The notes under the pieces were generated by a model. It did not search any database. It saw nothing but the letters and a program-made list of their open reading frames with translations, and was not told where the DNA came from. A stretch of 64,000 nt of DNA from contig NZ_LDUY01000004.1 of assembly GCF_001038455.1 (NCBI RefSeq), positions 1 through 64,000 on the forward strand, read 5' to 3'. Made by a program: the position numbers and the translations under genes. Source of the stretch: Fructobacillus sp. EFB-N1. GTDB lineage: Bacteria > Bacillota > Bacilli > Lactobacillales > Lactobacillaceae. Of this stretch, positions 1 to 64,000 are shown piece by piece (the stretch's first letter is position 1; each line of letters opens with the position of its first letter).

Positions 1-1
1 C

Positions 2-70
2 AACAATCGACCCATGAAGTTACATAACTACCAGACGCCACTAGAAGTTTTTCGGGGTTGTTCGAATTAA
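2..70 (+). pseudogene. C-terminal end of an IS30-like transposase (cut by window edge)
   Basis: The frame opening at base 2 and ending at TAA 68-70 encodes 22 residues with the pattern NNRPMKLHNYQTPLEVF, which resembles the C-terminal end of IS30-family transposases (Asn-Arg-Pro, then Tyr-x-Thr-Pro-x-Glu-Val-Phe). The rest lies outside the window, so I cannot tell an intact element from a remnant, and no terminal inverted repeat is certain. An insertion sequence end here fits the decayed state of the following genes. Confidence 0.55.
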
Positions 71-158
71 ACTTGTAATCTGTCTTTAATAAAAACCTCA
101 TAATCCTCCTCTTATTTGCTATACTATGCCTAACTAGAATGAAAATAAGGAGATTTTT

Positions 159-2097
159 ATGGATGGAGTATCAATAACTGATTTATATCGCATTAAGGGC
201 CTAAGTCAACCATGGGCCACTGACCTTTTTTGTTGAAAATGGTTTAAGCCAAGAAAACAACGATTATACTGCCAATATCTACAGTGTTGATCAACACCAC
301 CACGTCAAGCAGTACACAAATGAAGGACTAAATCTACAGCCGTTGGTTGTCGATGACTACCTTTATTTTCGTAAGCAGGACGAAAATCAGCATTTCCAAC
401 TGATGAAAATGTCCATCAATGGTGGTGTTGCAGAGCAACTAACCACTGGCGATAGCATCGCTCAGATTAAATTAGCCCCGAACAAGCAAGCCTTATTCTT
501 TAAGACTGTTCAGACCCCAGTTAAAAATGATGATGAGCTAACAACACGGCACGTTGATAAAGTCCAAAATCGTGCAGATGGCATTGGTTGGATTCCGACT
601 GATAATCACTATGACCTTATTCGCTTTGATCTTAAATCGCAAACAACGACAACTATCTGTACTGGCACGGAAGACTTTAGCTTGGAAGATATTAGTCCCG
701 ACCAAAATCAAGTTTTGTTTTTAACAGCCGAACACCCCGACTGGACTAGTAAATTTGATGAATCATTAGCCGTTTATCTCTATGACATTGAAAAACAGGA
801 AAAAATTTGGCTCACGAAATCGTTTTCTGATGGCGTCTTTTCAGACGCTCATTTTTCACCCAATGGTCAGCAAGTAACAGTTATTGGTAGCGATTATAGC
901 CACTATTCTGCAACCGTTAACCAACTTTACCTTTATGACTTAAACGATATGCATGTCCAGAATATTACAGGCAATGATGACCTTGATGTAGGTTATGAAC
1001 ACAGTATTGGCAGCGATATGATTCAAAACCGTAACGGTATTAGCGGCGCCTGGTTAACTAATAGTCAATATTTGTTCCAAGCCTATGATCATGGTCATAG
1101 CCAATTACACATTTGGGATGGTGAAAAACCAACCTTGCTAACAGATGATCGGCGTGACATCATTGATTTCACTGTCAATGATAACCAAGAAGTTGTGATG
1201 GTCACCTCCTCTACCGAACGACCTGCTGAACTGAAGACATTGAACTTGCTAACTGGTCAGGAGACAAGCCTCTACAATCCTAACCAAGAATATGAGCAAA
1301 GCCATACCTATGCCCAGGTTAGTTCCTTCTACTACCCCTCTACTGATCAAAATGTTCAGCTACAGGGATGGTTCACGAAAGCACAAGGAACAAATGATCA
1401 GGCACCACTAATTTTGTACATTCATGGTGGTCCACACGCAGCTTATGGTGATACCTTCTTTCATGAATTTCAGGCGCTAGCGGCTAAAGGTTTTCACGTT
1501 GTTTACTTCAACCCCCGTGGTTCCACGAGTTATGGTGAAGCATTTGCTACAGATGTAATGGGCCATTATGGTGAAAATGATTATGATGATGTGATGGCTG
1601 GGCTCGACTATACCCTTAATCATTTTGATGGCATCAACAAAGACAACATTTTTATTGCTGGTGGTTCATACGGTGGTTTTCTATCAGCTTGGACGATTAG
1701 CCATACTAACCGTTTTCAGGCAGCCATTGTGCAACGACCTGCTATCGACTGGATTGGCCTTTATACCAATAGCGATATTGGCGTTCCCTTTGTTGAACAA
1801 GAAATGGGTATGGACCTTTATCGCGATGAAGGCGCTGCCCAGTACTATTGGGAAAAATCACCGTTATCACACGCTAACAAAGTCAAAACACCTGTAAGAA
1901 TCCAGCACGGCGAACTGGACCGCCGTTGCCCTGTGAGTCAAAGTGAAGCGCTGTTTTTAGCCATTAAAAGTACTGGAACCGATAGTGATTATATTCGCTA
2001 TCCAAAGTCTTATCATGGCCTTTCCAGAAATGGTCTTCCATCACTGCGAGTCCAAAGAATCGAAGACATTGTTGAGTGGTTCAACCGTTACGCTTAG
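159..2097 (+). pseudogene. S9-family serine peptidase (acylaminoacyl/prolyl oligopeptidase-like), frameshifted near its start
   Basis: Cytoplasmic alpha/beta-hydrolase peptidase expected to remove acyl-amino acids or short peptides from N-termini. ATG 159 has a good Shine-Dalgarno (AAGGAG at 147-152), but that frame stops at 234. The long frame resumes in a six-T run at 226-231: removing one T joins D-L-F-V-E-N-G and restores about 645 residues, the usual family length. An N-terminal beta-propeller-like part is followed by the catalytic domain with the Ser nucleophile in GGSYGGF, Asp in HGELDRR and His in YHGLSRN. A product starting at TTG 343 (584 aa) would lack the first propeller strands. 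Either a fresh pseudogene or a homopolymer sequencing error. Confidence 0.8.
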
Positions 2098-2133
2098 TCT
2101 TTAGGATTCTAATTTATGCATTTATGTATAAGA

Positions 2134-2166
2134 AAAAGACATTCATCTTCTGAATGTCTTTTTTAT
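2134..2166. terminator. Bidirectional intrinsic terminator between convergent genes
   Basis: A 10-bp perfect stem (AAGACATTCA / TGAATGTCTT) with a 5-nt loop, flanked by A-run and T-run, lies between the peptidase and the minus-strand metQ-like gene and can serve both. Confidence 0.85.
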
Positions 2167-2177
2167 TTGAAAGTGAA

Positions 2178-3020
2178 TTACTTAACTGTGGGTGCACCCT
2201 TCCAAACAGCAACCTCACCAGTACCACTCTTGTAATCGATGAAATCAGCAACGTTCTTTGACTGGTAAGCCTTTACTAGCTTCTTAATTGCTGAACTATT
2301 CTTCTTGCTCTTCGTCGTGGCAATAATATTCACAGCACCATGTTGGCTCTTATCAAGCGGACGCACATAAATGGCCGAATTGATTGAACGGCCAGCACCA
2401 ACAATAAAGCTTGGATCAACAGAAGCCAAATCAACTTCAGGCAATACACGGACTAGCTGGTCAGTACCAACTTCCTTAAATTGCAAGTTCTTCTTGTTTT
2501 CTGTAATATCCTTCAAAGTTGGATCAGAAACCTTGTCAGACACCTTAATCAAGCCAGCTGCTTGTAGTAACAGCAATGTTCGACCTTGTGTAATCTTCGC
2601 ATTTGAAATGGCAACCGTTCCATTTTGTGGAATGTCTTTAATGCTCTTGTGCTTATCAGAATACAAACGACCGGCAACCATGATGGTTTCACCAACAGGA
2701 ACAATATTTGTCTTATGTGCCTTGTTCCAATCGTTCAAAAAGATATAGTGCTGGAAGGCGTTGGCGTCAATATCTCCCGAAGACAGCGCCGCGTTTGGCT
2801 GGTTATAGTCGGTAAAGGTCTTAATTTTAAGGTCCAGACCTTCCTTTTTGGCATTTGCCTTAATCAGCTTCCATTGCTCATCCGTTTTTTTGTCACCAGC
2901 CATAATACCGACAGTCAACGTTTCCGTTTTGCTCTGAGCGCTATGCTGAAAAAAGCTAAAATAACCAACGACAATCAAAGCAATCGCTGCAATAATACCT
3001 GTTACTATTTTGTTGTTCAT
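2178..3020 (-). CDS. metQ: MetQ/NlpA-family substrate-binding protein of a methionine ABC transporter
   Basis: Extracytoplasmic binding protein for D/L-methionine or a related amino acid, feeding a MetNP ABC importer. The chosen ATG (3018-3020) follows an AG-rich ribosome site and starts a 280-residue protein with MNNKIV, a hydrophobic segment at about residues 5-24, then the NlpA core (TLTVGIMAG..., DYNQPNAALSSGDIDANAFQHYIFL, and a C-terminal VWKGA). There is no lipobox cysteine, so it is predicted to be held by an uncleaved N-terminal membrane segment rather than by lipid. No metN or metP lies beside it: upstream is only a T-box leader and downstream a terminator, so it is a single-gene unit. 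The T-box specifier reads best as methionine, supporting the substrate. An open frame extends upstream of 3020 but has no ribosome site. Confidence 0.85.
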   Translation of the reverse strand: MNNKIVTGIIAAIALIVVGYFSFFQHSAQSKTETLTVGIMAGDKKTDEQWKLIKANAKKEGLDLKIKTFTDYNQPNAALSSGDIDANAFQHYIFLNDWNKAHKTNIVPVGETIMVAGRLYSDKHKSIKDIPQNGTVAISNAKITQGRTLLLLQAAGLIKVSDKVSDPTLKDITENKKNLQFKEVGTDQLVRVLPEVDLASVDPSFIVGAGRSINSAIYVRPLDKSQHGAVNIIATTKSKKNSSAIKKLVKAYQSKNVADFIDYKSGTGEVAVWKGAPTVK

Positions 3021-3127
3021 TCTTCTCTTCCCTTTTCCCCTATTTGTTGCAATTAAAATCGAACAATTTTTTAATAAACTCTTTTGGCAATGCAATTCCC
3101 CGCTACCTAATCAACTCCTTTTCAAAT

Positions 3128-3398
3128 AAAAAAGTCCCGTAGTCAAAAGACTACGGGACGAATTAAAGTCGTGTTACCACCCTGATTTTAACTAGCATCA
3201 CTACTAGTTACTCGACAGGTACGTCAAAAAGAGATACCCTAACGCAATAACGGGCGCACCCGGTTCCGGCTAACCAATAGCTCACCGTCACTTAAACTCA
3301 AGGACCATTTTCAAGGGTTTTAATTCATCAACTCCCACCACCGTTGATTCGCTGTGCAATCTCGACCCTTTACTTTTCCTGTCGATGTTCATTAATTG
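3128..3398 (-). promoter_or_regulatory. T-box riboswitch, probable methionine specifier, upstream of metQ
   Basis: On the minus strand the leader shows a Stem I with AG bulge (AGCGA) and distal GGTG loop, an AGTA-containing specifier loop, the T-box sequence GGGTGGTAACACGAC at 3168-3182, and a terminator whose 11-bp stem (3134-3144 with 3149-3159) runs into T6. Lower Stem I pairs AGGA with TCCT; the 3' side of the loop reads GAAAATGG, so ATG at 3306-3308 is the natural specifier (AAT is possible by one nucleotide). Uncharged tRNA-Met would stabilise the antiterminator and turn on metQ. Class assignment is firm; the specifier is inferred. Confidence 0.88.
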
Positions 3399-3604
3399 CA
3401 GTTTAGCAATCAAATTAGTATTTGTCAACAAAATATGAAAAAATAGTTAAATTTAAATGAATAAGCATTTCTCCCAGTTACAATTTTAATTGATGTAGTA
3501 CCTGCTGAAGGACTCTAACTACAATTTGTGTTTTTTATTTTAATTTAAAGCTGAACAGTTATATATTAAAGAATAAGAAGTTACGATAAGGTGGTTTATG
3601 AATT

Positions 3605-4066
3605 ATGAAAAAAATTATTGGAGTTGCCGTGGCAATCGCCGTAGCGATTGCCAGCGTGATCGACGGTTACATTGTCTTCTTCAAGGGCCATCAACGGCAT
3701 TCTCAGACTAGTTCAAATAGCAATCAGTCTAGTACAAGCACCAAATCGTCCAGCAGCACTAGCAGCAATCAAACGACGAATGGACAATACAAAGACGGAA
3801 CGTTTACTAGTAAAACGGTTACTACCCCTCATGGTACCATGCAGGTTAGTGTCGTGATTTCAAACGGTAAAATCACGAATATCAAAATTTTGAAGTATCC
3901 TGACAAAGAATCCAAATCAGAAAGCATTAACAGTCAATCATTGCCTACTTACCAATCGGAGGCCATTAAGGCCCAAAGTGCTAATATACAACAAGTATCT
4001 GGTGCTACCGAAACTTACACAGGATTCACGAATTCACTTCAAGATGCTTTAAACAAAGCGGTTTAA
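3605..4066 (+). CDS. Membrane-anchored FMN-binding domain protein
   Basis: A 153-residue protein carrying covalently bound FMN on the outer face of the membrane as an electron carrier. It has an N-terminal hydrophobic anchor (about residues 3-26, no lipobox Cys), a Ser/Thr/Asn-rich linker (33-58) and one FMN_bind domain (60-153). The flavinylation motif is VSGATET at 131-137; ApbE-type enzymes attach FMN to a Thr of this motif (Thr135 most likely). Ribosome site AAGGTGG at 3588-3594 precedes ATG 3605. It is followed after 21 nt by apbE and then by a heme/flavin membrane oxidoreductase, all co-directional, so the three read as one operon for trans-membrane electron export. Related in principle to PplA and to RnfG/NqrC domains. 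Confidence 0.85.
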   Translation: MKKIIGVAVAIAVAIASVIDGYIVFFKGHQRHSQTSSNSNQSSTSTKSSSSTSSNQTTNGQYKDGTFTSKTVTTPHGTMQVSVVISNGKITNIKILKYPDKESKSESINSQSLPTYQSEAIKAQSANIQQVSGATETYTGFTNSLQDALNKAV

Positions 4067-4087
4067 CATTATCCAGGAGGACTGGTA

Positions 4088-4888
4088 TTGACTAAAAAGA
4101 CTAATGCACAATTCCATTTTTTAACAAACGTTATTGGGAAAATGAACATTCCATTTACAATTAGCGCAGCTGTGTTCGAAGAACGGCCTGCCCTTCAAGA
4201 GCGTTTTCAACAACAATGTCAAAAGATTGCTGCTGATTTAGACCAGGTTAACGCTGTTTTTTCACCATTCAAACCGGATTCGTTAGTATCCAGATATGCA
4301 GATGGCGAGCGAGAAGTGATGTTAGATTCAACTGATTTTTAAGAGGTCTTCTTAATGGCTGACCAAGCTAATCAGGTAACCGAAGGATTTTTTGATCCAT
4401 TCTTCAAAGGCCAATATGACCCAACCGGCATCGTCAAGGGCTGGGCAATCGAAAAAATATTTAATCAACGGTTACGGCCCTTACTGACAGATTCCTTGGT
4501 TGCAGGAGTCGCTTTAAATGGTGGCGGCGACATTCAAGCAGCTGTTGCAAATGACAGTGAACTAACCTGGATGACGGGCATTGAAGACCCACGTCAACCA
4601 GGTTACTTGATTGGCAAGTACCCGTTAACCAATGCTGCACTTGCTACCTCCGGGGTTAATAAACGTGGCGAACACATTAAACGGGTTGCCAGTCCATTGT
4701 TGCAGGTCACAATTGTTGATTACTCATTAACGATTGCCGATACCTGGGCAACCGCAGGAATGGCTGCCGGAACCAAACGATTTTTAGAACTAATTAAGAA
4801 ACATCAATTGACGGGCGTGCTCATTGATGCCAAAATTGGTGAAATTAGTTTTGAGAAAGGTCAGGTTCATCATGCTCAAACGATATAA
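4088..4888 (+). pseudogene. apbE: ApbE-family FAD:protein FMN transferase with an in-frame stop codon
   Basis: ApbE transfers FMN from FAD to a Thr of FMN_bind domains, here presumably the protein encoded just upstream. TTG start 4088 follows AGGAGG (4075-4080). The reading frame is continuous for 267 codons except for TAA at 4340-4342 (codon 85), where a single change from CAA would restore ...DF-Q-EVFLMADQ. C-terminal motifs are intact: DPTGIVKGWAIEK, LNGGGDIQA, ATSG, and the metal site DTWATAGMAAG. ATG 4355 lies 9 nt after AAGAGG, so a 177-residue C-terminal piece could be re-initiated, but it would lack the N-terminal part of the FAD pocket. Its 3' end overlaps the next gene by 17 nt. Probably inactive unless the stop is suppressed or a sequencing error. 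Confidence 0.85.
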
Positions 4889-6164
4889 CTTTAGTCTAGG
4901 GCTGACTTGGTTGGTAATCTTCTTTGTCATTCCATTACCACTACTCCAGACACTATCAGCTGGATTGCCAGCAATTTATTCCAGCCAATCCCAAGCAATT
5001 TATTTAGGTGCCATTGCCTATGCTTGGATGCTCACGTCAATTTATTTAGCCACGAAACCCCATTGGTTGGATCGACTGATTGGCTTGCCTGATATGTATA
5101 TGATTCATGGCATCATCAGTATTCTTGCTATCGGTTTGGCCTATTTGCATAAATTTGGTAACCCTTCTGATGGCTGGATAAGAACTACCGGCGATTGGGC
5201 CATTTATCTATTTACTGGCATCATGGTCTATTCGATGATCTTTATGGCTGGCTGGTTCACTAGCCGGATTCCCTTTCTAGCTAAGTTAAAAAGAATGCTA
5301 GAGACCGTTTTCAAACATGAATTATCTGTCTGGTTGCATCGTCTAAACCTGATTGCTACCCTCTTAGTATTTATCCACGTCCAATTAATTAGCTATGTGA
5401 CCGCTATTCATCCTTTCATGTTCGTCTTTTATGCCTACAGTAGCATTGTCTTTATCAGCTACGTGATGAGTAAAGTTCGGAGTCAATTAGGTGATACCAG
5501 AGGAACCGTGATGACTAACGAGGTACTAGCGCCAAATATTCAGGAGTTAACGATTACGCCTCAAAAACATTATCAATTAAATTTGCGAATGGGCGATTTC
5601 GCCTTTATCTCCTTTCCTGATTTAAAAGGCCTGAAAGAATACCATCCGTTTTCAATCGTCAATCCACCTAGTGACGACAGCCAGCACATTAAATTGGCCA
5701 TCCGCGGCGATGGTGACTTCACGAAACTCCTTTCTCAAATTAAACCAGGCGTCGCAGTTAAATTAAGTGGTGGTTACGGCCGTTATCATTCTTTCCTGGA
5801 AGATAATGACCAAGACCATCACATTGTCATGATTGCTGGTGGTATTGGTGTAACACCATTGCTTTCAATCGTGGAAGGTTCTCCAGAACGTCACATTTCA
5901 TTGTTTTATTCCGCCCATTATGACCATGATTTAATCTATTTAAATCAGCTAAAGGATTGGCACCAACGTGACAACTTTAATTTACATTATCAGGTTGGTC
6001 GCTATTCCGAAGCCGATGTTTTGAACCATCAATTGCATGACTTACCAAATAACACCATCTTTCTCATTTCTGGACCGGCTCCAATGATTCGCTATTGGAA
6101 ACGGACCTTGAAGAAAAATGGTATTCGAAATGGGCAAATGTACGCCGAAGAATTTACCTGGTAA
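4872..6164 (+). CDS. Bacterial NADPH-oxidase/ferric-reductase-like bis-heme flavoprotein
   Basis: A 430-residue membrane oxidoreductase moving electrons from cytoplasmic NAD(P)H through FAD and two hemes across the membrane. About six membrane segments lie in residues 8-200. Two spaced histidine pairs, H79/H93 and H156/H169, match the bis-heme ligands of ferric reductase-like domains. A ferredoxin-reductase-type half follows: FAD motif HPFSI (258-262), NAD(P) motif GGIGVTPL (323-330) and SGPAPM (400-405). Architecture equals that of SpNOX of Streptococcus pneumoniae. ATG 4872 was chosen because it follows GAAAGG and opens with MLKRYNF; the frame is open further upstream. It overlaps the end of apbE. 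The acceptor (oxygen, Fe3+ or the FMN protein upstream) is not known; context favours the FMN protein. Confidence 0.85.
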   Translation: MLKRYNFSLGLTWLVIFFVIPLPLLQTLSAGLPAIYSSQSQAIYLGAIAYAWMLTSIYLATKPHWLDRLIGLPDMYMIHGIISILAIGLAYLHKFGNPSDGWIRTTGDWAIYLFTGIMVYSMIFMAGWFTSRIPFLAKLKRMLETVFKHELSVWLHRLNLIATLLVFIHVQLISYVTAIHPFMFVFYAYSSIVFISYVMSKVRSQLGDTRGTVMTNEVLAPNIQELTITPQKHYQLNLRMGDFAFISFPDLKGLKEYHPFSIVNPPSDDSQHIKLAIRGDGDFTKLLSQIKPGVAVKLSGGYGRYHSFLEDNDQDHHIVMIAGGIGVTPLLSIVEGSPERHISLFYSAHYDHDLIYLNQLKDWHQRDNFNLHYQVGRYSEADVLNHQLHDLPNNTIFLISGPAPMIRYWKRTLKKNGIRNGQMYAEEFTW

Positions 6165-6168
6165 TAAA

Positions 6169-6201
6169 GAAAAGCCCGGTCAATATGACCGAGCTTTTTT
6201 A
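6169..6201. terminator. Bidirectional intrinsic terminator
   Basis: Stem AAAGCCCGGTCA / TGACCGAGCTTT around a 4-nt loop, with A-run before and T6 after, closes the electron-transfer operon and the opposing SemiSWEET gene. Confidence 0.85.
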
Positions 6202-6215
6202 TGTTGATATTGATA

Positions 6216-6530
6216 TTAATGGATATAAATCGTTATGACTGTGAACAAGCCAAACAAAATCCCTGGGACGTTCGAAATAATAATTGGCCAATCTTTATAC
6301 GTTTTAGTCCAGCCATAGCCAGCCCAGAACGATGCGTTAATCATCGCTACGAGTGGCTGTAAAACACCGACTGGATGCCCTGAAAAATTGCTAATAATTT
6401 GCGGGATATAAGAAACATACATCGCAATACAGGTGAACGTAGCAGCCTTGCTGAGTAACTTCAGCCGTTTAACTCGTTTTTCGGGTATAGCATTCTCACC
6501 TGTTGGATATTCTGAAGTATCAATTCTCAT
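6216..6530 (-). CDS. SemiSWEET-type sugar transporter
   Basis: A 104-residue protein with one PQ-loop unit of three membrane helices: about residues 27-47 with the signature YIPQI, 59-75, and 81-103. SemiSWEETs work as homodimers that let sugars move along their gradient. The N-terminal 24 hydrophilic residues (MRIDTSEYPTGENAIPEKR) are longer than in the minimal ~85-aa proteins. The start is supported by AAGGAAA seven nucleotides ahead of ATG. The gene is monocistronic, convergent with the NOX-like gene. Sugar specificity cannot be read from the sequence. Confidence 0.8.
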   Translation of the reverse strand: MRIDTSEYPTGENAIPEKRVKRLKLLSKAATFTCIAMYVSYIPQIISNFSGHPVGVLQPLVAMINASFWAGYGWTKTYKDWPIIISNVPGILFGLFTVITIYIH

Positions 6531-6714
6531 AAAAATTTCCTTTCTCCGTTGTTCATACCTAAAATTATAGCTGTTTTTATTTCATATAGCGAGTAAAAAC
6601 GAAACATCTGCACTTTTTATGCAATATTGCTAGCTACTATTCAAATAATTGCTATGATTAAGTAATTCCAGCTAATGATATAATGTGACTTATATTAATA
6701 GCCGAGGTAAAAAC

Positions 6715-7215
6715 ATGAATAAAAATGAAGTCTTTCAGTATTTAAAGCAAAAAAACATTTGGCACGAAATTACAGAGCACCAGGCCTTATTTAGTATGGA
6801 TAGCATTGTGGATGTTGATTTACCATACCCAGATGCCGATGCAAAAAATCTTTTTGTCCGTGATGATAAGAAACGAAATTATTATCTGATTACCGTTAAA
6901 GGCGATAAAAGAGTTGATTTGAAGGCCTTCCGCAAGGATAACCAGACTCGCCCACTATCGTTTGCTTCAGAAGAAGACTTGCTAAGATTAATGGACTTAA
7001 TTCCTGGCTCAGTTTCCCCCTTTGGTCTATTAAACGATGAAGACCGCCAGGTCAATTTTTTCCTTGATGAAGAATTTTTAAAAGAACCCGGACTAATCGG
7101 GATTCACCCAAATGAAAACACGGCAACGGTCTGGTTAAAAACTCCTGATCTGCTCGAAATGATTCAAGAACATGGGAATGAATTTACGACTGTCCCTATT
7201 CCCGAACGAGAATAA
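6715..7215 (+). CDS. ProXp/PrdX-type trans-editing aminoacyl-tRNA deacylase (YbaK fold)
   Basis: A 166-residue single-domain protein of the prolyl-tRNA synthetase-associated editing family, expected to hydrolyse mischarged tRNA such as Ala-tRNA(Pro). Family features visible are the catalytic-region Lys in AKNLFVRD (about residues 44-51), the VSPFGLLND loop, and GIHPNENTATVWL near the C-terminus. ATG 6715 is preferred over the in-frame ATG at 6685 because GAGGTA lies just ahead of it. It stands alone, with the SemiSWEET gene divergent on the left and a degraded region on the right. The exact tRNA substrate is inferred from family only. Confidence 0.85.
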   Translation: MNKNEVFQYLKQKNIWHEITEHQALFSMDSIVDVDLPYPDADAKNLFVRDDKKRNYYLITVKGDKRVDLKAFRKDNQTRPLSFASEEDLLRLMDLIPGSVSPFGLLNDEDRQVNFFLDEEFLKEPGLIGIHPNENTATVWLKTPDLLEMIQEHGNEFTTVPIPERE

Positions 7216-7341
7216 TATCATCATAATCCACTTAAAAAGCCGCAACACTGTTTCTGTAAGTAAATATGAACCCCGAAATTTGTTGGTCCAAATCTCAAAG
7301 TTCATATCAGTGCTACAGCTTTTTAGTATCTCATTCTCTTT

Positions 7342-7923
7342 TTAAGAAACAATTTGATGGTATTGCTCCTGGGCAATTTGTACAATTGGTACTTGCTGTG
7401 AACTGCACGTGCCTAATTTTTGACCAATATGTTGGACAAGCCAAGCAGTTAAATAAGGTCTGGAAAGAAGAGCTAGGTAAGCGTCGAAACTGAGAAACGT
7501 TTCGATATCCTCAAAATAGCTAAACAATTCTTCATCCGCACGCACCGGTTGAACAAGTCGCAGCATAATAATCGTTTCCAAAACTTGCTCATGACAGAGT
7601 AGATGTTCTTTTTGTGCTAAACGAACCATGATTCGTTTCAAAACCCGTTGAGTATCAACAAACCGGTACGCTTTTTCAGCCCAATCAATAATGGCAAAAC
7701 CATCAAAAACGTTGGCTTTCTGCCAATGTTAAGCCCATATAACGCAATAATTGATAGCGGTACTCAAATGGATATCTGTTTGGCCACGTTCAAAATTTAA
7801 AATCACACTCGTCGATAAACCCGTTGCTTCGGCTAAGTCATTGGCAGACATGCCACGAATTTCACGTCATTCGCGAATCATGGCGCCTAAATGTTGAACC
7901 TCTGCAAAGACATCTTTCGACAT
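7342..7923 (-). pseudogene. Degraded XRE-family transcriptional regulator
   Basis: ATG 7921-7923 (minus) with GAGG ahead begins MSKDVFAEVQ and runs into a helix-turn-helix of XRE type (MSANDLAEATGLSTSVILNFERGQ). The frame has TGA at codon 19 (7867-7869, between IRE and REIRG), then shifts frame within the stretch that reads YQLLRYMGLTLAESQRF, and a C-terminal piece of about 99 residues is open at 7342-7641. With at least one stop and two frame changes it cannot make a full regulator. The C-terminal part resembles the helical sensor region of Rgg-like regulators, but this is weak. No target is evident. Confidence 0.7.
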
Positions 7924-7960
7924 GGTCCTCGACCCCTTTTTACGTTCTTAATTTCACTTT

Positions 7961-8215
7961 TTATTCAGCAATCACTTTTAATTCAGCTCGCTCTAGTAAG
8001 TACACTTGCAAATCAGCAATTGAAATCATTGGTAATTGCCATTTTTGGCTAACTGAACTAAATCAGCCTGACGAGCCCATATGACCATCTAGTAAAAGAA
8101 TCTCGATGATTGTCGCTACCGGTGCTGTTCCAGCTAATTTGGCCAAATCAACACCCGCTTCGGTATTGACCATTACGCTCCAAGACACCTCCAGACTTGG
8201 CCACAAATGCGAATG
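7961..8215 (-). pseudogene. ribB: Remnant of 3,4-dihydroxy-2-butanone 4-phosphate synthase (RibB domain)
   Basis: Reading the minus strand and allowing three frame changes gives FAFVAKSGGVLERNGH, then TEAGVDLAKLAGTAPVATIIEILLLDGHM, then ARQADLVQLAKNG, then LPMISIADLQVYLLERAELKVIAE and TAA at 7961. This follows the C-terminal half of RibB (GGVLxRxGHTEAAVDLxxLAG...EIxxxDGxMAR...ITIxDLxxYR), which makes the four-carbon riboflavin precursor. The N-terminal catalytic half is absent, and at its left edge the DNA switches to an ilvD remnant on the other strand. It is a multiply frameshifted fossil, with no functional product. Confidence 0.65.
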
Positions 8216-8221
8216 TGTAAC

Positions 8222-9195
8222 CTGATTCGCGAAAGTGCTAAACAACTAATGCGCTTAGTCAAAGAAAACGTGAAGCCAAAAAATTTGATTACCAAAGAAG
8301 CGCTTGATATGGCCATGGGTGGTTCAACAATACCGTGCTTCATGTTTTAGCAATTGCTCATGAAGCAGGAATTGACTATAACCAAGAAAATATCAATAAA
8401 ATTGCTAAAAAAGTCCCTTATCTAGCCAAAATTGCGCCATCATCCAACTGGTCGATGGAAGATGTTCATCAAGCAAGTGGTATCCCAGCAATCATGAACG
8501 AACTTGTCCGCATGGGAATATCTTACATCCTGATCGCATGACCCTCACTAGGAAAACTATTCGAGAAAACGTGACTGGCCACGAAATTTTAAATGATGAA
8601 ATTATCAGGCGCTTTGATATAAATCCTTATTCTAAAGAAGGTGGTATCTCCATTCTTTCTACGGGAACCTTGCACCAGATGGCGCGGCCATCAAAGCTGG
8701 TAGAGTCGATGCCAGTGTCAAACAGTTTACGGGAGAAGCCATTGTGTTCGACTCGGAAAGGACGCTGTCAAGGCCATTGATGCCGGTCAGATTCCTGCCG
8801 GTCGCGTAGTCGTTACCCGTTATGAAGGACCTAAGAAAGGACCCGGCATGCCCGAAATGCTTGGACCAACATCTGCTCTAACTAGGATGGGACTAGGAAA
8901 AGAAGTTGCCCTGATTATTGATGGCCGTTTTTCCGGAGCAACCCGTGGTATCTCAGTTGGACATGTCAGTCCAGAGGCAGCAGATCAAGGACCAATCGCT
9001 TTAATTCATGATGGCGATCAAATTACAATTGATTTAGTTGACCGATCAATCCACTTACATGTTAGCGACGCGGAATTAGCAGAGCGAAAAACGCAATTAA
9101 AGCCTTTTAAGCTAAAAATCAAGCATGGTTGGATTGCTCGCTACCAAAGTCTCGTGACTTCAGCAAATACCGGTGCTGTTCTTAAAGGGAGCTGA
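8222..9195 (+). pseudogene. ilvD: Remnant of dihydroxy-acid dehydratase (IlvD), multiply frameshifted
   Basis: IlvD dehydrates dihydroxy-acids in valine/isoleucine synthesis. Roughly the C-terminal 60 percent is recognisable: [23 protein letters not shown], then [14 protein letters not shown], then [13 protein letters not shown], then [22 protein letters not shown], then [37 protein letters not shown] and [22 protein letters not shown]. At least four frame changes lie near 8325, 8520, 8655 and 8757. The N-terminal part with most Fe-S ligands is missing and no other ilv gene is adjacent. The last 115 codons (8848-9195) are intact. A dead gene, suggesting loss of branched-chain amino acid synthesis at this locus. 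Confidence 0.88.
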
Positions 9196-9229
9196 TGAAC
9201 TTTTCGGTTAAAGAAATGAGGTACCTTTC

Positions 9230-9556
9230 ATGAGAACTGCAACAGAAAACCTTAAAAACAGAATGGTCCAGGTCCAGGCTCTTTCAGAAGTAATTGATCC
9301 TGAATTGAAATGTGATATCATCAATCTTGCCTTAGTTTACGGATTATCGATGGATGATCATCATTGCGTAACTGTTCGATTAACATTAACTACAATGGGC
9401 TGTCCCTTAACAGAGGTTTTAGAAACCATGATTGAACGTGCCTTAATGATTCTCGTTGAGGTCGAAAAAGAAGTCGTCGTCGAACTCGTCTGGAGTCCCG
9501 CCTGGAATTAAAACATGATGAGCGACTATTCCAAACTTGTTTTAGGAGTCTATTAA
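9230..9556 (+). pseudogene. MIP18/SufT-like (DUF59) iron-sulfur assembly protein, truncated by an in-frame stop
   Basis: The frame begins MRTATENLKNRM and carries DUF59 hallmarks: SEVIDPELKCDIINLALVYGL and LTTMGCPLTEVLE, with the conserved Cys in MGCP, and ELVWSPAWN near the end. TAA at 9509-9511 stops it at 93 residues; the frame continues in register for 15 more codons (MMSDYSKLVLGVY) to TAA 9554, which matches the usual C-terminal tail (family length about 105). So only the tail is cut off, and residual activity is possible. Such proteins help load Fe-S clusters; its position after a dead Fe-S enzyme gene (ilvD) may be meaningful. Confidence 0.72.
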
Positions 9557-9559
9557 CAA

Positions 9560-9901
9560 AAAAGATTAGTTTCGCAAGCGATGACTGTTTTGATTATTCT
9601 GGCCGTATTGTCTACTAATTCAAAAACAATTCTTGCCGTTAGTGCACTTGCTTTAATTCCAATTATCATGTTGTATAATTTATTAGGCTATCTATTTGTT
9701 TTTTTGTTTGCCAGACTATTACAAATTGACAGTGCCCAACAGAAGGCAATTACGTTTGAAATTGGTATGCAAGATTCGGCCCTTGCGTCTACATTAGCAA
9801 TTTCATTTTTCGAACCTGCTTCCGCCATTTCAGCTGTCATTTTCTCTGTTTGGCACAATATCTCTTGATCAGTTTTAGCCTCCATTTGGAAGCACTATTA
9901 A
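9560..9901 (+). pseudogene. C-terminal remnant of a bile acid:sodium symporter-family (BASS) transporter
   Basis: The frame in register with the preceding gene encodes three hydrophobic segments and the family-like stretch KAITFEIGMQDSALASTLAISFF followed by AVIFSVWHNIS. An in-frame TGA at 9866-9868 interrupts it where a Gly is usual, and the frame then continues SVLASIWKHY to TAA 9899. About 200 N-terminal residues with the rest of the transporter are missing. BASS proteins move organic acids such as pantoate or keto acids with Na+. Not functional. Confidence 0.65.
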
Positions 9902-9925
9902 GAGCTCTTCCGTTCATGGCAATAC

Positions 9926-9953
9926 AAAAAGTCGGCATTTTAGCCGACTTTTT
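9926..9953. terminator. Intrinsic terminator
   Basis: Stem AAAAAGTCGGC / GCCGACTTTTT with a short loop, symmetrical A and T runs, so usable from both strands; it closes the decayed region. Confidence 0.8.
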
Positions 9954-9981
9954 ATGATTAAAAATCAAACTCATTGGATAG

Positions 9982-10016
9982 AAAAAGGCCCGTTGCTTAA
10001 GCAACGGGCCTTTTTT
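9982..10016. terminator. Second intrinsic terminator, strong GC stem
   Basis: AAAAAGGCCCGTTGC / GCAACGGGCCTTTTTT with a TTAA loop. It lies just downstream of the minus-strand small membrane gene and the ATPase, and is also oriented to stop plus-strand reading. Confidence 0.88.
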
Positions 10017-10028
10017 ACTATTAATATT

Positions 10029-10256
10029 TTATTTTAGTAAGTGCTGCTTTGCTTTACGAAATATCCATACGACCAGACTTAGTCCTGAATAAATCGAAAC
10101 GAAGATGATAAAGTTCAAGAAGAGATTATCCTGAATAGCGGGATAAATCTTTTCAACTTGGTCAATACCAATAAAACTACCTAAAATAATGAAAATACTG
10201 CTAATGGAGAAGCCTCTTTTTCGGCGTTCGGGTCTCGACTTCGCTTGCATACTCAT
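10029..10256 (-). CDS. Small two-helix membrane protein, unknown function
   Basis: A 75-residue protein: a basic N-terminus (KSRPERRKRGF), a hydrophobic segment at about 17-33, a short loop with acidic residues, and a second segment at about 47-64, ending in KAKQHLLK. I do not recognise a named family. It starts 26 nt after the stop of the P-type ATPase on the same strand and ends just before a strong terminator, so it is very likely co-transcribed with it and under the same metal-sensing leader. A role as a small regulator or partner of the pump is only an inference. Confidence 0.65.
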   Translation of the reverse strand: MSMQAKSRPERRKRGFSISSIFIILGSFIGIDQVEKIYPAIQDNLFLNFIIFVSIYSGLSLVVWIFRKAKQHLLK

Positions 10257-10282
10257 TTACCTCTCAAGTAAGTTATTAGTCA

Positions 10283-12925
10283 TTAAACCTGAAAGAGCTT
10301 CGGACTGATTTTCTTCAAGATTTCTAAGATAATTGTCGGCACAACAGTTAAGAGAACAATCATCAACCAATGGCTAGCTGATAAGCTAACCAAGCCGAAG
10401 AGTCCTTGAACACCCGGAATTACCGAAACGGCAATGGTAATCAATGTTGCTAAGATGGCCATGTTCACCAACGATGGGTTGGCACCGTAGCGAATTGAAA
10501 AGAGCGACTTTTCAGAACGGATATTGAAAACGTGAATAATCGACGTTAATGACAAGACCACGAAGGCCATTGTCTGACCAACTTCTTCTGAAGTAGCGAT
10601 ACCACCCATGGCCACATTTTGACCAAACCAAATGGCACCTAAGGTCACCAGGGCAAAGAGCGATGCGTTTAAGGCAATCTGTCGGCCAAGTCCCTGGCTA
10701 AACAATGATGCATTTTTAGGCATCGGCGCCTTATCCATCACATTTGTTAACATCGGTTCACGACTCAAAGCGAATCCTGGCAAACCATCGGCTACAAGGT
10801 TAATAAAAAGTAGATGGATTGGGAGTAACGGTGAACCCCAGCCTAAAATCATGGCAATCATGATAGCAATTAATTCCGAGATGTTAGCGGACAAAAGGAA
10901 ATTAATGGTCTTACGAACCTTAACATAAACGCCTCGTCCTTCTTCGATAGCACTAATAATCGTCGCAAAGTTATCATCTGTCAAAACGATATCGGAAGCA
11001 CCACGAGCAACGTCAGTTCCGGTTTGGCCCATAGAAATACCAACATTGGCTGCCTTCAAAGCCGGTGCATCATTGACACCATCACCCGTCATGGCAATCG
11101 TAGCATCTTGTCGCTGCCATGACTTGATAATTCTGATTTTGTCCGTTGGTGTTACACGAGCATAAACACTATAATCTTTAACATTCTTATCCAATTCAGC
11201 ATCGGATAATTGGGCCAATTCGGCACCGGTTAATGTTTTGTCGCCTGGTTGTAAAATGCCGATTTCACGGGCGATTGCACTCGCCGTTTCAACGTGGTCA
11301 CCGGTAATCATCACCGTCTTAACCCCGGCTTGTCTTGCCTGAGCAACGGCCGCTGCTGATTCCGGACGTGGTGGATCAATAATACCAACCAAACCGACCA
11401 GTTCTAAATTGCTTTCATAAAATTTCTGAGTTGGTTCTTCCGGCATTTGATCAAAGACGTGCTTTGTAATAGTCAAAACACGCAGTGCCTGACGACCGAA
11501 CTTTTGGTTAATCTTTTCGGCTTCAGCAACACCACCGTTTGCCAGCATTGGGGCCAACACATCAAAGGCTCCCTTAGTGATGGCAATGTAACCACCATCT
11601 GGTCGTTGATGAACGGTTGTCATCCGCTTTTTTGTTGAATTAAATGGTACCTGATCAACTACAGGATATTCAGCCAATAATTCTTCTCGACTCTTAATAG
11701 GATCAATGGCCCGTACCAAAGCAACTTCCGTTGGCAAACCATCAAAACGTGTTTCACCATCTTCATCTTCCGATACTGCAACGTTCGTTGACATTGCTGC
11801 CAATGACAAAACTTCCTCGGCTTCAGCTGTGATACCATCCGCTGTGGCTGATAACTGATTTTGACTCGCTTGCCAGACTTGACGAACTGTCATCTTATTT
11901 TGCGTCAAAGTTCCAGTCTTATCCGAAGCGATGACATTCGTTGTTCCCAGCGTTTCAACCGCTGGTAATCGACGAATAATAGCGTGCTTCTTGGCGATTC
12001 GCTGAACGCCAAGAGCTAGAGTCATGGTCACGATCACTGGCAGCGTTTCTGGCACAATGGCAACGGCTAAGGAGATGGCTGTTAAGAAGATGTGCTTCAG
12101 ATCCATTCCTTGGGCAATTCCTAACGTCAAAACGACAATAGCAGAGATAATGGCCAAATAAGAAATATTACGACCTAATTGAGCTAAACGACGTTGTAAT
12201 GGTGTCAAAGGCGTGCTATTTTCATTGTTCAACAGGCTGGCAATCTTACCCATTTCGGTTGCCATTCCCACAGCCGTGACGATGGCAAGGCCATGACCAT
12301 TAACAACAGTCGTACCACGATAAACCATCGTTACTCGTTCACCGAGGTCGACGTCCTTGTCTCCCTCAAAAGTAGCCTCCGCATCTTTTTCAACGGGTAA
12401 ACTTTCGCCAGTTAATGCAGACTCTTCTGTCTGCAATTCAACAGCTTCAATTAAACGCGCATCAGCGGCGATGGATCGTCCGTTTTCTAAGAGCAAAATA
12501 TCACCGACGACAACGTCATCCGAATCAATTAATTCCGGCTGACCGTCACGCAGAACCTTAACCTGGCTCTTATTCAAATCCTTCAAGGCGGCTAAAGAGT
12601 TCTCCGCCTTTCCTTCTTGGAAAATGGACAATGCTGAGTTGATGACCACAATCCCGATCACCAACAGACTTTCGAAGTAATTATTACTTCCTTCCAAATA
12701 AGTGGCGACAAAGGAAATCCCGGCAGCAATCAGCAAAATGATAGTTGCCACATCCTTTAAACTAAGCAAAATTTTCTTAGCTAAAGACGTCTTTTTTTCA
12801 GCAACGAAAACGTTTTTTCCGTGTTCTTGTCGGCTTTTCTCGACCTGATTTTCCGAAAGCCCTTGGTTCGGTTTTGTCCCAAGAGTCTGGAGTGTTGCTT
12901 GAACTCCTTTTTGGAATGCTTGCAT
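10283..12925 (-). CDS. P-type (P2) cation-transporting ATPase, probable Mn2+ (or Ca2+) exporter
   Basis: An 880-residue pump driving cation export with ATP. Domains: N-terminal cation-ATPase domain, paired membrane helices, actuator loop with TGES ([15 protein letters not shown]), M4 with VPETLP, phosphorylation site [10 protein letters not shown], nucleotide domain with KGAFD, hinge [12 protein letters not shown], and C-terminal helices with NLVADGLP. The M4 motif PETLP differs from the PEGLP typical of calcium pumps. ATG 12925 follows GAAAGGA. The leader carries a yybP-ykoY-type RNA, which in Lactococcus controls the P-type ATPase YoaB, so manganese detoxification is the best guess; Ca2+ remains possible. 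The small membrane gene downstream is likely co-transcribed. Confidence 0.88.
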
Positions 12926-12959
12926 GAGTATTCCTTTCAATGGTTCATGAGAAGGTATC

Positions 12960-13059
12960 ACACCAGAGATGGTCTCCTGGCCACGGCACGTCTTCTCTTG
13001 CGTGACCGTGTTGGCAGTTGCATACTACTCAAAGTTCGGCGCCGACAATAAAGTGGTGT
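12960..13059 (-). promoter_or_regulatory. yybP-ykoY-type (Mn2+) riboswitch
   Basis: A 100-nt element on the minus strand, ending 34 nt before the ATPase start. The closing stem pairs ACACCA (13054-13059) with TGGTGT (12960-12965). Conserved family sequences are present: GAGTAG in the first loop (13024-13029 area), CCAACA leading into a hairpin CACGG-t-CACG / CGTG-CCGTG, then GGCCAGGAGACC (GAGACC at 12971-12976 area). This order (AGUAG ... CAACA-stem-GGC...AGACC) is that of the manganese-sensing yybP-ykoY class. Mechanism (translation or transcription) is not clear; no terminator with a T-run is seen between it and the start codon, which points to translation control. Confidence 0.72.
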
Positions 13060-13377
13060 AAGTCCCCGAATTTTGAAATCGTGTCTCTTCATAGATAAAA
13101 AGCGAACATTTTCGGCTAATCATTTGCGATTAACATGTAGGTTTTTAGCTAATTGGAATACTGGCACAATTAACTGTCAAAATTAATATTCAGATATGTA
13201 TGAAAGTACGACGCCATTAGAGTGAATAAAAGTATTCTTAAACTAATAAGTATGACTAATTTTATTTTAGCATACTTATAACGATTTTTGTAAGTTTTAA
13301 AGAATAAAATAATTTTTTCTAATAAAAAAACACTATTAAATCAGCGATTATATACTTTAAATTAGAATAATATTTAT
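13060..13377. other. AT-rich intergenic region with probable promoter and an inverted repeat
   Basis: No gene is visible. On the minus strand TTGACA (13175-13180) with a 17-bp spacer to TCCAAT (13152-13157) is a weak candidate promoter for the riboswitch-ATPase unit. A 9-bp inverted repeat ATAAGTATG / CATACTTAT (13246-13254 and 13271-13279) lies further upstream and could be an operator or a hairpin. Confidence 0.4.
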
Positions 13378-13412
13378 TAAAAAACGCCTATACCAATTTT
13401 GGAAGGTGTTTA
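13378..13412 (-). terminator. Weak intrinsic terminator downstream of the GNAT gene
   Basis: On the minus strand AACACCT...AGGCGTT (with one G-T pair) is followed by TTTTTTAATAA. It lies about 40 nt after the end of the acetyltransferase gene. Confidence 0.55.
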
Positions 13413-13450
13413 TCTGTCAAGTATTCCGTCTCCCTTTAAAAGATAGACCA

Positions 13451-13900
13451 TCAATCATTCACGAAGACAAATTTCTTTTGCGTTTTCACTTCTTCAAAGC
13501 CAAGATAACGATAAAAAGCATGGGCATCTTGACGATTTGCACCAGAATTAAGCCTGATGATTCGAATTTTTCGGCTTTTGCCCGCCGCCTCTAACCACTC
13601 AATTAAAGCCGTGCCAATTCCCTGCCCCTGCGCTGACTGGTTGACCGCCAATGCCAAAATATTCAACGCAGGATCAGCATAAATTTCCTGGTAAACTTCG
13701 GCATGAAGATAGCCTAAAACCTTGTGCTGTGGGTTTTCGGCAACGGCCAGCAGATGGTGGCGTTGATCTTCCAGCAATTGCAATAACTGATTTTTCGCCT
13801 TCTCAATTGGATAATCGTACCCCAACTCATTTGTATTGAGCATGTGAAGGGCAGCCAAGTCAAGCAGCGTAGCCTCACGAATAAAAAATTTTTCAGACAT
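13451..13900 (-). CDS. GNAT-family N-acetyltransferase
   Basis: A 149-residue acetyltransferase using acetyl-CoA. The acetyl-CoA loop is QSAQGQGIGTAL (about residues 88-99), preceded by the beta-strand ILALAVN and followed by RLNSGANRQDAHAFYRYLGFEE, the usual end of the fold. It begins only 3 nt after the stop of the rmlB-like gene, so the two are one operon. The substrate is unknown; coupling to a nucleotide-sugar dehydratase might suggest an amino-sugar, but GNATs of this short type more often act on amines or peptides. Confidence 0.8.
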   Translation of the reverse strand: MSEKFFIREATLLDLAALHMLNTNELGYDYPIEKAKNQLLQLLEDQRHHLLAVAENPQHKVLGYLHAEVYQEIYADPALNILALAVNQSAQGQGIGTALIEWLEAAGKSRKIRIIRLNSGANRQDAHAFYRYLGFEEVKTQKKFVFVND

Positions 13901-13903
13901 TTT

Positions 13904-14914
13904 TCACCGACGTCCTTCCTGAAGGTACTTAGCTTCGACAATTGTGTGCGCTTTTTGCCACCAATTCTGGTGATTTTGGTACCAGGCAATGGTTTCTTCT
14001 AAACCAGCATCAAAATCACTAAAGGCCGGGTGCCAGTCAAGGGCTGCCATCGTGCTACTAGCATCCAAGGCATAACGCTGATCATGGCCGGGACGATCAG
14101 CAACATGCGAAATATTCGACGAATTCTGACCCAACTGGTGCAAGATTTTTTGCACAACTGTTAAATTACTCAACTGACAGTTAGCCGAAAACAGATATGT
14201 TTGGCCACTTTGTCCCCTTTCCAAAATAGCTAACAGACCTCGAACGTGATCCGTCACGTGCAACCAATCACGCACCTGCTTCCCAGAACCAAATATTTTG
14301 GGTTTTTCACCACTCATGACAGTAGCAATTGTCCGTGGAATTAGCTTTTCAACATATTGATAAGGGCCATAATTATTCGACGAGTTTGAAATTGTGGCTT
14401 GAATACCAAAAGACCGGACCCACGCCCGAACCAAGTGGTCAGAGCTTGCCTTTGTTGCCGAATATGGTGACGAAGGTTGATAACGAGACTCTTCTTGAAA
14501 AGTCGCCGTTGAATCAATCGGTAAATCACCAAAAACTTCATCAGTGGAAACGTGGTGGTAAAAGACACGGTATTTACGAACTGCTTCCAGCAACGTATAG
14601 GTACCGATAATATTTGTATCCAAAAATGGCCTTGGATTGGCTAATGAATTGTCATTATGGCTTTCCGCCGCAAAGTTCATCACGACATCGACAGTCTGAA
14701 CCAGCTGATCAACCAGTGGCGCGTCACAAATATCGCCAACTACTACATGCAGTCGTTTAGTTGATAAATCAGTTATATTGTCTAAGTTTCCGGAGTAAGT
14801 TAACTTATCTAAAACTGTGATTTCGACTTTTTGATCGTGCTCCAGCAGATAACGAACGAAGTTAGCGCCAATGAAGCCAGCACCTCCCGTTACGAGTATT
14901 TTTTGATAGCGCAT
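13904..14914 (-). CDS. rmlB: dTDP-glucose 4,6-dehydratase (RmlB-like)
   Basis: A 336-residue extended SDR enzyme converting dTDP-glucose to the 4-keto-6-deoxy sugar, second step to dTDP-L-rhamnose. The NAD motif GGAGFIG is at residues 10-16, the active-site stretch STDEVFG at about 125, the YSATK catalytic Tyr/Lys at about 150, and SNNYGPYQ and GSGKQVRDWLHV follow as in RmlB. Family length is normal. It is an orphan: no rmlA, rmlC or rmlD lies next to it, only a GNAT gene 3 nt downstream. RBS is GGAGAG before ATG. A different NDP-sugar 4,6-dehydratase is possible but RmlB is the closest fit. Confidence 0.85.
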   Translation of the reverse strand: MRYQKILVTGGAGFIGANFVRYLLEHDQKVEITVLDKLTYSGNLDNITDLSTKRLHVVVGDICDAPLVDQLVQTVDVVMNFAAESHNDNSLANPRPFLDTNIIGTYTLLEAVRKYRVFYHHVSTDEVFGDLPIDSTATFQEESRYQPSSPYSATKASSDHLVRAWVRSFGIQATISNSSNNYGPYQYVEKLIPRTIATVMSGEKPKIFGSGKQVRDWLHVTDHVRGLLAILERGQSGQTYLFSANCQLSNLTVVQKILHQLGQNSSNISHVADRPGHDQRYALDASSTMAALDWHPAFSDFDAGLEETIAWYQNHQNWWQKAHTIVEAKYLQEGRR

Positions 14915-15000
14915 GGCCTTCTCTCCTTTGCTGATTTTAAAAAATATTATAACAAAAGGTCCTCCTCAGCAAGCACTGAATTGGCCCCTTCTCAATATTC

Positions 15001-16530
15001 TTACATTTTCAATAGAAGCGATGCCCGAATCTTTTTCGATTCGGCTTGTGCCGTTCGAACATAGATGGTATCTCCCGGTCGCAAAATCAAATCTCCAGCT
15101 GGCAGTAAGCTTTGGTTTCCCCGCTTCACCATCGTAATTAAGCTTTGACTGAGCCAGTCAATATTGCGAATTTCACGGTCATCTAAGACTGTGCCGGCCA
15201 AAACTGGCACTTCCAAAGTGATCAGCTGTTGGCCACCATCTTCTTCCTGATTTTGCAAAAGACGGTTCAGCAAGGACTCATAGATTGGTGCACCGTTGCA
15301 CAAGTCGACCACTAGGTAAGCAACTAAGCTGACAACGGCCAACGGCAAAACATGGGTTACGGAACCGACCATCTCAATAATCAGGATGATGGCAGTAAAA
15401 GGCGCTTTCCCGATAGCCGCAAAATAAGCAGCCATGCCAATAACCACGAAATCAATGAGATAAGACGCAGACAGCCAACCCAAAATGACAAAAACCTGAC
15501 CAATGATAGCACCATTTAAGGCACCAAGCGTCAAAATTGGTAAAAAGATGCCCCCAGGAAGACCCGATCCGTAACTAATCATCGAGAAGATAAAGCGAAC
15601 TAGCACCATGGCCAATAAAATTTTGATACCTGGAACATGGTGACCAAGTGCCAGGACCAAATTATTGCCCCCACCAAGGCCATTTGACCAAACAAGCCCT
15701 AAAGGAATAACCAGCATCAGTGGCATCAGGCCGTTCAGATATTTTGGTAGGTGTGTCCATTGATAAATCTTCTGGCTGGCCAAGAGCGTTTTTTGGTATA
15801 GAAAGCCCAGCAAACCAAGAATGAGCCCCAAAATCAAGAGCAGGCCGTAAAGGTGGACTGGAATGAGTGGTAATTGTCCAACCGCCAAAACCGGCGTCTG
15901 GCCGAAAACAATTGTGGAAATCGCATCGGCAATCACAGAACCGGCCAATGCCCCCAGCCAGATAACCGGCGAAAAACTATGGTAGATTTCTTCCAAGACG
16001 AACATCACACCAGCTAACGGTGCATTAAAGGCGGCAGCCAAACCCGAAGCCGCTCCTGCCGCAATCAGTGACTTTTTTTGACTATGATCAACCTTGATGG
16101 TTTCAGCAACTCCTTGCCCGACGGCAGCACCAAGTTGAATCGAGGGTCCTTCTCGTCCCAACATCAAGCCGGAACCAATAGCTAAGATACCGGCAACAAA
16201 TTTCCGCCACAAAATCGAAAAATAATTTAAATGCAGTTGATCCATCAACTGCCCTTCAACCTGTGGAATCCCAGAACCCGCGATATTGGGTTCCTTTTTC
16301 ACTAACATCGCGACAATCAGGCCGATTACTAAATTAATAAGAACAACGAGGACAAGCATTAACCAGTGGCCGCTTTTAATGTACGTATACATATCACGCC
16401 ACCACGAAAGCGAGTGTTCAATGCTCATTCGAAAAACGGACACCACAATCCCGGTCAAAACACCAACCAGAGCCCCATTGATAATCACCATTAATCGATT
16501 TGTATTGAAATGAAAGGTATTTTTTTGCAT
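15001..16530 (-). CDS. ClC-family chloride channel/antiporter with C-terminal TrkA_C domain
   Basis: A 509-residue membrane protein. The three ClC anion-site motifs are present: GSGIPQVEG (about residue 84), GREGPSIQLG with the gating Glu (about 125), and GGIFLPILTLG (about 325). About ten or more helices fill residues 15-400. The C-terminal 80 residues (ITLEVPVLAGTVLDDREIRN...GDTIYVRT) form a RCK_C/TrkA_C-like ligand-binding domain. It probably exchanges Cl- for H+ and helps acid tolerance. The GREGP form argues against the fluoride-specific ClC branch. Monocistronic on the minus strand; the start is near the divergent AT-rich gap after proA. Confidence 0.88.
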   Translation of the reverse strand: MQKNTFHFNTNRLMVIINGALVGVLTGIVVSVFRMSIEHSLSWWRDMYTYIKSGHWLMLVLVVLINLVIGLIVAMLVKKEPNIAGSGIPQVEGQLMDQLHLNYFSILWRKFVAGILAIGSGLMLGREGPSIQLGAAVGQGVAETIKVDHSQKKSLIAAGAASGLAAAFNAPLAGVMFVLEEIYHSFSPVIWLGALAGSVIADAISTIVFGQTPVLAVGQLPLIPVHLYGLLLILGLILGLLGFLYQKTLLASQKIYQWTHLPKYLNGLMPLMLVIPLGLVWSNGLGGGNNLVLALGHHVPGIKILLAMVLVRFIFSMISYGSGLPGGIFLPILTLGALNGAIIGQVFVILGWLSASYLIDFVVIGMAAYFAAIGKAPFTAIILIIEMVGSVTHVLPLAVVSLVAYLVVDLCNGAPIYESLLNRLLQNQEEDGGQQLITLEVPVLAGTVLDDREIRNIDWLSQSLITMVKRGNQSLLPAGDLILRPGDTIYVRTAQAESKKIRASLLLKM

Positions 16531-16567
16531 ATTTTTAGTTTACACCTTTTTATTCTAAAATCGTAAC

Positions 16568-16611
16568 GAAAAACAAAAATAGTTCAAAAAGATTGATAAC
16601 TTTTTGAACTA
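16568..16611 (-). terminator. Intrinsic terminator of proBA
   Basis: Perfect 11-bp stem AGTTCAAAAAG / CTTTTTGAACT (16581-16610) with T-rich tail on the minus strand just after proA. Confidence 0.8.
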
Positions 16612-16641
16612 TTTAACAAGAAATTAGATTGTTCGCCGATT

Positions 16642-17883
16642 TTAATGGCGCGTTTGACCATCGCCAAAAACTTCATACTTAATGGTCGTCAACGCTGGCA
16701 AGCCCATTGGCCCACGAGCGTGCAACTTTTGCGTGGAGATCCCAATTTCGGCACCAAAGCCAAATTCAAAGCCGTCCGTAAAGCGGCTCGAAACATTTTG
16801 GTACACCACCGCTGCATCCACTCGGTTCATAAAATCAGCGACATGCTGTGGATTTTTTCCAAGCATAGTCTCGGAATGGTGAGTCGTATGCGCATTAATC
16901 CAATCAATGGCAGCATCGCTATCGGTCACCACCTTAATCGCCATGATTAAGTCATTGTATTCCGTATCCCAATCAATTGGTGTTGCTAATGAGAGACGGC
17001 CATCAATAGCCACAGCCTGGTCGTCGCCGCGTAGTTCAACCCCGGCTTCAATTAAGGCCGAAGCCACCTTCGGCAAGAATTCAGCAGCAATTTTTTCATG
17101 AATCAGTAGCTTTTCGGCGGCGTTGCAGACAGCGGGCTTTTGCGTTTTTGTATTGACAATCACTTCGATTGCCTGATCCTGGTCGGCATCTTCATCCACA
17201 AAGATGTGCGTGTTGCCTGCCCCAGTTTCAATCACTGGTACGGTAGCATTCGTCACCACAAAGTCAATAAAGCTACCAGAACCACGAGGAATTAAGACGT
17301 CCACGTATTGACGCAGATGAAGCAATTCGTTAACGGAATCATGTGTGGTATCGGTGATCAATTGAATAATATTGGGATTCAATTGGTGATCTGTCAGTAC
17401 GGAACGGAGCACCTGCGCCAAGGCAATATTGGAATGGATTGCTTCTTTACCACCACGTAAAATCACGGCGTTACCTGATTTGAACGTCAAGGCAGCGGCG
17501 TCCACTGTCACATTTGGCCGGGCCTCATAGACCATCGCTACCACTCCAAGTGGAACAGTTTTCTTGATAATTTTGAATCCAGATGGGTGTTCCCAGTTTT
17601 CATATGGGCCAGCCAATGAATCGTCAAGATCCGCCACGGCAGCCAAGGAAGTAGCGATGCCCTCAATCGTCCCATCATCAAGCGTTAGGCGATTGCGCAT
17701 TGGGCCAGAAAGCGCTGTTGCACTGGCTAAATCCGTTTGGTTTGCGGCCATAATAGCTGGCTTTTGTTCCCGCAAGGCTTCAGCCATCGACAATAAAATT
17801 TGGTTGCGGTCTTGTATTGATAATTGCGCAACAACTTGTGCTGCTTCTTTAGCCTGTTGGCCAATTTTTTCAACTGTTGTCAT
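16642..17883 (-). CDS. proA: Gamma-glutamyl phosphate reductase (ProA)
   Basis: A 413-residue NADPH-dependent enzyme turning gamma-glutamyl phosphate into glutamate semialdehyde, step two of proline synthesis, in the cytoplasm. The aldehyde-dehydrogenase-like core includes VVAMVYEARPNVTVDAAALTFKSGNAVILRGGKEA, the catalytic Cys region KTQKPAVCNAAEKLL (Cys near 256), and RFTDGFEFGFGAEIGIST. Start ATG is 3 nt after proB, so both are one operon ending at the terminator at about 16.6 kb. Length is normal for the family. No proC is present in this window. Confidence 0.95.
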   Translation of the reverse strand: MTTVEKIGQQAKEAAQVVAQLSIQDRNQILLSMAEALREQKPAIMAANQTDLASATALSGPMRNRLTLDDGTIEGIATSLAAVADLDDSLAGPYENWEHPSGFKIIKKTVPLGVVAMVYEARPNVTVDAAALTFKSGNAVILRGGKEAIHSNIALAQVLRSVLTDHQLNPNIIQLITDTTHDSVNELLHLRQYVDVLIPRGSGSFIDFVVTNATVPVIETGAGNTHIFVDEDADQDQAIEVIVNTKTQKPAVCNAAEKLLIHEKIAAEFLPKVASALIEAGVELRGDDQAVAIDGRLSLATPIDWDTEYNDLIMAIKVVTDSDAAIDWINAHTTHHSETMLGKNPQHVADFMNRVDAAVVYQNVSSRFTDGFEFGFGAEIGISTQKLHARGPMGLPALTTIKYEVFGDGQTRH

Positions 17884-17886
17884 CGT

Positions 17887-18672
17887 CTATTCCTCAAAAA
17901 GTGTCCCAATTTCTTCTCCCGCAATCACTGCAAGGATATTGGCCGGGTCATTTCCATTCACCAAGGACATTTTTTGACCATATTTCATCGTTAAATCAGC
18001 GGCCGCTAACTTAGTGCTCATGCCGCCAGTGCCCAAACCGGACGTTGAACCCGTTGCACTAAGCCAAATTGTTTCCGTAATCTCTTCCACTCGGTGAATC
18101 GGCTGGGCATTTTGATCAATATTTGGGTTAGACGTATAAAGTGCATCAACATCACTCAAAATAATTAAGCCATCGGCTTGAATTTGCTTCGCAACTAATG
18201 CGGCTAAGCGGTCGTTATCACCAAACGAGTGTTGGTGATCCAACTCGTCAACGGCAATCACATCGTTTTCGTTAATAATCGGAATCACACCCTGGTCAAA
18301 AAGTGTCTCAATAGCATTTGTAGTATTTTCTAGCATGACTGGGTTATTAAAGACATCATAAGTCAAAAGAACCTGCCCAACCTGCTGCTGATAGAAGGCA
18401 AAGCTTTGGTGGTACAAAGACATTAAATACCCTTGCCCAATGGCAGCGAGCGCCTGTTGCTTTGGAATTTCCTTTGGCCGCTGGTGCAAATTCATCTGGT
18501 TCAAAGCGACTCCCATGGCACCTGAAGTCACCAATAGCACCTGGTGACCTTCCTTTTGCAAGGTCGATAGTGTTTGAGCTAAACGGTTCACAACCGGGTA
18601 TTTGATTTGCCCATCCAGGTCCACAATGGTACTTGTTCCAACTTTTACAACAATTTTCTGCCAGTCTGCCAT
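17887..18672 (-). CDS. proB: Glutamate 5-kinase (ProB), short form without PUA domain
   Basis: A 261-residue amino-acid kinase phosphorylating glutamate for proline synthesis. Motifs: VVKVGTSTIVD at the N-terminus, LLVTSGAMGVALNQM, INENDVIA, FGDNDRLAALVA, ILSDVDALYTSNP and TGGMSTKLAAADL. The C-terminal PUA domain found in E. coli ProB (367 aa) is absent, as in many lactic acid bacteria. A TATAAT box on the minus strand (18701-18706) is a likely -10 just upstream. First gene of the proBA operon; the ribosome site is A/G-rich but weak. Confidence 0.93.
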   Translation of the reverse strand: MADWQKIVVKVGTSTIVDLDGQIKYPVVNRLAQTLSTLQKEGHQVLLVTSGAMGVALNQMNLHQRPKEIPKQQALAAIGQGYLMSLYHQSFAFYQQQVGQVLLTYDVFNNPVMLENTTNAIETLFDQGVIPIINENDVIAVDELDHQHSFGDNDRLAALVAKQIQADGLIILSDVDALYTSNPNIDQNAQPIHRVEEITETIWLSATGSTSGLGTGGMSTKLAAADLTMKYGQKMSLVNGNDPANILAVIAGEEIGTLFEE

Positions 18673-19028
18673 GCACTTTTTTCTTCATTGAGTTTATTCT
18701 ATTATAGCAAGAAAACAGGATAGTAGCGCGATAAAAAGAAGCTACGATTGTTTTTAAATGAATAACGAGGAACACTGCTTGCTTCGACAGGAATTATTTT
18801 TTTAGTAATCAATATAAACTAAATCAAATTCTAAGCAAGTAATTTGAAAGCAACAAAAAAGCAAAGTTAACTTTGCTTTTTTTCTACGCATAATTTAGTT
18901 TCAATCAATTCAAAAACAGCATCCTCAACACAGCTAAATTCGCCAAAAATGCTCAAGCCCTTATGAAAGCCTATTTTCTGTTCTAGGTGGCTAGTCGGTT
19001 TTCAAAAAGTGAACCCAGCTGATTTTCA
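18673..19028. other. Intergenic region between proB and cysE
   Basis: Holds the proB promoter region and a terminator at 18855-18884. The part 18890-19028 shows no convincing gene on either strand. Confidence 0.6.
18855..18884. terminator. Intrinsic terminator downstream of cysE
   Basis: AAAAAAGCAAAGTTAACTTTGCTTTTTTT, a symmetric hairpin with minimal loop and T-runs on both strands; on the minus strand it follows cysE after about 145 nt. Confidence 0.75.
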
Positions 19029-19532
19029 TTAATTGACCACACGGGCAGGAATACCCACAACCGTCTGACCAGCAAGAATGTCTTGCAAAACAACGGCATT
19101 AGCACCGACTTTGCTATCCTGACCAATATGGATGTTCCCAATTACCTTGGCACCAGCACCGATTAAGACTCGATCGCCAATGGTTGGATGACGCCGCACG
19201 CCATCCTTCACAGCGCAACGAGCGCCTAATGTGACACCCTGATAAATCGTCACGTCGTCACCAATCACGGTTTCTTCACCAATCACAACGTTGACACCGT
19301 GGTCTATCACCAAGTTTTTACCAATTGTTGCGCCGGGATGAATATCAATCCCGGTCTTTCTCTTACTATGGGTCGCAAGCAGCTGAGCCAAAAATGGGTG
19401 GCCATGCGTCCAGAGGTAATGGCTTTTGCGATAAGCCCTGACCGCCTTATAACCAGTATGGAAAAACAAAACTTGGTAGCGGTGCTGTAAAGCAGGATCA
19501 CGTCGAATAAAATCATCAGCAGTGTCAAACAT
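19029..19532 (-). CDS. cysE: Serine O-acetyltransferase (CysE)
   Basis: A 167-residue enzyme making O-acetylserine from serine and acetyl-CoA, the first step of cysteine synthesis. The left-handed beta-helix hexapeptide repeats are clear: HPGATIGKNLVIDHGVNVVIGEETVIGDDVTIYQGVTLG, then HPTIGDRVLIGAGAKVIGNI, and the C-terminal GIPARVV. The catalytic His/Asp lie in IDHG. It is the short bacterial form with a reduced N-terminal helical domain. ATG is preceded by AAGGAGAA. A hairpin plus T-run sits directly upstream in the leader. No cysK is adjacent. Confidence 0.9.
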   Translation of the reverse strand: MFDTADDFIRRDPALQHRYQVLFFHTGYKAVRAYRKSHYLWTHGHPFLAQLLATHSKRKTGIDIHPGATIGKNLVIDHGVNVVIGEETVIGDDVTIYQGVTLGARCAVKDGVRRHPTIGDRVLIGAGAKVIGNIHIGQDSKVGANAVVLQDILAGQTVVGIPARVVN

Positions 19533-19545
19533 GAGTTCTCCTTAT

Positions 19546-19577
19546 TGATAAAAACCCTGGCGTATTCGGTCACCAGG
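19546..19577 (-). promoter_or_regulatory. Terminator-like hairpin in the cysE leader
   Basis: On the minus strand CCTGGTG pairs with CGCCAGG (one G-T pair), followed by GTTTTTATC, ending some 15 nt before the cysE start. This position suits an attenuator, but no antiterminator or known aptamer was recognised. Confidence 0.4.
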
Positions 19578-19676
19578 TCAGCAATTCATCGCGCTTCCCG
19601 AATATTTACTGACGAATATACCCCCCTTTGCCTAACAAGGCATACAATCTTTGTCAGGAAAACTGCCAAATTTAAA

Positions 19677-19704
19677 TTGGTACAGTTATAACAAGCGGTA
19701 TGAT
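19677..19704 (+). promoter_or_regulatory. Probable promoter of amtB
   Basis: TTGGTA (19677-19682), 16-bp spacer, TATGAT (19699-19704), about 45 nt ahead of the amtB start. Confidence 0.5.
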
Positions 19705-19750
19705 AAGACCTGTAATAAATAGCAGGGAAACAGTACTTGGAGGAATTCGA

Positions 19751-20953
19751 ATGGATAGTGGAAGTATTGCTTGGGTCCTGACATCAGCCGTTTTGGTTTG
19801 GATCATGACCCCAGGATTGGGATTGTTTTACGCAGGATTAGGCGACAAGAAAAACTTGTTGCATACAGTTGGTATATCAGTATTGCTGATTGGTCTAGCC
19901 ACAGTCATCTGGGCACTGTTAGGTTATAGCTTATCCTTTGGTGGATCTGGTTCCTTTATTGGAAACCTACATTACTTGGGACTCAACCACGTCTCCCTTT
20001 CAGGGTCTACACGTGGCTTAAACATTCCAGATGGCGCCTTTGCCATCTTCCAAGGAATGTTCCCAATTATCACCATTACCATCATCACTGGTTCAGTGGT
20101 TGGTCGGATGCGTTTGAAATCAATGTTAACTTTCCTAACATTATGGTTGATTTTCATTTACGCTCCCCTTGCCCACATGATTTGGGATAACGGCTTCTTA
20201 GCTAAGTTAGGTGCCATCGATTTCGCTGGTGGTACTGTTGTTCACATTTCATCTGGTGTCACAGGTTTGGTATTGGCTTTGATTCTGGGTCCACGCAACG
20301 ATCAAAAGCCACACCAAACAAATCCAATTTATGTCTTGGTTGGTGGTTTCTTACTCTGGGTTGGTTGGTTCGGCTTCAACTCTGGTTCAGCTTTAGCTGC
20401 TAACAACCAAGCCATCGTGGCTTTGATTAACTCATGGGTTGCCTCATCAGCAGCTGTTCTTTCATGGGGAGTAATTGCTTACCAGATTCAAAAAAAGGTC
20501 ACACTCGATGGACTGGTAACGGGTGCCTTAGCTGGTTTGGTCGCAATCACGCCTGCAGCTGGTTACGTTCAACCATGGGCAGCCATTGTGATGGGCTTGA
20601 TTGCCGGGGTCCTTGGTTTTGTTAGCATCACAACAATTAAGAACTTCTTCGGTTACGATGATACCCTGGATGCCTTTGGTATTCACGGAATTGGTGGTAC
20701 CGTTGGTGCTCTTCTGACCGGTGTCTTCGCTGATAAAAACTTACCTGGTAGTGCCGCTGGTTTAATTTCAGGCCACTGGGACTTGCTAGGTCATCAAGCA
20801 ATCGCCATTTTGGTGACGCTTGCTTTGGTCATTATTGGGACACTGGTTTTGGCAGGCGTTACTCGAGTCATTGCTGGTCCATTACGCGTAAGCGATGCTG
20901 ATGAAAGCGCTGGTTACGATAAATTGATTCACCTACTCGTTATCAAAGACTAA
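19751..20953 (+). CDS. amtB: Ammonium transporter (Amt family)
   Basis: A 400-residue channel-like transporter for NH4+/NH3 with eleven predicted membrane helices. The twin pore histidines are present in VVHISSG (about residue 160) and AFGIHGIGG (about residue 305), together with the selectivity region around IFQGMFPIITITIITG and the conserved GWFGFNSGSA. ATG 19751 follows GGAGG at 19739-19743; the in-frame upstream extension lacks a ribosome site. No signal peptide and no adjacent glnK, so control by a PII protein encoded elsewhere cannot be judged. Monocistronic with its own promoter and terminator. Confidence 0.92.
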   Translation: MDSGSIAWVLTSAVLVWIMTPGLGLFYAGLGDKKNLLHTVGISVLLIGLATVIWALLGYSLSFGGSGSFIGNLHYLGLNHVSLSGSTRGLNIPDGAFAIFQGMFPIITITIITGSVVGRMRLKSMLTFLTLWLIFIYAPLAHMIWDNGFLAKLGAIDFAGGTVVHISSGVTGLVLALILGPRNDQKPHQTNPIYVLVGGFLLWVGWFGFNSGSALAANNQAIVALINSWVASSAAVLSWGVIAYQIQKKVTLDGLVTGALAGLVAITPAAGYVQPWAAIVMGLIAGVLGFVSITTIKNFFGYDDTLDAFGIHGIGGTVGALLTGVFADKNLPGSAAGLISGHWDLLGHQAIAILVTLALVIIGTLVLAGVTRVIAGPLRVSDADESAGYDKLIHLLVIKD

Positions 20954-20972
20954 ATCAATTAAATCAATGCAC

Positions 20973-21010
20973 AATAAAAGGGCTGTCATCAATGACAGCC
21001 CTTTTATTTT
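20973..21010. terminator. Strong bidirectional terminator between amtB and the amidotransferase
   Basis: AATAAAAGGGCTGTCAT / ATGACAGCCCTTTTATT, perfect stem with T-rich tails on both strands. Confidence 0.9.
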
Positions 21011-21019
21011 TGCCTAAAG

Positions 21020-21701
21020 TTAATTTGTTTGGTCAAGCAGATAGCCCAACAACAAGAACATTATTTCCTGATTTTTGCTTGGAACACCGTGAGCTAAAAT
21101 ATCAGCACCCGTTTGGTGCAAAGTATTTTTAGGATCATTGGCGTACTCGCAATCATTAGCAACCATTTCACGGACATTGTCCGCCTCCGGTTCAAAATGA
21201 AACTGCAAGCCTAAGACGTTTTCGAACACAAAGCCCTGATTTTTGACTAAATCAGTACTGAATAACATCTCCGCCTGCTCAGGTACAGTAAACATCTGTT
21301 CATGCCAATGCAGTGCTTCTACTTTTTCTGGTAAGCCAGGAATACGGTTACTAAGTCGTTTAACCGGTGCCCAACCAACTTCCTTATAGGGAAGCATCGA
21401 GAACTTCGCCCCCAAGCACCTTGGCAATTTGCTGAGCGCCAAAGCATGCCCCAAAAATCGGTTTATGCTGAACCATTAATTGTGCAATTAGCGACCGCTC
21501 TTCAGCAATCCAAGGCAAGTCATCATTAGGACTCATTGGTCCACCCAAAATAACTAAGAAATCAACATCCTCCGCCTTTGGCAAGACATCTTGAAAATGA
21601 GCTGGGTGGTGAACGGTCATCTCATGACTGTTTTTTTGCGACCAACGAGCAATGCTCCCTGGCCCTTCGTTTGGTGTATGTTGCAAAACATGAATGCGCA
21701 T
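21020..21701 (-). pseudogene. Class I glutamine amidotransferase-like protein, one-base frameshift
   Basis: ATG 21701 follows AAGGAGG. The first frame encodes the N-terminal half including the nucleophile elbow GACFGAQQIAKVLGGEV; the second frame continues YKEVGWAPVKRLS, then HWHEQMF and the His-Glu pair in LQFHFEPEA. The join lies at about 21390-21400 in a CCC run: removing one C gives DASYKEVGW, and the full length becomes 227 residues, normal for this GMP-synthase-like family of unknown substrate. With all catalytic residues kept, the lesion is either very recent or a sequencing error. Confidence 0.85.
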
Positions 21702-21778
21702 CAAAAAAGCCTCCTTTTTTCGACGGCAATTTGATACGGGTTTCGCCTGCATATGCCCTTAATACGATTATTCTAACA

Positions 21779-21815
21779 CAAAAAAAATCCTGACGGTTTA
21801 AGTCAGGACTAATTT
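21779..21815 (-). terminator. Intrinsic terminator of the YeiH-like gene
   Basis: On the minus strand AGTCCTGAC / GTCAGGA with a 7-nt loop, followed by T8, directly after the YeiH-family gene. Confidence 0.85.
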
Positions 21816-21827
21816 TTCAACGAATAT

Positions 21828-22829
21828 TTAGAAGAACAAGTGAATCAAAACAACAGCGAGCAAAACTTGAACAGCGCCGACCAAGAAACCAAAAATGAGG
21901 AACTTGACGCCACTCTTTTTAATAACTGACCACTTCAAGTTCAAGCCAATGGCCGCCAAGTTGACCACGCCAAAGAAAGTTGACACCGTGTGACTAAACT
22001 GGTGAATTGGAGCTGGCAAAGCCATGATTGAGTTCACTATCAGTAAGATGGCAAAGACGATGATGTACCAAGGTAGAATCGTAATTTTAGCATTTTCGTC
22101 CTCTTCGACCGCCTCTTTTGCATTTTGCCGCTTAGCGATATAAGCAAACAAAACAACTACAAAGACCAACATAATGACCCTCAACAGCTTAAACAGCGTT
22201 GCAAAGGTCACAACGTTTGAGTTAATCAAGGAAGCTGTTCCAACAACCTGACCAACGGACTGAACAGTGCCACCAACTAGGGCCCCGCGCAATAAATCGT
22301 TATTGCCAAATAAGAAGTGTGACAAACTTGGCAATGTCAGCAAAAGCAGCATACCCGTCAAGGAAACGGTTGCGACCGCCGTTCGGCGATCATCATCCTT
22401 GGCCTTAATAACTGGTGCCACGGCCGCAATAGCACTTGAACCACAGACGGCATTTCCAGCGCCCATCAACATCGTACTGTTGTCGTCAACCTTAAACAGG
22501 TACTTCCCCAGCAAGAAGACAATCCCAATCACCAAGACCATATTAATAATGATAAAGAAAATACCATTCAATCCTAATTTGGAAAGCGTTTTAAAGGTCA
22601 AAGTCGACCCCAGCAGAGCAATCCCAATCTCAATTGGATATTTTTCTGACCACTTAACCCCAGCACCATACTGGTCACCAGCAAAAATAGTATTTCCCAA
22701 CAAAATCCCAATAATCATGGCCAAACTTTCGGCTCCCAATTGCGGTAAATATTTACTCAAAAATTGGGCGAAAAGCGAAACCACAACTGCTAGGACAATC
22801 CCAACAACATGCTTCTTCTCGATTCTCAT
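21828..22829 (-). CDS. YeiH/UPF0324-family putative sulfate (or sulfonate) exporter
   Basis: A 333-residue membrane protein with about ten helices. Family signatures are MGAGNAVCGSSAIAAVAPVIKA (about residues 121-142) and GGTVQSVGQVVGTA (about 186-199), plus paired hydrophobic repeats. The family is annotated as putative sulfate exporter but its transport reaction is poorly established. RBS GAAAGAAGGAAT before ATG. The gene is monocistronic with a good terminator; the 240-nt gap to the next gene on the right has no further feature I can support. Confidence 0.85.
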   Translation of the reverse strand: MRIEKKHVVGIVLAVVVSLFAQFLSKYLPQLGAESLAMIIGILLGNTIFAGDQYGAGVKWSEKYPIEIGIALLGSTLTFKTLSKLGLNGIFFIIINMVLVIGIVFLLGKYLFKVDDNSTMLMGAGNAVCGSSAIAAVAPVIKAKDDDRRTAVATVSLTGMLLLLTLPSLSHFLFGNNDLLRGALVGGTVQSVGQVVGTASLINSNVVTFATLFKLLRVIMLVFVVVLFAYIAKRQNAKEAVEEDENAKITILPWYIIVFAILLIVNSIMALPAPIHQFSHTVSTFFGVVNLAAIGLNLKWSVIKKSGVKFLIFGFLVGAVQVLLAVVLIHLFF

Positions 22830-23082
22830 CAGACAACCATTCCTTCTTTCGTTAGCGTTTTAACAAAAAATATTACTTCCCCATTAAACACCTAACCAGG
22901 GGGGCTTGGTCAAGCTTATCAAGATTAAAATTTGATAACAAATGTCGATTTTTAATCATTTTTAAAATTGATACAACACACCACGCCCTCGTTTAAAATA
23001 AAACAAAAATTAAGGGGTTGTCTTTTAACCACCGTGTTATCATAATTAAAGTTAATTATAGTATAGAAAGTTGGATTGTAGC

Positions 23083-23775
23083 ATGACCGATGAATATTTG
23101 ATTTTTGACCTTGATGACACCCTTTTGGATTTTACCGGAGGCGAAGTCGCCGCCATTCGTCAGCTTTTTTCAAATGAATTAGGCTTAACAGGCACTGATT
23201 TAGACCATGCACTAAAAACTTATCAAGAGATTAACCACCATCTCTGGCAACAATACGAATTCAAAGAAATTGCTCGCCAACAAATTTTTGAAGAGCGTTT
23301 CAAAAAGACCCTCGGAGCTCTTGGAATCGACTATGATGCCGACCGACTTGAGCAAGAATACGCTACATTGCGTGACCATAATTATCGGATGGTGCCCTAT
23401 GCCACTGAAATTTTGCAGCACCTACAAAATCAATATACGATTATTGCCGGTACGAATGGCCAAGACGCTACTCAACGCCTTCGCCTCAGGGAAACTGGCT
23501 TAGACCAGTACTTTGACCAAATTTTCACTTCTGAAATGATTGGTGCTTCTAAACCCGACGCCGCCTTCTTCGACCGCATTTTCCAAGATAACCCGCAAAT
23601 GACCAAGGAAAATACAGTAATGATTGGGGATGGCTTAACTTCTGATATCCTGGGTGGCCAAAACTATCAACTCGACACGATTTGGATTAATCCCAATCAC
23701 AAAGAAAGCCCGTCAGAAATCAAACCAACTCAAGTAGTTGAAGATTTGCCAACTTTGGAAGCACTCTTGCAATAA
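23083..23775 (+). CDS. HAD-superfamily hydrolase, YjjG-like nucleotidase
   Basis: A 230-residue HAD phosphatase. Motif I is FDLDDTLLDF with both catalytic Asp residues (residues 8-17), a helical cap follows, motif II is the Thr in AGTNG, motif III the Lys in GASKPD, and motif IV GDGLTSD. YjjG-type enzymes dephosphorylate pyrimidine or non-canonical nucleotides. ATG 23083 was taken because the sequence MTDEYLIFDLD is typical; an in-frame TTG at 23071 is open but neither start has a strong ribosome site. Followed by a strong terminator. Confidence 0.85.
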   Translation: MTDEYLIFDLDDTLLDFTGGEVAAIRQLFSNELGLTGTDLDHALKTYQEINHHLWQQYEFKEIARQQIFEERFKKTLGALGIDYDADRLEQEYATLRDHNYRMVPYATEILQHLQNQYTIIAGTNGQDATQRLRLRETGLDQYFDQIFTSEMIGASKPDAAFFDRIFQDNPQMTKENTVMIGDGLTSDILGGQNYQLDTIWINPNHKESPSEIKPTQVVEDLPTLEALLQ

Positions 23776-23803
23776 TGAAAGCTGCGCTTCTATCATCATC
23801 AGC

Positions 23804-23840
23804 TCAAAAAAGTCAGACCTTTGCGGGTCTGACTTTTTTA
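23804..23840. terminator. Bidirectional terminator
   Basis: AAAAAAGTCAGACC / GGGTCTGACTTTTTT with a 5-nt loop, between the YjjG-like gene and the convergent thiamine operon. Confidence 0.9.
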
Positions 23841-24137
23841 TTTTTGGTACTTACCGATTTTTTGATCAATCGTTAAAATTTCACCATCGGGCTGATAGGC
23901 AACCTTGATATAGGCTGAAACCTTCTTGGCACCCGCCCGAACAGCCACACGCTGACACTCTTTCACGATGTCCATCAACTGGTTGTAATCATCGCCTTCA
24001 ATCGTTGTTTCAAAGGGACCAACTTCATAACGTAAACCAGTACTTTGAATATACGCAATTACCTCATCGACCATCCGGCACAACTCATGGTCATTTTCGG
24101 CTGCTGGTAAGACCTGAATCGCTACACTTGCACTCAT
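23838..24137 (-). CDS. Thiamine-binding protein of the MTH1187/YkoF-like family
   Basis: A 99-residue ferredoxin-like protein of the DUF77 (Thiamin_BP) family, whose members bind thiamine or hydroxymethylpyrimidine. Recognisable features are SVAIQVLPAAEND at the start, YIQSTGLRYEVGPFETTIEGDD (residues about 28-50) and the closing AYIKVAYQPDG. It overlaps the end of the HAD gene by 4 nt (ATGA-type) and is last in a TPP-riboswitch operon with thiW, which supports a role in thiamine or precursor uptake and salvage. Ends at a terminator. Confidence 0.85.
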   Translation of the reverse strand: MSASVAIQVLPAAENDHELCRMVDEVIAYIQSTGLRYEVGPFETTIEGDDYNQLMDIVKECQRVAVRAGAKKVSAYIKVAYQPDGEILTIDQKIGKYQK

Positions 24138-24789
24138 TTATTTTCTCCTTTTACTACAGTCGCAAAATCAATCGTTTCATCTGCTAAATTTTGTAAATCA
24201 GTCCACTCTTCCTTTGACTGATGGTCATAGACACCAATCACAAGAAAACCCGATCTCTTTGCAGTTGAAGCCGCATACAGTGCGTCCTCGTAGACTGCAA
24301 TCTTGTTCGGTTGCTGGCCAAAATATTGTGCAGCAGCCTGGTAAATTGTGGGTTGCGTTTTATCCTGCCCAACATCTTCACAGGAAAAAACAAAGTCAAA
24401 AAACGGCAGTAATTTCAGACGGCGAAGACAGTCTTTGGCTAACGCCGAGCTACTAGCGGTTGCCAGAACAATTTTGCGACCATTTTTGTGCATGCCTTGT
24501 AAGTACGCATATACCCCCACCTTAAGCGGAACATCATTTCGATAGTGTTGGTCCATCAAAACTCGCATTTCCTGCGCCAAACTTTCAGCAGTAACGGGTA
24601 AGACAAATAGTTCTTGTATAAAGACGGCCGAATTCGTCAAAGTCATGGTTTGAATCCGGTCATGCAAGTCTGCTGGTAGCTGATCAATGCCATGTCGGTG
24701 AAGCAATTCAGTTGCTAAATCCTCCCAAAAAGGCATGGAATCAACTAATGTGCCATCGAGGTCAAAATCAAATATTCCTTACCGCTCAT
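24134..24789 (-). pseudogene. HAD-family phosphatase in the thiamine operon, one-base deletion near the start
   Basis: ATG 24789 follows GGGGAGAG and begins MSGKEYLI. One T is missing from the run at about 24764-24768; adding it back gives LIFDLDGTLVDSMPFW, the HAD motif I, and a 218-residue enzyme. The remainder is intact: TASSSALA (motif II), DKTQP (motif III Lys), and YEDALYAASTAKRSG (motif IV) as in beta-phosphoglucomutase-like phosphatases. It sits between thiW (46 nt gap) and the thiamine-binding gene (4-nt overlap), so a phosphatase for thiamine phosphate or a precursor is a reasonable guess. The frame from 24736 lacks motif I and would be dead. Recent lesion or sequencing error. Confidence 0.82.
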
Positions 24790-24834
24790 CGCTCACTCTC
24801 CCCTTACCAGACTTGTTCTAAATGCCGTTGTTAT

Positions 24835-25341
24835 TTAGTCCAAGCTCGCGTGCATTCGTTTGAGCAGCCCCGTCTTCTGAAAAATTAAGGTCACTGCCAA
24901 GCCCATCCCAGCACCCACAATGGCAGCTGGTGTGTAATATGGCACAAAGTAATACCACTTGTGGACGTCCAAGCCATAGAAAATTTTCATCAATGGATAA
25001 GAAGTTAACGCCCCTAAAATACCTGTTCCAATCACTTCACCAAGGAAAACCAGGTAAAGGTTGTGGGTTTTACGATAAATCAAGCCACCAAGAATGGGGC
25101 CAAAAATAGCGCCCGTCACGGCTTGAATCGTCCGACCTGACATCATTCGCAAAATACCACAAATTAAGGCACTAGCCAAGCCATACCATGGCCCTACCAA
25201 AACAGCGGCTAAGACATCAACGAAGTGTTGGAAGGGTGCCATTGCCGGGAAATAGACAAAGCTATTTAAAACATAGGCCAAAGCAGCCAACAAGGCCGTT
25301 ACTAGCATCTTCTTCGTTGATAATTTTTTCTGTGTCTTCAT
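24835..25341 (-). CDS. thiW: ThiW, S component of an ECF-type thiamine-precursor transporter
   Basis: A 168-residue membrane protein of five to six helices that captures a thiamine precursor (hydroxyethylthiazole is proposed for ThiW) and docks on the shared EcfAAT module encoded elsewhere. The hallmark stretch FQHFVDVLAAVLVGPWYGLASALICGILR is at about residues 37-65, followed by GAIFGPILGGLIY. ATG 25341 follows AAAAGGAG. It leads a three-gene operon with a HAD phosphatase and a thiamine-binding protein, behind a TPP riboswitch and a further structured leader of about 240 nt. Confidence 0.9.
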   Translation of the reverse strand: MKTQKKLSTKKMLVTALLAALAYVLNSFVYFPAMAPFQHFVDVLAAVLVGPWYGLASALICGILRMMSGRTIQAVTGAIFGPILGGLIYRKTHNLYLVFLGEVIGTGILGALTSYPLMKIFYGLDVHKWYYFVPYYTPAAIVGAGMGLAVTLIFQKTGLLKRMHASLD

Positions 25342-25376
25342 TTGAAAACGCTCCTTTTAAAATCAGTGGGGTAGCA

Positions 25377-25503
25377 AAAAAACAGCGCTCCTTTCCCACT
25401 TTTGCGGTTAAACCAGTCAGGCAGACCCTGTCTAGTAGAAAGTTCGGTCGAGACTAATTGGTCTCCTCTCACGCCGGAACACGGCTTCCCATCGCTGTTT
25501 TTT
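25377..25503 (-). promoter_or_regulatory. Unidentified structured leader segment between the TPP riboswitch and thiW
   Basis: An 11-bp perfect inverted repeat, AAAAAACAGCG (25377-25387) and CGCTGTTTTTT (25493-25503), encloses about 105 nt containing small hairpins on the minus strand: GCCG/CGGC, GAGAC/GTCTC and CAGG/CCTG. The 3' strand of the closing stem is followed by T-rich DNA, so the stem could double as a terminator. AAAGGAGCG occurs both at its 3' edge and at the true thiW ribosome site. I do not recognise a known riboswitch class. A function is inferred only from structure and position. Confidence 0.45.
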
Positions 25504-25581
25504 CAGAATCAAGGCGCTCCCCTTCATCCTGTCACGGTAAAATCACCGTGAATTATTCACTACCACTCCTTTCTCATTTAA

Positions 25582-25619
25582 AAGAAAAAATCGAGCACCC
25601 CAAAACGGAGCCCTCGATT
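25582..25619 (-). terminator. Riboswitch-controlled terminator after the TPP aptamer
   Basis: On the minus strand ATCGAGGGCTCCG / GGGTGCTCGAT followed by TTTTTTC, starting directly after the aptamer; this is the expression platform of a transcription-type TPP switch. Confidence 0.85.
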
Positions 25620-25720
25620 ACAAAAGTGATACGATTTCCTCCGCCGGCATTATCCGGTTCAGGTGTTCGGGTCAATGGTTTACCATCCTCTCAGTCTGTT
25701 ACACAAACTCCCCGATCGAT
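25620..25720 (-). promoter_or_regulatory. TPP riboswitch (THI element)
   Basis: The minus strand carries the canonical aptamer: GGGGAG, CTGAGAGGATGG, ACCC, CCTGAACCGGATAATGCCGG and CGGAGGAA in order, closed by CGAT/ATCG. Bound thiamine pyrophosphate would favour the following terminator and switch off thiW and the genes after it. Confidence 0.95.
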
Positions 25721-25734
25721 TTTATTCAAAATAA

Positions 25735-25762
25735 GGGCCGCCCAATTTATTGGTGCGGCCAA
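25735..25762 (-). terminator. Probable terminator downstream of the hydratase gene
   Basis: GGCCGCACCAAT / ATTGGGCGGCC on the minus strand with a T-rich tail (CCTTATTTTG). It lies about 160 nt after the FAH-family gene and just before the TPP leader. The tail is imperfect. Confidence 0.55.
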
Positions 25763-25922
25763 TTGTTGTTTACTGAAACAAACAATTTGGAACCACTAAA
25801 AAGGGTGACTGAACAATGAAGGTTATCAACATAATGGTAACCCTCATTACCCAACGAGAACGATTATACTCATTTTAGCGGAAAAAGACAACTATTCTGT
25901 CTGATATTTCAAAATTGTTTGC

Positions 25923-26744
25923 TTATTTACTAACTGCCACCACAACGTCTGCAAAATCATGGTTAAAGCTAGCTGTCCAGGTTCCTTCCGTTAGGTGTGG
26001 GGGCAATAGGAAGGTTCCTGAGGAAACTCGTTCCCCCACATGCAAGGTCTTTCCTTGCGCTGCCAATTTTTTAACTAGCCATTGCAACGATTTAAGTGGA
26101 TTACCCAAAACTTCGGCTGAACTTCCCTCAGCCACCACTTCGCCATTATGGGCCAAATAGGCCTTCACATCCTCAAATTCAGCAACGGTCAAAGATGTAC
26201 TTTCTCGTTCTGGTCCATAAACCACAAAACCGCCAACCGCTGCATCTGCCATGACTAAGTACTTGCTCAAAGATGGAAACCAGTCCGTAAACCGGGCATC
26301 AGGTACTTCCACACCAGCTGCTACAGTCGTTTTACGACGCAAATCTTCCAAAGAATCGGTAACTTGCAAGTCTTCCTTGGCCTTGAAGACCAATTCCACT
26401 TCTGCCAATGGGTCCAATAAATCGCTCTTCAACGAAAGATTGGCTGGTGACTGCACAAAATGGTTCTGCACCTGAGCCCCGTACAGTGGTTCGTTTGAAT
26501 CGAACATATCTTGAGTTTCTTGGCTAGTCAAACTGACCTTGTAACCCCCAAGTGGCTGATTTTTCAATTCCATCAATTGGTCTTGCACTGCATAGGCAGT
26601 TTGATCATTGCTGACAACCTTCTCCCATTCAGTCATCTCAAGCGGTTGACGTTCTTGATAAGCATGATAGAGGGCCTGCGCCAATTTGTCCTCTTGCTTT
26701 GCTGGTACTACCTTCACCTTGGTCTTCAATTCAGTCATTGTCAT
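25923..26744 (-). CDS. 2-keto-4-pentenoate hydratase-like protein (FAH superfamily, MhpD type)
   Basis: A 273-residue protein of the fumarylacetoacetate hydrolase superfamily. Family features: GYKVSLTSQETQDMF (about 67-81), metal-ligand acidic residues in LAEVELVF, GVEVPDARF, and VSSGTFLLP near the C-terminus. MhpD-type enzymes hydrate 2-hydroxypenta-2,4-dienoate, but lactic acid bacteria lack that catabolic pathway, so the real substrate is probably another keto acid. AAAGGAG lies 8 nt before ATG 26744. A T-box leader precedes it, so it responds to the charging of some tRNA. No pathway genes are adjacent. Confidence 0.8.
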   Translation of the reverse strand: MTMTELKTKVKVVPAKQEDKLAQALYHAYQERQPLEMTEWEKVVSNDQTAYAVQDQLMELKNQPLGGYKVSLTSQETQDMFDSNEPLYGAQVQNHFVQSPANLSLKSDLLDPLAEVELVFKAKEDLQVTDSLEDLRRKTTVAAGVEVPDARFTDWFPSLSKYLVMADAAVGGFVVYGPERESTSLTVAEFEDVKAYLAHNGEVVAEGSSAEVLGNPLKSLQWLVKKLAAQGKTLHVGERVSSGTFLLPPHLTEGTWTASFNHDFADVVVAVSK

Positions 26745-26828
26745 ATTTCATGCTCCTTTCAGTATACAAACAGCTCACGACGGTACGAAACTTCACGGTG
26801 CCCTCCTTTTCTAAAAAAATCAGCAGAT

Positions 26829-27080
26829 AAAAAAGCGCCCTCAACCACGAAAAAATCGTTGTTAAGGGCGCTTACGCACGGTATCACCTTAATTTGTTGA
26901 ACGGCAAAGTCCAACCTCAAACGTACGACCCGAAAAAGGCGATACGCCGGTTTGATAACGGTACCAACCGAGCGAGGCTTACTTCATTCAGCCCACTAGC
27001 TAAAGAATGATCGTCTTTAAGTTTGAAAACGACGCCCTTTCACCAAACAGGCGTTCTCTAATCATTTTCTCACTCAGACA
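26829..27080 (-). promoter_or_regulatory. T-box riboswitch upstream of the FAH-family hydratase
   Basis: The minus strand shows AGAGA and GGTG elements of Stem I (around 27040-27060), the T-box sequence AAGGTGATACCGTGCG (core at 26875-26888), and an 18-bp terminator stem (26833-26850 with 26856-26873) running into T6. The class is clear. The specifier codon could not be read: the lower part of Stem I (AATGAT/ATCATT) is followed by CTTTAG without the usual GAA, so I leave the amino acid open. Confidence 0.85.
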
Positions 27081-27213
27081 TTTCTTATTATCGCTTATTT
27101 TTTCTATCTGTTGATTCGTAGTCTACAACTTTATGATTGAATGTCAACCCTTTTATCATTTATTTTTAATTTAAATAAAAAAAACAAGGGTCTCCCCTCG
27201 GCTTCATTTGAAA

Positions 27214-27879
27214 TCAAAAAATATTTTGAATGTTTTGATGACCAGCTGTTAAATCATAGATTTGATTAGCTGATTGTTCAGGATGAGCTAATACCGCTGT
27301 GACAAAAGCAGCAACATCTGCTCGCGGAATTTGCAAATCTTCCTTTGGACCAGAAAAGTCGACATTCAATGAAACCTTTCCAGTACCAGCAGTGTCCAAA
27401 AGCAGCGCTGGGCGAACAATCGTATAATCCAAACCGGAATTTTGCAAATACAAATCAGCATAGTGCTTCATCATAAAGTAATGATAAATACCGGATGCAG
27501 ACCACCGACTGCGGTCATCTGCTCCAGCAGCTGAAACCATCACATAGTGGGCAACACTAGCTTTTTTGGCTGCAATCATCGTTTTAATGGCGCCGTCCAA
27601 ATCAACTTCTACCGTTCGTTCGATGCCACCCTTGCCTCCGGCACCTGCCGTGAAAACAATTTGACCAACTTGGTGGTCGATGAAAAATTGGGTCATCGCT
27701 TGTTCGTCGCTATCGAGGTCAAAATAAACTCCCTCAACACCGGCTAAATCAGCCACTGTTTGCAATTGGTCTTTATTCCGAAAGGCCGCTAAAACCTCCC
27801 GCTGATTTTTAGCTAAATCTTGAACCAAAATTTGACCAACTTTACCGTGTGCACCAATCACAAGTGTCTTTGTCATCAA
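27214..27879 (-). CDS. NAD(P)-binding atypical SDR oxidoreductase (YwnB/sugar epimerase-like)
   Basis: A 221-residue Rossmann protein with VIGAHGKVGQILVQDLAKN at the N-terminus (dinucleotide motif GxxGxxG), VFTAGAGGKGGIERTVEVD (about 74-92) and VMVSAAGADDRS (about 112-124), and the YHYFMMKHYADLYLQNSGLDYTIVRPALL region. This family (NAD(P)H-binding, YwnB-like) has poorly known substrates and is often stress-induced. The gene is 13 nt downstream of a degraded nitroreductase, on the same strand; ribosome site AGGGAG precedes ATG. Confidence 0.82.
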   Translation of the reverse strand: MMTKTLVIGAHGKVGQILVQDLAKNQREVLAAFRNKDQLQTVADLAGVEGVYFDLDSDEQAMTQFFIDHQVGQIVFTAGAGGKGGIERTVEVDLDGAIKTMIAAKKASVAHYVMVSAAGADDRSRWSASGIYHYFMMKHYADLYLQNSGLDYTIVRPALLLDTAGTGKVSLNVDFSGPKEDLQIPRADVAAFVTAVLAHPEQSANQIYDLTAGHQNIQNIF

Positions 27880-27892
27880 AATCTCCCTTCAC

Positions 27893-28546
27893 TTAATCCA
27901 AAATTGTCAAAATACTTTTCGTGTCCATGCGACCAGAACGAATTTGATTTAACAAACTATCTTCATCACGATAACCGAGCCCAACGCCCATTACAACCTG
28001 TTGGTCATCTGTTAACTTGAGCGGTGCCATTAAATCATTAGCAAATTTAACGAATTCATAGTCTGGCAAAGAATCAACACCTGCATCTTGGACCGACAGC
28101 ACCAATGCTTCTGAAAAGGCACCCCAATCAACCAATGACCAATCAGGATAATCTTTAGGCAAAGTTAAGTAAACGATTGCCTGAGCATTATAGAGGTTGG
28201 CACCTGCCTTCCCCATCATTGTACCTCAATCATCACCAATTTGTTCCTTGGTACCAGCAAACCAACCCACGATATTGGCCTTGGCGCAATCGTCCCACTC
28301 TGGAATTGGCTGATATGGCAAGACTAATTGACTCGGTGCTTGGTTCAAAACGGATTGTAAGTGTTGTGCTCGAATAGCTGCCAAGGTATTGCCAGTGGCA
28401 ATCACCACTCGGACTGGTTGCGAGTTCACAAAAGACGGTACTTTCTGTACCGTTTCAACAATCTCCTGTAGCGCTTTCGTGGAAACTTCTCAATCTTGAA
28501 ACCACCGAATGGAACTCCGACCATTCACAACAGTTTGAAAATTCAT
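27893..28546 (-). pseudogene. Nitroreductase-family protein with two in-frame TGA codons
   Basis: From ATG 28546 one continuous frame of 217 codons encodes a flavin nitroreductase: MNFQTVVNGRSSIRWFQD, VPSFVNSQPVRVVIATG, GKAGANLYNAQAIVYLTLP, LVLSVQDAGVDSLP and VMGVGLGYRD. It is broken by TGA at codon 19 (28490-28492) and codon 107 (28226-28228); the second likely replaces a TGG (Trp). No frameshift is present. Re-initiation at GTG 28429 would give only 67 residues. Loss of the N-terminal helix and of the middle makes activity unlikely. It probably formed an operon with the SDR gene downstream. Confidence 0.88.
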
Positions 28547-28712
28547 TTGGTAGGGACTCCAATTTCTTTAAATATTTGTTAGGAACATTATCTCTATTTG
28601 TTGATAATAATTCAACTTTCTCTTTGATTGGTATAGTTAATAATCATATGTGCTATTTTTAAAAATACAACAAATGGCATAAAGAAATCAGAACTGATTT
28701 TTAAAATTATTT

Positions 28713-29429
28713 GAAAGAAGAGCGCACAATTTCCTTTTTATAAGCAGATAAACTTTTATCAAATTCATAAATAATTGGTTCGCCGTTTGGAATTTCGACC
28801 TTAGTTACCTGTTCCGGTGTCAAACCCTCAATGAGCTTGGTCAAAGCTCTGACGGACGTTCCATGAGCAACAATCAAAACATCTTCTCCCGCACGCAACC
28901 GTGGCACAATCTCATCTTCAAAAAGTGGTCGAACTCGGACTTCAGTACTTTGAATATTCTCACTGAGTGGCAAAAGGCCATAAGGCACCCGTGCATAACG
29001 GCGATCAAAAGCTGGATAAGTTCGGCCATCAATGGTAACTGTTGGATCATATGCCGGCTGTTTTGGTGGCAAGACAGAATAAGACCGTCGCCAGATTTGG
29101 ACCTGCTCTTTACCATACTTGGCACGCATAGCATCCTTATCCTCACCCTGCAATATGCCATAATGGCGTTCATTTAACCGCCAAGACTTCGTTAGCGGAA
29201 TATATGATTGACCTAATTCATCTAAGATGCGATTAATGGTCATGATCGTCCGACTAAGAACTGAGCTATAGGCCCGGGAAAAATGAATCTCCTGTTTTAA
29301 AAGCGCCTGCCCGGCATCCTGTGCTTGTTTTTTGCCAGTTGCAGACAAATAAGTATCGATCCAACCATTAAAGCGGTTAGACTGGTTCCATTCACTTTGA
29401 CCGTGACGTAGTAAAACAAGTTTTGGCAT
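28713..29429 (-). CDS. gpmA: 2,3-bisphosphoglycerate-dependent phosphoglycerate mutase (GpmA)
   Basis: Glycolytic enzyme interconverting 3- and 2-phosphoglycerate, about 240 residues. The catalytic phosphohistidine is in LLRHGQSEWNQSNRFNGWIDTYLSATG, the acid/base Glu in LNERHYGILQG, and the second His in VAHGTSVRAL (usually AHGNSLRAL). The frame ends at TAA just upstream of 28707-28712. ATG 29429 is chosen because AAAGGAG lies 7 nt ahead; the open frame begins two codons earlier. Monocistronic on the minus strand. Confidence 0.93.
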
Positions 29430-29496
29430 AATCAAGCTCCTTTGCGCTCTATTTTACACCGATTCTCTTTAAGCAGGCAATGCCTTCTATAAACAA

Positions 29497-29526
29497 AATA
29501 AAAAGCCTTCAAAAGAAGACTTTTAT
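29497..29526 (-). terminator. Intrinsic terminator of pyruvate oxidase
   Basis: AAAAGTCTTC / GAAGGCTTTTT with TTTT loop on the minus strand, 20 nt after the pyruvate oxidase stop. Confidence 0.8.
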
Positions 29527-29545
29527 AATAAGTCAGCTTATACGT

Positions 29546-31369
29546 TTACCATTCAACACCGTATTCTTCAAAGAATTCTGGAAGTGTTTTCAAGTTTTGA
29601 CCATCGTATGAATCTAAAAATTCACGAACCGAACTTGGTCGTTGCAAATCAAGGTTACTGTTATAAGTTGGGTTGAGCGTTTCTTCCATGCCTTGGTCTG
29701 TTTGCTTTAATTGTAATTCTTCGACAGGCAGCGAACGGGCATCTGAAATTTTAGCTTCAATCAAGAATGGTCGACCAGCCTTCGTGACCTCAATCGCTTG
29801 ATCAAAGGCTGCTGGTAATTCACTGGCCTTGGTAACCGTCACTGATTCAACACCCATTCCCTGGGCAATCATGGCAAAGTTTTGATCAGCAAGATCAATT
29901 CCTGAATGATGCATGGCCACATCATCTTGTTCACTCTTAATAAAGTTCAACGTCTTGTTGGCCGTAATAACATTAATAATTGGCAAATCATACTTCTTCT
30001 CGGTCAGCAAATCTTGCATAATCATTGAGAAGGCACCATCACCAGCGATATTCCAAACTTGGCGACCAGGGTATGACAATTGGCCAGCCAAAGCAGCTGG
30101 TAGTCCAGAACCCATAGAAGCAAAGATGGCAGAAATCACGAACTTATTCTTTGGCGTCACATGCAAATGACGGAAGGAGTTAATGATATTATCACCAATA
30201 TCAATGGCAAAAATGGCATCCGGGTCAGCAACACGGTTAATTTCTTTGTAAATTGGTTCGGCTCGAAGCGGCTCACGAATATCATCTTGCAATTGCTTTT
30301 GGTAAGTAAACCAATTTTCCTTATCGGCACAAGCGGCCTTGAAAAATGCGGATTCTGGTGCTTGTTCACTACGGTCTAAGGCAGCCTGTACAAAAGCAGT
30401 TGCATCCGACCAGATACCCAAATCGAGGTTATGATGGCGGCCAAGCTCTGTTCGGTCGTTATCGACTTGAACGAACTTAAACGGATGAGTCGTGTACACT
30501 AATTTGGCAAATGGGAAATCAGCCCCAATGGCAATCAACAAATCAGCGCTCGCCATGATTTCATCGGCAGCCTTTGAGGCAGCACGGTTGGCCATGCCCA
30601 AGTTTCCTGCATAGCTTTCATCAACATAGCCTTTTGCCAAACCGGTCATAACCAAAGGAATTTGCAATTTCTTTGATAATTCAATCAGGGCGTCACCACC
30701 TTCTTGAATTCCACGACCAACGTGAATAACTGGTCGCTTGGCTTCCTTAACCAATGCTAAGAATTGATCAACTTCGGCAGCGGTTGGTTCTGGCTGTGGC
30801 GTCTTTTTATCATCTGTGGATCCATGGGAACCATAAGCGATATCTGGAATTTGTTCGTAGCCCAAGTCGTTTGGAATAATCACCGTTGCGACACCCTGAT
30901 GCTTGTAGGCTTCACGAATGGCCTGATCGACCACGTGTGGCAAACTTTCAGCCGTCATGACAGTTCGGCAATAAACGGATACATCTTCAAAGATTGGATC
31001 TTCGTTGAATTCTTGGAAAAAGTGTGAGTTCATAACCGCGCGTGGCGTTTGACCAACAAGAGCCAAAACAGGTGCATGGTCCTCCTTGGCATCATAAAGA
31101 CCCGTTAACAAGTTTGTGGCTCCAGGTCCAGCCGATCCGAAGGCAACGCCGATTTTACCTGTGAGTTTAGCATCCGCTGCGGCTGCCAAAGCACCAACTT
31201 GTTCATGGCGAACTTGAATATAGTGAATTTGTTCTTTTCGCTCTGCGAGGGCTGCCATGGTGGAGTTAAACGAACCCCCAGGATAGCCAAAGAGGTGATC
31301 AACACCCCAATCTTCAAGCACCTTTAACATTGCGATGCTTGCTGGAACTGTGTTTCCTGTTACTGACAT
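29546..31369 (-). CDS. poxB: Pyruvate oxidase (acetyl-phosphate forming)
   Basis: A 607-residue TPP- and FAD-dependent enzyme turning pyruvate, phosphate and O2 into acetyl phosphate, CO2 and H2O2. N-terminal TPP (PYR) domain with the catalytic Glu region HEQVGALAAAADAKL and GSAGPGATNLLTGLYDAKED; middle FAD domain; C-terminal PP domain with GDGAFSMIMQDLLTEKKYDLPIINVITANKTLNF (the GDG...N Mg-TPP motif). Length matches Lactobacillus plantarum POX (603). ATG follows AGGAGA. A strong promoter with a palindrome over the -35 box lies upstream, so expression is probably regulated by oxygen or another signal. Could also be named spxB. Confidence 0.93.
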   Translation of the reverse strand: MSVTGNTVPASIAMLKVLEDWGVDHLFGYPGGSFNSTMAALAERKEQIHYIQVRHEQVGALAAAADAKLTGKIGVAFGSAGPGATNLLTGLYDAKEDHAPVLALVGQTPRAVMNSHFFQEFNEDPIFEDVSVYCRTVMTAESLPHVVDQAIREAYKHQGVATVIIPNDLGYEQIPDIAYGSHGSTDDKKTPQPEPTAAEVDQFLALVKEAKRPVIHVGRGIQEGGDALIELSKKLQIPLVMTGLAKGYVDESYAGNLGMANRAASKAADEIMASADLLIAIGADFPFAKLVYTTHPFKFVQVDNDRTELGRHHNLDLGIWSDATAFVQAALDRSEQAPESAFFKAACADKENWFTYQKQLQDDIREPLRAEPIYKEINRVADPDAIFAIDIGDNIINSFRHLHVTPKNKFVISAIFASMGSGLPAALAGQLSYPGRQVWNIAGDGAFSMIMQDLLTEKKYDLPIINVITANKTLNFIKSEQDDVAMHHSGIDLADQNFAMIAQGMGVESVTVTKASELPAAFDQAIEVTKAGRPFLIEAKISDARSLPVEELQLKQTDQGMEETLNPTYNSNLDLQRPSSVREFLDSYDGQNLKTLPEFFEEYGVEW

Positions 31370-31402
31370 AAGACATCTCCTGTTCTACTTTGCTATAGCC
31401 AT

Positions 31403-31432
31403 ATTATAACCTTGTTTTACAAAGATGTAAAA
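31403..31432 (-). promoter_or_regulatory. Promoter of pyruvate oxidase with overlapping palindromic operator
   Basis: On the minus strand TTTACA (31426-31431), a 17-bp spacer and TATAAT (31403-31408) form a near-consensus promoter about 35-60 nt ahead of the start. A perfect 7-bp inverted repeat TTTTACA-TCTT-TGTAAAA (31415-31432) covers the -35 box and the spacer, as a repressor site would. The regulator is not identified; the half-site TACA/TGTA recalls CopY/BlaI-type boxes but with a longer centre. Confidence 0.65.
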
Positions 31433-31503
31433 GATTTTGCGCAGTTGTAACATTCAACAGACAATTATTAATAAAAAGATGCCTAATGCTGATTTGCCAG
31501 CGA

Positions 31504-31764
31504 TTATACCAACGTCACCTTCACCATAGTTTTGGACTTCAAAGCCGTAATCAGTCCTTCCAAATCTTTCACCCGCCGTCTGGGAACGGTTAAGATTTGA
31601 CGAGAAATGGTTGAGCGACCAACTTGATTCCACTCAAAGAAAAAATTAACTTGTCCGGCATACCGCTGGTCCACCACTCGCAATTCGTAAACAGTATTTT
31701 TAGCCCGTTTAAATAATGGTGTCATTTCCTTTAAAATTTCAGTTATCAATTCATTTTCGACCAT
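31504..31764 (-). CDS. Small protein of an SOS-polymerase operon, family not recognised
   Basis: An 86-residue soluble protein starting MVENELITEILKEMTPLF, with an amphipathic N-terminal helix, a likely beta-rich middle (YELRVVDQRYAGQVNFFFEW) and a C-terminal helix (VKDLEGLITAL) before KVTLV. I do not recognise a named family. Its ATG overlaps the end of the YolD-like gene by 14 nt, so translation is coupled, and the whole unit sits behind a LexA-controlled promoter. A role with the Y-family polymerase is inferred only from this arrangement. The preceding five codons (MWRLI) lack a ribosome site. Confidence 0.72.
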   Translation of the reverse strand: MVENELITEILKEMTPLFKRAKNTVYELRVVDQRYAGQVNFFFEWNQVGRSTISRQILTVPRRRVKDLEGLITALKSKTMVKVTLV

Positions 31765-32149
31765 GATTAACCTCCACAAACTGCAAGTCTTCCCAATTTT
31801 TTGGTTCTCTGTCTAAGTAAAAACCATCCGCAAAAAAGCCTGTTACCCGGCCAACTTCTACAGGACTGGCCCGGCCTTCGATATCGAAACTGTTCGCTTG
31901 GACAACCAATCGTTGTGAATTCCGATAAGCCAAAGCAACCACCTGCTGCATTTGCTCATACGACATGGCCTCATGCAACTTCGTCTGATCTGCCTGGTCT
32001 TGATCCGTTTTCTGATTTTTCAATCCCGCAGTATGATCCGAAAGAAAAAAGCCATTCCACTTGACCTTCCCTCGCTCGCGATAATCATGGTCAAAGTAGC
32101 CAGTGACGGTCGCTAACCAGTCTGGATTAGCAGAAAAATTCTTACTCAT
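31751..32149 (-). CDS. YolD-like protein associated with a Y-family DNA polymerase
   Basis: About 132 residues starting at ATG 32149 (ribosome site GGGGGGA inside the end of the polymerase gene). The segment KWNGFFLSDHTAGLKNQ (about residues 30-46) is the YolD signature. The second half (EAMSYEQMQQVVALAYRNSQRLVVQANSFDIEGR) resembles the DNA/RNA-binding part. YolD proteins occur with UvrX/YqjW-type polymerases and are thought to act as UmuD-like partners; this is family knowledge, not shown here. It overlaps the polymerase gene by 8 nt and ends with TGA inside the start of the next gene. Confidence 0.78.
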   Translation of the reverse strand: MSKNFSANPDWLATVTGYFDHDYRERGKVKWNGFFLSDHTAGLKNQKTDQDQADQTKLHEAMSYEQMQQVVALAYRNSQRLVVQANSFDIEGRASPVEVGRVTGFFADGFYLDREPKNWEDLQFVEVNHGRK

Positions 32150-33479
32150 AAGCATTCCCCCCATTATGGCCCCCAACCAAATTAGCCCGGCTAATCGCCG
32201 TAGCCCCTTTTTCTAGCGAAATTGAACGGACCAGGCTCGCCGCCCCAAAGCGACGACGAATTTGGTCAACAACCGTATCAACCGGATCTTCCTCCTGGTC
32301 AGTTGGACTAGGAGCCTTGTCAAAGAGTGAAATTTCTTGCACGCTTTCACTCGATAAGCCGGAAAAAGAAATCCCAATATAGCGAACTGGGTCACCCGAC
32401 CAATTTTCCTGAAAAATGCGCTTCAAAACGGCCATCAAGGTTTGACTACGATTTGTTGGCTCGATGCGAATGGTCTGGTGCAGGCCCGTTTTAGGATTGT
32501 GGCGGGTGTTAAAAGCGATTCCTTGGTCAGCATAACCCAAGTAAAGTGATGCCAGGGTTGCTTGTTGTTGGTGCGCCCGGAGGCGACTTGCTACTTGATC
32601 TGCCATTTCTTGCACCACCACTTGGATGGCCGCTGCATCATGGTAATTTTCTGGTAAAACTTGTGAGTTCCCATAGGACTTATCTTTTGGCGTAATCTTT
32701 TCTGTCAAATCAGACCGGTCAATGCCCCAGGCCAAGGCATAAAGTTGCTCACCCATTAGTCCCAGCCGTTCTTTGAGAACATATGGGTTTTGTTTGGCTA
32801 AATCGCCAATGCTTGCAATGCCCCACCGCTGCAATTTTTGTGCCGTTTGTGACCCAATACTCCAAACATGACCAAAGTTTGTCACGGGCCACAACTTTTT
32901 CGATACGTCCTCATAGTGCCACTCAGCCAGCAGGTGTGGCGCCTTTTTCGCTTCTAAATCCAAGGCTAATTTGGCTAAAACCGGACTATCCCCGATGCCA
33001 ACTGAAAGGTAAATCCCCATTTCGGCCAGGACTTGCCGTTGAATTTTTTGCGCAACTTCTCTTGGGCTCTTGCCAAAGAGGTGCCAAAAATCAGTGATAT
33101 CTAAAATTGATTCATCAATGGAATATGGTAACAAGTGGTCATCGTCAACGTATTGTTGGTAGATGGCATTAATCACTAAGTTTTTTTTGATATAAAGGTT
33201 CATCCGCGGCTCCGCCTTGATTAGGCCAGGAACATCTGGAACATCCTTTTGTCTGGTAACGTTGGAAATCCCCAGTCGCTTCTTAGCCATTGGCGATGAG
33301 GCCAGCACTAACCCCCCGGTATCATTTTCCTGGTGTGACATCACTACCAGCATGGCCTTCAGCGGATTTAACCCTCGTTCAACCGCTTCGCAACTGGCAT
33401 AAAAGCTTTTTGAATCGATTAGAAAGACAACCCGCCGCTCTTCACTTTGATAAATTTTTGAAAAATCATTAGTCGTCAT
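32142..33479 (-). CDS. uvrX: UvrX/DinB-like Y-family DNA polymerase, SOS-controlled
   Basis: A 445-residue translesion polymerase. The palm carries the catalytic acids in VVFLIDSKSFYASCEAVERG and YSIDESILDITDF; the thumb has SIGSQTAQKLQRWGIASIGDLA; the little finger domain covers about residues 250-370; QEISLFD near 400 matches a beta-clamp binding motif. ATG 33479 follows AGGAGG; the open frame upstream runs through promoter DNA. A LexA box lies in the promoter spacer, and two small genes overlap downstream, giving a damage-inducible cassette. Nearer to UvrX/YqjW than to chromosomal DinB judging from the YolD partner. Confidence 0.9.
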   Translation of the reverse strand: MTTNDFSKIYQSEERRVVFLIDSKSFYASCEAVERGLNPLKAMLVVMSHQENDTGGLVLASSPMAKKRLGISNVTRQKDVPDVPGLIKAEPRMNLYIKKNLVINAIYQQYVDDDHLLPYSIDESILDITDFWHLFGKSPREVAQKIQRQVLAEMGIYLSVGIGDSPVLAKLALDLEAKKAPHLLAEWHYEDVSKKLWPVTNFGHVWSIGSQTAQKLQRWGIASIGDLAKQNPYVLKERLGLMGEQLYALAWGIDRSDLTEKITPKDKSYGNSQVLPENYHDAAAIQVVVQEMADQVASRLRAHQQQATLASLYLGYADQGIAFNTRHNPKTGLHQTIRIEPTNRSQTLMAVLKRIFQENWSGDPVRYIGISFSGLSSESVQEISLFDKAPSPTDQEEDPVDTVVDQIRRRFGAASLVRSISLEKGATAISRANLVGGHNGGNAYE

Positions 33480-33510
33480 CCGACGGATTCCTCCTGTTAA
33501 GTCTGTTTTT

Positions 33511-33539
33511 ATTATACGAACAGATGTTCGCTTTAGCAA
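33511..33539 (-). promoter_or_regulatory. LexA-controlled promoter of the polymerase cassette
   Basis: On the minus strand TTGCTA (33534-33539), 17-bp spacer and TATAAT (33511-33516). The spacer contains CGAACATCTGTTCG (33517-33530), a perfect inverted repeat CGAAC-N4-GTTCG that fits the Gram-positive LexA/DinR box. LexA bound there would block RNA polymerase. Confidence 0.92.
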
Positions 33540-33567
33540 GAAAAAAATCAGTAAAAATTTGCTAAGA

Positions 33568-33598
33568 AAAAGACCTAACATTAACGTTAAGTCTCTCA
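33568..33598 (-). terminator. Intrinsic terminator of the cyclo-ligase gene
   Basis: AGACTTAACG / TGTTAGGTCT (two mismatched or wobble pairs) followed by TTTTTC on the minus strand. Confidence 0.65.
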
Positions 33599-33621
33599 TC
33601 AAAATTTTATGTCACAATCAC

Positions 33622-34164
33622 TCATTTGCCAGGGCCCAAAACCTGGCCGACCACTTCATCAAAGTTGTCAGGTACCCAATCAACCCGCCTTTGTTCTGCT
33701 AGAGCGAGACTGATACTTTCCCCCTCGTAATCGGCAAGAAAACGGTCATAATAACCGCCACCAAAACCGACTCGGAGGCCGGCATCGCTAAAGGCGAGCC
33801 CTGGTACTAAGACCAAATCAATCGCTGATTTCTTCAGTTCCTGACCATTTTCGGGCTCCAAAATACCAAAACTTTCACCAGCTGTCAGGGCACTGTCGGC
33901 ACTGATTTTAACAAAGGTTAATTCTCGATCAACCACCTTCGCCAAGCCAACCGTTTTACCAGCCTGCCAGGCGGCCTCCATAATCGGTGTTGTCTCCACT
34001 TCAAAAGGAAGCGATGCCGTCACCGCGACAGTTTGTGCCTGAAGCCAGGCTGGTTGTTGAAACAGTTTTTGATATAACTGTTCTTCTTGTTCAGCCTTTG
34101 CTAGCGGGCTCAAGGCCTTCAACTTGGCTTTTTGTTCCTGGCGAATCGTCTTTTTGTCAGGCAT
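33622..34164 (-). CDS. 5-formyltetrahydrofolate cyclo-ligase
   Basis: A 180-residue ATP-dependent enzyme that converts 5-formyl-THF to methenyl-THF, returning folate to the one-carbon pool. The N-terminal MPDKKTIRQEQKAKLKALS is typical, followed by FEVETTPIMEAAWQAGKTVGLAKV, DLVLVPGLAFSDAGLRVGFGGGYYDRFLADY (substrate/ATP site, about 115-150), and a C-terminal DEVVGQV. ATG 34164 follows GGAGGTG. It is directly downstream of glyA, which generates 5-formyl-THF as a by-product, though a terminator separates them. Confidence 0.9.
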   Translation of the reverse strand: MPDKKTIRQEQKAKLKALSPLAKAEQEEQLYQKLFQQPAWLQAQTVAVTASLPFEVETTPIMEAAWQAGKTVGLAKVVDRELTFVKISADSALTAGESFGILEPENGQELKKSAIDLVLVPGLAFSDAGLRVGFGGGYYDRFLADYEGESISLALAEQRRVDWVPDNFDEVVGQVLGPGK

Positions 34165-34187
34165 TTGTTCACCTCCAGCGGATTCAA

Positions 34188-34215
34188 AGAAAAAAAGCTG
34201 CATTAACAGCTTTTC
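34188..34215 (-). terminator. Intrinsic terminator of glyA
   Basis: AAAAGCTG / CAGCTTTTTTT on the minus strand, 25 nt after the glyA stop and inside the leader of the cyclo-ligase gene. Confidence 0.75.
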
Positions 34216-34239
34216 ATCATTCTATACCATTATTGGTCA

Positions 34240-35472
34240 TTACGGCAACTTGTGTGCCATTGCCAAGCGTTCTGCTTGCTTCTTAATGTCCTTTAATGCC
34301 TTTTCATCGTCATGGTTGTGAATTGCTTCCACAATCAAACGGGCAACTTCAGCACTATCGTTTTCATCGAAACCACGAGTCGTGATGGCTGGTGTTCCAA
34401 TACGAATTCCAGAAGTAATAAATGGACTGCGCTGTTCATTTGGCAAGGCTTCCTTGTTCGTCGTGATTGAGACACGATCCAACAATTCTTGTGTTTCCTT
34501 ACCAGTCAAATCAGTCTTCGTCAAATCCAAGTTAAAGAGATGGTTATCAGTACCACCAGCAACAACACGGATGTCGTCAGTCTTTTCAAAGACTGCAACC
34601 ATTGCCTGTGAGTTCTTGATGATTTGCTTTGCATAGTCCTTAAATTCTGGACGCAATGCTTCACCAAAGGCAACAGCCTTGGCAGCAATCACGTGTTCCA
34701 AAGGTCCACCCTGTGAACCAGGGAAGATAGCTGAATTAATTTGCTTTGCGTATTTTTCTTGTGACAAGATTACCCCACCACGTGGGCCACGCAAAGTCTT
34801 GTGGGTTGTTGATGTCACGACATCAGCAATGCCAACTGGATTTTGGTGCAAACCAGCTGCAACCAAACCAGCAATGTGAGCCATATCAACCATCAAGTAG
34901 GCCCCAACTTCATCGGCGATTTCACGGAACTTCTTAAAGTCGATTGTTCGTGAATAAGCAGATGCACCAGCCACAATCATCTGTGGCTTGACTTCCTTGG
35001 CTTGTGCCATGATGGCATCATAGTCCAAAGTTTCAGTTTCTGAATCCAAACCGTAAGTTTCTGAATGGTAAACCTTACCAGAAAAACTTACCTTGGCTCC
35101 GTGAGTCAAGTGACCACCAGCATCCAAATCCATACCCAAAATTGTATCACCTGGCTTCAAAAAGGCCATGTAGGCTGCTGCGTTTGCCTGTGAACCAGAA
35201 TGTGGTTGCACATTGGCATATTCTGCACCAAACAATTCCTTCAAACGATCAATCGCAGCTTGTTCAACGATATCAACGTATTCCGTTCCACCATAGTAAC
35301 GCTTGTAGGGATATCCTTCTGCGTACTTGTTCGTCAATACCGAACCTTGAGCGGCACGAACGGCTTTTGAAGCAAAGTTTTCAGAAGCAATCAATTCGAT
35401 TGTCCGGTTTTGCCGGGCACCTTCTTGTTGAATGGCTGAAAAAATCAATGGGTCTTGGTCAGTAAAATTCAT
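34240..35472 (-). CDS. glyA: Serine hydroxymethyltransferase
   Basis: A 410-residue PLP enzyme converting serine and tetrahydrofolate to glycine and methylene-THF, the main source of one-carbon units. Signatures: [14 protein letters not shown] near the N-terminus, [29 protein letters not shown], the PLP lysine in [14 protein letters not shown] (about residue 226), and [11 protein letters not shown] is preceded by GGAGAGC. Single gene with terminator. Length and motifs are standard. Confidence 0.96.
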
Positions 35473-35602
35473 GATTTAAGCTCTCCTGGGCATCTTCTTT
35501 CACTAAATCAAACAACATCAGCTAGCCAGTCAGCTGATTGACTAGTGTAAAGTTATTATAGCAAATATTTATTGCGATAGTCTAGCATAAGTACGACTTT
35601 TA

Positions 35603-36565
35603 TTAAAATTCGTGCAAGTAATTATTTAAATCGTTCGTGTTTAGCTGATTTTCCAGACCAATCAAGAGTTTTAGTCGGGCCTTTTGCCCATTAACGGCCG
35701 ATGCGAAGATAGCCCCGGCCTTTTCGAGCTGCACGCCACCACCAAGGTAATCATAAACCGGCTCCGCAATGCCCTTAAAGGACCGCGAAACAATCACAAC
35801 AGGAATGCCAGCATCCAAGAGTTTCAAAACCCCAAGGGCAGCATCCTCGCCCAAGTTTCCTGCTCCAAGTGCTTCAATCACGATGCCATCAATGCCTGAG
35901 TCAGCTAAAAGACTCAGAATATGGCCATCCATCCCGGCATAGGCTTTCATAACCGGAATTCTTTTATCAACGGCTTTAATTGGATAAGTTTGCTTATATG
36001 GCAGGTCGTAAAAGAAGAGAATTTTACGTTTATTAACCATACCCATCGCCCCAGAAATCGGTGAGGCAAAGGTGGCAACGTTCGTTGCATGTGTTTTCGT
36101 CACAAACCGGGCAGCATGAATTTCATCATTTAAAACAACCATGACACCCCGATTTTTTGACTGCTCATCGATGGCCACGCGCAAGGCCGATTGGAAATTA
36201 TATAAACCATCGGAGCCCAATTCGTTGGAGGACCGCATAGCACCGGTCATGACAATTGGAATTTCAAAGGAAAGTGTTCCATCCAAGAAGAATGAGGTCT
36301 CTTCCAACGTATCCGTCCCGTGCGTGATGACTACCCCGTCAAAATCTTGTTCCGCATCCTTGAGACGGTTATAGAGGGCCAACATATGAGTTGGGGTAAT
36401 ATGTTCGGACGGCAAATTAAAAATGTTTTCAGTCGTCAATTCCACTTCGGGTAAATCGAGGTGGGCATCATTTAATGGGTTTTGTGCACCCTGTTCAACA
36501 TCACCATCAACATCCTCGTGCATGGCAATCGTCCCACCAGTATGTAAAACTAAAATTCTTTTCAT
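35603..36565 (-). CDS. ansA: Type I L-asparaginase (AnsA)
   Basis: A 320-residue cytoplasmic asparaginase splitting asparagine into aspartate and ammonia. The first catalytic Thr lies in LHTGGTIAM (residues 6-14) and the second in ITHGTDTLEETSFFLD (about 80-95), with the conserved VMTGAMRSSNELGSDG after it. No signal peptide, consistent with type I. ATG overlaps the recO stop as ATGA, so it is translationally coupled to recO and belongs to the same transcript as recO, downstream of the era terminator. Confidence 0.92.
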   Translation of the reverse strand: MKRILVLHTGGTIAMHEDVDGDVEQGAQNPLNDAHLDLPEVELTTENIFNLPSEHITPTHMLALYNRLKDAEQDFDGVVITHGTDTLEETSFFLDGTLSFEIPIVMTGAMRSSNELGSDGLYNFQSALRVAIDEQSKNRGVMVVLNDEIHAARFVTKTHATNVATFASPISGAMGMVNKRKILFFYDLPYKQTYPIKAVDKRIPVMKAYAGMDGHILSLLADSGIDGIVIEALGAGNLGEDAALGVLKLLDAGIPVVIVSRSFKGIAEPVYDYLGGGVQLEKAGAIFASAVNGQKARLKLLIGLENQLNTNDLNNYLHEF

Positions 36566-37347
36566 GGCTTTCCCTTTCGCGCCTTAATGGTCAGCTGCCC
36601 TTCAAAAGCAGCCATTTTTTGAATGAAGACCTTTTCCTTTGGCTTCAACCCGACTTCTCGGTCATAAAGATAATCAATCACCCGTTGAATGCCGCGCTTG
36701 GTCATCAAAGATAAGGTTACCTTAGCAATCTTATTCATGTCAATTGCTGAAAATTGCCGTAAATAATAGACGACTTTCTGGTCCAAGTTTAACCGTTGAT
36801 CATCAAGGTCAAAATGTGACCGTTCAATGATACCGTTATATTTTTCAGAATAGTCAAAGACTCCCATCACAGCACCGGAAATCGGATCAGCCTGCCAGTT
36901 TGGTGCCACACCAAAAGCGGGCAACAGCTGTAATTCAAAAATATTGGTAATAACTTGAGGGTCCACCTGTTCATTGAGTTTTTCAAACCCCACCAACGTT
37001 TTCTCATACCATTCCGGTTCTGATTTTCCCTCTTCCAAGGCTAAATCCAAGAGCTTTACAATTAGCGCTGCATAGGCACTCACATTGATGTCCCCAACCA
37101 CATTTTTATAAGGATGACTGTCTTGCACATCATTAATAAAGCCCAAACCGGTATTATTTTTTGGATAAGCGCCATCGAAAATCGTCCAGGAATAGGCCTG
37201 ACAGGCAAAACCAACTTTTGACTTTGCCTTCTTGGCCCCACGAGCCATCAAAGTCATTATTCCCTGTTCCTTCGTAAAAACTCGAACCAGCAGATCATTA
37301 TCTCGGTAAGGCCGTGTATACAAGACGAGACCTTCAATCAATGCCAT
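36562..37347 (-). CDS. recO: DNA repair protein RecO
   Basis: A 261-residue mediator that loads RecA onto SSB-coated gaps together with RecR. N-terminal OB fold: IEGLVLYTRPYRDNDLLVRVFTKEQGIMTLMARGAKKAKS; helical C-terminal domain with ELQLLPAFGVAPNW. The Cys4 zinc cluster found after GxxP in many RecO proteins is absent here, with no Cys in that part. ATG 37347 follows GGAAAGGAGGG. A terminator-like hairpin lies between era and recO, so read-through or a separate promoter is needed. Coupled to ansA downstream. Confidence 0.9.
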   Translation of the reverse strand: MALIEGLVLYTRPYRDNDLLVRVFTKEQGIMTLMARGAKKAKSKVGFACQAYSWTIFDGAYPKNNTGLGFINDVQDSHPYKNVVGDINVSAYAALIVKLLDLALEEGKSEPEWYEKTLVGFEKLNEQVDPQVITNIFELQLLPAFGVAPNWQADPISGAVMGVFDYSEKYNGIIERSHFDLDDQRLNLDQKVVYYLRQFSAIDMNKIAKVTLSLMTKRGIQRVIDYLYDREVGLKPKEKVFIQKMAAFEGQLTIKARKGKP

Positions 37348-37363
37348 CACGGCCCTCCTTTCC

Positions 37364-37397
37364 ATAAAAAAACAACCATCAAGCTGATGGTTGTCTG
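37364..37397 (-). terminator. Hairpin terminator between era and recO
   Basis: ACAACCATC / GATGGTTGT with 5-nt loop, followed by T7 on the minus strand; it sits immediately before the recO ribosome site. Confidence 0.8.
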
Positions 37398-37423
37398 CTC
37401 AGCTATTGTGCTGGTAAAACGGT

Positions 37424-38335
37424 TTAAAAATCATCCTTACGGTAGCCAAAGCTTTGCAAAGCCTGTGGTCGATCACGCCAACGTTCCTCAACCTTAACCC
37501 AGGTTTCCAAAAAGACCTTAGAACCAAGCAGGCGCTCAATATCTTTCCGTGCTCGTGTACCAATTTCTTTAACCATTCGGCCTTGCTTACCAATCACGAT
37601 GTTCTTTTGACTGGCACGCTCGACGATAATTGAAGCCTGGATGCTAACCAAACCATCATCATCAGAGGAAATTTTATCAATCACAACCGCCACGGAATGT
37701 GGGACTTCTTGTTTAGTTAATTGCAAAACTTTTTCACGAATTAATTCGGAGATAACGAAGCGTTCCGGGTGATCCGTCAACTGATCTGAATCGAAGTATT
37801 GTGGTCCTTCATTCAAATCACCGATGACCGTTTCCAACAGCTCGGGAACATTATCCCCTTCTGTTGCCGAAATCGGGAAAATTTCCTTCCAGGCCGGTGC
37901 ATCCTCTTGATACGACTGGATGACCTCGAACAGTTCTTCCTTAGGCAACAAATCGACCTTGTTGACCAGCAAATAAATCGGTGTCTTCGTTACTTCCTTC
38001 AAACGGTCGATGATATAGTTATCACCCCCGCCCCGCTTTTGGCTTGCATCAACAACAAACCAAATAGCATCTGCCTCGTGCAAGGCTGAGAAAGCTGATT
38101 TAACCATATAGTCACCCAAAGAATTTTGGGGCTTATGAACACCCGGTGTATCGATAAAAACCACCTGGGCCTCATTGGTTGTATAAATACCTTGAATCTT
38201 ATTTCGGGTAGTCTGCGCCTTATTCGACATGATGGCAATTTTTTCACCAACAATGCGATTCAATAAAGTCGACTTTCCAACGTTTGGCCGACCAATAATG
38301 GCAACGAAACCTGATTTAAATCCTGGATTTGTCAT
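37424..38335 (-). CDS. era: GTPase Era
   Basis: A 303-residue essential GTPase for 16S rRNA maturation and 30S assembly. GTPase motifs: [12 protein letters not shown] (G1), DTPGVH (G3), NKVD (G4, in [10 protein letters not shown]), and SATEG (G5). A C-terminal KH RNA-binding domain includes [21 protein letters not shown]. It follows dgkA by 8 nt in the phoH-ybeY-dgkA-era order usual for Firmicutes. Length is normal. Confidence 0.96.
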
Positions 38336-38343
38336 AAAATAAG

Positions 38344-38865
38344 TTATCCTTTCAAACGGTGGACGAAACGAGAGAAGTTCGTTTCAATCCCAAAGTAATG
38401 CCAGATGTGTGGCTGGAAAATCAGAGCTAAGATAATCAACTCAGCACCAACAGCGACTAAAACCATTCCGGCCGAAACATCCTTCACCAAACCGGCTAAT
38501 GGATGGTACTTGCGTTCAACCACAAGGTCTACGACGGCTTCCACCACCGTATTTAAGAACTCACCATAAACAGCCAAAAAGACCGCAATCACAACCCACA
38601 GCCATTCAGATCGGTTAAGACCTAAGTAAAGGCCAAGCACCAAAATAAAGAATGCAAAGCTTAAATGGAAACGCATATTCCGCTCGCGAATCACCACCAA
38701 GAAAATCCCTTTCAATGCATGGTACATTGAAATCAAAAAATTTTTGTTCCGCCTTGATGGCGCCTTGGGATTGGTTTGTTCAGCCAACTCTTCCACAGCA
38801 GACTTAGGGTGAAAATCAGTCTCTTCAATCTGATCGTGGTTGTTATCGCGTAAGTCCGTAGTCAT
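38344..38865 (-). CDS. dgkA: Diacylglycerol kinase family protein (undecaprenol kinase)
   Basis: A 173-residue inner-membrane kinase; in Gram-positive bacteria this family phosphorylates undecaprenol. Three helices fill residues about 65-155, with the active-site stretch [36 protein letters not shown] (ExxNT and KD-x-SAG). The hydrophilic N-terminal 40 residues ([17 protein letters not shown]...) are longer than usual. ATG 38865 has AGGAAG ahead and lies 23 nt inside ybeY. Confidence 0.9.
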
Positions 38866-39325
38866 CTAAAATCTTCCTCTGCAAGTCAAACATCTCTTTT
38901 TCTTCGGCATCACCAAGCATGTGATCATAACCGTTTAAGTGCAAGAAACCATGAACAACTAGAAAGCCAAGCTCACGTTCAAAGGAGTGACCAAGGTATT
39001 CCGCCTGGCTCTCGATAATATCAACGGAGACCAAAATATCCCCAATATTTTTAGCAATATCTTCGGCCATTTCTTCATCAAGAAGAACAGGGCTATCATC
39101 GCCATCCTCTTCAATGGCAAAAGAAATGACATCCGTTGGCTTGTCTTTACCGCGATAATCGCGATTATAAGCCTGAATGGCATCATTATTCATAAAGGTC
39201 ACTGACATCTCAGTGTTGTCTGGTAATTCTAGATAGGCACCAGCATAATTTAAAACAGATTGGACGAGGTCTTGGTGAAACTGTGTCACACCGTCTTTCG
39301 TCTGATCAATTAATGCTAAATCCAT
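38843..39325 (-). CDS. ybeY: Endoribonuclease YbeY
   Basis: A 160-residue metal-dependent RNase for rRNA maturation. The zinc-binding H-x3-H-x5-H motif is in VVHGFLHLNGYDH (about residues 128-140), and the upstream substrate region YNRDYRGKDKPTDVISFA is intact. Its start shares one base with the phoH stop (TAATG), so the two are coupled. Confidence 0.95.
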   Translation of the reverse strand: MDLALIDQTKDGVTQFHQDLVQSVLNYAGAYLELPDNTEMSVTFMNNDAIQAYNRDYRGKDKPTDVISFAIEEDGDDSPVLLDEEMAEDIAKNIGDILVSVDIIESQAEYLGHSFERELGFLVVHGFLHLNGYDHMLGDAEEKEMFDLQRKILDDYGLTR

Positions 39326-40326
39326 TAGTTATTGGCTTCTTTCTGTGCGTTTTTTAATTCAGCTAGTCGAGCATCCGCATCTTCATAGGCGGAAACAATC
39401 AGACCAACGACTGGGTGGCGAACGACATCACCACTCTCAAAGTTAATAAAGGCAATACGGTTGACATCGCGGAGAATCCGGCGAGCAGCCACCAGCCCAG
39501 ACCGAACACCATGTGGTAAGTCAATCTGGGATGGGTCCCCGTTGACGACCATCTTAGAGCCAAAGCCCAAACGCGTCAAAATCATCTTCATTTGAGCGTT
39601 TGTCGTATTCTGAGCCTCATCGACAATGATAAAGGCATCATCAAGGGTTCGACCACGCATATAGGCGAGTGGTGCAATTTCTAGGACACCCCGTTCAATA
39701 AGACGAGCAACATGGTCTGCTCCGACTAAAGAATTCATGGCATCGTAAATGGGCCGCATATAGGGGTCAACCTTTTCCTTTAAATCACCCGGTAAGAACC
39801 CAAGTGATTCACCAGCCTCGACTGCAGGGCGAGTAATCACAATCCGCTCGACGTCACCCTTCTTTAAGGCTGAGATGGCCATGGCGACGGCTAAGAAAGT
39901 TTTTCCAGTTCCAGCGGGGCCGATTCCAAAGGTTAGATCATTCTTACGAATCGCCTGGACATATTGACGCTGACCATAATTTTTAACACGGACTGCCCGG
40001 CCCTTATTATCGCGGATAATACTTTCACTATACAAATCTGAAAAGTAATCCAATGTTCCGCGCTTCGCCATTGTCATCGCAGAGATAACGTCAGCAGGAC
40101 CGACGGAAATTTGTTTCTTAATCAATTGTGTCAGTGCTTCCAAAACGGCGAGCGCCAAAGAAGCTTGGTTCGAATCGCCTTGGACAGCTACCTGATTGCC
40201 ACGAACGAGCATTTTAACGGCCAAACCCTCTTCCATTAAAACCAGAAGCTGATCCTTTGGACCCGTTAATTTGGTCTGCTGTTCAATGTTCTCAAAAGTG
40301 AATAGTTTCTCTGTTTGCGTTGTCAA
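39325..40326 (-). CDS. phoH: PhoH-family ATPase (PhoL)
   Basis: A 333-residue P-loop ATPase, regularly paired with ybeY and thought to act in RNA metabolism. Walker A GPAGTGKTFLAVAMA (about residue 138), Walker B and following in DDAFIIVDEAQNTTNAQMKMILTRLGFGSKMVVNGDPSQIDLP. An N-terminal KH-like segment precedes the ATPase. First gene of the operon phoH-ybeY-dgkA-era. Confidence 0.94.
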   Translation of the reverse strand: MTTQTEKLFTFENIEQQTKLTGPKDQLLVLMEEGLAVKMLVRGNQVAVQGDSNQASLALAVLEALTQLIKKQISVGPADVISAMTMAKRGTLDYFSDLYSESIIRDNKGRAVRVKNYGQRQYVQAIRKNDLTFGIGPAGTGKTFLAVAMAISALKKGDVERIVITRPAVEAGESLGFLPGDLKEKVDPYMRPIYDAMNSLVGADHVARLIERGVLEIAPLAYMRGRTLDDAFIIVDEAQNTTNAQMKMILTRLGFGSKMVVNGDPSQIDLPHGVRSGLVAARRILRDVNRIAFINFESGDVVRHPVVGLIVSAYEDADARLAELKNAQKEANN

Positions 40327-40378
40327 AAATCCCGCACCTCATTTAGTTGAACTTACCTTATTTTAACACAACTTAGAA

Positions 40379-40409
40379 CAAAAAAAGCCCGACAAAATCG
40401 GACTTTTCA
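40379..40409 (-). terminator. Intrinsic terminator of pyk
   Basis: AAAGTCCGA / TCGGGCTTTTTTT around TTTTG on the minus strand, just after pyruvate kinase. Confidence 0.85.
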
Positions 40410-40418
40410 AGTAAATCA

Positions 40419-41837
40419 TTAGATTGTTTCAACAGAAACGTTGTTATCTGACTTGGCCATGTCGATTGGGGCAACAGTCACAACAACAATCTTGTCACCA
40501 GCAGCTGCCAAACCTTGAGCTTGAGCAACTTCCTTGGCCTTGGCAACCAAGTCATCAACAGACTTTGGTGTGTCAGCCAAGATAGGCAAGATTCCGTTGT
40601 TCAAAGTCAATCCGCGTTGTACGCGTTCTGACTTTGTCAAAGCGATTGTCATTGCAGTAGGACGATGCTTTGAAACCATACGTGCGGCGTAACCAGTTTC
40701 AGTCAAGACAACAACGGCCTTAGCTTCAACTGAGTCTGACAAGCGAGCAGCTGCTGAAGCAACTGATTCAACATCATCATCACCGTAGAAAGTGTCAGCA
40801 TGACGGCTGTACAATGACAAAGCTGATTCAGCCTTTTCATCAAGAGCGGCCATCACAGCAACAGCTTCAACTGGGTAGTCACCGTTAGCTGATTCACCAG
40901 AAAGCATTGTTGCATCAGTACCATCAAAGACAGCGTTGGCAACATCAGAAGCTTCGGCACGTGTAGGACGTGGGTTTTCTTCCATTGAGTCAAGCATTTG
41001 AGTAGCAGTGATAACTGGCAATCCCAAAACGTTCATCTTGTCGATCATTTCCTTTTGGATCAAAGGCACGTTTTCGGCAGGAATTTCAACACCCATGTCG
41101 CCACGTGGAACCATCAAACCATCAGAAACTTCCAAGATAGCATCCAAGTTGTCGATACCTTCTTGTGATTCAATCTTAGGGATGATTTGAACGTGTTCCA
41201 TGTTCTTTTCCTTCAACAAGGCACGGATATCCAAAACATCTTCAGGCTTACGAACGAATGAAGCAGCGATATAGTTGATTTCGTGGTCCAAACCGAAACG
41301 AATGTCATCAGCATCCTTTTCAGTGATACCAGGCAAGTTGATTGAAACACCAGGGGCGTTAACACCCTTACGTGATCCCAACAAACCGTTGTTTTCAGCC
41401 TTAACAACCAATTCCTTGTTTGCTTCGTCCTTTTCAGTGACAGTAGTAGCTAACAAACCATCATCAAAGAGCACTTGTCCGCCAACCTTAACGTCGTCAA
41501 ACAATCCAGGATAAGTAACCGCAATCTTTTCCTTTGTTCCTTCGATGCTGTCGTCCATTGAGATACGGAATACATCGCCAGTTGAGAATTGAATCTTACC
41601 GTCAGCTTGCTTAGTAGTACGGATTTCCGCACCCTTTGTATCAAGCAAACGACCAACAGTCTTACCAGTAATCTTTTCGGCTTCTGCAACTGCTTGCATA
41701 CGGCCCAAATGTTCTTCGTGATCACCGTGTGAGAAGTTGAAACGGAATACGTTAGCACCTGCTTCAATTAACTTCACAATTGTGTCTACATCAGTTGATG
41801 ATGGACCAAGTGTTGAGACGATCTTCGTCTTTTTCAT
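40419..41837 (-). CDS. pyk: Pyruvate kinase
   Basis: A 472-residue glycolytic enzyme making pyruvate and ATP from PEP. Motifs: MKKTKIVSTLGPSS, NFSHGDHEEH, the active-site Lys/Glu stretch IIPKIESQEGIDNLD, MVPRGDMGVEIP, and TATQMLDSM. The extra C-terminal PEP-utiliser-like domain of Bacillus Pyk is absent. ATG 41837 follows GGAGCT; the upstream open frame has no such site. TTGTGA and TACAAT boxes around 41875-41915 suggest its own promoter. It lies beside dnaE, but without pfkA, as expected for a heterofermentative organism lacking phosphofructokinase at this locus. A and T codons in this gene are strongly biased, as for a highly expressed gene. Confidence 0.96.
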   Translation of the reverse strand: MKKTKIVSTLGPSSTDVDTIVKLIEAGANVFRFNFSHGDHEEHLGRMQAVAEAEKITGKTVGRLLDTKGAEIRTTKQADGKIQFSTGDVFRISMDDSIEGTKEKIAVTYPGLFDDVKVGGQVLFDDGLLATTVTEKDEANKELVVKAENNGLLGSRKGVNAPGVSINLPGITEKDADDIRFGLDHEINYIAASFVRKPEDVLDIRALLKEKNMEHVQIIPKIESQEGIDNLDAILEVSDGLMVPRGDMGVEIPAENVPLIQKEMIDKMNVLGLPVITATQMLDSMEENPRPTRAEASDVANAVFDGTDATMLSGESANGDYPVEAVAVMAALDEKAESALSLYSRHADTFYGDDDVESVASAAARLSDSVEAKAVVVLTETGYAARMVSKHRPTAMTIALTKSERVQRGLTLNNGILPILADTPKSVDDLVAKAKEVAQAQGLAAAGDKIVVVTVAPIDMAKSDNNVSVETI

Positions 41838-41932
41838 GGGTAAATAGCTCCTTTGATATCTTGGTGAGTTGCCTACAAACAACTTCCTTTTCATATTGTA
41901 ATACACTCTATAACCAATTCACAAGACACAAT

Positions 41933-44900
41933 TTAGTCTTTTTGTCGGAAAACGACATTTTTACTAGATAAAACCTGTTCTAATGCCCGTTTTAACTGGT
42001 CTGGCCCGGCTAAATTGTAAGATTGTGGTAACATTCGCCTGATTTTTGTCTTCGGCCAATACAAAATCACCTGGTATTCACCTGGATTTTGCTGCATCAC
42101 TCGCCAAAGCTGATTTTTAATCGGCTCCTGATCATGGTCTTCATCTAAACGTAAAAACCAAGTGCCTGGCTGAGCAGCCTTTAGCGTTGGTGCCACCTCT
42201 TGATGAACCGGATGCTTTTTATCCAAATCAGCTTGGAAGCTTTGGCTTTGACTCGCATCCACAGCGCCAACAAAGTTTCCAATAACAGACAGCCCCTGAC
42301 GAACTTCCGTTTTGCCACCTACCCGCACTAAGCGTCCAACCTTTAAGGTCGATTTTACTTTGTCATAGACTTTAGGAAAGACAGTGACATCAACGCTGCC
42401 CGTCATATCCGTTAAATTGACAAAAGCCATGTCGTCACCCCGCTTCGTCTGGATGACTTTGACACTTTTAACGAGGCCCAAAACTTTGACGTTCTGTCCA
42501 GCAACTAAATTGACCATAGTCGTCACGACCCCTCGATCGTACTCGGCCTGAAAAGCCTCGGTTGGATGACCCGATAAGTTAAAGCCAAGGGCCTCTTTCT
42601 CCGTTTGCAATCGCTCTACTAACGGTAAATCAGCTAATTTCTTGATTTTCGTCTCGGACAAGACCAAGTCACCGAAGCTAGCCGCATTAATCAAATCCGG
42701 CAAATTCGCTAAAAGTTCTGCTCGATTGTAGCCAAAATGATCAAGCGCTCCGGCATAAGTGAGCTGATTGAAAAACTTTTCATCTTGGAATTTTTCAGGT
42801 AAAGCCTTGACGAGGTCTTGCAGACTGGCAAAACGCCCAATCTGGTTGCGACTGTCCAGCAAAGCCGTCACAAAGGCCGTCTGTAAGCCATTAATATTGC
42901 CCAAGCCCATGACCAAGGCACCATCTTGAATAGACCAATCTCTAGTAGAGATATTGACATCTGGCGGTAAGACCTTCAAGCCACGTTTCTTGACCTCGGC
43001 CAAATAGGCTTGCGCCTTTTCAACACCGCCTTGGTGAGCGTTCAAAATGGCTGTATAAAAGGCCAAGGGATAATGGGCCTTCATGTAAGCTAACTGGAAT
43101 GATAACTGGCTATAGGCAACCGCATGCGATTTATTAAAACCGTAATTGGCAAACTGATCGATATAGGCAAACAGTCTTTCCGCTTCGTCAAGCCGGTGGC
43201 CCTTTTTTTGCGCTCCCGTTATAAAAGCAGACTTGGCAGAAGCCATCTCATCAAGCTTTTTCTTAGACATCGCCGACCGAAGAAAATCAGCCTGCGCCAA
43301 TGAAAAGCCGGCATAAGCCGCCGCCACCTGCATCACTTGCTCCTGGTAAACCAGGATGCCATAGGTTGGTGCCAGGATTTGGTCAACGACAGGGTCAATA
43401 GTTGGCACAGGTTCTTGCTTCAACCGCCGCTTAATAAAGGGGTCGATGTGTTGACTAGGCCCTGGTCGATAAAGGGCTGTGGCCGCCACGATCAGATGAA
43501 AGTCATCAACCTTAAGTCTCTTTAAAACATTTTTCATGCCGGCTGATTCAAACTGGAAAATGCCCGTCGTGTTCCCGTCGGCAAACAGTTGCAACGTTTC
43601 TTTGTCTTGAAAATCAATTTTTTTAATATCAAAATCAGCTGGCAACTCGTCTTCGGCCAAGGCGATTGTTTGCGCCAAGATTTTCAAGTTTGTCAGACCC
43701 AAAATATCAATCTTTAATAGGCCAAGTTCTTCAACCGGCCCCTTTTCAACCTGAGTCAACAAATAGCCATCATTACCAACTTGAACTGGCAACGTATTCA
43801 CTAACGGTTGGTCTGAAAGAACCACGCCGGCAGCATGGGTTGAATAATTGCGGGGCAGGTTTTCAATGGCCAAAGCCGTTTTCATCAACAGTTGGCCAAA
43901 GTCTAAATCATAAATTGCTTGCTTAAGCTTTTGGTCAGGCGTCTCCCAGGCTTCTTTCAGCGGTACCTTACGGCCGTTCTTACCGGCTGGCACCCCTTCT
44001 GAAAGTCGTTTTTGCGCCTTGGCATCGAGGCCGAAGACACGGGCGGTATCACGCAAGGCCTGTTTAGCAGCCAGAGTACCAAAGGTAATAATCTGTGCAA
44101 AGGATTCCTGACCGTACTTACCATGGAGGTAGGCCAAAATTTCATCACGACGGTCATCCGGCCAATCGATATCAATATCGGGCATCGATGCTCGATCAGG
44201 ATTTAAGAACCGCTCGAATAGCAAACCTTCGGCTAGAGGGTCAACGTTTGTAATTCCTAATGTATAGGCCACCAACGAACCCGCAGCCGAACCACGGCCG
44301 GACCCCGTTTGGACATGATGGTCTCTGGCGTACTTAACAATGTCCCAAACAATCAAGAAATAATCAGCAAAGCCAAGCCGCGCGATAACATCCAACTCAT
44401 GGTTCAGCCGGTCCTGATAATTTTGAAAGTGGTCATCATGACCCGTTAACCGCCGCTTCAAGCCTGCATTGGCCAACTGGGTCAGGTAAGTTTTGGAATT
44501 CAAACCAGAATCTTGCTGAAAAACAGGCAAGGCCGGTGACTTAAACGCCAAATCAACGCTAGCCTCTTCAATCAGGACCTCGTTATTCTGGTAAGCGCCA
44601 CGCAAAGAAGCGTTTTTTTGATACGATTCAGTAATTTCCGCCTGTGACCGTAGGTAGTAAGCCCCTTTCTCGCGCGCTAAAAGCTCTAAGTCTTCTAGTT
44701 GGGTCCCCTGATCGATTGCCCGCAAAACCTGGGCAAAGAAAGCATCATCCTCGTTTAAGTAGTCCACCTGGTCCCAAGCCATTAAACGGATTTGATGGGC
44801 TGTGGCATAGGTAACTAAGAGGTCTTGGTGGCGACTTGACATTAAGGGATTAATGCCCAAGTAAAAATCAGCACCATCAACCCTTTCAGCTAATTGGTCC

Positions 44901-45334
44901 AGATAATTTTTAGCCCCTGAATCTTCGGCGACAATCAACTGCCCCAATTCTGATTTTGGTGACAAAGTCAAAGAAAGCCCATCAAGGTGACCAGCCAAGT
45001 CAGCAAATTGAAGGGCCTGGTCTGGGTCTGCCATCTTTTTGGAAGACAAATAAACCAAGTTTTGATAGCCAACCTGATTTTTAGCGGTCAATAAAACCGG
45101 AAAAGCCGTCGCCACGTTCACCAGGCCATTCACCTGCAAAACAAGCGAAAAAACCGGTTTGATGCCAGCCTTTTTCGCTGCCTTGTAAAAGGCAACCACG
45201 CTGTAAAGCACGTTTTCTTCCGCCAAAGAGACCGCTTGATACCCCCGCTCCTTGGCGACTTGAATGATTTCTTCTACTGAGTTAGGACTTTGCAAAAGCG
45301 AATAAGCGCTTTTTTGTTGTAATGGTGCGTACAT
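41933..45334 (-). CDS. dnaE: DNA polymerase III alpha subunit DnaE
   Basis: A 1133-residue replicative polymerase of the DnaE3-like Gram-positive type, used for primer extension beside PolC. N-terminal PHP domain (1-250) but with the usual HxH metal ligands replaced (MYAPLQQKSAYSLLQS), so PHP activity is probably lost. Catalytic region: GSGRGSAAGSLVAYTLGITNVDPL, PDIDIDWPDDRRDEI with the active Asp residues, and FANYGFNKSHAVAYSQLSFQLAYMKAHYP. A C-terminal OB domain (VKVLGLVKSVKVIQTKRGDDMAFVNLTD) is present. Length is normal for this form. The 216-nt gap to the right holds its promoter and that of the divergent small gene. Confidence 0.95.
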   Translation of the reverse strand: MYAPLQQKSAYSLLQSPNSVEEIIQVAKERGYQAVSLAEENVLYSVVAFYKAAKKAGIKPVFSLVLQVNGLVNVATAFPVLLTAKNQVGYQNLVYLSSKKMADPDQALQFADLAGHLDGLSLTLSPKSELGQLIVAEDSGAKNYLDQLAERVDGADFYLGINPLMSSRHQDLLVTYATAHQIRLMAWDQVDYLNEDDAFFAQVLRAIDQGTQLEDLELLAREKGAYYLRSQAEITESYQKNASLRGAYQNNEVLIEEASVDLAFKSPALPVFQQDSGLNSKTYLTQLANAGLKRRLTGHDDHFQNYQDRLNHELDVIARLGFADYFLIVWDIVKYARDHHVQTGSGRGSAAGSLVAYTLGITNVDPLAEGLLFERFLNPDRASMPDIDIDWPDDRRDEILAYLHGKYGQESFAQIITFGTLAAKQALRDTARVFGLDAKAQKRLSEGVPAGKNGRKVPLKEAWETPDQKLKQAIYDLDFGQLLMKTALAIENLPRNYSTHAAGVVLSDQPLVNTLPVQVGNDGYLLTQVEKGPVEELGLLKIDILGLTNLKILAQTIALAEDELPADFDIKKIDFQDKETLQLFADGNTTGIFQFESAGMKNVLKRLKVDDFHLIVAATALYRPGPSQHIDPFIKRRLKQEPVPTIDPVVDQILAPTYGILVYQEQVMQVAAAYAGFSLAQADFLRSAMSKKKLDEMASAKSAFITGAQKKGHRLDEAERLFAYIDQFANYGFNKSHAVAYSQLSFQLAYMKAHYPLAFYTAILNAHQGGVEKAQAYLAEVKKRGLKVLPPDVNISTRDWSIQDGALVMGLGNINGLQTAFVTALLDSRNQIGRFASLQDLVKALPEKFQDEKFFNQLTYAGALDHFGYNRAELLANLPDLINAASFGDLVLSETKIKKLADLPLVERLQTEKEALGFNLSGHPTEAFQAEYDRGVVTTMVNLVAGQNVKVLGLVKSVKVIQTKRGDDMAFVNLTDMTGSVDVTVFPKVYDKVKSTLKVGRLVRVGGKTEVRQGLSVIGNFVGAVDASQSQSFQADLDKKHPVHQEVAPTLKAAQPGTWFLRLDEDHDQEPIKNQLWRVMQQNPGEYQVILYWPKTKIRRMLPQSYNLAGPDQLKRALEQVLSSKNVVFRQKD

Positions 45335-45494
45335 AAAGTCCTCCTCAACGGTGTCAATAGTCTAAAAACATTATACCGAAAATTTGTTTGCCTAGCTGAA
45401 AAATTCCAAGGATAGCCTCCTTCCCCTTTTGACTGTTTTGCTTTTTTAACCAACACTTATCCGAAATTGTCGCCCTTAAATTAGACAAATTCTC

Positions 45495-45522
45495 TTGCGA
45501 ATTTATAAGAGGGGCGTATCAT
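45495..45522 (+). promoter_or_regulatory. Probable promoter of the DUF2929 gene
   Basis: TTGCGA (45495-45500), 16-bp spacer, TATCAT (45517-45522), about 30 nt before the start codon. Confidence 0.45.
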
Positions 45523-45551
45523 AGTGGGTAAATAATAAAGGAAGTGGAAAC

Positions 45552-45749
45552 ATGCGCTATATTACTGCCGCCTTCTGGTGTGCACTGTTTGGTGAAGTTC
45601 TTGGTTACTTGGTCGGACAAATGACCGGCGTAACTTTCAACCCAGGTGTGACAGCTCTCGTAACGATTATCGTTGGTGAAGCTGCCCTCATCTTGGTCCC
45701 TGCCTTGTCAGATTCTGCAGAAGCAGAAAAGGCAGACAACCAAGCCTAA
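45552..45749 (+). CDS. Small DUF2929-family membrane protein (YjzD-like)
   Basis: A 65-residue protein with two helices (about residues 3-22 and 32-51) and an acidic, soluble tail (SDSAEAEKADNQA). The opening MRYITAAFWCALFGEVLGYLVG resembles the DUF2929/YjzD family of small Firmicutes membrane proteins of unknown function. AAGGAAG lies 8 nt before ATG, and a strong terminator follows. It is divergent from dnaE. Confidence 0.75.
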   Translation: MRYITAAFWCALFGEVLGYLVGQMTGVTFNPGVTALVTIIVGEAALILVPALSDSAEAEKADNQA

Positions 45750-45767
45750 AACACCAACAGCTTGCTT

Positions 45768-45804
45768 TAAAAAAGACTAGGAAAATTCCTAGTCTTTTTT
45801 GTTG
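45768..45804. terminator. Bidirectional terminator
   Basis: AAAAAAGACTAGGAA / TTCCTAGTCTTTTTT, perfect stem, between the DUF2929 gene and pepT. Confidence 0.9.
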
Positions 45805-45842
45805 CCATTAATTTTGATGATTAGCGGGCTAAATTATGTGTC

Positions 45843-47084
45843 TTACTTTGACTCGGCTGCCTTTGTCAAGATACCCAACAAAACATCTGTTGCCTGTTCC
45901 ATCACCTGCTTGGACACGAATTCGTAACGACCGTGCATGTTTTCACCACCGGCAAAAAGATTTGGCGTTGGCAAACCTAAGAAGGTAATCTTTGAGCCAT
46001 CCGTTCCGCCTCGAGCCGGTTGTGTATCCGGCTCGATACCCAAATCCGTCATAGCATCATTGGCATATTGGACAACTTCTTGGTGATCCTTCAAAAGATC
46101 ACCCATGTTGTAATATTGGTCTTTCAGGGTCAAGGCCACGCGGTCTTTGTGCAAATCCTGATTAAGCTGGTCAGCGATTTGTACCATCGTTTTCTTACGA
46201 TTTTCAAACTTTTCCCGATCGTGATCACGGATAATGTAAGTTAACGTAGCTTCTTCTGGTGTTCCTGCCATATCAATCAAATGATAGAAACCTTCACGTC
46301 CCTCTGTCTTTTCAGGCCGGTCATGCTCAGGCAATGCGTTATGAAAATCAATCCCAACTTGGATGGCGTTGACCATTGCACCCTTGGCGGTACCAGGATG
46401 AACGTTTTGACCGGTAATCACAATCTCAGCCTGGGCAGCATTGAAGGTTTCCCACTCCAATTCGCCTAATGGGCCACCATCAACCGTGTAGGCAAAATCA
46501 GCATCAAAGGCAGCGACATCAAAATGATTAGCGCCAATACCGATTTCCTCATCCGGACCAAAGGCAAAGCGAACGGGACCGTGTTTTACTTCTGGGTGGG
46601 CCAACAAATATTCGGCCAATGCGATGATTTCAGCCACACCTGATTTGTCATCAGAACCAAGCAAGGTGGTCCCATCCGTTGTAATCAAATCATGGCCTTG
46701 ATAGTTCCTAAGATGTGGGAAGACTTCTGGATCCAACTTATAGCCAGACGTTCCCAATTCCAAAACAGAGTGGCCGTCGTAGTTATCAACCTCTTGTGGG
46801 TTCACATGCTCACTTTCAAAATCAGCCGTGTCCACGTGGGAAATAAAGCCAATCTTCGTTCCCTGACCAGCTGGCAAATTTGAAGGCAATTCAGCAAAGA
46901 GATAACCATCCTTCATCGTACGGACGTTTTCCAAGCCGATTTCCTTTAACTCAACGGCCAAATCCTTTAAAAACTGAACTTCTTTTGCTGATGATGGAAT
47001 CGTCTGACTCTCTTCATCAGACCGAGTATCAACTTTGACATAACGTAAGAAACGAGACACTAACTGTGGGTACTTCTCAGACAT
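45843..47084 (-). CDS. pepT: Peptidase T (tripeptidase)
   Basis: A 413-residue M20 dizinc aminotripeptidase. Zinc-ligand motifs: [12 protein letters not shown] (His and Asp), [15 protein letters not shown] (bridging Asp), and [16 protein letters not shown] (catalytic Glu and ligand). The C-terminal [35 protein letters not shown] holds the last His. Typical length. It releases amino acids from tripeptides in the cytoplasm, important in peptide-using lactic acid bacteria. AGGAGG precedes ATG. Single gene. Confidence 0.95.
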
Positions 47085-47110
47085 GCAAAACCTCCTGCTT
47101 GCAAACAGAC

Positions 47111-47899
47111 CTAAAAATAGGTGTAGGGATCAGTATTCTTCTGGCTAGCCGTCACCGGCAGTTGCCAAGCAAACCATTCTTGAACTTTTTTGGCCATTGG
47201 TTCTTTGGCCAAGGCTTCCATATGGTGGTCCGGGTCTAACACGGCAAAATCAGCAGCCAGTATATCATGACCAACATGGTAGTACAAATCAGCGGTCAAG
47301 TAAAGGTCAGCGCCAGCTTCTTGCGCCTTTTTCCAAAACTTACCACCATCGCCACCTAGAACTGCCACCCGTTTGACGACTTTATTCGCATCATTGGCAA
47401 TCAAACGCACAGCATCAACCTGGCAAACAGCCTTGACCTGTTTAGCAAAATCAGCCATGGTCATGGCGACCTTTAACTCACCAATCCGTCCCATCCCAGG
47501 TTGATCACCTTCACCTGGTAACAGCGGTATCTGATTTTCAATACCAAATGCCTGGCACAACCAATCATTCAGACCACCAGTAGCGGCATCCAAATTGGTA
47601 TGAGAGGCATAAATCACAATATTATTTTTAATCGCAAGTGCATACATCGCATTTTGAGGGTTTGATAAATCAAGGTTCTTTGCAGGCCGAAACATGGCTT
47701 CGTGATGAGCCCAGATAAAATCAGCCCCTAAATCGATGGCCTCCTGGACAACTTCTGGTCGCACATCCAACGTGGTCAGAACGCGATGGATTTTTTGTTC
47801 CGGTTGGCCAATTTGTAACCCGGTTGGGTCGCCCGGCTCGGCTAGCGACTTTGGGGCAAAGCCCTCAATTTGTTCAATCAATTCACTTGCTTTGACCAT
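47111..47899 (-). CDS. Nif3-like dinuclear metal protein (GTP cyclohydrolase 1 type 2 homologue)
   Basis: About 262 residues, DUF34/Nif3 family. Metal-binding residues are in [17 protein letters not shown] and, near the C-terminus, [27 protein letters not shown]. The ACT/PII-like insert found in longer YqfO forms is absent. The family is often called GTP cyclohydrolase I type 2, but its true function is unsettled. It overlaps trmK by about 17-20 nt, the usual pairing in Firmicutes. The second Met of the frame start (MMVKAS) is preferred, with AGGAGGT just ahead. Confidence 0.9.
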
Positions 47900-48584
47900 C
47901 AAAAACCTCCTGGTTAATAAAGTTCAGCTTTTCTTGTAAGTTCACGTACTTTTTGCTACCCTTTTGTTGGGCACTTTCCAATCGTGACAAGACTCCAGCT
48001 GCTCGATTGCGTTCCTGTTCCCACTTGGCCAAGAAAACTGGATCTTTTGCCTGAAGGAGCTTGGGACCAAATGTCCACTCAGCCTGGGTCAGCTCCTGTT
48101 GACCAGGAACAGCCACAATGATTTCATAGCGGTGGTGCCCTTCTTGCACAATCTTTTCTTGATCAATTCGGTACCCATTTTTACTTAACCAAAGCCGAAC
48201 CGCCGCTTGATCGGTGTTTGGTTGCAAAATCAACTGGTTAAACGGCCCCTGATTTTGACCAGCGGTTAAAATTTTTTCAATCAACAAACCACCCATTCCG
48301 GCAATGACAACCGTTTCGATTTGGTCATCCGGTTCAATCGAAGCTAAACCGTCCGCTAACCGGCAAGTCACCCGGTCAGACAAACCATAAGTCGCCACCG
48401 TATGGATGGCGTTCTCGAGTGGCCCCTGCGCAACCTCGCCCACCAAGGCAAACTCACTCTTTTTTTCCAATAGCAGAGCCGCTGCTAAATAAGCATGGTC
48501 TGACCCAATATCAGCCACGCGCGCCTGGTCATTCACCAAATCTTTTACTGCGGCTAACCGCGGGCTCAATTTAATTGCTGTCAT
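47883..48584 (-). CDS. trmK: tRNA (adenine(22)-N1)-methyltransferase TrmK
   Basis: A 233-residue SAM-dependent enzyme modifying A22 in tRNA. The SAM-binding motif is ARVADIGSDHAYLAAALLLE (about 21-40), with IETVVIAGMGGLLIEKIL and LILQPNTDQAAVRLWLSKNGYRI further on. The C-terminal coiled-coil (RNRAAGVLSRLESAQQKGSKKYVNLQEKLNFINQEVF) is typical. ATG 48584 follows AAAGGAA; the six preceding codons lack a site. Confidence 0.93.
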   Translation of the reverse strand: MTAIKLSPRLAAVKDLVNDQARVADIGSDHAYLAAALLLEKKSEFALVGEVAQGPLENAIHTVATYGLSDRVTCRLADGLASIEPDDQIETVVIAGMGGLLIEKILTAGQNQGPFNQLILQPNTDQAAVRLWLSKNGYRIDQEKIVQEGHHRYEIIVAVPGQQELTQAEWTFGPKLLQAKDPVFLAKWEQERNRAAGVLSRLESAQQKGSKKYVNLQEKLNFINQEVFDGQSK

Positions 48585-48640
48585 AAGCAATTCCTTTCTC
48601 AATTAAACAATTATTTCTTGTGTCAGCACAAGCTAACTAG

Positions 48641-48672
48641 CAAAAAGGAGCCACAAATTTTTTGCGCTCCAT
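48641..48672 (-). terminator. Intrinsic terminator after rnhB
   Basis: GGAGC ... GCTCCTTTTTG on the minus strand, between rnhB and trmK. The stem is short with a long loop. Confidence 0.6.
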
Positions 48673-48678
48673 AAAAAA

Positions 48679-49443
48679 TCATGATAAAAGCTTTTTCACC
48701 GGCTCAAAAGTCCGCCGGTGGATCGGCGTTGGACCTAATTCCGCTAGACCCGAAAGGTGCTTAGCCGTCCCATAACCAGCATTATGAGCAAAGTCATAAC
48801 CCGGATATTCTCGACCATAGTCAGCCATCATTTGGTCACGGGTAACCTTAGCCAAAATACTGGCAGCGCCAATCGAGTTTGAACGAGCATCCCCCTTAAT
48901 CAGCGATTGCTGTGGTAAATCCGTGTCAATCGTCATGGCATCCACCAGTAAATAGTCGGCCTTTGGCTGCAGCTGCTCCACTGCTTCCTTCATCGCTAAC
49001 CGACTGGCCTGATAGATATTGACCTCGTCAATCACTTGCGCATTAACCACGCCAATGCCGTAAGCAACGGCCTCGTCCTTAATCGCCTGAACATATTCTA
49101 GGCGGTGTTTTTCGCTCACCTGCTTTGAATCAATCACACCATACTGATCAAAGTCCTTCGGTAAGATCACTGCCGCAGCCACAACCGGGCCCGCTAATGG
49201 TCCCCGGCCGACCTCATCAACACCGGCAATATTTTGGTAACCAGCTGCCCACAGTGGCTCTTCTAAGGCAAAGCGCGACAAAAAAGCCACCTTTTGCTCG
49301 GCTAATTTTTTCTGCCGTCGATCAAAAGCCAAAATGGCTGCCTGAACACCTTTTCGGTCATCCAACCGCCAAGTTGCCAAGCGTGAATCATCTGATGCAG
49401 CTTCTTTTAAAGCCGCTTTAATGCTCGCAATCGTTTCACTCAT
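48679..49443 (-). CDS. rnhB: Ribonuclease HII
   Basis: A 254-residue enzyme removing RNA from RNA-DNA hybrids and single ribonucleotides. Active-site residues: NIAGVDEVGRGPLAGPVVAAAVIL (Asp and Glu, about 75-98), LLVDAM, and SIGAASILAKVTRDQMM. The long N-terminal region (about 70 residues, SIKAALKEA...) is the form usual in Firmicutes. It overlaps the end of rbgA by 8 nt and stops with TGA. Together with rbgA it forms a conserved pair. Confidence 0.95.
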   Translation of the reverse strand: MSETIASIKAALKEAASDDSRLATWRLDDRKGVQAAILAFDRRQKKLAEQKVAFLSRFALEEPLWAAGYQNIAGVDEVGRGPLAGPVVAAAVILPKDFDQYGVIDSKQVSEKHRLEYVQAIKDEAVAYGIGVVNAQVIDEVNIYQASRLAMKEAVEQLQPKADYLLVDAMTIDTDLPQQSLIKGDARSNSIGAASILAKVTRDQMMADYGREYPGYDFAHNAGYGTAKHLSGLAELGPTPIHRRTFEPVKKLLS

Positions 49444-50284
49444 GAATTAAATCTAGGGTATACGTACCCAACTTTCCTTGACGTAGATCATTTAAAACAC
49501 GGACCGCCGCCTTATCGTAATCGTCCTTGAAGCCCAACTTGGCCGTAATGGCTAAGAGGATATCAACATCAGACATTGTTGTAAAGGCATCGTCAGCCAA
49601 GTGATAGCGGTCAATGATGGCCTGTGGCCGGTAGTCCCGGAAGAAGGCAATCAAAGACAGCACCGCGTCATCCTTGGCGAAAAGCGTATCCTTCACCGCT
49701 CCACTCAAGGCCAAGCGGAGACCGATTTGTTGGTCTTCAAACTTAGGCCACAAGACCCCTGGGGAATCCAAAATTTCCAGCCCCGCTGGTGTCTTGAGCC
49801 AAGCAATCTTCTTCGTGACGCCCGGCTTATTAGCCGTTGGTGCCACATTCTTTTGAACCAGGTGGTTCAGCAAGGTTGACTTACCAACGTTTGGGATCCC
49901 TGCGAGCATTGCTCGAATAGGACGGTTCTCAATCCCACGCTTCTCCTGAGCCTTAATTTTGTCGGCCAAAACAGCCTTAGCAGCTTTCGTCATGGTCTGA
50001 GGTGTCTTTGGACTCCGTGTATCTAAGACGACCACACTCAGGGCTTCTTTTTCAAAGTGTTCCTTCCAAGCCTTGGTCTGTTTTGGATCGGCTAAATCAG
50101 CCTTGGTTAAAACTAACAGTCTTGGCTTATCACCAATCAATTTATCCACTTCTGGATTACGTGATGACGCCGGTAAGCGGGCATCGACCAGTTCAAAAAC
50201 GATGTCTACCAAGTTTAAGTTTTCGCGCATCAAGCGAAAGGCCTTGGCCATGTGGCCAGGGTACCATTGTATTAATTGTCCCAT
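49436..50284 (-). CDS. rbgA: Ribosome biogenesis GTPase YlqF/RbgA
   Basis: A 282-residue circularly permuted GTPase for 50S assembly. G4 (LTKADLAD, about residue 60) comes before G1 ([13 protein letters not shown], about 128) and G3 (LDSPGVLWP, about 173), the hallmark of the permuted group. The N-terminal WYPGHMAKAFR is typical. A C-terminal helical ANTAR-like region follows. Start is preceded by GAAAGTCC with a weak ribosome site. Confidence 0.95.
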   Translation of the reverse strand: MGQLIQWYPGHMAKAFRLMRENLNLVDIVFELVDARLPASSRNPEVDKLIGDKPRLLVLTKADLADPKQTKAWKEHFEKEALSVVVLDTRSPKTPQTMTKAAKAVLADKIKAQEKRGIENRPIRAMLAGIPNVGKSTLLNHLVQKNVAPTANKPGVTKKIAWLKTPAGLEILDSPGVLWPKFEDQQIGLRLALSGAVKDTLFAKDDAVLSLIAFFRDYRPQAIIDRYHLADDAFTTMSDVDILLAITAKLGFKDDYDKAAVRVLNDLRQGKLGTYTLDLIHE

Positions 50285-50307
50285 GGACTTTCCTTCCTAT
50301 CTTTCTC

Positions 50308-50535
50308 CTAGCGCGAAGCCTGGTACTCGGACCAAGCCTCATCAAAAATCGTCATCGACATTAAATAGCTCGCTGAACCTTCCAAGTAATTTGAAAGCTC
50401 GTCAAAGTCCGTCGACTGTTTTGGAAAACTTTGGTCTAAAAAGGCGTTGTTAGCAAATTGTTGAATCTCGGTTGCTGCAACCGGATTGCGGTTGGTCATT
50501 AACCAACCATAAAAAGTTCGTGACTTACTGGACAC
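50308..50535 (-). CDS. YozE family protein (UPF0346)
   Basis: A 75-residue sterile-alpha-motif-like small protein. The pattern FYGWLMTNRNP...FANNAFLDQSFPKQSTDFDELSNYLE is that of YozE. The function is unknown; the family is common in Firmicutes. It overlaps the ypmS-like gene by 11 nt and precedes rbgA by 24 nt, so it is part of the same gene string. Confidence 0.88.
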   Translation of the reverse strand: MSSKSRTFYGWLMTNRNPVAATEIQQFANNAFLDQSFPKQSTDFDELSNYLEGSASYLMSMTIFDEAWSEYQASR

Positions 50536-51097
50536 TAGTATCTACCTCTGCAAATTTAAAAATTCCATTCTGGACATCAATCTGCTTAGCTTGATAAGCT
50601 GTTTGACCGTCCTGAGTTAATTGTGACAAATCCAAAGTAATTTGACCCTGACTCGGTTGAATGGCCACACCAGCTGGTGCCACATTTTGCTTCAGTAGGT
50701 AACCAAGAGCTGCCTTCGCTGGGACATCCAGTGAATTAACCTTGGCCTTCTTAACGGTCAAAACCACGTTCCCATCACTTGTAACCTTCGGTGTCATCGT
50801 CAGTTGTCCCTTTAAACTCGAACTCGTGCTGGTTGCAACAATATTCTGACCATCAAGGTTCACCTGATAATGACTATTTTGCAGTTCGGACTGAATCATA
50901 TCGTTGACTTCGTCTTTTGTAAACGACATAGTTGCTAATACTTTCTTTGAACCAGTCAACTGGTCACTGCCTGACTTTTTTGTGCTAACCATTGGCCCTG
51001 TTTGGTTGGCCAGGTTGCTGTAAGCAACGCCTGCCCCTGCTCCCAAAACAACCACAATCCCGGCAATTGTTAAAATAACTATCTTACCTTTTTTCAC
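50525..51097 (-). CDS. YpmS-like membrane-anchored protein (DUF2140)
   Basis: A 190-residue protein with an N-terminal anchor (about residues 5-27, IVILTIAGIVVVLGAGAGVAY) and an extracytoplasmic domain of beta structure ending in DVQNGIFKFAEV. The stretch FTKDEVNDMIQSEL and LTMTPKVTSDGNVVLTVKKAKVNSLDVPAKAALGYL fit the YpmS/DUF2140 family of unknown function. Located directly between degV and yozE, as in other lactobacilli. Confidence 0.82.
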   Translation of the reverse strand: MKKGKIVILTIAGIVVVLGAGAGVAYSNLANQTGPMVSTKKSGSDQLTGSKKVLATMSFTKDEVNDMIQSELQNSHYQVNLDGQNIVATSTSSSLKGQLTMTPKVTSDGNVVLTVKKAKVNSLDVPAKAALGYLLKQNVAPAGVAIQPSQGQITLDLSQLTQDGQTAYQAKQIDVQNGIFKFAEVDTSVQ

Positions 51098-51115
51098 TTA
51101 GTATCAACTCTTTCT

Positions 51116-51967
51116 TTATTCTGCTTCATAGAGAATGGCCAAAGCGCCCATCCCCGTGTGAGTCGAGATAATTGGTGTTGCCACTGACAAAAGAATGTCA
51201 ATGTCTGGCCAAATGGCATTTAAGCGTTGGACCATTTCTTCGGCCTCATCCTTGATGCCGGTATAAGTTACCCCAATCGCCTTCATCTGCTTATAGCCCT
51301 TCATTTGCTCGATTACGCTCTCGTTGAAGGCCTTAATGGTCTTTAATCCGCGACCCTTAACCACGACATCCACTTTACCTTCCTCATCAACCTTAGCACC
51401 GACCTTAATATTCAAGAGATTACCAATCAAGCCCTGTGTCTTGGATAAGCGACCACCAGCAACCATATTGTCAAGTGAGCGGAATGACAAGAAAATGTAT
51501 GTTTGGTCTCGCGCAGTTTCCGCCACCTTCAAAACCTCTTCCAGGCTCTGACCAGCTTGTGCTGCTTTGGCTGCTGCCAAGACAACAAACGCTTCAGAGC
51601 GGTCAGCACTCAACGTATCAAAAGCATGGACATCAGCTTTTGTTAAGGCGTTTGCCTGAGCGGCGGCATTTACCGTCCCGGATAAGCCAGATGACAGGTG
51701 CAAAGATAAGACGGCTGCATCGGGATCTTCTTGATAGCATTGATCGTAAACTTCTTTAAAGGCCCCAATTGAAGGCTGTGAAGTCTGTGGCAATTGGTCG
51801 CTTTCTTGCATCTTTTCCAAGAATTCTTCAGCTGAAATGGTCACCCCATCTTGATAAATTGTGCCATCAATCTGCACGGTCAATGGGACAACTTTAATTT
51901 GGTACTGGTCAATTTCTGCTTGAGTTAACTTAGCGGCTGAATCCGTTACAATCTGTACTTTAGCCAT
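51116..51967 (-). CDS. DegV family fatty-acid-binding protein
   Basis: A 283-residue protein of the DegV fold, which carries fatty acids for the fatty acid kinase FakA in Firmicutes. Signature residues: IVTDSAAKLTQ at the start, TSQPSIGAFKEVYDQ, SLHLSSGLSGTVNAA and VAGGRLSKTQGLIGNLLNIK. The C-terminal HTGMGALAILYE is usual. It sits 15 nt downstream of folA, on the same strand. Which fatty acid it binds cannot be read. Confidence 0.92.
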   Translation of the reverse strand: MAKVQIVTDSAAKLTQAEIDQYQIKVVPLTVQIDGTIYQDGVTISAEEFLEKMQESDQLPQTSQPSIGAFKEVYDQCYQEDPDAAVLSLHLSSGLSGTVNAAAQANALTKADVHAFDTLSADRSEAFVVLAAAKAAQAGQSLEEVLKVAETARDQTYIFLSFRSLDNMVAGGRLSKTQGLIGNLLNIKVGAKVDEEGKVDVVVKGRGLKTIKAFNESVIEQMKGYKQMKAIGVTYTGIKDEAEEMVQRLNAIWPDIDILLSVATPIISTHTGMGALAILYEAE

Positions 51968-51982
51968 GGAATCGTCTCCTAC

Positions 51983-52480
51983 TTACTTCCGTTTATATGT
52001 TAAAAAGGTTAATTGATAGTCGTCATCAACAGCCTCTTGTTGCGCTGTTAACGTGAACTGGTCCAAATCAATTGGACTGACAAAAGTGTCCCCATCAAAG
52101 TCCCCTCTGACCTTTGTGACAATTAAGTCCGTCGCCATTGGCATTAATGCTGTAAAGACTTGAGCCCCACCGGCAACCGTCACGACGTGTCCCTGGCTGA
52201 TTTCATCATCAATCAAGGCTTGTAAATCTGCTAGAGAATGAACCACGGCAACCTCTTCAAAGCCGGGATCAAAATCAACTTGTCGAGTTAAAACAACCGT
52301 TTTCCGTTTTGGTAATGGACGACCAATGGCTGCCCATGTCGCACGGCCCATTACCATGGTAGAACCGACTGTTTCTTTTTTAAAGTGTTTTAAGTCCGAT
52401 GGAATCGACCATGGTAAATCGCCATCTTTACCAATTGCATGGCGGTCATCTTCCGCCCAAACCATTTTAACTGTTGCCAT
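51983..52480 (-). CDS. folA: Dihydrofolate reductase
   Basis: A 165-residue enzyme reducing dihydrofolate with NADPH. The N-terminal VWAEDDRHAIGKDGDLPWSIPSDLKHFKK contains the DHFR signature (Trp and acidic substrate contact), followed by MVMGRATWAAIGRPLPKRKTVVLTR and VAGGAQVFTALMP. Its start overlaps the cca end by 14 nt. No thyA neighbour is seen in this window. Confidence 0.95.
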   Translation of the reverse strand: MATVKMVWAEDDRHAIGKDGDLPWSIPSDLKHFKKETVGSTMVMGRATWAAIGRPLPKRKTVVLTRQVDFDPGFEEVAVVHSLADLQALIDDEISQGHVVTVAGGAQVFTALMPMATDLIVTKVRGDFDGDTFVSPIDLDQFTLTAQQEAVDDDYQLTFLTYKRK

Positions 52481-53684
52481 ATGTCTGCTCCTCTACAAGG
52501 GTGGTCAAGGCCTCTTTGGTATTGTCCACCTGGCCTAAGACGACTGCCTGTTCCATCTTCTTTAATACCACACCTAAATCAGGACCCGGCTGCGCCAAGC
52601 CGGCCGCAATCAAGTCCCCACCACTTAAAGCAAGGTCCTTCATTGAATAAATTGGCAGGCTATCATATGTCTTTTGAATGCGCTCCGTCACACTTTGGTC
52701 AACCCCCATGATTGTCAGCGTTTCAAGTAACGTCCTCACATAAGCATTGTGCTCATAAATGGCCCACCGGTCAATTTGATTGACATTGGCTAATAGCGGT
52801 CCAACAGCCAGCACGGTCTGCATCACCTCTTTCGACAATTTCCACTGCCGTAGCTGCGATTGCAAGGTCGGTCCATCAAAACCCTGTTGCCCTAAATACA
52901 AAGCCCAGACATCTTGTTCACTTTGCGGTTGTTTTCTTTCCAGCTGATTCGCAACCCTTAAAACATCGGCTTCCGTCATCAAGCCGGTTTCCCCTGGTAA
53001 ATAAGGTAAGAGTCCAGCTTCAACTAAGATTTTCAAAGCTGACCCAGCGGCCAACCCTTGCAACATTTTCTCAAATTCAACTCGAATGCGCTCAACGGCG
53101 ATTTTAGCTAAATTCGGTCCTAATTCCACCAAGGCAGCTAAAGTTTGATCTTCAATTTGAAAATCCAATTGCGCAGCAAAACGCAGGGCACGCATCATTC
53201 GCAAAGCGTCCTCTGTAAAACGTTCTTTTGCTAAACCGACCGCCCTGATTTGTCGGTTGGCCAAATCAGTCAGGCCGTCAAAATAATCAATCACTTGACC
53301 GTCTTCATCAAGGGCAAAGGCATTAATGGTAAAGTCTCGACGCTTCAAGTCCTCACTCAATGACCGCACAAACGCAACCTGATCAGGTCGACGAAAATCT
53401 GTATAAGTGGATTCCGTCCGGAAGGTCGTAATTTCATAACCTTCACCGTGATCTAAGACCATAACGGTACCGTGTTGGATACCGGTATCGACCGTCTTTT
53501 TAAAAATCTTTTTAATTTCTTCTGGGTAGGCAGAAGAAGCAATATCCACGTCGTGAATTGGCTTTCCTAAAATAATGTCGCGAACACAACCGCCAACAAA
53601 ATAAGCTTGAAAGCCGGCCCGGTTGATCTGCTTTAGAATCGGCTTGGCAGCCGTCAATTCACTTGGTAACAGTTCAAGCTTCAT
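52467..53684 (-). CDS. cca: CCA tRNA nucleotidyltransferase
   Basis: A 405-residue enzyme adding CCA to tRNA 3' ends. The class II nucleotidyltransferase motif is FVGGCVRDIILGKPIHDVDIASSAYP (Gly-Gly and catalytic Asp-x-Asp), followed by RRDFTINAFALDEDG and EDALRMMRALRFAAQLDFQIE. ATG 53684 is used because GGAGGTG precedes it; the upstream GTG would leave no room. A helical C-terminal tail completes the fold. The gene is translationally coupled to folA. Confidence 0.95.
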   Translation of the reverse strand: MKLELLPSELTAAKPILKQINRAGFQAYFVGGCVRDIILGKPIHDVDIASSAYPEEIKKIFKKTVDTGIQHGTVMVLDHGEGYEITTFRTESTYTDFRRPDQVAFVRSLSEDLKRRDFTINAFALDEDGQVIDYFDGLTDLANRQIRAVGLAKERFTEDALRMMRALRFAAQLDFQIEDQTLAALVELGPNLAKIAVERIRVEFEKMLQGLAAGSALKILVEAGLLPYLPGETGLMTEADVLRVANQLERKQPQSEQDVWALYLGQQGFDGPTLQSQLRQWKLSKEVMQTVLAVGPLLANVNQIDRWAIYEHNAYVRTLLETLTIMGVDQSVTERIQKTYDSLPIYSMKDLALSGGDLIAAGLAQPGPDLGVVLKKMEQAVVLGQVDNTKEALTTLVEEQTYGNS

Positions 53685-53774
53685 CGCCACCTCCTTCTAA
53701 TCATTTACTATTCATCTAATCTTAGCAAGATTTTACCCTGAATGCACGAAACAAAGGGATTTCCATTCATTTTT

Positions 53775-55040
53775 TTAATCAAGCGACAGGTCAGCCAAAC
53801 GGTCGGCTAATTCAAAGTTGTCTGGATCGAGATCAACAGCCTTTTCTAAGGCAGTCAGTTCCTCTTTTCGTCGACCAACTTCGTGATACCAATCAGCGAG
53901 GTCGTGCCAAAAATCAGGATCCGCCGGGTAATCAACCTGCGCGGCCTGCCATTGTTCCGCTGCCTTGTCTTCTTCTTCCTTGGCATGGTAAGCCCGCGCC
54001 AAGTCCCAGCTAAAGCGTGGGTCAACTAAGTCTAATTCTTGGGCTGCACCAATGGTTTCAATGACGGCATCGTAGTCGTGCCGAGCCAAATAGAGGTCAG
54101 CTAAAGCACTATAAGTTGCTAAGTCCTGGTCATCTAGGGCAAGCGCCTGATTGAAATCTTCTTTCGCCTGGTCGTACTGACCCAATTTAAAGGCTAAGAG
54201 CCCGGCTTGGCGATACAAAACCGGGTTAGTTTGATCATACGACAGCCCCAAACGATAAGTCTTTTCCGCTTGGTCAAGGTCATTAATCCGTTCATAGAGT
54301 TGTCCAAGAAGTGGGTAAACAGAAGTGTACTGTGGGTCTGCCGCCAAAATATCTTCAAAGAGTGGTAAGGCATCCTCGTCAGCCTTCTTCTCGACATACA
54401 AGAAAGACAGTTGGAACTTGGTGTCAATCGTCAAGTCAATCGGCTTAATCTGTTCAAGGTAGGCAATGGCGTTATCCACGTTTCCAATTGCTGCATAGGC
54501 CGTTCCAATTCGAGCAGCCATATCAACCTTAGCAATCCGTCTTTGACCGGCTAACAAGAGTTGGCGATAACCGCGAATAGCCTGGTGGTACTGACCGGTC
54601 GTAAAGTAAAATTCAGCCAAGGCAAAGGTTACCACCGGCTCATCGGGTGCCAGCTGTGATGCCTTTTCCAGGGCATATTCTGCCGACTCACTTAAACCTT
54701 CTGATTGATACAAGTCCGCTTTAACCAGCAAGGCTTGCAAATAGGCCGGCGAATTCTCTGAAATTTGGGCTAAGTAGTCCTGCGCCAAATCCAAGTCGTT
54801 TTCTTCAATCGCTAATTCCGCCAAAGCCGTCTTCAAGTCACCCTCATCAGGATATTTGGCCAGCAGGTGTAAGTAAGCTTTCTTGGACTCTTCGACAAAA
54901 CCAATGGCATAGAGATCTTCAGCCAGTGAATAAACCAAATCATCTTCATCTTCGGCTAGTGATTTTTGAAAGGCTTTCTGTGCTTGGTCCATTTGTCCCA
55001 AGCGAATAGCAGCCATCATTTCTTCTGCATAATTAGTCAA
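53775..55040 (-). CDS. TPR-repeat protein (YpiA-like)
   Basis: A 421-residue protein built of about eleven tetratricopeptide repeats, for example AEKTYRLGLSYDQTNPVLYRQAGLLAFKLGQYDQAKEDFNQAL and the closing RKEELTALEKAVDLDPDNFELADRLADLSLD. It is acidic, soluble and has no signal peptide. Proteins of this sort (YpiA) act as scaffolds; the partner is not known. It is the gene upstream of cca in the same orientation. Confidence 0.85.
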   Translation of the reverse strand: MTNYAEEMMAAIRLGQMDQAQKAFQKSLAEDEDDLVYSLAEDLYAIGFVEESKKAYLHLLAKYPDEGDLKTALAELAIEENDLDLAQDYLAQISENSPAYLQALLVKADLYQSEGLSESAEYALEKASQLAPDEPVVTFALAEFYFTTGQYHQAIRGYRQLLLAGQRRIAKVDMAARIGTAYAAIGNVDNAIAYLEQIKPIDLTIDTKFQLSFLYVEKKADEDALPLFEDILAADPQYTSVYPLLGQLYERINDLDQAEKTYRLGLSYDQTNPVLYRQAGLLAFKLGQYDQAKEDFNQALALDDQDLATYSALADLYLARHDYDAVIETIGAAQELDLVDPRFSWDLARAYHAKEEEDKAAEQWQAAQVDYPADPDFWHDLADWYHEVGRRKEELTALEKAVDLDPDNFELADRLADLSLD

Positions 55041-55236
55041 TTTTTTAATCGCCTTTCCAAACGCTTTTTGCGTAAATGTTCTCTTCTATTTTACTAAATC
55101 AGCCTTTGAAACACAAAAAGCCTTCTTTGTAAAATAATAGTAATACTCAAATAGACCAATTTGTGTTATTATTGTCTGGAGTTTTTTCATAAGCAATTTC
55201 TGGGAATTAGATAAATTCTAAAAGGAGGTCTTCAGG

Positions 55237-55788
55237 ATGTACTCATTAACAAAAAAGCGTTGGCAAGCAATTCACAATCGAGATGCAGACTATAACGGTA
55301 GCTTTATCTACGGTGTCACAACCGATAAGCGGGTTTGTTGTCCCTCATGCGTCCATGGTAGTGAAACCCACCCTGAAGATATTCAAATTTTCAAAACAAA
55401 TGACGAGGCATTATTTGAGGGCTTCCGCCCCTGCTCTGATTGTCAACCATTTGGCGAACTATCCGATAAGGCTGATTTAGTCTTCCGGGTGAAAGAATAC
55501 CTGTCAGCCAATTATAAGAATCGAATTACACTCGAGTCCTTGAGCGAAGACTTTTCTGTCTCATCCGGTATCCTACACCGAGCCTTTATGACCGTAGCCG
55601 AAGAGAGCCCACAAAGCTATCTTCTACGAGTGCGGATGTTCCATGCCAAGAAGCTACTTAAAGATGGCAAAGACTCTGTTGCCCTCGTTGGCCTCAAGGT
55701 TGGCATCCCCAACCTCTCATACTTCAACACCGTCTTCAAGCAAGAAGCCGGTGTGACGGCCGTTCAATACCGCAAGCAAAGCAAATAA
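55237..55788 (+). CDS. adaA: AdaA-like methylphosphotriester methyltransferase/AraC-type regulator
   Basis: A 183-residue two-domain protein. The N-terminal Ada zinc domain (about 1-75) has the ligand and acceptor Cys residues CCPSCVHG and FRPCSDCQP; methyl transfer to one Cys converts it to a transcription activator for alkylation repair. The C-terminal part (90-183) is an AraC-type helix-turn-helix: RITLESLSEDFSVSSGILHRAF and VALVGLKVGIPNLSYFNTVFKQEAG. AAAGGAGG lies 9 nt before ATG. No alkyltransferase (ogt/adaB) is adjacent, so its targets are elsewhere. Confidence 0.88.
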   Translation: MYSLTKKRWQAIHNRDADYNGSFIYGVTTDKRVCCPSCVHGSETHPEDIQIFKTNDEALFEGFRPCSDCQPFGELSDKADLVFRVKEYLSANYKNRITLESLSEDFSVSSGILHRAFMTVAEESPQSYLLRVRMFHAKKLLKDGKDSVALVGLKVGIPNLSYFNTVFKQEAGVTAVQYRKQSK

Positions 55789-55821
55789 ACTTGCCAATCC
55801 AAGTTCATTAAGATACAGTAG

Positions 55822-55849
55822 ACAGCGAAACCAACTTTCGCTGTTTTTT
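55822..55849 (+). terminator. Intrinsic terminator of adaA
   Basis: ACAGCGAAA / TTTCGCTGT around CCAAC followed by T8; it ends 10 nt before the next ribosome site. Confidence 0.85.
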
Positions 55850-55868
55850 TTGTACAAGGAGGAACTAG

Positions 55869-56654
55869 ATGTTTAACGATTTGAACAAAAAGGTTGCCGT
55901 GATTACCGGCGGCTCAAAGGGTATTGGTAACGCGATCGCGTTGCGCTTTGCTCAAGAAAAGATGAACGTTGTCATTAACTACCATTCTGACGAAGCCGGG
56001 GCACAAGCGGCAGTCGACGAGATTCGAGAAAATGGTGGCGATGCTGTTGCCGTCAAGGCTGACGTTTCAACTGAAACCGGCGTCAAGGCCCTTTTACAGG
56101 CTGCGATTGATAACTTTGGCGGTTTGGATGTTTGGGTCAACAATGCCGGAATGGAAATTCAAACACCAACCCACAAAATCACACTTGAGGAATGGAATAA
56201 AGTCATTGGCATTAACATGACCGGTGTGTTCCTTGGGGCAAAGGAAGCCCTCAACTACTGGTTGGACAATGACCGGACTGGTAACATCATCAATATGTCT
56301 TCCGTCCACCAACAAATTCCTTGGCCAACCTTTGCTTCCTATGCAACTGCTAAGGGTGGCGTCAAGCTCTTTACCGAAACGATAGCCATGGAATATGCGC
56401 CAAAGGGTATTCGCGTCAACAATATCGCTCCCGGTGCCATTAACACACCGATTAATGCGGAAAAATTTGCCGACAAGGCCCAATACGAGCAAACGCAATC
56501 AATGATTCCAATGTTAAAGATTGGCGATCCCGAAGATGTGGCCGATGCCGCCGTTTGGCTAGCATCCGATCAAGCCAAGTACGTGACTGGTACGACCCTC
56601 TTTGTTGATGGGGGGATGACCCTTTATGCTGCCTTCCAAGATGGTAAGGGATAA
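55869..56654 (+). CDS. Glucose 1-dehydrogenase-like short-chain dehydrogenase
   Basis: A 261-residue classical SDR. NAD(P) motif TGGSKGIGNAIA (residues about 13-24), NNAG at about 90, the catalytic Ser in INMSSVHQQIPWPTFASYATAKGG with YxxxK (Tyr158/Lys162 region), and NNIAPGAINTPIN. The C-terminal VTGTTLFVDGGMTLY is typical. Best match in type is glucose 1-dehydrogenase (Gdh, NAD(P)-dependent) of Bacillus, but related SDRs act on other alcohols. AAGGAGGAA precedes ATG. It lies alone between two terminators. Confidence 0.88.
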   Translation: MFNDLNKKVAVITGGSKGIGNAIALRFAQEKMNVVINYHSDEAGAQAAVDEIRENGGDAVAVKADVSTETGVKALLQAAIDNFGGLDVWVNNAGMEIQTPTHKITLEEWNKVIGINMTGVFLGAKEALNYWLDNDRTGNIINMSSVHQQIPWPTFASYATAKGGVKLFTETIAMEYAPKGIRVNNIAPGAINTPINAEKFADKAQYEQTQSMIPMLKIGDPEDVADAAVWLASDQAKYVTGTTLFVDGGMTLYAAFQDGKG

Positions 56655-56671
56655 TTTTTAAAAAGCATACT

Positions 56672-56708
56672 AAAAGGAGTTCTTCTACTTAGGAGAACTC
56701 CTTTTTTC
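56672..56708. terminator. Bidirectional terminator
   Basis: AAAAGGAGTTCT / AGAACTCCTTTTTT with a short loop containing AGG, between the SDR gene and the convergent kinase gene. Confidence 0.85.
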
Positions 56709-56744
56709 TATCAAAAAAATCAGTAAAGGGTTAACTAACCCGCT

Positions 56745-57560
56745 TTATTTCGACCACTTGGCACCAATCTGAAAGACGTTGCCATCCGTTCGACTGTCAT
56801 TCAGACGATATCCCTGCTGAATGCTTTGATGAACAAAAAACTGACTTTGCTCAACTGCTTGTTGCAAGTTCTCACCCAAGGCTAATTTGGCCGTAATTGC
56901 TGCCGCTAAGGTACAACCGGCGCCATTAACAAAGGCATCCTCGCCTAAGGCTGGTTGTGTGAAATAACTAATTTGGCCTGACACTGCCAGCAAATCCAGG
57001 GCTTTTTCATCCACAAATCCCTGGCCGCCCTTTAAAAATACGGCAGTGTGAGCTCGTTCACTGATTTTTTGTGCTAATTCTGCCAAATCACTCGACGTTT
57101 TCGCCAAGGCGTTAGCTCGCTCTGCCAACGCTAATCCCTCATTTAAATTCGGTGTCGTGACCGTTGCCAGTGGCAATAGGCGGTCCAAGTATTCTTGGAC
57201 CAGCGCTTTGTTTTCGGCCAAGTGGCCTTCCTTCAAGGCCAATACAGGGTCAACCACGATTGGACCAGCATAATCTTGTAAGAAGGACACCACCCGCTCC
57301 AATTGCTTGACCGACGTTAACATCCCCACCTTAATGGCGGCAAAGTCTTCGACCTGGGATAAAGACTTTAATTGCTGGTCAAAAACCTCGTCAGGCACGG
57401 GAAAGACCGCCACATTACTGGGCTGAATACTGACAATACTCGTAATCACCGAAAATCCAGCCAAGCCAGCCTCGGCAAAGGTGGCCAAATCAGCCTGCAG
57501 GCCTCCACCGGCTAGCGAGTCAGATCCCGCAATGGTTAAAACTTTCTTACTTGTAGCCAT
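56745..57560 (-). CDS. Pyridoxine/hydroxymethylpyrimidine kinase (PdxK/ThiD family)
   Basis: A 271-residue ribokinase-like enzyme. The ThiD-type opening TIAGSDSLAGGGLQADLATFAE (residues 9-30) binds the pyrimidine/pyridoxal ring, IVVDPVLALKEG follows, and the ATP/catalytic loop is GEDAFVNGAGCTLAAAITAKLA with a catalytic residue in NGAGC (usual Asp of GxGD replaced by Cys, as in pyridoxal kinases of Firmicutes). This feature favours PdxK (pyridoxal kinase); ThiD remains possible. ATG 57560 follows AAGGTGG. Single gene. Confidence 0.85.
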   Translation of the reverse strand: MATSKKVLTIAGSDSLAGGGLQADLATFAEAGLAGFSVITSIVSIQPSNVAVFPVPDEVFDQQLKSLSQVEDFAAIKVGMLTSVKQLERVVSFLQDYAGPIVVDPVLALKEGHLAENKALVQEYLDRLLPLATVTTPNLNEGLALAERANALAKTSSDLAELAQKISERAHTAVFLKGGQGFVDEKALDLLAVSGQISYFTQPALGEDAFVNGAGCTLAAAITAKLALGENLQQAVEQSQFFVHQSIQQGYRLNDSRTDGNVFQIGAKWSK

Positions 57561-57587
57561 ACAGCCACCTTTCTTACTCATTTCTCA

Positions 57588-57654
57588 AAAAAAGCCGTCC
57601 TTAGTGATATGAACCCCAAAATCAGGACATATCATTAGCGGCGGCTTTTCAAAA
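57588..57654 (-). terminator. Long hairpin terminator of topA
   Basis: On the minus strand AAAAGCCG...ATGATATG pairs with CATATCA...CGGCTTTTTTT, a long interrupted stem beginning 7 nt after the topA stop. Confidence 0.75.
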
Positions 57655-57660
57655 ATTCTT

Positions 57661-59817
57661 TTACTTCGCTTCACTCGTTTTTTTCTTCGCGGGTACTTTT
57701 TTCTTAGTCTTAGTGGCGACCGAACCGCTGGCCTCCTGGTCTTCACCAGTTGCGCTAACAACCTTGTCGTCTACTTGATTTGGATCCTTTGGCTTATCCC
57801 ATGAGACAAAGTCACAGTCAGGATAGCGAGAGCAACCATAAAACTTTCGGCCACGCTTGGTTTTGCGTTCCACAACTTGTCCCTTACCACACTTTGGACA
57901 AGTGATACCGATTTCTTGCACAATCGCCTTTGTATTCCGACAGTCTGGGAAGCGAGAGCAAGCATAGAACTTACCATAGCGACCCATCTTAATCACCATT
58001 GGTGCGCCACAGACTTCACAGTCCATGCCTGCCAATTCATCGTGCATCGTAATTTTTTCCAAGGTCTCCTCAGCGGACTGAACTTCCTTAGAAAATGGCT
58101 TGTAAAATTCATCGACGACCGGGACCCACTTCTTATCACCGACTTCAATTTCATCCAGTGAATGCTCAACCTGGGCCGTAAACTTGGTATCGGTAATATC
58201 TGGGAACTTATCCTCAACAATTGTTTGGACAATTTCACCTAATTCAGTGGGCACAAATTTCCGTGCATCCACCCGAACATAGTTCCGTCGCTGAATGGTA
58301 TCCAACGTTGGCGCATAAGTCGAAGGACGACCAACACCGTTTTCTTCCAGAGCCTTAATCAAAGCCGCTTCAGTATAGCGGGCTGGCGGCATCGTGAAGT
58401 GCTGTTCGGGGTTTGTCTTCGCCAAGTCGACTTCATCCCCCTCTGCCAAATCAGGTAAAAGGTTATCTTTTTCTTTAGCAGCCGGATAAGCCTTGGTAAA
58501 TCCAGCAAACTTGGTCTTTGATCCATTGGCATGGAATAAGACACCATTTTGCTCAACCGTCACTGCTAAGGTATCCAAAATTTCTGGCGTCATCAAAGAT
58601 GCAACAAAGCGCGACCAAATCAGGGAATACAGCTTGAATTGGTCAGGAGTTAGCTTATCCTTAATCGACGCTGGTGTCTTCGTGACATCCGTTGGACGGA
58701 TTGCTTCGTGGGCATCTTGGGCCCCTTCTTGCGGCGTCCCGGCAATGGGCTTATGGCTTGAATATTCCTCGCCCCACTCGTCATGAATATACTGGGCAGC
58801 GGCATTCTTCGCCACGGCTGAAAGTCGGGTCGAATCCGTACGCATATAGGTAATTAACCCAACTTGACCGAGGCCACGCCCTAAGTTAATTCCTTCGTAA
58901 AGCTGCTGAGCCGTCATCATCGTCTTCCGTGTTCGGAACTTCAACTGGGTGTTGGCCGCTTGTTGCATGGTTGACGTTGTAAATGGTGGCTGTGGTTGCC
59001 GCTTTCTTTCCTTGGCCTTGACTTCTGATACCTGGAAGGGCTTTTTCAAGTCCAAATCAGCCATGACCGCTTGGACGGCAGCGTTATCAGGTAACGGTTG
59101 TTTCTTACCAGCAAAGCCATAGAAGCTCGCCTTAAACTTCGACTTGCCCTTCTTGAATTCGGAATCCAGTGTCCAGTATTCCTCTGGTTGGAAAGCCTGA
59201 ATTTGGCGTTCTCTGGCAATAATCAAACCGAGGGCAACTGATTGTACTCGGCCGGCTGACAAGCCACGCTTAACCGTCTTCCACAACACTGGTGAAATTG
59301 AGTAACCCACTAACCGGTCGATAATCCGCCGAGCCTGCTGAGCATCAACTAAGTCTTGGTTAATGGTCCGTGGTTCCTTGAAGGCATTTTTAATCGTATC
59401 CTTCGTGATTTCGTTAAAGACCACTCGGTTCTTTTGTTCTGGATCAAGGCCCAAAATATGCTGTAAATGCCAGGCAATCGCCTCTCCTTCGCGATCCGGA
59501 TCGGATGCGAGATAGACTTGCTTGGCAGCCTTAGCAGCTTTTTTCAGGTCCTTAATCACCGGACCCTTACCGCGAATATTAATGTACTTTGGTTCGTAAT
59601 CCTGGTCAACATCAACACCCAATGTTGACTTAGGGAGGTCGCGGACATGGCCAATCGAGGCAACAACTTGATAAGTCGAGCCAAGATATTTTTCAATTGT
59701 CTTGGCCTTTGACGGACTCTCGACAATCACTAATTTTTTACTTGTTTTCTTCTTACTCTTTTTCTTTGGAGCAGTTGTTTTCTTGGTCTTTGCTTCTACC
59801 AACGTGTGATTCCCCAT
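57661..59817 (-). CDS. topA: DNA topoisomerase I
   Basis: A 718-residue type IA enzyme relaxing negative supercoils. Toprim domain: [19 protein letters not shown] and [15 protein letters not shown]; active-site Tyr in [14 protein letters not shown]; core [18 protein letters not shown]. Two C-terminal zinc modules, CEVCGAPM...CSRFPDC and CPKCGKGQ...CSRYPDC, are followed by a Lys-rich tail ([13 protein letters not shown]). A second Lys-rich stretch sits at the N-terminus. The start is not sure: ATG 59817 has a poor ribosome site, and TTG 59802 with GGGGA ahead is an alternative. It is downstream of dprA in the conserved dprA-topA order. Confidence 0.94.
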
Positions 59818-59985
59818 TTTTCTAAAGCTACTTGATTGGCGACAAAGGTGATTATTTTGAATCAATAATCACGTTTATCACCCAAAAGCAAGCTTTCCTT
59901 TTGGTTTAACTCTCCCATCATACCAGTCAAAGCTACGCTTTGGCAAGACGGGTGGAATCATTTTCCTACTATATAATGCAAATTT

Positions 59986-60864
59986 TTAAGTCAAACATGA
60001 AACCGCTTTAATGATATCACTGCTCGTTAAGACTGGCAACGCACCGGCCTGAATTAATTCATTTGGCCCGACCGACAGGGGCGCATTAATCGGACCAGGA
60101 ACCGATAAAACCTGTCGATTTTCTTGTAACGCTAAATTAGCAGTAATCAGCGACCCGGAATGGTGCTTGACCTCAATCACTAACGTGGCACTCGAAAGGC
60201 CCGCAATAATTCGATTGCGGTCTGGAAAGTGGCTTCTCAATGGCAAGGACCCTACTGGGTATTCCGACAACAATAACCCCTGCTGACCAACCTGTTCTTG
60301 CAGTAAACGGTGATTTGCTGGATATGCCCGGTCCAACCCTGTGCCAATGACCGCCACCGGAACACCCCCATAATGAAAAGTCATCTGATGGGCCATCACA
60401 TCAATCCCCTTCGCCAACCCCGAGACAACGCTAATTCCTGCCTTGACCACATCCGGCAACAATTGCCGTAGGGACGCTAGCCCATAAGAACTGGCATCCC
60501 TCGCCCCAACTACTGCCAGTGATGGCAAAGCCAACGCCCTTAAGTCGCCCTGGTAAAAGAGAACTAATGGTGGCTGATAAATCTCACTGAGCCGTTTTGG
60601 ATAATATTTGTCAAAATAGGTTAACCAGTCCCCCTGGTATGCCAAGGCCTTATTCAATGACCACTCATAACTCGCCTGAATCTGCCGATGTGGTTGTGAC
60701 CCAGGCTCCAAACCAAGAACAAGGGCTAACGTTAAAAAGGGCCAGGGATAGGGTCCCTGCTCTGGATTGCCTTGTTGATTTAAGGCGGCAATCACTTTAG
60801 CCTCCTTGGCCTTACCCACTCCAGGCGTTAGGTGCAGTGCTAACAAAAATTGCTTTAAATTCAT
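59986..60864 (-). CDS. dprA: DNA-processing protein DprA
   Basis: A 292-residue protein that receives incoming single-stranded DNA and loads RecA during natural transformation. The Rossmann-like core has LAVVGARDASSYGL, VVSGLAKGIDVMAHQ, VAVIGTGLDRAYPANHRLL, YPVGSLPLRSHFPDRNRIIAGLS and GSLITANLALQENRQVLSVPGPI. A short C-terminal region follows (no winged helix). ATG 60864 follows AAGGAGG. The presence of DprA does not prove competence; no com genes are seen in the window. Confidence 0.93.
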   Translation of the reverse strand: MNLKQFLLALHLTPGVGKAKEAKVIAALNQQGNPEQGPYPWPFLTLALVLGLEPGSQPHRQIQASYEWSLNKALAYQGDWLTYFDKYYPKRLSEIYQPPLVLFYQGDLRALALPSLAVVGARDASSYGLASLRQLLPDVVKAGISVVSGLAKGIDVMAHQMTFHYGGVPVAVIGTGLDRAYPANHRLLQEQVGQQGLLLSEYPVGSLPLRSHFPDRNRIIAGLSSATLVIEVKHHSGSLITANLALQENRQVLSVPGPINAPLSVGPNELIQAGALPVLTSSDIIKAVSCLT

Positions 60865-60952
60865 CAAATTCCTCCTTCCTTTTAGCATCATTAGACGGAA
60901 ACAAGGAGGACCAATGATTATTCCAAACCAAAAAATAGTCTTAGCAACCCCA

Positions 60953-60981
60953 ATAAAAAAACAGGGCCTTAGCCCTGTCCT
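60953..60981 (-). terminator. Intrinsic terminator of the ABC-F gene
   Basis: ACAGGGC / GCCCTGTTTTTTT with a TAAG loop on the minus strand, overlapping the last codons of the ABC-F gene. Confidence 0.85.
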
Positions 60982-62885
60982 TCAACAATTTCACTTAATT
61001 CAGCCCAGCGTTCCATTTTCGCATCAAGGGCATCAGAGACCTCTTGCAATTGACTTTGAATTTCAGCAACCTTTTGGTAATCGGCACCATTAGCAGCCAT
61101 TTGATCATTAAAATCCTCTACTTGTGCCTCCAAATCAGCAATCTCATCCTCAATCGTTTCCCATTCGCGCTTTTCCATATAGGTTAACTTACGCTTTTTA
61201 GGCTTTTGTGCAGGTGCTACTGACTTTTCAGTTGCTGATTTTTCTTTTTTATCCAGACGACCTGTCCCAGCACTCTTTTTACCTGGTAAGACAACCTCAT
61301 CCAAGTAAATTGAAAACTCGCCATTATATCGGTCAACTTGACCATTACCAGACAAGTAGTAACCATAGTCGGCCACCTTGTCCAAAAAATAACGATCGTG
61401 GGAAACCGTCACGACAGTTCCTGCAAAGCGGGCCAGGAAATTTTCCAAAACAGTTAAGGTGCCGATATCCAAATCGTTAGTTGGCTCATCCAGCAACAAA
61501 ACGTTTGGTTCCTGCAAAAGAATCTTTAGTAGGTACAACCGGCGCTTTTCACCACCAGATAACTTACGCACCAAAGTTCCATGCATAAAGCTTGGGAAGA
61601 GAAACTGCTCTAGCAGGTCCTTGGCGGAAATAACGTTTCCATCGCGGTCCTTCACACTCGAAGCAACATCCGTTAGGTATTCAATCATCCGCTTATCGGC
61701 CGGGATTTCCTCCGTCACCTGCGTGTAATAACCGATTCGCACCGTTTCCCCGATTTCTAATACCCCATCAGTCAATGGCAACCGACCGGCCAAAACATTC
61801 AAAAGAGAAGATTTTCCAACCCCATTCGGTCCGGTAATACCAATTCGGTCGCGCTGACCAAAACGCAATGACAGGTCCTTAAAAATCACCTGATTGCCAA
61901 AAGCCAAAGAGGCATGATCTAAGGCAATTACTTTCTTACCTAAGCGCTGCTGGCCCAAGGACACCTCGACGTCTTGGTCCGTACGCACATTCCCTAGCGA
62001 GTCCTCTAACTCCGCGAAGGCCTTTTCTCGGCCCTTTTGCTTCGTTGTCCGGGCTCGGGCTGATTTTTTCATCCAAACCAGTTCTTTTTCATAAAGCTTC
62101 TCGCGCTTATGTTCAGCAGCCGCCTCGTTTTCATGGCGAATAGCCTTGCCCTCGACGTAATCTTGGTAGTTTCCTTGGTATTCATAGAGTTTCCCAAAGG
62201 AAAGCTCAAAAATTCGATTCGTTACTCGATCCAAGAAATAGCGGTCGTGCGTAACCGTCAATAAGGCACCCTTATACTTGGCCAAATACTGCTCTAACCA
62301 GGCAATGGAATCAAAATCCAAGTGGTTGGTCGGCTCATCTAAAATCAGGAGATCCGGCTCTTGAATCAAAACCTGCGCTAAGCCAACACGTTTTTTTTGA
62401 CCACCCGACAGGCTAACCACTTCTTGATTTAAATTCGTTAAATGTAACTGCGTTAAAATAGTCTTAATCTGGGCCTCGATGGTCCAGGCATCATCACGAT
62501 CCATAGCGGCCTGGGCCTTTTCAAAGCGGCTGGCTGCTTTTGGATTTTCGGGATCTTGTGCCAAAAAGTCTAAGGATTCCTGGTAAGCTCGAATTGTATG
62601 GAAAACTGGTTGGTCCCCAGCATAAATCGCATCTAGGACCTGCATGTGTCCAGCCAAATCAGGATCTTGTTCCAAGTATCCAACGCGATAATCATTTTGG
62701 GTCGAAATTGTCCCATGATCAGCCGGTTGTTTACCGGAAAGGGCATTTAAAAGGGTCGTTTTCCCAGACCCATTAACCCCAACCAGGCCAACACGGTCAC
62801 CCTGGGTAATCAAAAAGGAAAGGTCGTCAAAGAGGACCTTTTCACCGTATACAGACGTTAAATTTTCTACTCTAAATTGTTTCAT
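60969..62885 (-). CDS. ABC-F family ATPase (Uup/EttA-like)
   Basis: A 638-residue soluble protein with two ABC domains and no membrane part. Domain 1: Walker A GVNGSGKTT, signature LSGGQKKR, Walker B LLILDEPTNHLD. A linker of about 80 residues rich in charged residues, including KSARARTTKQKGREKAFAELE, acts as the P-site tRNA interaction motif. Domain 2: GPNGVGKSS, LSGGEKRR, LLLDEPTNDLD. The C-terminal coiled coil (EDEIADLEAQVEDFNDQM...) resembles Uup. ABC-F factors act on the ribosome, for translation or antibiotic protection. ATG 62885 is used; a TATAAT box lies only 7 nt ahead of it. Confidence 0.9.
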   Translation of the reverse strand: MKQFRVENLTSVYGEKVLFDDLSFLITQGDRVGLVGVNGSGKTTLLNALSGKQPADHGTISTQNDYRVGYLEQDPDLAGHMQVLDAIYAGDQPVFHTIRAYQESLDFLAQDPENPKAASRFEKAQAAMDRDDAWTIEAQIKTILTQLHLTNLNQEVVSLSGGQKKRVGLAQVLIQEPDLLILDEPTNHLDFDSIAWLEQYLAKYKGALLTVTHDRYFLDRVTNRIFELSFGKLYEYQGNYQDYVEGKAIRHENEAAAEHKREKLYEKELVWMKKSARARTTKQKGREKAFAELEDSLGNVRTDQDVEVSLGQQRLGKKVIALDHASLAFGNQVIFKDLSLRFGQRDRIGITGPNGVGKSSLLNVLAGRLPLTDGVLEIGETVRIGYYTQVTEEIPADKRMIEYLTDVASSVKDRDGNVISAKDLLEQFLFPSFMHGTLVRKLSGGEKRRLYLLKILLQEPNVLLLDEPTNDLDIGTLTVLENFLARFAGTVVTVSHDRYFLDKVADYGYYLSGNGQVDRYNGEFSIYLDEVVLPGKKSAGTGRLDKKEKSATEKSVAPAQKPKKRKLTYMEKREWETIEDEIADLEAQVEDFNDQMAANGADYQKVAEIQSQLQEVSDALDAKMERWAELSEIVEGQG

Positions 62886-62891
62886 GTCTTC

Positions 62892-62897
62892 TATTAT
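62892..62897 (-). promoter_or_regulatory. -10-like box directly before the ABC-F start
   Basis: On the minus strand TATAAT ends about 7 nt before ATG 62885, so an mRNA from it would begin at or beside the start codon (leaderless). No good -35 box is visible at the correct distance, so the box may be fortuitous. Confidence 0.3.
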
Positions 62898-62972
62898 ACT
62901 CGAATCAAGGACCCTTTTTCTGGAATATTCGTGATAAAATAAACAGAAGTATATGAAGAATAGGCCGGATTG

Positions 62973-63851
62973 ATGTTTCATTTAATAAATTGGATTAAAC
63001 AAAATAAAATCGGAGCCATCATCGTTGGCGTCTTCACCTTTGCGACCATGATTCTCATCATCTCGCTGGCGCAACAAAACCAACTGACGACTCGTCCAGA
63101 CCAAGTTCCCTTACGAACGGGTCCGGGACTGAACTACAAACAAATCACCAAGTTGAAGGCCGGCACCAAACTGACTGTCGTTGCTAAAAACAATGGTTGG
63201 TGGCAGGTTAAGCGCGATAATAACCAAAAAGTGGGTTGGGTTGCTTCTTGGGTTGCTAATAACACTAAATTGAAGACTGCTACCCAGTTGTCTGAAGCAA
63301 CCATCGTCTTAGACCCCGGTCACGGTGGTTCCGATACCGGTGCGATTTCAACGGATGGCAAGCATTATGAAAAAACCTACACCCTGAAAACAGCGTTGGC
63401 GACTGAAAAAGTTTTGACGAATGCCGGTGCGCGGGTCATCATGGTCCGCACCAAGGATGTCGTCGTTCCCCTACTTTACATCCCCCTCAAGGCCGAAAAG
63501 GATAACGCCGATGCCCAGATTTCCTTCCACTTCGACTCCTCAGAGTCTAATAACAGCGCTTCTGGCGTTTCCCAGTATTATTATAATGATAATTCACAAT
63601 CACTCGCCCAAGCTTTAAATGGCTCACTGAATAACCTACCACTTGAAAATCGCGGTTACGAAACGATGCCTTACCTCGTGATTAAAGACGTCACCAGACC
63701 CGCCGTCTTACTCGAGAATGGTTTCATTAATTCAGACCATGACTTCTCTTACATTCGTCAAAGTTCCTACCAGCAAAAGATTGCTCACGATGTCAAATCA
63801 GGTTTGGTTGCCTATCTAAGCAACCTATACCCAAACAATAATGGACAATAA
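62973..63851 (+). CDS. N-acetylmuramoyl-L-alanine amidase with SH3b domain
   Basis: A 292-residue exported cell-wall hydrolase that cuts the bond between muramic acid and the stem peptide. N-terminal membrane anchor/signal at about residues 12-32, a bacterial SH3 domain at about 40-98 (LRTGPGLNYKQITKLKAGTKLTV...GWVASWV), then an Amidase_3 domain (105-290) with zinc ligands in LDPGHGG, YEKTYTL (Glu) and ISFHFDSS, and catalytic Glu in LLENGFINS. Start ATG 62973 is one codon inside the open frame. It is divergent from the ABC-F gene and probably acts in cell separation. Confidence 0.9.
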   Translation: MFHLINWIKQNKIGAIIVGVFTFATMILIISLAQQNQLTTRPDQVPLRTGPGLNYKQITKLKAGTKLTVVAKNNGWWQVKRDNNQKVGWVASWVANNTKLKTATQLSEATIVLDPGHGGSDTGAISTDGKHYEKTYTLKTALATEKVLTNAGARVIMVRTKDVVVPLLYIPLKAEKDNADAQISFHFDSSESNNSASGVSQYYYNDNSQSLAQALNGSLNNLPLENRGYETMPYLVIKDVTRPAVLLENGFINSDHDFSYIRQSSYQQKIAHDVKSGLVAYLSNLYPNNNGQ

Positions 63852-63854
63852 AGC

Positions 63855-63904
63855 AAAGACTCCGCTCTCCCTATCAACCGATAAGGCAAACGGAGTCTTT
63901 TTCT
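63855..63904 (+). terminator. Intrinsic terminator of the amidase gene
   Basis: AAAGACTCCG and CGGAGTCTTTTTCT form a 10-bp stem around a loop of about 25 nt, directly after the amidase stop. Confidence 0.75.
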
Positions 63905-63950
63905 ACCGGTAATACTGTCGAACGACTAGCCAGTAAAACTAGGTTTTGAG

Positions 63951-63981
63951 CATAAAAAAACAGCACTCCGAAGAGTGCTGG
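63951..63981 (-). terminator. Terminator of a minus-strand gene lying beyond the window
   Basis: CAGCACTC / GAGTGCTG around TTCG, followed on the minus strand by T7; it would end a transcript entering from the right edge. Confidence 0.8.
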
Positions 63982-64000
63982 GTAGGTAGATAGATAAACT

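Follow-up and report, generated by a model that had tools for sequence, protein, structure and literature searches.

We consider it likely that the three genes at positions 3605 to 6164 of the DNA stretch analysed here (64,000 nucleotides, in the following the window) belong to a family of operons encoding a quinone-independent relay from NAD(P)H to an FMN outside the membrane, and that this module has been broken by a recent stop codon in Fructobacillus sp. EFB-N1. The strain is a flower- and bee-associated lactic acid bacterium.

Operon layout and the NOX-like core

The first-pass annotation of the window described three packed, co-directional genes for an anchored FMN carrier, an enzyme attaching its flavin and a membrane oxidoreductase. 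This layout was found again, with apbE and the NOX-like gene sharing 17 bases. The features are as follows:

3605-4066, plus strand: FMN_bind gene, 153 aa, with N-terminal membrane anchor, S/T-rich linker and a single FMN_bind domain
3617-3682, plus strand: membrane anchor of the FMN_bind protein with conserved acidic D20, hydropathy 2.84
3998-4009, plus strand: SGAT flavinylation motif, Thr135 being the expected FMN acceptor
4088-4888, plus strand: apbE (FAD:protein FMN transferase) of a short, signal-less type, frame interrupted
4340-4342, plus strand: in-frame TAA, codon 85 of apbE; CAA (Gln) in F. tropaeoli
4355-4888, plus strand: 3' piece of apbE, 177 aa, with candidate restart ATG at 4355, 12 bases past the stop
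4872-6164, plus strand: NOX-like membrane flavoprotein (ferric-reductase superfamily), 430 aa
4947-4949, plus strand: Q26 of the NOX-like protein (transmembrane helix 1), where the FMN anchor may dock
5106-5108, plus strand: H79, inner-heme ligand by homology, invariant, aligned to SpNOX
5148-5150, plus strand: H93, outer-heme ligand by homology, invariant, aligned to SpNOX
5337-5339, plus strand: H156, inner-heme ligand by homology, invariant, aligned to SpNOX
5376-5378, plus strand: H169, outer-heme ligand by homology, invariant, aligned to SpNOX
6177-6198, plus strand: terminator-like hairpin and T run at the 3' end of the operon (consensus match only)

The FMN_bind domain is recognised by PF04205 (E 1.2e-10), and with its hydrophobic N-terminus, S/T-rich linker and SGATET motif the first protein fits the anchored carrier it had been taken for. 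Likewise, the FAD and NAD(P) domains assigned to the third gene are matched by Pfam (PF08022, PF00175 and PF00970). An AlphaFold2 model of the NOX-like protein (pLDDT 91) finds SpNOX as its best match in the PDB (8qt6, E 4e-22, TM 0.76/0.82), and a profile of 56 homologues compared with the PDB also ranks full-length SpNOX first (E 4.9e-40). H79, H93, H156 and H169 are invariant in all 56 homologues, which are 25-96% identical to the window protein; their loss in orthologues, named beforehand as a refuting observation, was thus never seen. As in SpNOX, the two His pairs lie on two helices with spacings of 14 and 13. In SpNOX the inner heme is bound by H69/H129 and the outer heme by H83/H142 (PMC11564096), and alignment to these ligands indicates by homology that the hemes are held across the helices, H79 with H156 for the inner and H93 with H169 for the outer one. 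The four histidines of the first-pass annotation therefore stand, its pairing of H79 with H93 and of H156 with H169 does not. The resemblance to SpNOX (8qt6, 8qq7) extends to the fold, the FAD/NAD domain and a C-terminal aromatic residue; on the other hand identity in the structure alignment is only ~21%, and the flavin-carrier operon has no counterpart in those parts of the SpNOX papers that were considered. The ferric-reductase profile PF01794 leaves the window protein unmatched even at E 1 and matches 11 of the 56 homologues.

We found NOX-like matches in 58 of 301 Lactobacillaceae genomes at E 1e-20 and in 71 of 398 genomes at E 1e-100; a sample across the phylum gave distant relatives only. 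The order FMN_bind-apbE-NOX-like is present in 37 of the 60 loci with an intact NOX-like gene (triplets in the following; median overlap of apbE and the NOX-like gene 11 bases). All three genes also occur in 14 of 19 additional loci, a count including damaged genes (L207, L212, L213) and near-copies of earlier loci. Since order, strand and overlap recur in this way, the arrangement is not due to chance; rarity of the adjacency had been proposed as a refutation, and the adjacency is common. At the level of the family, a NOX-type bis-heme core coupled to a dedicated flavinylated carrier, as first suggested, is well supported. Some loci carry two or three short ApbE copies beside the operon (L074, L078, L210), and others are decayed (L129-L133, L212, L213).

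Among 13 Fructobacillus genomes, three have the operon or part of it and 10 lack it; a fourth match is weak (34 bits) and limited to the reductase domain. In F. pseudoficulneus (L009/L092) the NOX-like gene is reduced to its 3' two thirds, with the truncation at residue 135, and borders a transposase-like ORF where the contig ends; neither FMN_bind nor ApbE was found in this genome. As only three of the genus genomes have it, the operon is not part of fructophily itself. Elsewhere in the window, around 2203-3527, a MetQ-like lipoprotein gene (2178-3095, minus strand) with its T-box leader (3151-3394) separates the operon from an upstream peptidase-like gene; these two flanks are directly adjacent in F. 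tropaeoli. An ORF resembling the C-terminal part of an XRE-type regulator (7342-7641, minus strand) is possibly truncated, the regulator being longer in F. pseudoficulneus (L006, 1259-1933). Two short ORFs at 8538-9195 resemble, by eye, pieces of a dihydroxy-acid dehydratase and may be a decayed gene, and a TPP riboswitch at 25619-25724 (minus strand) scores above the Rfam gathering threshold.

The interrupted apbE of EFB-N1

The TAA at codon 85 had been overlooked when apbE was first read as an intact enzyme. In the ORF list the 5' piece spans 4088-4342 (84 aa), and the parts before and after the stop each score above the PF02424 cut-off. In F. tropaeoli, the nearest relative, the orthologue occupies the same chromosomal place and is open over 266 codons. 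An AlphaFold2 model of this intact ApbE (pLDDT 93) places two strands and a long helix ahead of the position of the stop. The 177-aa piece of EFB-N1 accordingly retains the Ser-His-Asp residues and misses the first two strands and the first long helix. A PF02424 search of the EFB-N1 genome (1,637,196 bases, 68 contigs) gave no second ApbE, and no second FMN_bind was found in it either. Supply by a secreted ApbE was considered, as exported ApbEs exist in relatives (L166, L168, L171), and was rejected because EFB-N1 has no other ApbE. With the interrupted apbE and the FMN_bind gene being the only copies, we infer from the sequence that flavinylation was probably lost in EFB-N1, and recently, while the NOX-like core is intact. 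In this strain the module therefore probably does not work as first described.

Comparison with F. tropaeoli gave dN/dS values of 0.08 for FMN_bind, 0.13 for apbE and 0.11 for the NOX-like gene. Values near 0.1 indicate that all three genes were under constraint, so that the stop is either recent or an error; since it is seen in one genome only, the constraint says little on its age. A GAGG lies 8 bases ahead of ATG 4355, and restarting there could carry ribosomes on to the overlapping NOX-like gene and could leave residual ApbE function. It is unlikely that the module still works in EFB-N1, be it with an ApbE made in two pieces from this ATG, by read-through or because the stop is an assembly error. 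A two-piece enzyme would be in keeping with the GAGG and the close restart, with the conserved Ser, His and Asp and with the strong constraint on the downstream piece (dN/dS 0.08), but it would lack two core strands and the long helix, and within the operon dN/dS peaks in the N-terminal part of apbE (0.22). An assembly error fits poorly with the Illumina coverage published for EFB-N1, 368-fold (PMC4520909).

Short ApbE enzymes, other carriers and a candidate docking residue

In 33 FMN_bind homologues S132, G133 and A134 are invariant and the acceptor is T or S. The position of D20 in the anchor is Asp in at least 90% of the alignment rows (a further count took D and E together). One locus without apbE (L094, 4494-4943) has a degenerate FMN_bind motif, PGTS for SGAS. 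The ApbEs of the triplets are small (240-285 aa) and match PF02424 in two pieces, skipping ~50 profile positions; the intact F. tropaeoli protein reaches 74 bits, whereas other ApbEs of the same genomes are matched throughout at >200 bits. The F. tropaeoli model has V. cholerae ApbE (6nxi) as a match in fold, and the short enzymes conserve the Ser, His and Asp that correspond to the ApbE triad (PMC12052999). Judged by hydropathy and charge, none of 35 short ApbEs has an N-terminus resembling a signal peptide; a hydropathy of 2.06 is found in one of them, in a segment aligned to the first strands. Nearly all their FMN_bind partners exceed 2.2, the value being 1.83 for one whose start codon is called late.

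A signal-less ApbE combined with an exported substrate is topologically awkward and counts against the relay reading. It would be explained if the FMN domain stayed in the cytoplasm together with ApbE and received electrons directly from NADH and not from the outer heme. We regard this as very unlikely: the anchors are more positively charged on their N-terminal side in 27 of 33 cases and less so in one, and both the long carrier linkers (48% S/T) and a carrier placed at the outer heme are in keeping with a domain outside the membrane. A signal-less ApbE that acts in the cytoplasm is also described in Klebsiella (PMC12052999), but its substrate there is a soluble cytoplasmic fumarate reductase, whereas the substrate in the window appears to be exported.

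We compared the gene neighbors along a tree of 84 NOX-like proteins, made with a quick method with SH-aLRT supports only and with long branches flagged; neighbors were assigned by HMM match or by reading adjacent ORFs, using Pfam on representatives only. In the clade sister to the triplets all 14 rows have an anchored neighbor of the Flavodoxin_4 type, mostly directly adjacent and on the same strand, in L114 and L116 nearby on the opposite strand. The NOX-like gene lies beside an anchored Flavodoxin_4 protein in L113-L126 and L139. An SGA[TS]-type motif is absent from the four such proteins examined, in contrast to the extracytosolic flavodoxins of PMC11334425, which are flavinylated. More distant NOX-like proteins adjoin multi-FMN_bind proteins or Cyt-b5 lipoproteins; the NOX-like gene is followed by a cytochrome-b5-like lipoprotein in L144, L148, L149, L151 and L152 (Pfam on L152 only). 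Some members of the triplet clade have no neighboring carrier gene. That sister clades pair the core with other external redox carriers suggests that the core passes its electrons to an external protein.

These exchanges bear on whether the NOX-like protein might mainly be an NADPH oxidase that, like SpNOX, reduces oxygen (an NADH oxidase, making superoxide or H2O2), with the FMN protein as an accessory or side branch. The conserved order with FMN_bind and apbE and the carrier swaps fit protein-to-protein transfer better. SpNOX, the closest solved relative, does reduce oxygen in vitro, although the authors of that work caution that its physiological acceptor may be a different one (PMC11564096). 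Fructobacillus uses oxygen as an electron acceptor (PMC4696137), and what EFB-N1 retains whole is only the NOX-like protein with a bare carrier. Taken together, oxygen reduction as the main role seems rather unlikely, and transfer to the carrier remains our preferred reading.

A possible contact between carrier and core emerged from a scan for columns separating the clades, which is how Q26 was picked: it is kept in 34 of 37 triplets, these being all 34 from Lactobacillaceae, while the three others (L134, L137, L138), from other families, have Y or F. It is found in none of the six partnerless proteins of the triplet clade and in none of the 14 proteins of the flavodoxin clade, and among 87 columns conserved in triplets it alone is lost in all six partnerless rows. 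Of six independent pairs five agree and none is against (p 0.06). In loci fetched afterwards, near-copies included, Q26 occurs in all 14 triplets and in none of five others. When proteins with and without a partner were compared, no clear relaxation of the outer loops was seen in the latter, and a denser search for partner losses in a single genus gave one partial new match. The anchor Asp/Glu is kept also in L134 and L137 despite the missing Q26. On this pattern D20 of the FMN anchor may contact Q26 of helix 1; because three triplets outside Lactobacillaceae break the pattern, Q26 is kept as a candidate only.

Proposed electron path, known systems and meaning

From the observed gene content, conservation and fold matches we infer the following path. 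Cytosolic NAD(P)H would reduce the FAD of the C-terminal domain by hydride transfer, from where electrons would travel singly via the inner heme (H79/H156) and then the outer heme (H93/H169) to the FMN covalently held by the small FMN_bind protein. The N-terminal helix of this protein would hold it on the outer side of the membrane and probably docks on helix 1 of the NOX-like protein, D20 facing Q26. The dedicated short ApbE would attach the FMN, the simplest course being attachment in the cytoplasm ahead of export, and reduced FMN would pass electrons to an external acceptor, candidates being Fe3+, oxygen, a quinone or another compound. In EFB-N1 the carrier is probably without flavin. Besides the topology of ApbE, points against this reading are the dependence on heme from outside, the members of the triplet clade that have no carrier gene nearby, the incomplete spread of Q26 and the absence of the module from 10 of 13 Fructobacillus genomes.

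The general class was described in 2021 by Meheust et al. (eLife, PMC8238504), whose "MsrQ-like" systems combine apbE and FMN_bind with a heme-FAD-NAD protein. The arrangement had been presented as little described; it is a variant and not a new kind. The clustering of apbE and FMN_bind with a six-helix, two-heme membrane protein bearing a C-terminal NAD-binding domain is the same, as is the proposed electron transfer from NAD(P)H to the outside (PMC8238504). Different are the reported occurrence, mostly in Actinobacteria (PMC8238504), the short, signal-less and interrupted ApbE of the window and the NOX-like protein unmatched by PF01794. As PF01794 is the defining profile, membership by the survey's own definition was rejected, and much of the Lactobacillales branch may have been missed by the survey, which used it. 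What is added to the known class is this branch, largely invisible to PF01794.

The VIT1 iron transporter found in some MsrQ-like clusters (PMC8238504) raises assimilation as an alternative purpose, the operon reducing Fe3+ for iron uptake. SpNOX has a weak ferric reductase activity, judged not physiological (PMC11564096). By eye, no iron transporter or regulator was recognised among the ORFs of the first 12 kb, nor directly beside most NOX-like genes of other clades (in L135/L107 a Fur-like ORF lies further upstream), and we hold this role to be distinctly unlikely compared with electron export.

In Listeria the flavin-based route runs through NDH-2 and a quinone and relies on an ApbE that is exported. 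Its components (Ndh2, EetAB, PplA, FmnB) include, as in the relay proposed here, an FMN_bind carrier that is tethered to the membrane and receives its flavin from an ApbE enzyme; EFB-N1 differs in having one single-domain FMN_bind protein and no UbiA family. For the PplA lipoprotein, NF041941 reached 26.7 bits in its genome against a cut-off of 325. The UbiA family (PF01040) has no match in this genome and matches in 14 of 14 control genomes, and ferrochelatase was not found in it either. This indicates that there is no menaquinone prenyltransferase, that the route would be quinone-free and that external heme would be needed. The absences are in line with the literature, according to which Fructobacillus has lost its genes for respiration, is devoid of adhE and, on glucose, depends on electron acceptors from outside (PMC4696137).

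In a limited search of the open-access literature we found no description of the Lactobacillales branch, the short ApbE, the carrier exchange or Q26, and for Lactobacillus ApbE only another FMN_bind/ApbE system. Three elements thus look new: a small, divergent, signal-less ApbE beside an exported substrate, the swapping of carriers among sister NOX-like clades (anchored flavodoxin, multi-FMN_bind, cytochrome-b5 lipoprotein) and a transmembrane Gln that tracks the FMN partner within Lactobacillaceae. Only tentatively do we join them into one picture, in which Lactobacillales have a distinct family of NOX-core exporters with interchangeable external carriers and, in its FMN_bind version, a short cytoplasmic ApbE flavinylates before export and the anchor docks through an intramembrane Asp-Gln contact.

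If true, flavinylation before export would remove the need to export FAD; a signal-less ApbE beside an exported substrate in any case prompts one to ask if a carrier can be flavinylated ahead of its export. A NOX core beside a flavin carrier, or beside a flavodoxin or cytochrome b5 in relatives, provides named candidates to test. Such a relay would help an organism without menaquinone synthesis to reoxidise NAD(P)H. Fructophilic lactic acid bacteria need external acceptors, and for them the operon is a candidate quinone-free outlet, one that appears to be decaying in Fructobacillus.
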